A DNA stretch of 10,841 bases from an uncultured Coriobacteriaceae bacterium (GTDB lineage: Bacteria; Actinomycetota; Coriobacteriia; Coriobacteriales; UMGS124), in contig USJP01000023.1 in the NCBI GenBank assembly GCA_900555105.1, positions 1 through 10,841 of the forward strand. The letters run 5' to 3'. Shown one piece after another: positions 1 through 10,841 of the stretch. How positions within the stretch are numbered: the stretch's first letter is position 1; each line of letters starts with the position of its first letter. Under the pieces are notes generated by a model. The model did no database searches, was not told the DNA's origin, and saw nothing but the letters and a program-made list of their open reading frames with translations. Both the position numbers and the translations under genes were made by a program.

Positions 1-1
1 G

Positions 2-268
2 GTCGTCCGCCTGGTCGACGCAAGTGGTGCCGCGCTGCCTGGGTGCGCTGCGACGCTTGAGGTGGACGCAAGCGAGCGCTTTGACGTGCAGTCCGACGAG
101 AACGGCCTGGTCTACCTGGATGTTTCCGATGGCCCGCACGCCGTGTGCCTGGTCGGGGCCGATGGAAGCGATGTTGTGGGGCCTGAGCACTACGTGAACA
201 ACTACCTGGGCTACGGCCTCGTTGAGGATGACTTACGCTCGTATCCCGAGATTGTGGTTGAGGGATAG
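2..268 (+). CDS. C-terminal part of an Ig/carboxypeptidase-regulatory-like domain protein (5' end outside window)
   Basis: The frame is open from base 2 to a TAG at 266-268, so this is the 3' end of a longer gene; the GTG at 62 is only an internal codon. The visible 88 residues begin VVRLVDASGAALPG and continue with SDENGLVYLDVSDGPH. This is the rhythm of a carboxypeptidase-regulatory-like or prealbumin-like beta-sandwich: a strand, 'D-x-x-G-x-x-L-P-G', then 'DENGLVYLDV-x-x-G'. The family tie rests on this pattern only, and no catalytic residues are visible. The stop lies 14 bases before the next gene, so the two are probably co-transcribed. The function is unknown; a surface or secreted protein is plausible, but the N-terminus that would show a signal peptide is missing. 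Confidence 0.7.
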   Translation, partial: VVRLVDASGAALPGCAATLEVDASERFDVQSDENGLVYLDVSDGPHAVCLVGADGSDVVGPEHYVNNYLGYGLVEDDLRSYPEIVVEG

Positions 269-282
269 GGGCTGGAAGGGAC

Positions 283-1350
283 ATGGGTTTGTCGAAGAAG
301 AGCATCGGGTTTGCCCTGGGGGCCCTTGGCGTGGCGGGGGCTTCGGCGCTGCTGGCACATGGCGTGCGCAAGGCTGACCCGCGCTTTTACCGTACCAAGT
401 TTGGGCCGGCCGTTGTGTGCACCACGACCGACGCCGACGGGCGAGCGGTGCGCCTCTTGCTTGTGGGGCGCAGCGTGCAGTCTGCGACGTACGTGGACGA
501 AGAATACCGAGTCGAGCCGGTCTTCGACTACTACCTGGCCTTCGACCTCATGTTTGATGCCAAGCCCGACATCGAGCGCGTCCTCATGGTGGGCGGCGGC
601 GGGTACGCCTATCCCAAACACATCATCGCGACGCGGCCCGAGGTGCACATGGACGTGGTCGAGATCGACCCGGCCATCACGCGCATTGCGCTCAAGGACT
701 TCTATCTCGCGGAGTATCTTTCCGACTTCCCCTTTGGTGGGACCTACGATTTGGGAAGGATATGCGCCGACGGCTGCGACTACCTGTCCGATCTGTCCCG
801 TGTGGTACGAGAAGAGTTTGGGGGAGAGGGCTGTGGAATCGGTCGCGCCGAGCGCGTGATCGGGGATGCCGCGTGCAGGACTGCTGACAACCGTGGGCCC
901 AGTGGCATCGCGAATGAGGTCGATGGGGCCGAGTGCGAGGTCGGCGATGCCGCGTGCCAGACCGACCATGCCGAGCACGTGACCGGCGATGTCGCGTGTG
1001 ACTCTGAGTTTGCCCGCCAGGCGTGCCGTCGCTATGGCGTCAGTTTCGGTCAGCGCTATGACGCCATGGTCTTCGACGTGTTCGCTGGCAAGAAGCCTGT
1101 TGCATCCCTTGCGAGCCCGGCAGTCATCCGCAACGCCCACACCTGCCTGAACCCTGGCGGCGTCCTCATCGCCAACGTCGTCTCAACGCTCGAGGGTCCG
1201 AAGTCGACGTTCCTGCACCAGTACGTCGAGGCCCTCGAGGGCGAGTTCGCCTACGTCCACGTCATCCCCCTCTCGCCCGACAGCACCGACGCCCCCGACA
1301 ACGTCATCCTCCTCGCCACCGACGCCACCTGGGAGTTTGCGGGGATGTAG
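283..1350 (+). CDS. Spermidine-synthase-like (class I methyltransferase fold) protein with N-terminal membrane anchor and repeat insert
   Basis: The protein has 355 aa and starts at ATG 283 behind a GGAAGGG (274-280). Residues 8-25 form one hydrophobic helix followed by HGVRK, which suggests a membrane anchor. Residues 75-135 match the spermidine synthase family: a 'FDYYLAFDLMF' helix, the nucleotide-binding loop MVGGGGYAYP (102-111) and the acidic strand end VVEIDP (125-130). The fold resumes with YDAMVFDVFAG (259-269) and LNPGGVLIANVVS (289-301). The D-S/T-D-P active-site motif of true spermidine synthases is not seen where YDAMVFDVFAG stands, so polyamine synthesis is doubtful; many actinobacterial relatives of this type are uncharacterised. 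Residues about 172-258 are much longer than the short linker expected between those two parts and contain repeats (separate entry). It follows the previous gene by 14 bases and ends just before a terminator. Confidence 0.85.
   Translation: MGLSKKSIGFALGALGVAGASALLAHGVRKADPRFYRTKFGPAVVCTTTDADGRAVRLLLVGRSVQSATYVDEEYRVEPVFDYYLAFDLMFDAKPDIERVLMVGGGGYAYPKHIIATRPEVHMDVVEIDPAITRIALKDFYLAEYLSDFPFGGTYDLGRICADGCDYLSDLSRVVREEFGGEGCGIGRAERVIGDAACRTADNRGPSGIANEVDGAECEVGDAACQTDHAEHVTGDVACDSEFARQACRRYGVSFGQRYDAMVFDVFAGKKPVASLASPAVIRNAHTCLNPGGVLIANVVSTLEGPKSTFLHQYVEALEGEFAYVHVIPLSPDSTDAPDNVILLATDATWEFAGM
847..1011 (+). repeat. Three imperfect 42-bp units inside the spermidine-synthase-like gene
   Basis: In-frame units lie at 847-888, 928-969 and 970-1011; units 2 and 3 are directly adjacent, and a 39-base spacer separates units 1 and 2. 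Each begins GCCGAG and encodes A-E-x-x-x-G-D-A/V-A-C (residues 189-198, 216-225, 230-239). Over the first 30 bases the units agree at 26/30 (1 vs 2), 23/30 (2 vs 3) and 25/30 (1 vs 3), counted by hand. All spacings keep the reading frame. The insert region holds six cysteines (184, 198, 218, 225, 239, 248). Confidence 0.85.
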
Positions 1351-1352
1351 CC

Positions 1353-1399
1353 AAAAAAAGCCCGCGTTCTGGCAGCGTATGCCAAAACGCGGGCTTTTT
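1353..1399. terminator. Bidirectional rho-independent terminator
   Basis: AAAAAGCCCGCGTT (1355-1368) pairs perfectly with AACGCGGGCTTTTT (1386-1399). An inner TGGCA/TGCCA stem (1370-1374 with 1380-1384) lies in the loop. There is an A-run on the left and a T-run on the right, so it can stop transcription from the spermidine-synthase-like gene on plus and from the toxin gene on minus, which converge here. Confidence 0.9.
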
Positions 1400-1419
1400 C
1401 ATGGTCGCAGCCGGAATGT

Positions 1420-1740
1420 TTAAAACTCCAGGTAACTTGTGATGACCTGCACGTAGGCCCGATTAACGCGACCAATCGGCGCCTCGCGCAGGAGTTTTTC
1501 GTACGATAGCTCGAATACCTGGTCTATACGCACGAACGAGGGCTTTCTTAAACGGCATTCTTGCCAGTCGAGAATGGGCAGGCATTTGCCCGAGCCGTCT
1601 GCCCTGAGGTCTTTCGAAGTCACTTTTGCCGCTATGACCAGGCAGCGCCCGTCTTGAACGTCAAGAACAATAACTGGCCTCACCTTGCTGATGTCAAGAT
1701 GATCGGAAAACTCAACATAGGCAAGCCAGACATCCCCGAT
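1420..1740 (-). CDS. MazF/PemK-like toxin, start codon unclear
   Basis: The minus-strand frame ends with TAA at 1420-1422. It is open back to a TAG at 1741-1743 and reads GDVWLAYVEFSDHLDISK followed by VRPVIVLDV, then VIAAKVTSK. This is the MazF/PemK endoribonuclease pattern: 'GD(I/V)W', 'RPV(I/L)V' and 'T-S' after the third strand. In characterised MazF proteins the Arg of the RP motif and the Thr of the T-S motif act in RNA cleavage, and both are present. There is no ATG, GTG or TTG that would include GDVW: the only codon before it that could serve is ATC at 1738-1740. The first normal start is GTG at 1681-1683, which would remove the first beta-strand and leave 87 aa. The gene may use ATC, may have lost its start (a CTAGATC here could come from CTATGATC by loss of one T), or may be inactive. 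The antitoxin stop is 7 bases upstream of the ATC, so the two form an operon. Confidence 0.75.
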   Translation of the reverse strand: MGDVWLAYVEFSDHLDISKVRPVIVLDVQDGRCLVIAAKVTSKDLRADGSGKCLPILDWQECRLRKPSFVRIDQVFELSYEKLLREAPIGRVNRAYVQVITSYLEF

Positions 1741-1747
1741 CTAGGGC

Positions 1748-2014
1748 TTATGCCAGGTCATCGTAGAGTCCGTCGTCTTCGGCGCAGTCCCAGTCTGCTG
1801 GTAGGGTAGTCGTACGGGTTTTGACATCCATGGATATGACGTCCTGCTTTGACCAGTCTATATTTGGAATGTGGTCCTCAGATACCGGTGCGATAACAAC
1901 CCATGGCTTTGAGTTTCGAAAGACTGTAACCGGCTGTTTTGTGGAAGAAACGGCCGCGGCAATCTTGGAGAAGTTGGCGCGGGTTTCTGCAACTGTTGCT
2001 GTGAGTTCGGGCAT
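1748..2014 (-). CDS. Phd/YefM-family antitoxin
   Basis: The protein has 88 aa and starts at ATG 2012-2014 behind a strong AAGGAGGA (2018-2025). The N-terminal half, TVAETRANFSKIAAAV then QPVTVFRNSKPWVVIAPV, is the Phd/YefM DNA-binding fold: 'S/T-x-x-E-x-R-x-x-F-S/L-x-x-x', a short helix, then 'P-V-x-V-x-R-x-x-K-P-x-x-V-I'. The C-terminal part, from residue ~50, is acidic and Trp/Asp-rich (DWDCAEDD-x-L-Y-D-D-L-A) and is probably the disordered toxin-blocking tail. It precedes the toxin gene as usual for type II modules. Phd/YefM antitoxins normally repress their own promoter, and a matching operator core lies just upstream. Pairing with a MazF/PemK-type toxin rather than Doc or YoeB makes this a mixed pair. 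Confidence 0.88.
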   Translation of the reverse strand: MPELTATVAETRANFSKIAAAVSSTKQPVTVFRNSKPWVVIAPVSEDHIPNIDWSKQDVISMDVKTRTTTLPADWDCAEDDGLYDDLA

Positions 2015-2044
2015 TGTTCCTCCTTTGCAACAAACCGTAACTAA

Positions 2045-2070
2045 ATTATAGCGTTCATTATGTACATCAT
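2045..2070 (-). promoter_or_regulatory. Promoter and putative Phd/YefM operator of the toxin-antitoxin operon
   Basis: On minus there is a perfect TATAAT -10 box (plus-strand ATTATA, 2045-2050), 20 bases before the Shine-Dalgarno. The -35 region has no good consensus. An imperfect palindrome, AT-T-ATGTACAT-C-AT (2057-2070), sits in the spacer/-35 region and contains TGTACA at 2061-2066. TGTACA is the known core of YefM-YoeB operators, so autorepression from this site is likely. Only one core copy is seen. Confidence 0.65.
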
Positions 2071-2121
2071 ACTAGGCATCGTTACAAATTGGAGCCATGT
2101 AATGCACCGCAACGGGCATGC

Positions 2122-2130
2122 TGCTAAAAT
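2122..2130 (+). promoter_or_regulatory. Extended -10 promoter for the rhomboid gene (candidate)
   Basis: TGCTAAAAT (2122-2130) fits an extended -10 (TG-n-TAAAAT), 38 bases before the chosen ATG at 2169. No convincing -35 is seen 16-18 bases upstream, which is acceptable for an extended -10 promoter. It is divergent to the toxin-antitoxin promoter. Confidence 0.45.
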
Positions 2131-2168
2131 AGGCACACGATCCGTTTTTGGATGAAAGGCGGTTTGCG

Positions 2169-2873
2169 ATGGACGAGAAGACGGGCACTGTGCAGGTCCC
2201 TGCGAACGCTCCAGTGCAGGGCGGTGCGGAAGCGACGGCGACGAAGGCCCCCTTCGCTCCGAAGGTCGACCTTCCCAAGGAGAAAAAGCCGCGCACGCCG
2301 ATTCCCATCAAGTTCAACTCACCGGTGATTCTTGGATTTACGGCCCTGTCGCTCGTGGCGTTGTTGCTGGGGTTCATTACCGGAGGGGCGACCAACACAC
2401 TGCTTTTCAGCACGTACCGCACCTCGGCACTCGACCCGCTTGGCTTCGTGCGCATGTTCACATACGTGCTGGGTCACGCCGACTTCCAGCATTGGATCAC
2501 CAACATCACGCTGCTCCTCATCGTAGGCCCCCTGATTGAGGAGAAGTACGGCAGCATCAAGACCCTTCTGCTCATTCTCATCACCGCGTTTGTCACGGCG
2601 GTCTTCAACAACCTGCTCTTTAGCACGGGGCTGATGGGTGCAAGCGGCATCGTCTTCGCGATGATCCTGCTCTCCTCGTTTGCCAGCTACGAGAGGGGTT
2701 CCATCCCGCTCACGCTCATCCTCGTTGCGGTGATTTTCATCGGCGGTCAGATTTTCGCGGCTCTGCAGCCCGATGGCATCTCCCAGTTCGCTCACATCTT
2801 CGGCGGCATCGTGGGCTGCGCCGCCGGTTTCTTCATGAACCGCAAGGCTTCAAAGAAAGGCAAGAAGAAGTAA
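2169..2873 (+). CDS. Rhomboid-family intramembrane serine protease
   Basis: The protein has 234 aa. ATG 2169 is preferred over the in-frame TTG at 2148 because AAAGGCGG (2155-2162) lies 6 bases before it. Residues 1-50 are a soluble, Pro/Ala/Lys-rich leader without a signal peptide, presumably cytosolic. Hydrophobic helices follow at about 52-71, 112-122, 131-150, 156-172, 180-199 and 207-222. Rhomboid signatures are present: H103-ADFQ-H108-WIT-N112 in the second helix, the nucleophile in GASG (Ser159) and the partner His209 in FAHIFGG. These suit the Ser-His dyad and oxyanion residues of the family, so it should be active and cleave membrane-protein substrates within the bilayer; the substrate is not predictable. 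It ends in a Lys-rich tail (KASKKGKKK) that would sit on the cytosolic face. Confidence 0.92.
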   Translation: MDEKTGTVQVPANAPVQGGAEATATKAPFAPKVDLPKEKKPRTPIPIKFNSPVILGFTALSLVALLLGFITGGATNTLLFSTYRTSALDPLGFVRMFTYVLGHADFQHWITNITLLLIVGPLIEEKYGSIKTLLLILITAFVTAVFNNLLFSTGLMGASGIVFAMILLSSFASYERGSIPLTLILVAVIFIGGQIFAALQPDGISQFAHIFGGIVGCAAGFFMNRKASKKGKKK

Positions 2874-2897
2874 GGCTCAGCAAGCAAAGCAGTCACG

Positions 2898-2933
2898 AAA
2901 AAGGGCTTCGGGATTGTTCCCGAAGCCCTTTTT
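2898..2933. terminator. Strong bidirectional rho-independent terminator
   Basis: A perfect 16-bp stem (2898-2913 with 2918-2933) has a 4-base loop TTGT. It begins with AAAAAGGGC and ends with GCCCTTTTT, so either strand gives a U-run. It lies between the convergent rhomboid and symporter genes and can serve both. Confidence 0.93.
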
Positions 2934-2994
2934 GCAGGCGGTGTTTTGCTGCCCTGTAAGGTGAATCGCCCGTTGGACCGCCTCGTCGCAAGTT

Positions 2995-3013
2995 GTGCAA
3001 GCTGCTCTTGCAC
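2995..3013. repeat. Small inverted repeat downstream of the symporter gene
   Basis: GTGCAAG (2995-3001) and CTTGCAC (3007-3013) form a perfect 7-bp stem with loop CTGCT, about 60 bases past the symporter stop on minus. No U-run follows on either strand, so a terminator role is weak. It may be a 3'-end mRNA-stabilising hairpin or chance. Confidence 0.35.
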
Positions 3014-3073
3014 TAGTCCCAACCAAGATTGCACCAGCCCTAAATGAGTGACTCGCCGCAGGTTGCTTACCTC

Positions 3074-4486
3074 TTACGCCAGCCCCAGCCAGGTCTGTAC
3101 CACGGGGATCCAGCCGCCGATGAGGATGACGACGATGAGAACCGGCAGCACGTAGGTGAGGTAGCCGCGTGCCCAGCGCGGGAACTTGAGGCCCTCGCCG
3201 GTGTTGGCCTCGGCCAGGAAGTTATCGAAGCCCCAGCCGCGCTTATGCGTGCAGAAAAGCAGCAGCAACAGGCCGCCAAGGGGCAGCAGGTTGTTGGACA
3301 TGATGAAGTCTTCAACGCCCTGGATGTCGCCGATGCCGGGCACAACGACGCCAGAAAGCACGTTGAAGCCCAGCAGGCACGGCAGGCTCAGGAGGAAGAG
3401 CAAAATACCGTTGATGACGCAGGCCTTCTTGCGCGGCGTGCCCCACTGGTCCATCGAGAAGCTCATGATGTTTTCGAAGACCGCCACCACGGTGCTGAGC
3501 GCGGCAAAGCTCATGAACAGGAAGAAAAGCGTGCACCAGAGCTGGCCGAGAGGCATCTGCTCAAAAACGCTGGGAAGCGTGATGAACACGAGGCCAGGGC
3601 CGCTACCGGGTTCGACGCCAAAGGCGAAGCAGGCGGGGAAGATGATGAGGCCGGCCATGAGCGCGACGAGGGTATCGACGCCGGCAATGCGCACAGCCTC
3701 GCCGGGAAGCGAGCGGTCCTTGCCCAGGTAGCTGCCGAAAATCAGCATGCCGCCTGCACCGATGGACAGGGTGAAGAACGCCTGGCCCATGGCGGCGTAC
3801 ACGGCATCCACAGTGTTGCCCAGACCCTGGCCGAAGAGCTTGTCGAAGTCGGGCAGCAGGTAAAAGGACAGGCCGTCCATGCCGCCGGGCAGGGTGACTG
3901 CGCGCACGCACAGTACGAGCATGATGACGAACAGCGCGCTCATCATGACCTTCGTGATGCGCTCCACGCCCTTCTGCAAGCCCAGGCTGCAAATAAGCAC
4001 GCCCAGCACCACGACGATGGCCATGTACACGAGCATCTCGCCGGGACTGGCGAGCAGCGCGTTGAAGATCTGGCTGCTCTGCTCTGCCGTGACGCCCGTG
4101 AGCTGCCCCGTTGCGCTCTTCACCATGAGGGCGAGCATCCAGCCTGCAACGGTGGTGTAGAACATCATGAGCAGATAGTTGCCGACCAGGCCGAGCCACT
4201 TGATGCGGTGCCATTTGGTACCCTCGGGCTCAAGCGTGTCGTAGCTGCGAGCAATGCTCTTCTGGCTGGCGCGACCGGCGGCGAACTCCATTACCAGGAT
4301 AGGCAGGCCAAAGATGAGAAGGAACACCAGGTACATGAGGACGAACGCACCGCCGCCGTACTCACCCGTGATATAGGGGAAACGCCAGACGTTGCCCAAG
4401 CCGATGGCGCAGCCTGCGCTCACCAGGATGAAGCCGAGCCGCGAGGCGAATTGTTCGCGCTCGGGGACGGAGGCGTGTTTTTCCAT
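3074..4486 (-). CDS. Neurotransmitter:sodium symporter (NSS/SNF) family transporter
   Basis: The protein has 470 aa. ATG 4484-4486 is chosen over an in-frame start 17 codons upstream because AAAGGAG (4494-4500) stands before it. Residues 10-50 align well with the first helix of LeuT: RLGFILVSAGCAIGLGN-VWRFPYI, then EYGGGAF. In LeuT this unwound helix binds the two Na+ ions and the substrate. Equivalents of LeuT Ala22, Asn27 and Arg30 (A27, N32, R35) are kept, and LeuT Asn21 is Cys26 here. The TM6 region ('AFFTLSIGAGGMLIFGSYLGKD') also fits. The protein ends shortly after a helix YLTYVLPVLIVVILIGGWI, consistent with the shorter, 11-helix bacterial members such as MhsT and Tyt1. The likely role is Na+-driven uptake of an amino acid; which one cannot be told. 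It is monocistronic and divergent from the DNA glycosylase across a region with three copies of a putative operator motif. Confidence 0.92.
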   Translation of the reverse strand: MEKHASVPEREQFASRLGFILVSAGCAIGLGNVWRFPYITGEYGGGAFVLMYLVFLLIFGLPILVMEFAAGRASQKSIARSYDTLEPEGTKWHRIKWLGLVGNYLLMMFYTTVAGWMLALMVKSATGQLTGVTAEQSSQIFNALLASPGEMLVYMAIVVVLGVLICSLGLQKGVERITKVMMSALFVIMLVLCVRAVTLPGGMDGLSFYLLPDFDKLFGQGLGNTVDAVYAAMGQAFFTLSIGAGGMLIFGSYLGKDRSLPGEAVRIAGVDTLVALMAGLIIFPACFAFGVEPGSGPGLVFITLPSVFEQMPLGQLWCTLFFLFMSFAALSTVVAVFENIMSFSMDQWGTPRKKACVINGILLFLLSLPCLLGFNVLSGVVVPGIGDIQGVEDFIMSNNLLPLGGLLLLLFCTHKRGWGFDNFLAEANTGEGLKFPRWARGYLTYVLPVLIVVILIGGWIPVVQTWLGLA

Positions 4487-4525
4487 TCTTGGTCTCCTTT
4501 GCGTGCTTGGGCGCCCTTGGATTGA

Positions 4526-4543
4526 GCGCTTGCGCAAAAGCGC
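4526..4543. repeat. Inverted repeat in the leader of the symporter gene
   Basis: GCGCTT (4526-4531), GCGCAA and AAGCGC (4538-4543) form a perfect 6-bp stem with a 6-base loop, 40 bases upstream of the symporter ATG on minus. It also contains the palindrome TTGCGCAA. It could be a 5'-UTR hairpin or a protein-binding site. Confidence 0.4.
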
Positions 4544-4666
4544 ATACGGTCGTTTTCACACAACGGCATAGGATACCAGTCTTTTTTGCTGGAAGATGGC
4601 TGAAAACGCCCTAATTGGCTGCGTTTGCGTTCTGAATCACGCATTAGCCTCGCCGTCGCCAAGAAA

Positions 4667-4750
4667 TAACATACATTTGGCGAGTCGAAATGTATGTTAA
4701 AGTATTAAAAGCCCAGTTGGCACAATTTCTACATCTATGAAATGTATGTT
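4667..4750. promoter_or_regulatory. Three-copy 11-bp motif, putative operator between divergent genes
   Basis: TAACATACATTT (4667-4678) and AAATGTATGTTA (4688-4699) are a perfect 12-bp inverted repeat with 9 bases between. AAATGTATGTT recurs exactly at 4740-4750. Half-site centres are 20 and 52 bases apart, close to two and five helical turns, so all three would face the same side of the DNA. The site lies about 180 bases from the symporter start and 33 bases from the glycosylase start. It does not resemble the actinobacterial LexA box (GAAC-n4-GTTC). A regulator controlling one or both flanking genes is inferred; none is encoded next to it that is known to bind this motif. Confidence 0.65.
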
Positions 4751-4782
4751 GTTTGCTGTCACTTCGAATGAATGAGGCCCGC

Positions 4783-5298
4783 ATGACTGATTCTTCCGCG
4801 CACGTGTCGCTTGTCTTCCATAGCGTCGAGCCCATTTGGTCGCCCGATGCCCGCGTGCTTGTGCTCGGGACCATGCCGAGCCCAAAGTCGCGCGAGGTGG
4901 GCATTCCTTACGGCCACCCGCAAAACCGGTTCTGGCCGGTGCTCGCCGCCCTGTTCGGCGACGAGGACCCCAAGACGCCCGAGGGAAGGCGCGCCTTAGC
5001 CCGTGCACACCATGTTGCCATTTTCGACGTGCTCAAGAGTTGCAGCATCGAAGGTGCCTCGGATGCCTCCATTCGCGACGCGGTGCCTCAGGATATCCCT
5101 GCGTTTATCGCGGGCACGCAGATCGGCCGCGTTGCGCTCACGGGCTCCACGGCCCTGCGTTTTTACGAACGCTTTCTCGCCAAGAAAGTCGGCCTGCCGT
5201 ACCAGGGCTTCCCCTCCACCAGCCCCGCCAACGCCCGCTGGAAACTACCCGATCTCATCGAGGCATACAGACCGCTCAAGCAGTGGGCGGAAGGCTGA
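4783..5298 (+). CDS. Hypoxanthine/uracil-DNA glycosylase, UDG superfamily (family 6 type)
   Basis: The protein has 171 aa. ATG 4783 has a GAGG 5 bases upstream (4774-4777); the earlier in-frame TTG (4753) and ATG (4768) have no Shine-Dalgarno. The protein matches the DNA-deoxyinosine glycosylase branch of the uracil-DNA-glycosylase superfamily: VLVLGTMPSPKSRE (25-38), YGHPQNRFWPVL (43-54), FDVLKSC (81-87), ALTGSTA (118-124) and FPSTSPANA (143-151). In the characterised Methanosarcina family-6 enzyme an Asn in the region equivalent to HPQN (Asn48 here) is catalytic. The likely role is excision of deaminated bases, hypoxanthine from adenine and/or uracil from cytosine, to start base-excision repair in the cytosol. 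It appears to be a single-gene unit, with 130 bases to the next gene. Confidence 0.87.
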   Translation: MTDSSAHVSLVFHSVEPIWSPDARVLVLGTMPSPKSREVGIPYGHPQNRFWPVLAALFGDEDPKTPEGRRALARAHHVAIFDVLKSCSIEGASDASIRDAVPQDIPAFIAGTQIGRVALTGSTALRFYERFLAKKVGLPYQGFPSTSPANARWKLPDLIEAYRPLKQWAEG

Positions 5299-5428
5299 TT
5301 GTGCCAGAAACGTGCTACGATTGACTCACGCGGAATTGCAATATTGGGGTTGGTGCTTGGGGTTCTTCCGGTAAGCAGGCCTACCTCAACGCGGCGTCGT
5401 TCGTCGAGCGTTGTAAAAGGGGAGAAGC

Positions 5429-6304
5429 ATGAACCTGCGTCATTTGGAGACGTTCGTTGCGGTGGCCGAAAAGGGCTCGTTTTCCAAGGCGGCCCAGGCC
5501 CTCTACACAACTGCGACTGCGCTGACGCAGCAAATCAATGCCCTCGAACGCGAACTTGGTTTTCAGCTACTCGCTCGTGATTACCGTGGCGCCTCGCTTA
5601 CTGAGGCCGGCTCGGTCTATCTTAGCCATGCGCGGGACATCATCAATCTTGAGCATACGGCCGAGCGAGAGGCGCGCGCTGTGGCGGGTCTGGGGCGTCC
5701 GCGCATTAACGTGGGTTCCTATCGCAACGTAGAACTCGTTTTACTTAAGGATGCGCTGGCGGGTTTTTCAAAGATTCATCCTGATGCCGACGTTTCCTTT
5801 GTGGATGGCAACTACCGCGACTTTCTCAATCAACTTGAGAGTGGTGACATCGACCTGTACATCCAGCCGTTCGATTCCGGGCTTGACCGCCCTGACATCG
5901 GTTTTCAGCGTATTGGTGCGACGGGTATCAGCTGCAGCATGGCGGTTGATCATCCACTGGCTTCTCACAAGTCTTTGTCTGTGGGCGATTTGGCCGACTG
6001 CGACGTCATTGTGAGCTGCGGGTGCGGGCTGCACTTGTTCGATGGACTCGGGCAGCGCCTGTTGTCTCGTGAGCCGAATATCCGCATCTGGAAATTTGCC
6101 ACAGACAGCGAGGTCTGGACGCATGTGCTCACGCGGGGGTTCATTCTTATGAACCTCGCCTATTCCGCACCGCTGCTTGGCAGTTCGGTAGCCGTGCCGA
6201 TTGACTGGCCCGAGACGTTCGAGTACGGCTATGTCTACCGCACTCCATGTTCGGATGTTGTCCGTGGGTTCCTCGATTATGCTGCGGGGCATCAACAGAT
6301 TTAA
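5429..6304 (+). CDS. LysR-family transcriptional regulator
   Basis: The protein has 291 aa and starts at ATG 5429 behind AAAAGGGGAG (5415-5424). Residues 1-60 are a textbook LysR winged helix-turn-helix: MNLRHLETFVAVAEKGSFSK, AAQALYTTATALTQQINALE, then RELGFQLLAR and LTEAG. The effector domain (about 90-291) binds a small molecule in this family; its C-terminal half has an unusual Cys pair in IVSCGCGLHLFDG. It lies 137 bases upstream of the flavoprotein operon in the same direction, the arrangement of a dedicated activator, although LysR genes are more often divergent. The ligand is probably the substrate or product of the reductase (inference). Codon choice is more mixed, with more T-ending codons, than in the flavoprotein gene. 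Confidence 0.93.
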   Translation: MNLRHLETFVAVAEKGSFSKAAQALYTTATALTQQINALERELGFQLLARDYRGASLTEAGSVYLSHARDIINLEHTAEREARAVAGLGRPRINVGSYRNVELVLLKDALAGFSKIHPDADVSFVDGNYRDFLNQLESGDIDLYIQPFDSGLDRPDIGFQRIGATGISCSMAVDHPLASHKSLSVGDLADCDVIVSCGCGLHLFDGLGQRLLSREPNIRIWKFATDSEVWTHVLTRGFILMNLAYSAPLLGSSVAVPIDWPETFEYGYVYRTPCSDVVRGFLDYAAGHQQI

Positions 6305-6310
6305 TAGGCC

Positions 6311-6389
6311 TTTCAAGTATTCATATAACCCTTCAAGCCTCTTGGAAACCCTGCTATTCACGGCACTTTGTTTCAGGATTACCTTTGAA
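6311..6389 (+). promoter_or_regulatory. TTCAAG half-site cluster in the leader of the flavoprotein operon (candidate LysR sites)
   Basis: TTCAAG occurs at 6312-6317 and again at 6332-6337, exactly 20 bases apart. The near-complements CTTGGAA (6341-6347) and CTTTGAA (6383-6389) follow, the first making an imperfect dyad TTCAAG-CCT-CTTGGAA. A possible -10, TATAAC (6324-6329), lies between the direct copies without a recognisable -35. This fits an activator-dependent promoter but is only suggestive. Confidence 0.35.
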
Positions 6390-6441
6390 TCAAGCGCGGG
6401 CATTCTCTGCGCAAGGGAAATCCGGTAACAAGGGGGTACAT

Positions 6442-8106
6442 ATGGGTGTTTCTGCATGTGTTGACAACGCGCTGAGCAGGCGTTCATTTATAAAGGGCGC
6501 AGCCGCTGCCGGCGCACTCGCGCTTGCCTCGGCTGGCACTGCTCGGGCCGATGTCGCAGTCACGGTGCTGCCTGAGACGTGGGACTACGCTGCGGACGTT
6601 GTTATCGTGGGTTACGGCGCTGCCGGCGCCATGGCGGCTCGCGAGGCTGTGGCCGAAGGTGCTTCGGCCATCGTGCTAGAGAAGTGCGACGAGGCCATGT
6701 GCGGCGGTTCGACGTGCGCCTCTGCCGGCGCTGTCTTCCCGAACGACCCGACGGCCATGTATGGTTGGTCGCGCGGCTACATCTCACAGGAGACCATCCA
6801 GGCTGTTGTCGGCGAAGGCATGGCCGACGCCGCATGGCTCGATGCCCATGGCCTCGACCGCGCGACGGGTGGCAAGGGCGTGTATGCCACGACGAAGCAG
6901 GCTGTGGACGCGCTGGGCGTAAACGTGCTGTATGAGACACCGGCCCGCCACCTCGTCCTCGACCCTGTTACTCGAGAGGTGCTTGGCGTGCAGGCCGAAG
7001 GCCCCGATGGCTCCATCGTCAACGTCAAGGCCAACAAGGGTGTTCTGCTTGCCAGCGGCGGCTTCTTGGGCAATTCCGAGCTTGTGGCACGTTTTGTAGT
7101 GCCCAAGGAGGTCGGCATGGCCAACCAAGGTGCCCCCACGTGCACCGGTGACGGCCTGCTCATGGCCCAGTCGGCCGGTGCGGCACTCAAGAACCTCACC
7201 TGGATGTGTCTCGAGCTCAACGGCCAGGCCAGCGTGGCGTTCCGCAAGGCAAGCGAGGAACTGGGCTGCGGCATGGCGCACACGCCCACCGGCGAGTTCT
7301 GCGGTGCCCGCATCATCGTGAACCAGCAGGCCAAGCGCTTCATGGATGAGGACAAGGAGTACATCCACACCAAGAGCCTGTATCCGCCCTTCGATTACGG
7401 CGGAGGCTGGATGACCTACACCGGTTTCAAGAACCTGCCGATGTACCTCATCTTCGACTCACAGCTTATGGGCAGCGGCAAGCTGAGCGGTGCTGATACG
7501 CTTTCGATGATCGGTTGGTCGTACGCCAAGGACATTTATACGTGGAGTGATGACAACCAGGCTGAGCTCGATCGTGGCTGGCTCGTCAAGGCCGACACCA
7601 TCGAGGAGCTCGTTGAGAAGCTCGCCGAGAACAGCGGCCATGAGGCGCTCGACGCTGCAGTGCTTCAGGAGACGATCGACACGTACAACAGCTATTGCGA
7701 GCAGGGTACAGATCCCGAGTTCCACCGTGCCGAGCAGCTGAACGCCTTCTACGGTACGCCGTGCCTGCAGCAGCTGGGCAAGCCTCCCTACTATGCGGCA
7801 GAGCTTGTGCCCAACGCTATCTACACCATCGGTGGCCTGCACTGGGGCGAGGACGGCTCGACCCTCGACTGGGACGGCAACCCCATTCCCGGTCTGTACC
7901 ATGCCGGCGATGTGGGCCAATACAGCGAGGTAAGCGTCGTGGGCATCGAGGACTGCATGGGCATGGGTTCCTACACCTGCCGCACGATTATCTCCAAGCC
8001 TGTCCGCGACATCTCTGGCGCTGTACTTGTTGAGGTGGAGGCACCGGCTGCCGACGCGAGCGCCGAAGCCGACATTAGCGCATATTACGCGACCGCTTCT
8101 GAATAG
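6442..8106 (+). CDS. Tat-exported FAD-dependent reductase (fumarate reductase/3-ketosteroid dehydrogenase-like flavoprotein)
   Basis: The protein has 554 aa. ATG 6442 has AGGGGG (6431-6436) upstream; the longer in-frame extension overlaps the LysR gene. The Tat signal is SRRSFIKGAAAAG (R13-R14), with probable cleavage after TARA (residue 36). The FAD_binding_2 fold follows: VVIVGYGAAGAMAAREA (53-69), E80, SAGAV (94-98), LLASGGFLGN (202-211) and TIGGL with IPGLYHAGD (462-490). By hand alignment to Shewanella Fcc3, the fumarate-binding His504 and Arg544 correspond to Ile460 and Val500, and the proton donor Arg402 to about Tyr307. So the FAD frame is kept but fumarate chemistry is unlikely; the substrate is unknown. 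No haem motif or FMN-bind domain is fused, so electrons must come from other proteins. It is first in a three-gene unit: AGGAGG of the next gene overlaps its TAG. Codons are strongly C/G-ending (AAG, GAG, CTC, ATC), which suggests high expression. Confidence 0.9.
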   Translation: MGVSACVDNALSRRSFIKGAAAAGALALASAGTARADVAVTVLPETWDYAADVVIVGYGAAGAMAAREAVAEGASAIVLEKCDEAMCGGSTCASAGAVFPNDPTAMYGWSRGYISQETIQAVVGEGMADAAWLDAHGLDRATGGKGVYATTKQAVDALGVNVLYETPARHLVLDPVTREVLGVQAEGPDGSIVNVKANKGVLLASGGFLGNSELVARFVVPKEVGMANQGAPTCTGDGLLMAQSAGAALKNLTWMCLELNGQASVAFRKASEELGCGMAHTPTGEFCGARIIVNQQAKRFMDEDKEYIHTKSLYPPFDYGGGWMTYTGFKNLPMYLIFDSQLMGSGKLSGADTLSMIGWSYAKDIYTWSDDNQAELDRGWLVKADTIEELVEKLAENSGHEALDAAVLQETIDTYNSYCEQGTDPEFHRAEQLNAFYGTPCLQQLGKPPYYAAELVPNAIYTIGGLHWGEDGSTLDWDGNPIPGLYHAGDVGQYSEVSVVGIEDCMGMGSYTCRTIISKPVRDISGAVLVEVEAPAADASAEADISAYYATASE

Positions 8107-8117
8107 GAGGTAGTTCC

Positions 8118-8660
8118 ATGAGTGGCATGAACAGGGAGTCCGAAGAGATGGGCCAGGGTATCGGCCGACGTGCGTTTTGTACCATGGCTGCAAGCGTCGC
8201 TGCTGCAAGCGTGGTTGGCTCGACCGTTGGATTGGCAATTGCTGACGAAAAGAAGGATGAATCCGATAAGGTTGATGCTGAGGCTGTCGATGCCTCAGAT
8301 GCAACGGAAGCGCCCATTTCACCTGCTGTCTTCGTAATCGACAGGCTGGAGGCAAAGCCTGGCGACGGTCCGGCGCTGCTCGAAGAGTACCTCACGTTTT
8401 ATGTCCCTCGTGCAGAAGCGTGCTATGCCGAGCTTGTGGCGACACGTGTCGCTCCGCCGTGCTGGCTTGACACGGACTCCAACACACTCGAGTTCACCTG
8501 GAAAGTAGCCGGTATTGGTGGTTGCTGGGGAATTGACAGCCCCTTGCGTGCAGACGCCGAGGTCGTGCAATGGTGGCGTGACCTGCGTGACCGCGTTGTC
8601 TCGCTGGATCGTTCTTACTTCGTTGACCCTGCCGATCTGGAGGTGCTGTGCAATGTTTAG
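8118..8660 (+). CDS. Small Tat-exported protein, possible alpha/beta-barrel (ABM-like) domain
   Basis: The protein has 180 aa. ATG 8118 follows AGGAGG (8105-8110), which overlaps the stop of the flavoprotein gene. It has a Tat-type signal: GRRAFCTMAAS (R17-R18) and a hydrophobic stretch to LAIA (residue ~42). Next is an acidic, Ala/Asp-rich linker (43-68), then a compact domain of about 110 residues: AVFVIDRLEAKPGDGPALLE (70-89), TLEFTWKVAG (123-132) and ADAEVVQWWRDLRDRVVSLD (145-164). The pattern beta-helix, beta, then a helix with WW is like small dimeric alpha/beta-barrel proteins, but the family is not certain. No metal or haem motif is seen. It is probably exported folded, together with or parallel to the flavoprotein, and so may bind or shape its substrate. 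The last bases overlap the next gene. Confidence 0.75.
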   Translation: MSGMNRESEEMGQGIGRRAFCTMAASVAAASVVGSTVGLAIADEKKDESDKVDAEAVDASDATEAPISPAVFVIDRLEAKPGDGPALLEEYLTFYVPRAEACYAELVATRVAPPCWLDTDSNTLEFTWKVAGIGGCWGIDSPLRADAEVVQWWRDLRDRVVSLDRSYFVDPADLEVLCNV

Positions 8661-9330
8661 CTCAACTTTTTTGGTTACCTATGCCCAGGGTTTGACGGAC
8701 GATGCGAAGAAAAGTCTTTATGAGGAACTTGATGCGGCTGGGGCGGCGATTGGCGATTGCTATGTGATTGGCGAGGTTCTTACGCCTGCCACAATGAATC
8801 CGGGCGACGTTCTTTTTGAGATTGGGTTTATCGACCAGGATTCCTATGAGGCTGCCAAGCGGACCGATGAATGGGCGCATCTTCAGGATATCCTTGACGA
8901 TGAGTCACGCGTTGCCCTGTATGACTGGGCTGCCTATGGAAAGGGAGCCGAGAACTTTACGGATACAATGGAAGCGCGCTGTCATCGAGTTTTGTTCATG
9001 CACGTGCGCGACGGCGCGGATCCCGAAATGGTGGATAAGGCCTATACGGCCACTTCACACATGCGTGAGTATGTGCCAGGGTTCCTCAATTCCAAGGTGT
9101 CCGCAACGATTGAAAGCGGAGGCCATTCAACCTGGGATTATGTGTTTGAGTGTGACTATGCCGACCCGTCTGTCTATCCGGGCGCCTATATCATGCATCC
9201 CATCCACATTGCTTACGTTGATCGGTTCTTTGAGCCTGCCTGTGCGCAGTGGGTGTTCGAGCCTGATTTGTGCACCTCGGTCATAGCGACCGATACGCCA
9301 TTTCTTGCCAACTATCCCGATGGGGAGTAG
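8653..9330 (+). CDS. Tandem dimeric alpha/beta-barrel (Dabb-like) protein
   Basis: The protein has 225 aa. ATG 8653 overlaps the previous stop (ATGTTTAG), with GGAGG at 8639-8643. There is no signal peptide, so a cytosolic location is expected. The C-terminal half looks like a stress-responsive A/B barrel (Dabb) domain: HRVLFMHVRDGADPEMVDKA (111-130), VPGFLNSKVS (141-150), WDYVFECDYADPSVYPGAYI (161-180) and HPIHIAYVDRFFEP (182-195). The N-terminal half (FLVTYAQGL, then DVLFEIGFIDQDSYEAAKRT at 52-71) repeats the same order of elements, so this is probably two barrels in one chain. Dabb relatives include small cyclases such as plant olivetolic acid cyclase as well as many proteins of unknown role. 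Conserved His111, His182 and His185 are candidates for ligand contacts. Translational coupling with its neighbour implies a shared pathway. Confidence 0.78.
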   Translation: MFSSTFLVTYAQGLTDDAKKSLYEELDAAGAAIGDCYVIGEVLTPATMNPGDVLFEIGFIDQDSYEAAKRTDEWAHLQDILDDESRVALYDWAAYGKGAENFTDTMEARCHRVLFMHVRDGADPEMVDKAYTATSHMREYVPGFLNSKVSATIESGGHSTWDYVFECDYADPSVYPGAYIMHPIHIAYVDRFFEPACAQWVFEPDLCTSVIATDTPFLANYPDGE

Positions 9331-9358
9331 CAGGGGAAGCTTGTCAATCTGTTGGGTT

Positions 9359-9375
9359 TTGCATGCTAGATGCAA
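9359..9375. repeat. Small inverted repeat after the flavoprotein operon
   Basis: TTGCAT (9359-9364) and ATGCAA (9370-9375) form a perfect 6-bp stem with loop GCTAG, 28 bases past the operon stop. No U-run follows. It may be a minor 3' hairpin upstream of the main terminator-like stem. Confidence 0.35.
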
Positions 9376-9413
9376 CTAGGGCAATGCGACCAGCTCATGT
9401 AACGGGCTGTTAA

Positions 9414-9453
9414 AGAGGGGCTGGCTCCAGATGATTTTGGAGCTAGCCCCTCT
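9414..9453. terminator. Terminator-like hairpin between convergent genes
   Basis: A 16-bp stem (9414-9429 with 9438-9453) with one G-T pair and an 8-base loop lies between the flavoprotein operon and the minus-strand fusion gene. The U-run is poor on both strands (TCTGCTG on plus, CTCTTTAA on minus), so termination may be partial or the hairpin may act by protecting 3' ends. Confidence 0.65.
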
Positions 9454-9493
9454 GCTGTGTCGCATACCCGCCCGCTTCCATACCCTTACAACT

Positions 9494-10573
9494 TTACAGC
9501 TCGTGATAGTACGGCACGATGTCCTCATAGGTGTCGTTGGGCATGCGGAAGCCGCCGGGGATGACGCCCAGCTGGGTGAAGCCGAGCTTCTCGTAAAGGT
9601 GGCGGGCCACTGCGTTGGTGGCCACGACGGCGTTGAACTGCAGGATCCTAAAGCCGTGCGCTTTTCCTTGTGCGAGGCTGTCCCGCACGAGTGCCTCTCC
9701 GGCATGGCGCCCGCGCGCTTCGCGACTCACGGCGTAGCTTGTGTTGCAGATGTGCCCGCAGCGGCCCACGTTGTTGGGGTGAAGGATATACACGCCCATG
9801 ACCTCGCCTGTCTGCGGGACGCAGGCAATACCGCAGTGCGTCTGCTGGGCGAAGAATTCTGCGGCTTCCTCGGCGGTCAGGCATTCATCCTGCGGGAAGG
9901 CGATGCCGTCCTCGACCACTTGGTTCCAGATGTCGGTCATGGCAGGCACGTCGAAGGCGGTGTAGGGACGCACGACAAGCGGCTGGTCCAAAGCCGCGAG
10001 TTCGTTGGTGCTCATGATGCGCGCGCCGACGGCTGCCATGTCTTCGAGGTTGGCCTGCTGCACTTCGGCCGACCTGCTCGACGTTGCGTCTGCGAGCACG
10101 GCCACATCGAACCCGTGCGCCATGGCGTCGTAGCAGGTGGAGCGGATGCAGTTGGGCGTGGTGGTTCCCGCCAAGATGACGCAGGTTGCGCCCAGGTCGC
10201 GCAACATTTCCTTCAGGCCGGTGCGGTCGAAGGCCGACCAGCTCGGCTTCACGACGACCATCTCGCCAGGCAGTGCCTCAAGACCTGGGCGCGCCTCAAG
10301 CGTGTCGGGCCGGGCGTCGCTCAGGGGCTTTCCTGCCGCAAGCCATGCCTCGCGACGGCCAGGCTCGACGTCGTGCCCGTCGAGTGCGTAATGGCGGCGC
10401 ACGTGAATCACGGGAATGCCCTGCCTGCGTGCAGCTTCAAGGGCCTGAACGCATGCGGGCAGGGTTGCCTTGGCCCCTGCGATACAAAGTCCACCGTTGG
10501 GCTCAACGAAGCCATTCTGCATGTCGATGAGCACAAGCGCGCTGGTCTTGGGCGTAAGCACGGGCGAAGACAT
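9494..10573 (-). CDS. Fusion: isochorismatase-like cysteine hydrolase + GNAT acetyltransferase
   Basis: The protein has 359 aa. ATG 10571-10573 is chosen because AAAGGA (10580-10585) lies 6 bases upstream; the ATG 15 bases earlier has no Shine-Dalgarno. Residues 10-190 form an isochorismatase-type cysteine hydrolase: SALVLIDMQNGF (Asp17), VVVKPSWSAF (Lys109) and ILAGTTTPNCIRST (Cys142) give the Asp-Lys-Cys triad of the family, which hydrolyses amides such as nicotinamide, ureido compounds or isochorismate. Residues ~200-359 form a GNAT domain: RPYTAFDVPAMTDIWNQVV, then GEVMGVYILHP, the acetyl-CoA loop EARGRHAG (285-292) and ATNAVARHLYEKLGF (318-332). Both halves keep their key residues, so both are probably active. 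The enzymes may act in series on an amide or amine, but the substrate is unknown. It is monocistronic and convergent with the flavoprotein operon. Confidence 0.9.
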   Translation of the reverse strand: MSSPVLTPKTSALVLIDMQNGFVEPNGGLCIAGAKATLPACVQALEAARRQGIPVIHVRRHYALDGHDVEPGRREAWLAAGKPLSDARPDTLEARPGLEALPGEMVVVKPSWSAFDRTGLKEMLRDLGATCVILAGTTTPNCIRSTCYDAMAHGFDVAVLADATSSRSAEVQQANLEDMAAVGARIMSTNELAALDQPLVVRPYTAFDVPAMTDIWNQVVEDGIAFPQDECLTAEEAAEFFAQQTHCGIACVPQTGEVMGVYILHPNNVGRCGHICNTSYAVSREARGRHAGEALVRDSLAQGKAHGFRILQFNAVVATNAVARHLYEKLGFTQLGVIPGGFRMPNDTYEDIVPYYHEL

Positions 10574-10613
10574 GGGACATCCTTTCATAGTGACGTATGC
10601 ACTGCATGCTAGC

Positions 10614-10730
10614 AGCGTGTCGCGCCAGAAGTGTTTCCGGTGAGCATCTTCACATTTGACGTTTTCGGTGATTCGCCAGGACCCATTGTGACCAAGCGCG
10701 TCGGCCTCATACGGCCTGGCGCGACACGCT
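10614..10730. repeat. 15-bp perfect inverted repeat spanning 117 bases of non-coding DNA
   Basis: AGCGTGTCGCGCCAG (10614-10628) is the exact reverse complement of CTGGCGCGACACGCT (10716-10730), with 87 bases between. The right arm lies inside the first unit of the tandem repeat. The interior carries no good open reading frame. Confidence 0.8.
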
Positions 10731-10841
10731 CAAAGCGTCACGCCCATTGCGGCTTGCCTCAGCCATGCCAGCCGCGTCGGCCTCACACAGCCTGGCATGC
10801 CACGTTCAAAGCGTCATGTCCGCTGCGATTCGCCTCGGGTA
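10697..10841. repeat. 76-bp tandem intergenic repeat, running off the window edge
   Basis: Unit A (10697-10772) and unit B (10773 to the window end at 10841) match at 53 of 69 comparable bases by hand count; 14 of 16 differences are transitions. Both contain CGCGTCGGCCTCA and TCAAAGCGTCA. Each has a small hairpin, ACGCT-CAA-AGCGT (10726-10738) in A and ACGTT-CAA-AGCGT in B, the latter with G-T pairing. Minus-strand frames through the units are broken by stops (for example TGA in GACGCTTTGA), so this is not coding. More units may follow outside the window. Confidence 0.8.

Follow-up and report, generated by a model that had tools for sequence, protein, structure and literature searches.

Gene organization of the locus

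The window analysed here, the whole stretch of 10,841 nt from an uncultured Coriobacteriaceae bacterium, carries four co-directional genes on the forward strand, as the first-pass annotation of this DNA had reported. They encode a LysR-type regulator (5429..6304, 291 aa; Pfam HTH_1 and LysR_substrate), a Tat-exported FAD_binding_2 flavoprotein that we infer to be a reductase (6442..8106, 554 aa), a small Tat-signal protein, TatS, whose residues ~70-175 form a single NIPSNAP-like dimeric alpha/beta-barrel domain (8118..8660, 180 aa), and Dabb, a tandem ferredoxin-like protein recognized by Pfam, an AlphaFold2 model and fold matches, in which no signal peptide was seen (8653..9330, 225 aa). The regulator and flavoprotein genes lie 137 bp apart. 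The last three genes are indeed overlapping or nearly so, with an 11-bp gap between the flavoprotein and TatS followed by an 8-bp overlap of TatS and Dabb (8653..8660) that is conserved in distant loci. Reading by eye also agreed with the two Tat signals first described: SRRSFIKG ... ARA in the flavoprotein (6442..6549, end approximate) and GRRAFC ... AIA in TatS (8118..8243, approximate). An 18-bp perfect hairpin stands 3′ of Dabb (9414..9453), and the region 9405-9470 has a computed strand folding energy of -39.3 kcal/mol (z -5.9). This hairpin is a possible transcript end; it is absent from the terminator-scan list because it has no T-run.

In all ten other Eggerthellaceae loci a LuxR-type (GerE) gene takes the place of LysR (Pfam on three, BLAST for all ten). 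LysR, first listed as a component of the system, is therefore not a conserved member of it, and is likely a local regulator, which may sense the substrate. No electron donor gene was recognized in the window, and no cytochrome c partner gene of the Cgr type was found among the window proteins scanned; cytochrome c3-like genes do adjoin more distant relatives of the flavoprotein. In a DNA search, the window's transporter (SNF) DNA matched in 188 of 396 genomes of the class, at up to 76% identity among the matches listed, so that no close relative was found.

The window flavoprotein belongs to a separate clade

The flavoprotein is a member of the fumarate reductase / KSTD superfamily (FAD_binding_2, PF00890, E 6e-37, 128 bits against a cutoff of 20.4), and its Pfam TAT_signal score of 20.4 bits is slightly below the cutoff of 22.7. 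One relative is 98% identical and the others 56-77%; FMN_bind (PF04205) gave no Pfam match in the window protein and is listed for 8 of 10 relatives (P0064-P0073) that are 56-59% identical to it. A quick-method tree, with several long branches, places the window protein in a clade (A) separate from the ketosteroid enzymes and from a further clade (B). Orthology with the Adlercreutzia module flavoproteins is ruled out by this tree and by an identity of about 30%.

Against the best NCBIfam 3-ketosteroid dehydrogenase model the window protein scores 161.8 bits, for a cutoff of 789. Its clade also lacks the C-terminal Tyr(x3)Gly of KSTDs, which we take to be a keto-binding pattern; by eye, this pattern is seen in KSTD1-like proteins and in clade B, whose members retain both the Tyr and the Tyr(x3)Gly. 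Given that the window flavoprotein stands apart from the ketosteroid enzymes and has no KSTD pattern, the case for a steroid comes solely from the partner pair. The substrate residues of soluble fumarate/urocanate-type reductases are presumably the His of HTMGG and the Arg of an ANRLGG-type motif; the window protein has Tyr461 in place of the His and no Arg in the aligned segment, and such an identity is out.

TatS and Dabb have related folds

The AlphaFold2 model of TatS has a single ferredoxin-like unit from about residue 70, and its mean pLDDT is only 70 overall because the signal and linker are disordered. The protein matched no Pfam or NCBIfam model; in Pfam nothing meaningful appeared, with no NIPSNAP match at E up to 1, and the likeness to NIPSNAP domain proteins is one of fold only. 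The annotations of the NIPSNAP-fold structures that it matches read "unknown function" or "uncharacterised". The twin arginine is present in 20 of 20 aligned TatS sequences, and in other Eggerthellaceae loci a lipobox-like Cys can be read behind the signal. TatS was also considered as a redox protein and rejected, there being no haem motif in the sequence and no match to FMN_bind or Fe-S families.

For Dabb, the claimed tandem architecture holds in the AlphaFold2 model (two ferredoxin-like units, mean pLDDT 91), while Pfam covers the C-terminal half only (PF07876, residues 111-201, E 1e-7, 33 bits against a gathering score of 25). The protein begins directly with strand 1, and no signal peptide was found by eye in any of 22 aligned Dabb sequences. 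Within the motif YIMHPIH (Y179-H185, 9187..9207), Tyr179, Pro183 and His185 are invariant in two alignments (22/22 and 13/13 sequences), as is Trp161 upstream of it; His111 is replaced by Tyr in Actinomycetota homologues. Going by the motif, Tyr179/His185 presumably occupies the position that the acid/base pair has in olivetolic acid cyclase (OAC), and we take these two residues to be a general feature of Dabb proteins. OAC, a polyketide cyclase from plants, consists of a single domain, whereas the window Dabb has two ferredoxin-like domains. The roles of the OAC acid/base pair are treated in the available parts of two sources (PMC7962319, PMC8156804).

The pair in Coriobacteriia

Co-occurrence was surveyed in 396 Coriobacteriia genomes for full-length TatS and Dabb, and both were present in the identical eight genomes, adjoining each other, as expected if the earlier proposal of a joint system was right. 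The 8-bp overlap is identical in eight Eggerthellaceae loci (L001-L007, L049) and is 4 bp in two (L050, L051). Of the nine Eggerthellaceae copies that could be tested, eight have an FAD_binding_2 gene within 2.3 kb of the pair, against an expectation of 8-14% per copy. These loci mostly represent one orthologous arrangement and thus few independent events. An exported FAD_binding_2 flavoprotein and two alpha/beta-barrel-fold proteins do form a co-occurring module, as first suggested, but the flavoprotein is not its constant member, the pair adjoining at least four separate flavoprotein clades.

The pair in steroid-type clusters of other Actinomycetota

Near full-length Dabb was found in 8 of 396 sampled Actinomycetota genomes outside Coriobacteriia, with TatS adjoining in each, and a plasmid of Rhodococcus jostii RHA1 (pRHL1) also has the pair near an FAD_binding_2 gene; in all of these the pair carries no Tat signals. 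Altogether, TatS adjoins Dabb in 23 of 23 Dabb-bearing loci scanned, using profiles that contain sequences from several of the scanned loci. An independent TatS profile, built from Eggerthellaceae and metagenome sequences only and searched against small protein sets, matched in 7 of the 8 Actinomycetota genomes and in both Rhodococcus plasmids (E 1e-25 to 1e-34). The TatS of L097 was found by translation and a wider profile, not by gene calling, and the reading of loci L106 and L107 comes from six-frame profile searches alone. Three Actinomycetota genomes have TatS and Dabb fused (L098, L099, L102), and the 8-bp overlap recurs in all seven unfused Actinomycetota loci measured (L096, L097, L100, L101, L103, L104, L105). 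TatS and Dabb, both of the dimeric alpha/beta-barrel superfamily, are thus a conserved pair that recurs near FAD_binding_2 flavoenzymes. The gene adjacency and overlap, found again in other genomes, are therefore not a chance arrangement.

In the eight Actinomycetota genome loci an FAD_binding_2 gene is always found, 2.1-7.8 kb from the pair. The association of the small genes with flavoprotein genes, on which the first reading depended, thus stands in genomes, Eggerthellaceae included, but is missing from three of five plasmid records bearing TatS or the pair (L104, L106, L107), where no flavoprotein was detected within about 12-15 kb of the pair.

The flavoenzymes near the pair include 3-ketosteroid dehydrogenases in steroid-type catabolic clusters, the neighbouring FAD_binding_2 genes being 3-ketosteroid-type in 7 of the 8 Actinomycetota genomes and in RHA1. 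The L096 flavoprotein matches 4AT0 (3-ketosteroid-delta4-(5alpha)-dehydrogenase according to the PDB title) at E 1e-227 and has copies, 77-90% identical, in five other loci; those of L097 and L105 exceed the curated 3-ketosteroid-delta1-dehydrogenase cutoff (1034 and 1068 against 793 bits), and that of L101 is partial, at the edge of its sequence stretch. L105, the RHA1 locus, has a KshA_C match (E 4e-84). HsaA- and HsaC-like neighbours occur in 6 of the 8 Actinomycetota genome loci and in L105, with scores under the curated HsaA/HsaC cutoffs, and the clusters may therefore serve a related polycyclic substrate.

A separate observation comes from Caenibius tardaugens, for which the available part of a study lists a "hypothetical protein, Dabb, NADP-dependent oxidoreductase" as 9-, 15- and 11-fold up on progesterone versus testosterone (PMC12239570). 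The likeness of these induced hypothetical and Dabb genes to TatS-Dabb is by annotation only.

Comparison with known systems

A literature search of open-licence papers found no published description of a system of this make-up, in agreement with what had been supposed, and nothing relevant on Dabb together with gut flavoproteins. The nearest counterpart in the gut is Cgr1/Cgr2 of Eggerthella lenta, which according to the portion of the source available has, in the same bacterial family, a Tat-exported FAD_binding_2 reductase with an adjoining partner gene; there the partner, Cgr1, is a cytochrome c, whereas the window has two barrel-fold proteins and no cytochrome gene was found in it (PMC5953540). 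The E. lenta cac cluster, as partially described, resembles the module in combining a LuxR regulator, a secreted flavoprotein and unknown proteins, but differs in that Cac6 is an SPFH protein. Rhodococcus-type KSTDs (4AT0, delta1-dehydrogenases) are likewise FAD_binding_2 flavoenzymes and cluster with the TatS-Dabb pair; they differ in having no Tat signal that we could see, and the window flavoprotein is in a distant clade without their residue pattern. Finally, BaiP and BaiJ of gut Firmicutes are FAD-dependent bile acid 5alpha-reductases of 3-oxo-delta4 steroids, and earlier annotations of baiJ were fumarate reductase and also ketosteroid dehydrogenase; compared by description only, the accessible part of that source mentions no TatS/Dabb partner (PMC9645264).

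A proposed role for the TatS-Dabb pair

The genes very probably form a conserved functional module. Within it, TatS and Dabb are probably one unit, since three Actinomycetota genomes encode them as a fusion and their genes overlap in other loci, and we consider it probable that they would form one complex. Fusions and overlaps speak against the original placement of one small protein on each side of the membrane, which is not supported as stated. In Eggerthellaceae the Tat signal of TatS would then carry the folded Dabb out beside the exported flavoprotein (hitchhiker export), a prediction that suits the fusions and overlaps better and to which we give an even chance. Outside the membrane, the pair would bind a ring ketone and, by acid-base chemistry (enolisation or isomerisation) through Tyr179/His185 of Dabb, could move a double bond into conjugation, or out of it, to suit the flavin; the flavoprotein would reduce the enone as an electron sink, with the donor encoded elsewhere.

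That the substrate is steroid-like falls somewhat short of an even chance, and slightly further short falls the full reading, in which the operon encodes a module whose exported flavin reductase acts on a steroid-like compound (a polycyclic ketone or enone). An isomerase role for the pair, as opposed to pure binding, is possible but doubtful. In its boldest form, which we regard as rather unlikely, the proposal makes TatS-Dabb, two proteins with three ferredoxin-like domains between them, either an undescribed isomerase of enones or ketosteroids or an undescribed carrier of the substrate. It would partner ketosteroid-type enzymes of the FAD_binding_2 kind not only in steroid catabolism that depends on oxygen but also in anaerobic reduction in the gut, and gut Eggerthellaceae would have brought both it and the flavoprotein to the cell surface by giving a Tat signal to one subunit only.

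TatS and Dabb could instead be a non-enzymatic pair that binds a hydrophobic ligand, keeps this substrate in solution and passes it to the flavoprotein. TatS has no recognized catalytic family, binding is the only known function of many proteins with a dimeric alpha/beta-barrel, and the lipobox-like Cys of other Eggerthellaceae TatS proteins fits a surface binding protein; the invariant Trp161, Tyr179, Pro183 and His185 of Dabb, however, resemble an active site, and we judge pure binding unlikely. The clustering of the pair with catabolic enzymes is compatible with an enzyme and with a binder.

A divided arrangement would have TatS acting alongside the flavoprotein on the outer side of the membrane, and Dabb on its own in the cytosol, where it would handle the imported product or serve as a sensor. 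This arrangement draws on the contrast between signal-less Dabb and twin-arginine TatS throughout their alignments, and cytosolic retention is the simplest reading of a protein without a signal. The three fusions and the conserved overlap are what would be expected of partners in one complex, and make this arrangement quite unlikely.

Less probable again is a flavonoid or polyphenol system, in which Dabb opens or closes a ring like Eubacterium ramulus chalcone isomerase and the flavoprotein reduces the enone. The tandem ferredoxin-like fold of the bacterial chalcone isomerase is present in the window Dabb, each having two such domains per chain, and that enzyme too uses acid-base catalysis; it is, however, larger, has a lid, and has only the common fold to share, with an identity of 12-16%. 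Equally good or better structural matches to Dabb come from anthrone oxidase-like proteins and sulfur oxygenase reductase, a profile search of PDB sequences gave no match to chalcone isomerase (an absence that is no proof of unrelatedness), and the Actinomycetota neighbours are steroid-type. Mere coincidence, by which flavoprotein genes are so abundant in Eggerthellaceae (36 to at least 82 FAD_binding_2 copies in each of the eight module genomes, giving a chance of 8-14% per copy of one within 2.3 kb, a lower bound in G002 and G087) that one falls near any gene pair, could appeal to the single orthologous arrangement and the three plasmid loci above but is hardly credible, as flavoprotein genes accompany the pair in distinct arrangements (those of the window clade, of clade B, and of the KSTD4(5alpha) and KSTD1 loci).

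Returning to the steroid-type reading, a pair common to this gut bacterium and to the steroid-type clusters of soil bacteria suggests a shared, unstudied step in the handling of steroid-like molecules. Gut Eggerthellaceae chemically alter drugs and hormones as well as bile acids and compounds from plants, and sharing the pair with Rhodococcus steroid-type clusters offers a concrete substrate class for one subset of their FAD_binding_2 genes. The TatS family would be a component of steroid-type catabolism that has gone unstudied, and the TatS-Dabb pair a clean test case for hitchhiker Tat export.

Gene organization and surroundings

The first-pass annotation described four co-directional genes, and this arrangement holds on the + strand: a LysR gene (5429-6304), a Tat flavoprotein gene (6442-8106), the gene of a small Tat-signal protein, hereafter TatS (8118-8660), and a tandem ferredoxin-like Dabb gene (8653-9330). 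The flavoprotein and TatS genes are 11 bp apart, and the last 8 bp of the TatS gene lie within that of Dabb. Pfam and NCBIfam searches recovered LysR, FAD_binding_2 in the flavoprotein and Dabb (C-terminal half only), and gave no significant family match for TatS. The transcript may end at a perfect 18-bp hairpin (9414-9453, -39.3 kcal/mol, z -5.9), which has no T-run and is absent from the terminator scan output.

Elsewhere in the window, a probable PemK-type toxin gene (23.2 bits, cutoff 23.1) and a probable Phd/YefM-type antitoxin gene (24.0, cutoff 29.8) occupy 1420-2014 on the - strand. A possible methyltransferase/spermidine-synthase-like gene at 283-1350, with insignificant Pfam matches, contains a mid-gene repeated insert with GDAAC-type repeats (seen by eye), and 9494-10573 on the - strand encodes an isochorismatase-GNAT acetyltransferase fusion protein.

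Co-occurrence within and beyond Coriobacteriia

A profile search detected Dabb in 8 of 138 genomes from the family of genome G001 and in 8 of 396 from the class. TatS matched 24 of the 396, full length only in the same 8 as Dabb; the other matches cover its N-terminal part (E 4e-5 to 1e-3). All 10 full-length TatS copies have a Dabb neighbour, which in one case is truncated where the contig stops; the eleventh Dabb match is a 44-residue fragment at the end of a contig. Pair-bearing genomes include Adlercreutzia equolifaciens, A. caecimuris, A. muris and Raoultibacter timonensis, along with Gordonibacter, Enterorhabdus and Adlercreutzia MAGs. Nine copies have enough flanking sequence to look for a flavoprotein (in the tenth, L004, the contig ends): in 8 of them one is found at 2.06-2.26 kb from Dabb, and in L051 the distance is 3.7 kb. 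The R. timonensis locus L050 has a second flavoprotein 0.1 kb from Dabb. The association anticipated by the first-pass annotation was thus recovered, with a flavoprotein within 2.3 kb in 8 copies, to be read against 36 to at least 82 FAD_binding_2 genes per pair-bearing genome and a chance expectation of 8-14% of random genes having one within 2.3 kb. Because most Eggerthellaceae loci share one orthologous arrangement, they represent few independent events.

A LuxR-type gene adjoins TatS in 10/10 loci (Pfam on three, BLAST for all ten). At L050 7510-14029, flavoprotein genes flank the second TatS-Dabb copy on both sides. Downstream of Dabb, Adlercreutzia-type genomes have a CoA-ligase-like gene (L001 11060-12295; similar in L003, L005, L006 and L008), assigned to AMP-binding by Pfam in L001 only.

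Among 396 sampled Actinomycetota genomes, 11 matched Dabb at E <= 1e-10: three Adlercreutzia genomes already counted and eight genomes of 5-7.5 Mb (L096-L103). TatS adjoins Dabb in all eight, with no Tat signal seen on these TatS proteins, and a FAD_binding_2 gene lies 2.1-7.8 kb away in each (in L101 it is truncated where the fetched sequence ends). TatS and Dabb form a single open frame of 328-329 aa in L098 (8814-9800), L099 (9277-10263) and L102 (8517-9506), of which L098 and L099 look closely related. The 8-bp overlap of the window recurs in 8 Eggerthellaceae loci and 7/7 unfused Actinomycetota loci measured (L096, L097, L100, L101, L103 and plasmid loci L104 and L105); in L050 and L051 the overlap is 4 bp. 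An IclR-type gene resembling that of L096 was found by BLAST in all eight loci and in plasmid loci L104 and L105, possibly as a common regulator.

Five plasmid records carry TatS or the pair. Rhodococcus jostii RHA1 pRHL1 (L105) combines the pair with a KSTD1-like flavoprotein (KSTD, 3-ketosteroid dehydrogenase) 6.1 kb away and KshA_C, HsaA-like and HsaC-like genes. On a Nocardia farcinica plasmid (L108 11986-12502), TatS and a short Dabb remnant, adjoined by a KSTD1-like gene, are apparently a decayed pair copy. No flavoprotein was detected within about 12-15 kb of the pair on the R. erythropolis R138, Burkholderia arboris and Streptomyces plasmids.

Steroid-type clusters and flavoprotein subfamilies

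Judged by similarity, the pair-bearing Actinomycetota clusters are steroid-type, with ring-cleavage genes under the strict HsaA/HsaC cutoffs, since the flavoproteins of 7 of the 8 genomes and of L105 match known ketosteroid enzymes, and 6 of the 8 and L105 have HsaA- and HsaC-like genes nearby. The L096 flavoprotein matches PDB 4AT0, a 3-ketosteroid-delta4-(5alpha)-dehydrogenase (E 1e-227), and those of L097 and L105 exceed the curated 3-ketosteroid-delta1-dehydrogenase cutoff. The L096 neighbours score 367 bits for HsaA (cutoff 450) and 366 for HsaC (cutoff 450; BphC 371, cutoff 366). Close copies of this trio (77-96% identical) occur in L098, L099, L100, L102 and L103, with none within the fetched stretches of L097 and L101.

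In a quick-method tree of 64 rows, the window clade, the Adlercreutzia-type clade, KSTD4(5alpha) and KSTD1-like flavoproteins form separate groups; the pair therefore recurs with different flavoenzyme subfamilies. By eye, Adlercreutzia-type flavoproteins retain the KSTD Tyr and keto-binding Tyr(x3)Gly pattern, and the window clade does not. Given this and its separate place in the tree, the substrate class predicted for the window enzyme is the weakest link.

An FMN_bind domain is missing from the window flavoprotein but present in 8/10 of its relatives P0064-P0073 (56-59% identical), and more distant relatives adjoin cytochrome c3-like, Fe-S and NrfD genes (Pfam scan of L080 and L082, the L082 cytochrome match lying under its cutoff); the electron donor of the window enzyme is therefore probably encoded elsewhere. 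Fe-S-like and NrfD-like genes, often with a cytochrome c3-like gene, lie near the distant relatives in L080, L081, L082 and L084 (L081 and L084 by gene order).

A candidate exported module

Their fusion in some genomes and their overlapping genes argue that TatS and Dabb probably form one complex. Tat exports folded complexes and, of the two, only TatS has a Tat signal, so Dabb may be co-exported with it. Tyr179 and His185 of Dabb are invariant in 22/22 and 13/13 sequences of two alignments, and His111 varies among Actinomycetota homologues. We take Tyr179/His185 to correspond, by their shared HPxH motif, to Tyr72/His78 of olivetolic acid cyclase. In that enzyme Tyr72 and His78 serve as acid and base (PMC7962319 and PMC8156804). 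The TatS-Dabb pair would enolise, isomerise or at least hold a ring ketone, which the flavin would then reduce. In Caenibius tardaugens, genes for a hypothetical protein, a Dabb protein and an NADP-dependent oxidoreductase, the first two being possible TatS-Dabb homologues, are reported to be 9-, 15- and 11-fold higher on progesterone than on testosterone (PMC12239570).

TatS-Dabb with a flavoprotein is a conserved module, whose substrate and chemistry we infer. No published description was found in the open-licence literature searched. The reading we favour, tentatively, is that the operon encodes an exported flavin reductase and, exported together, a pair of barrel-fold partners shared with steroid-type catabolism.
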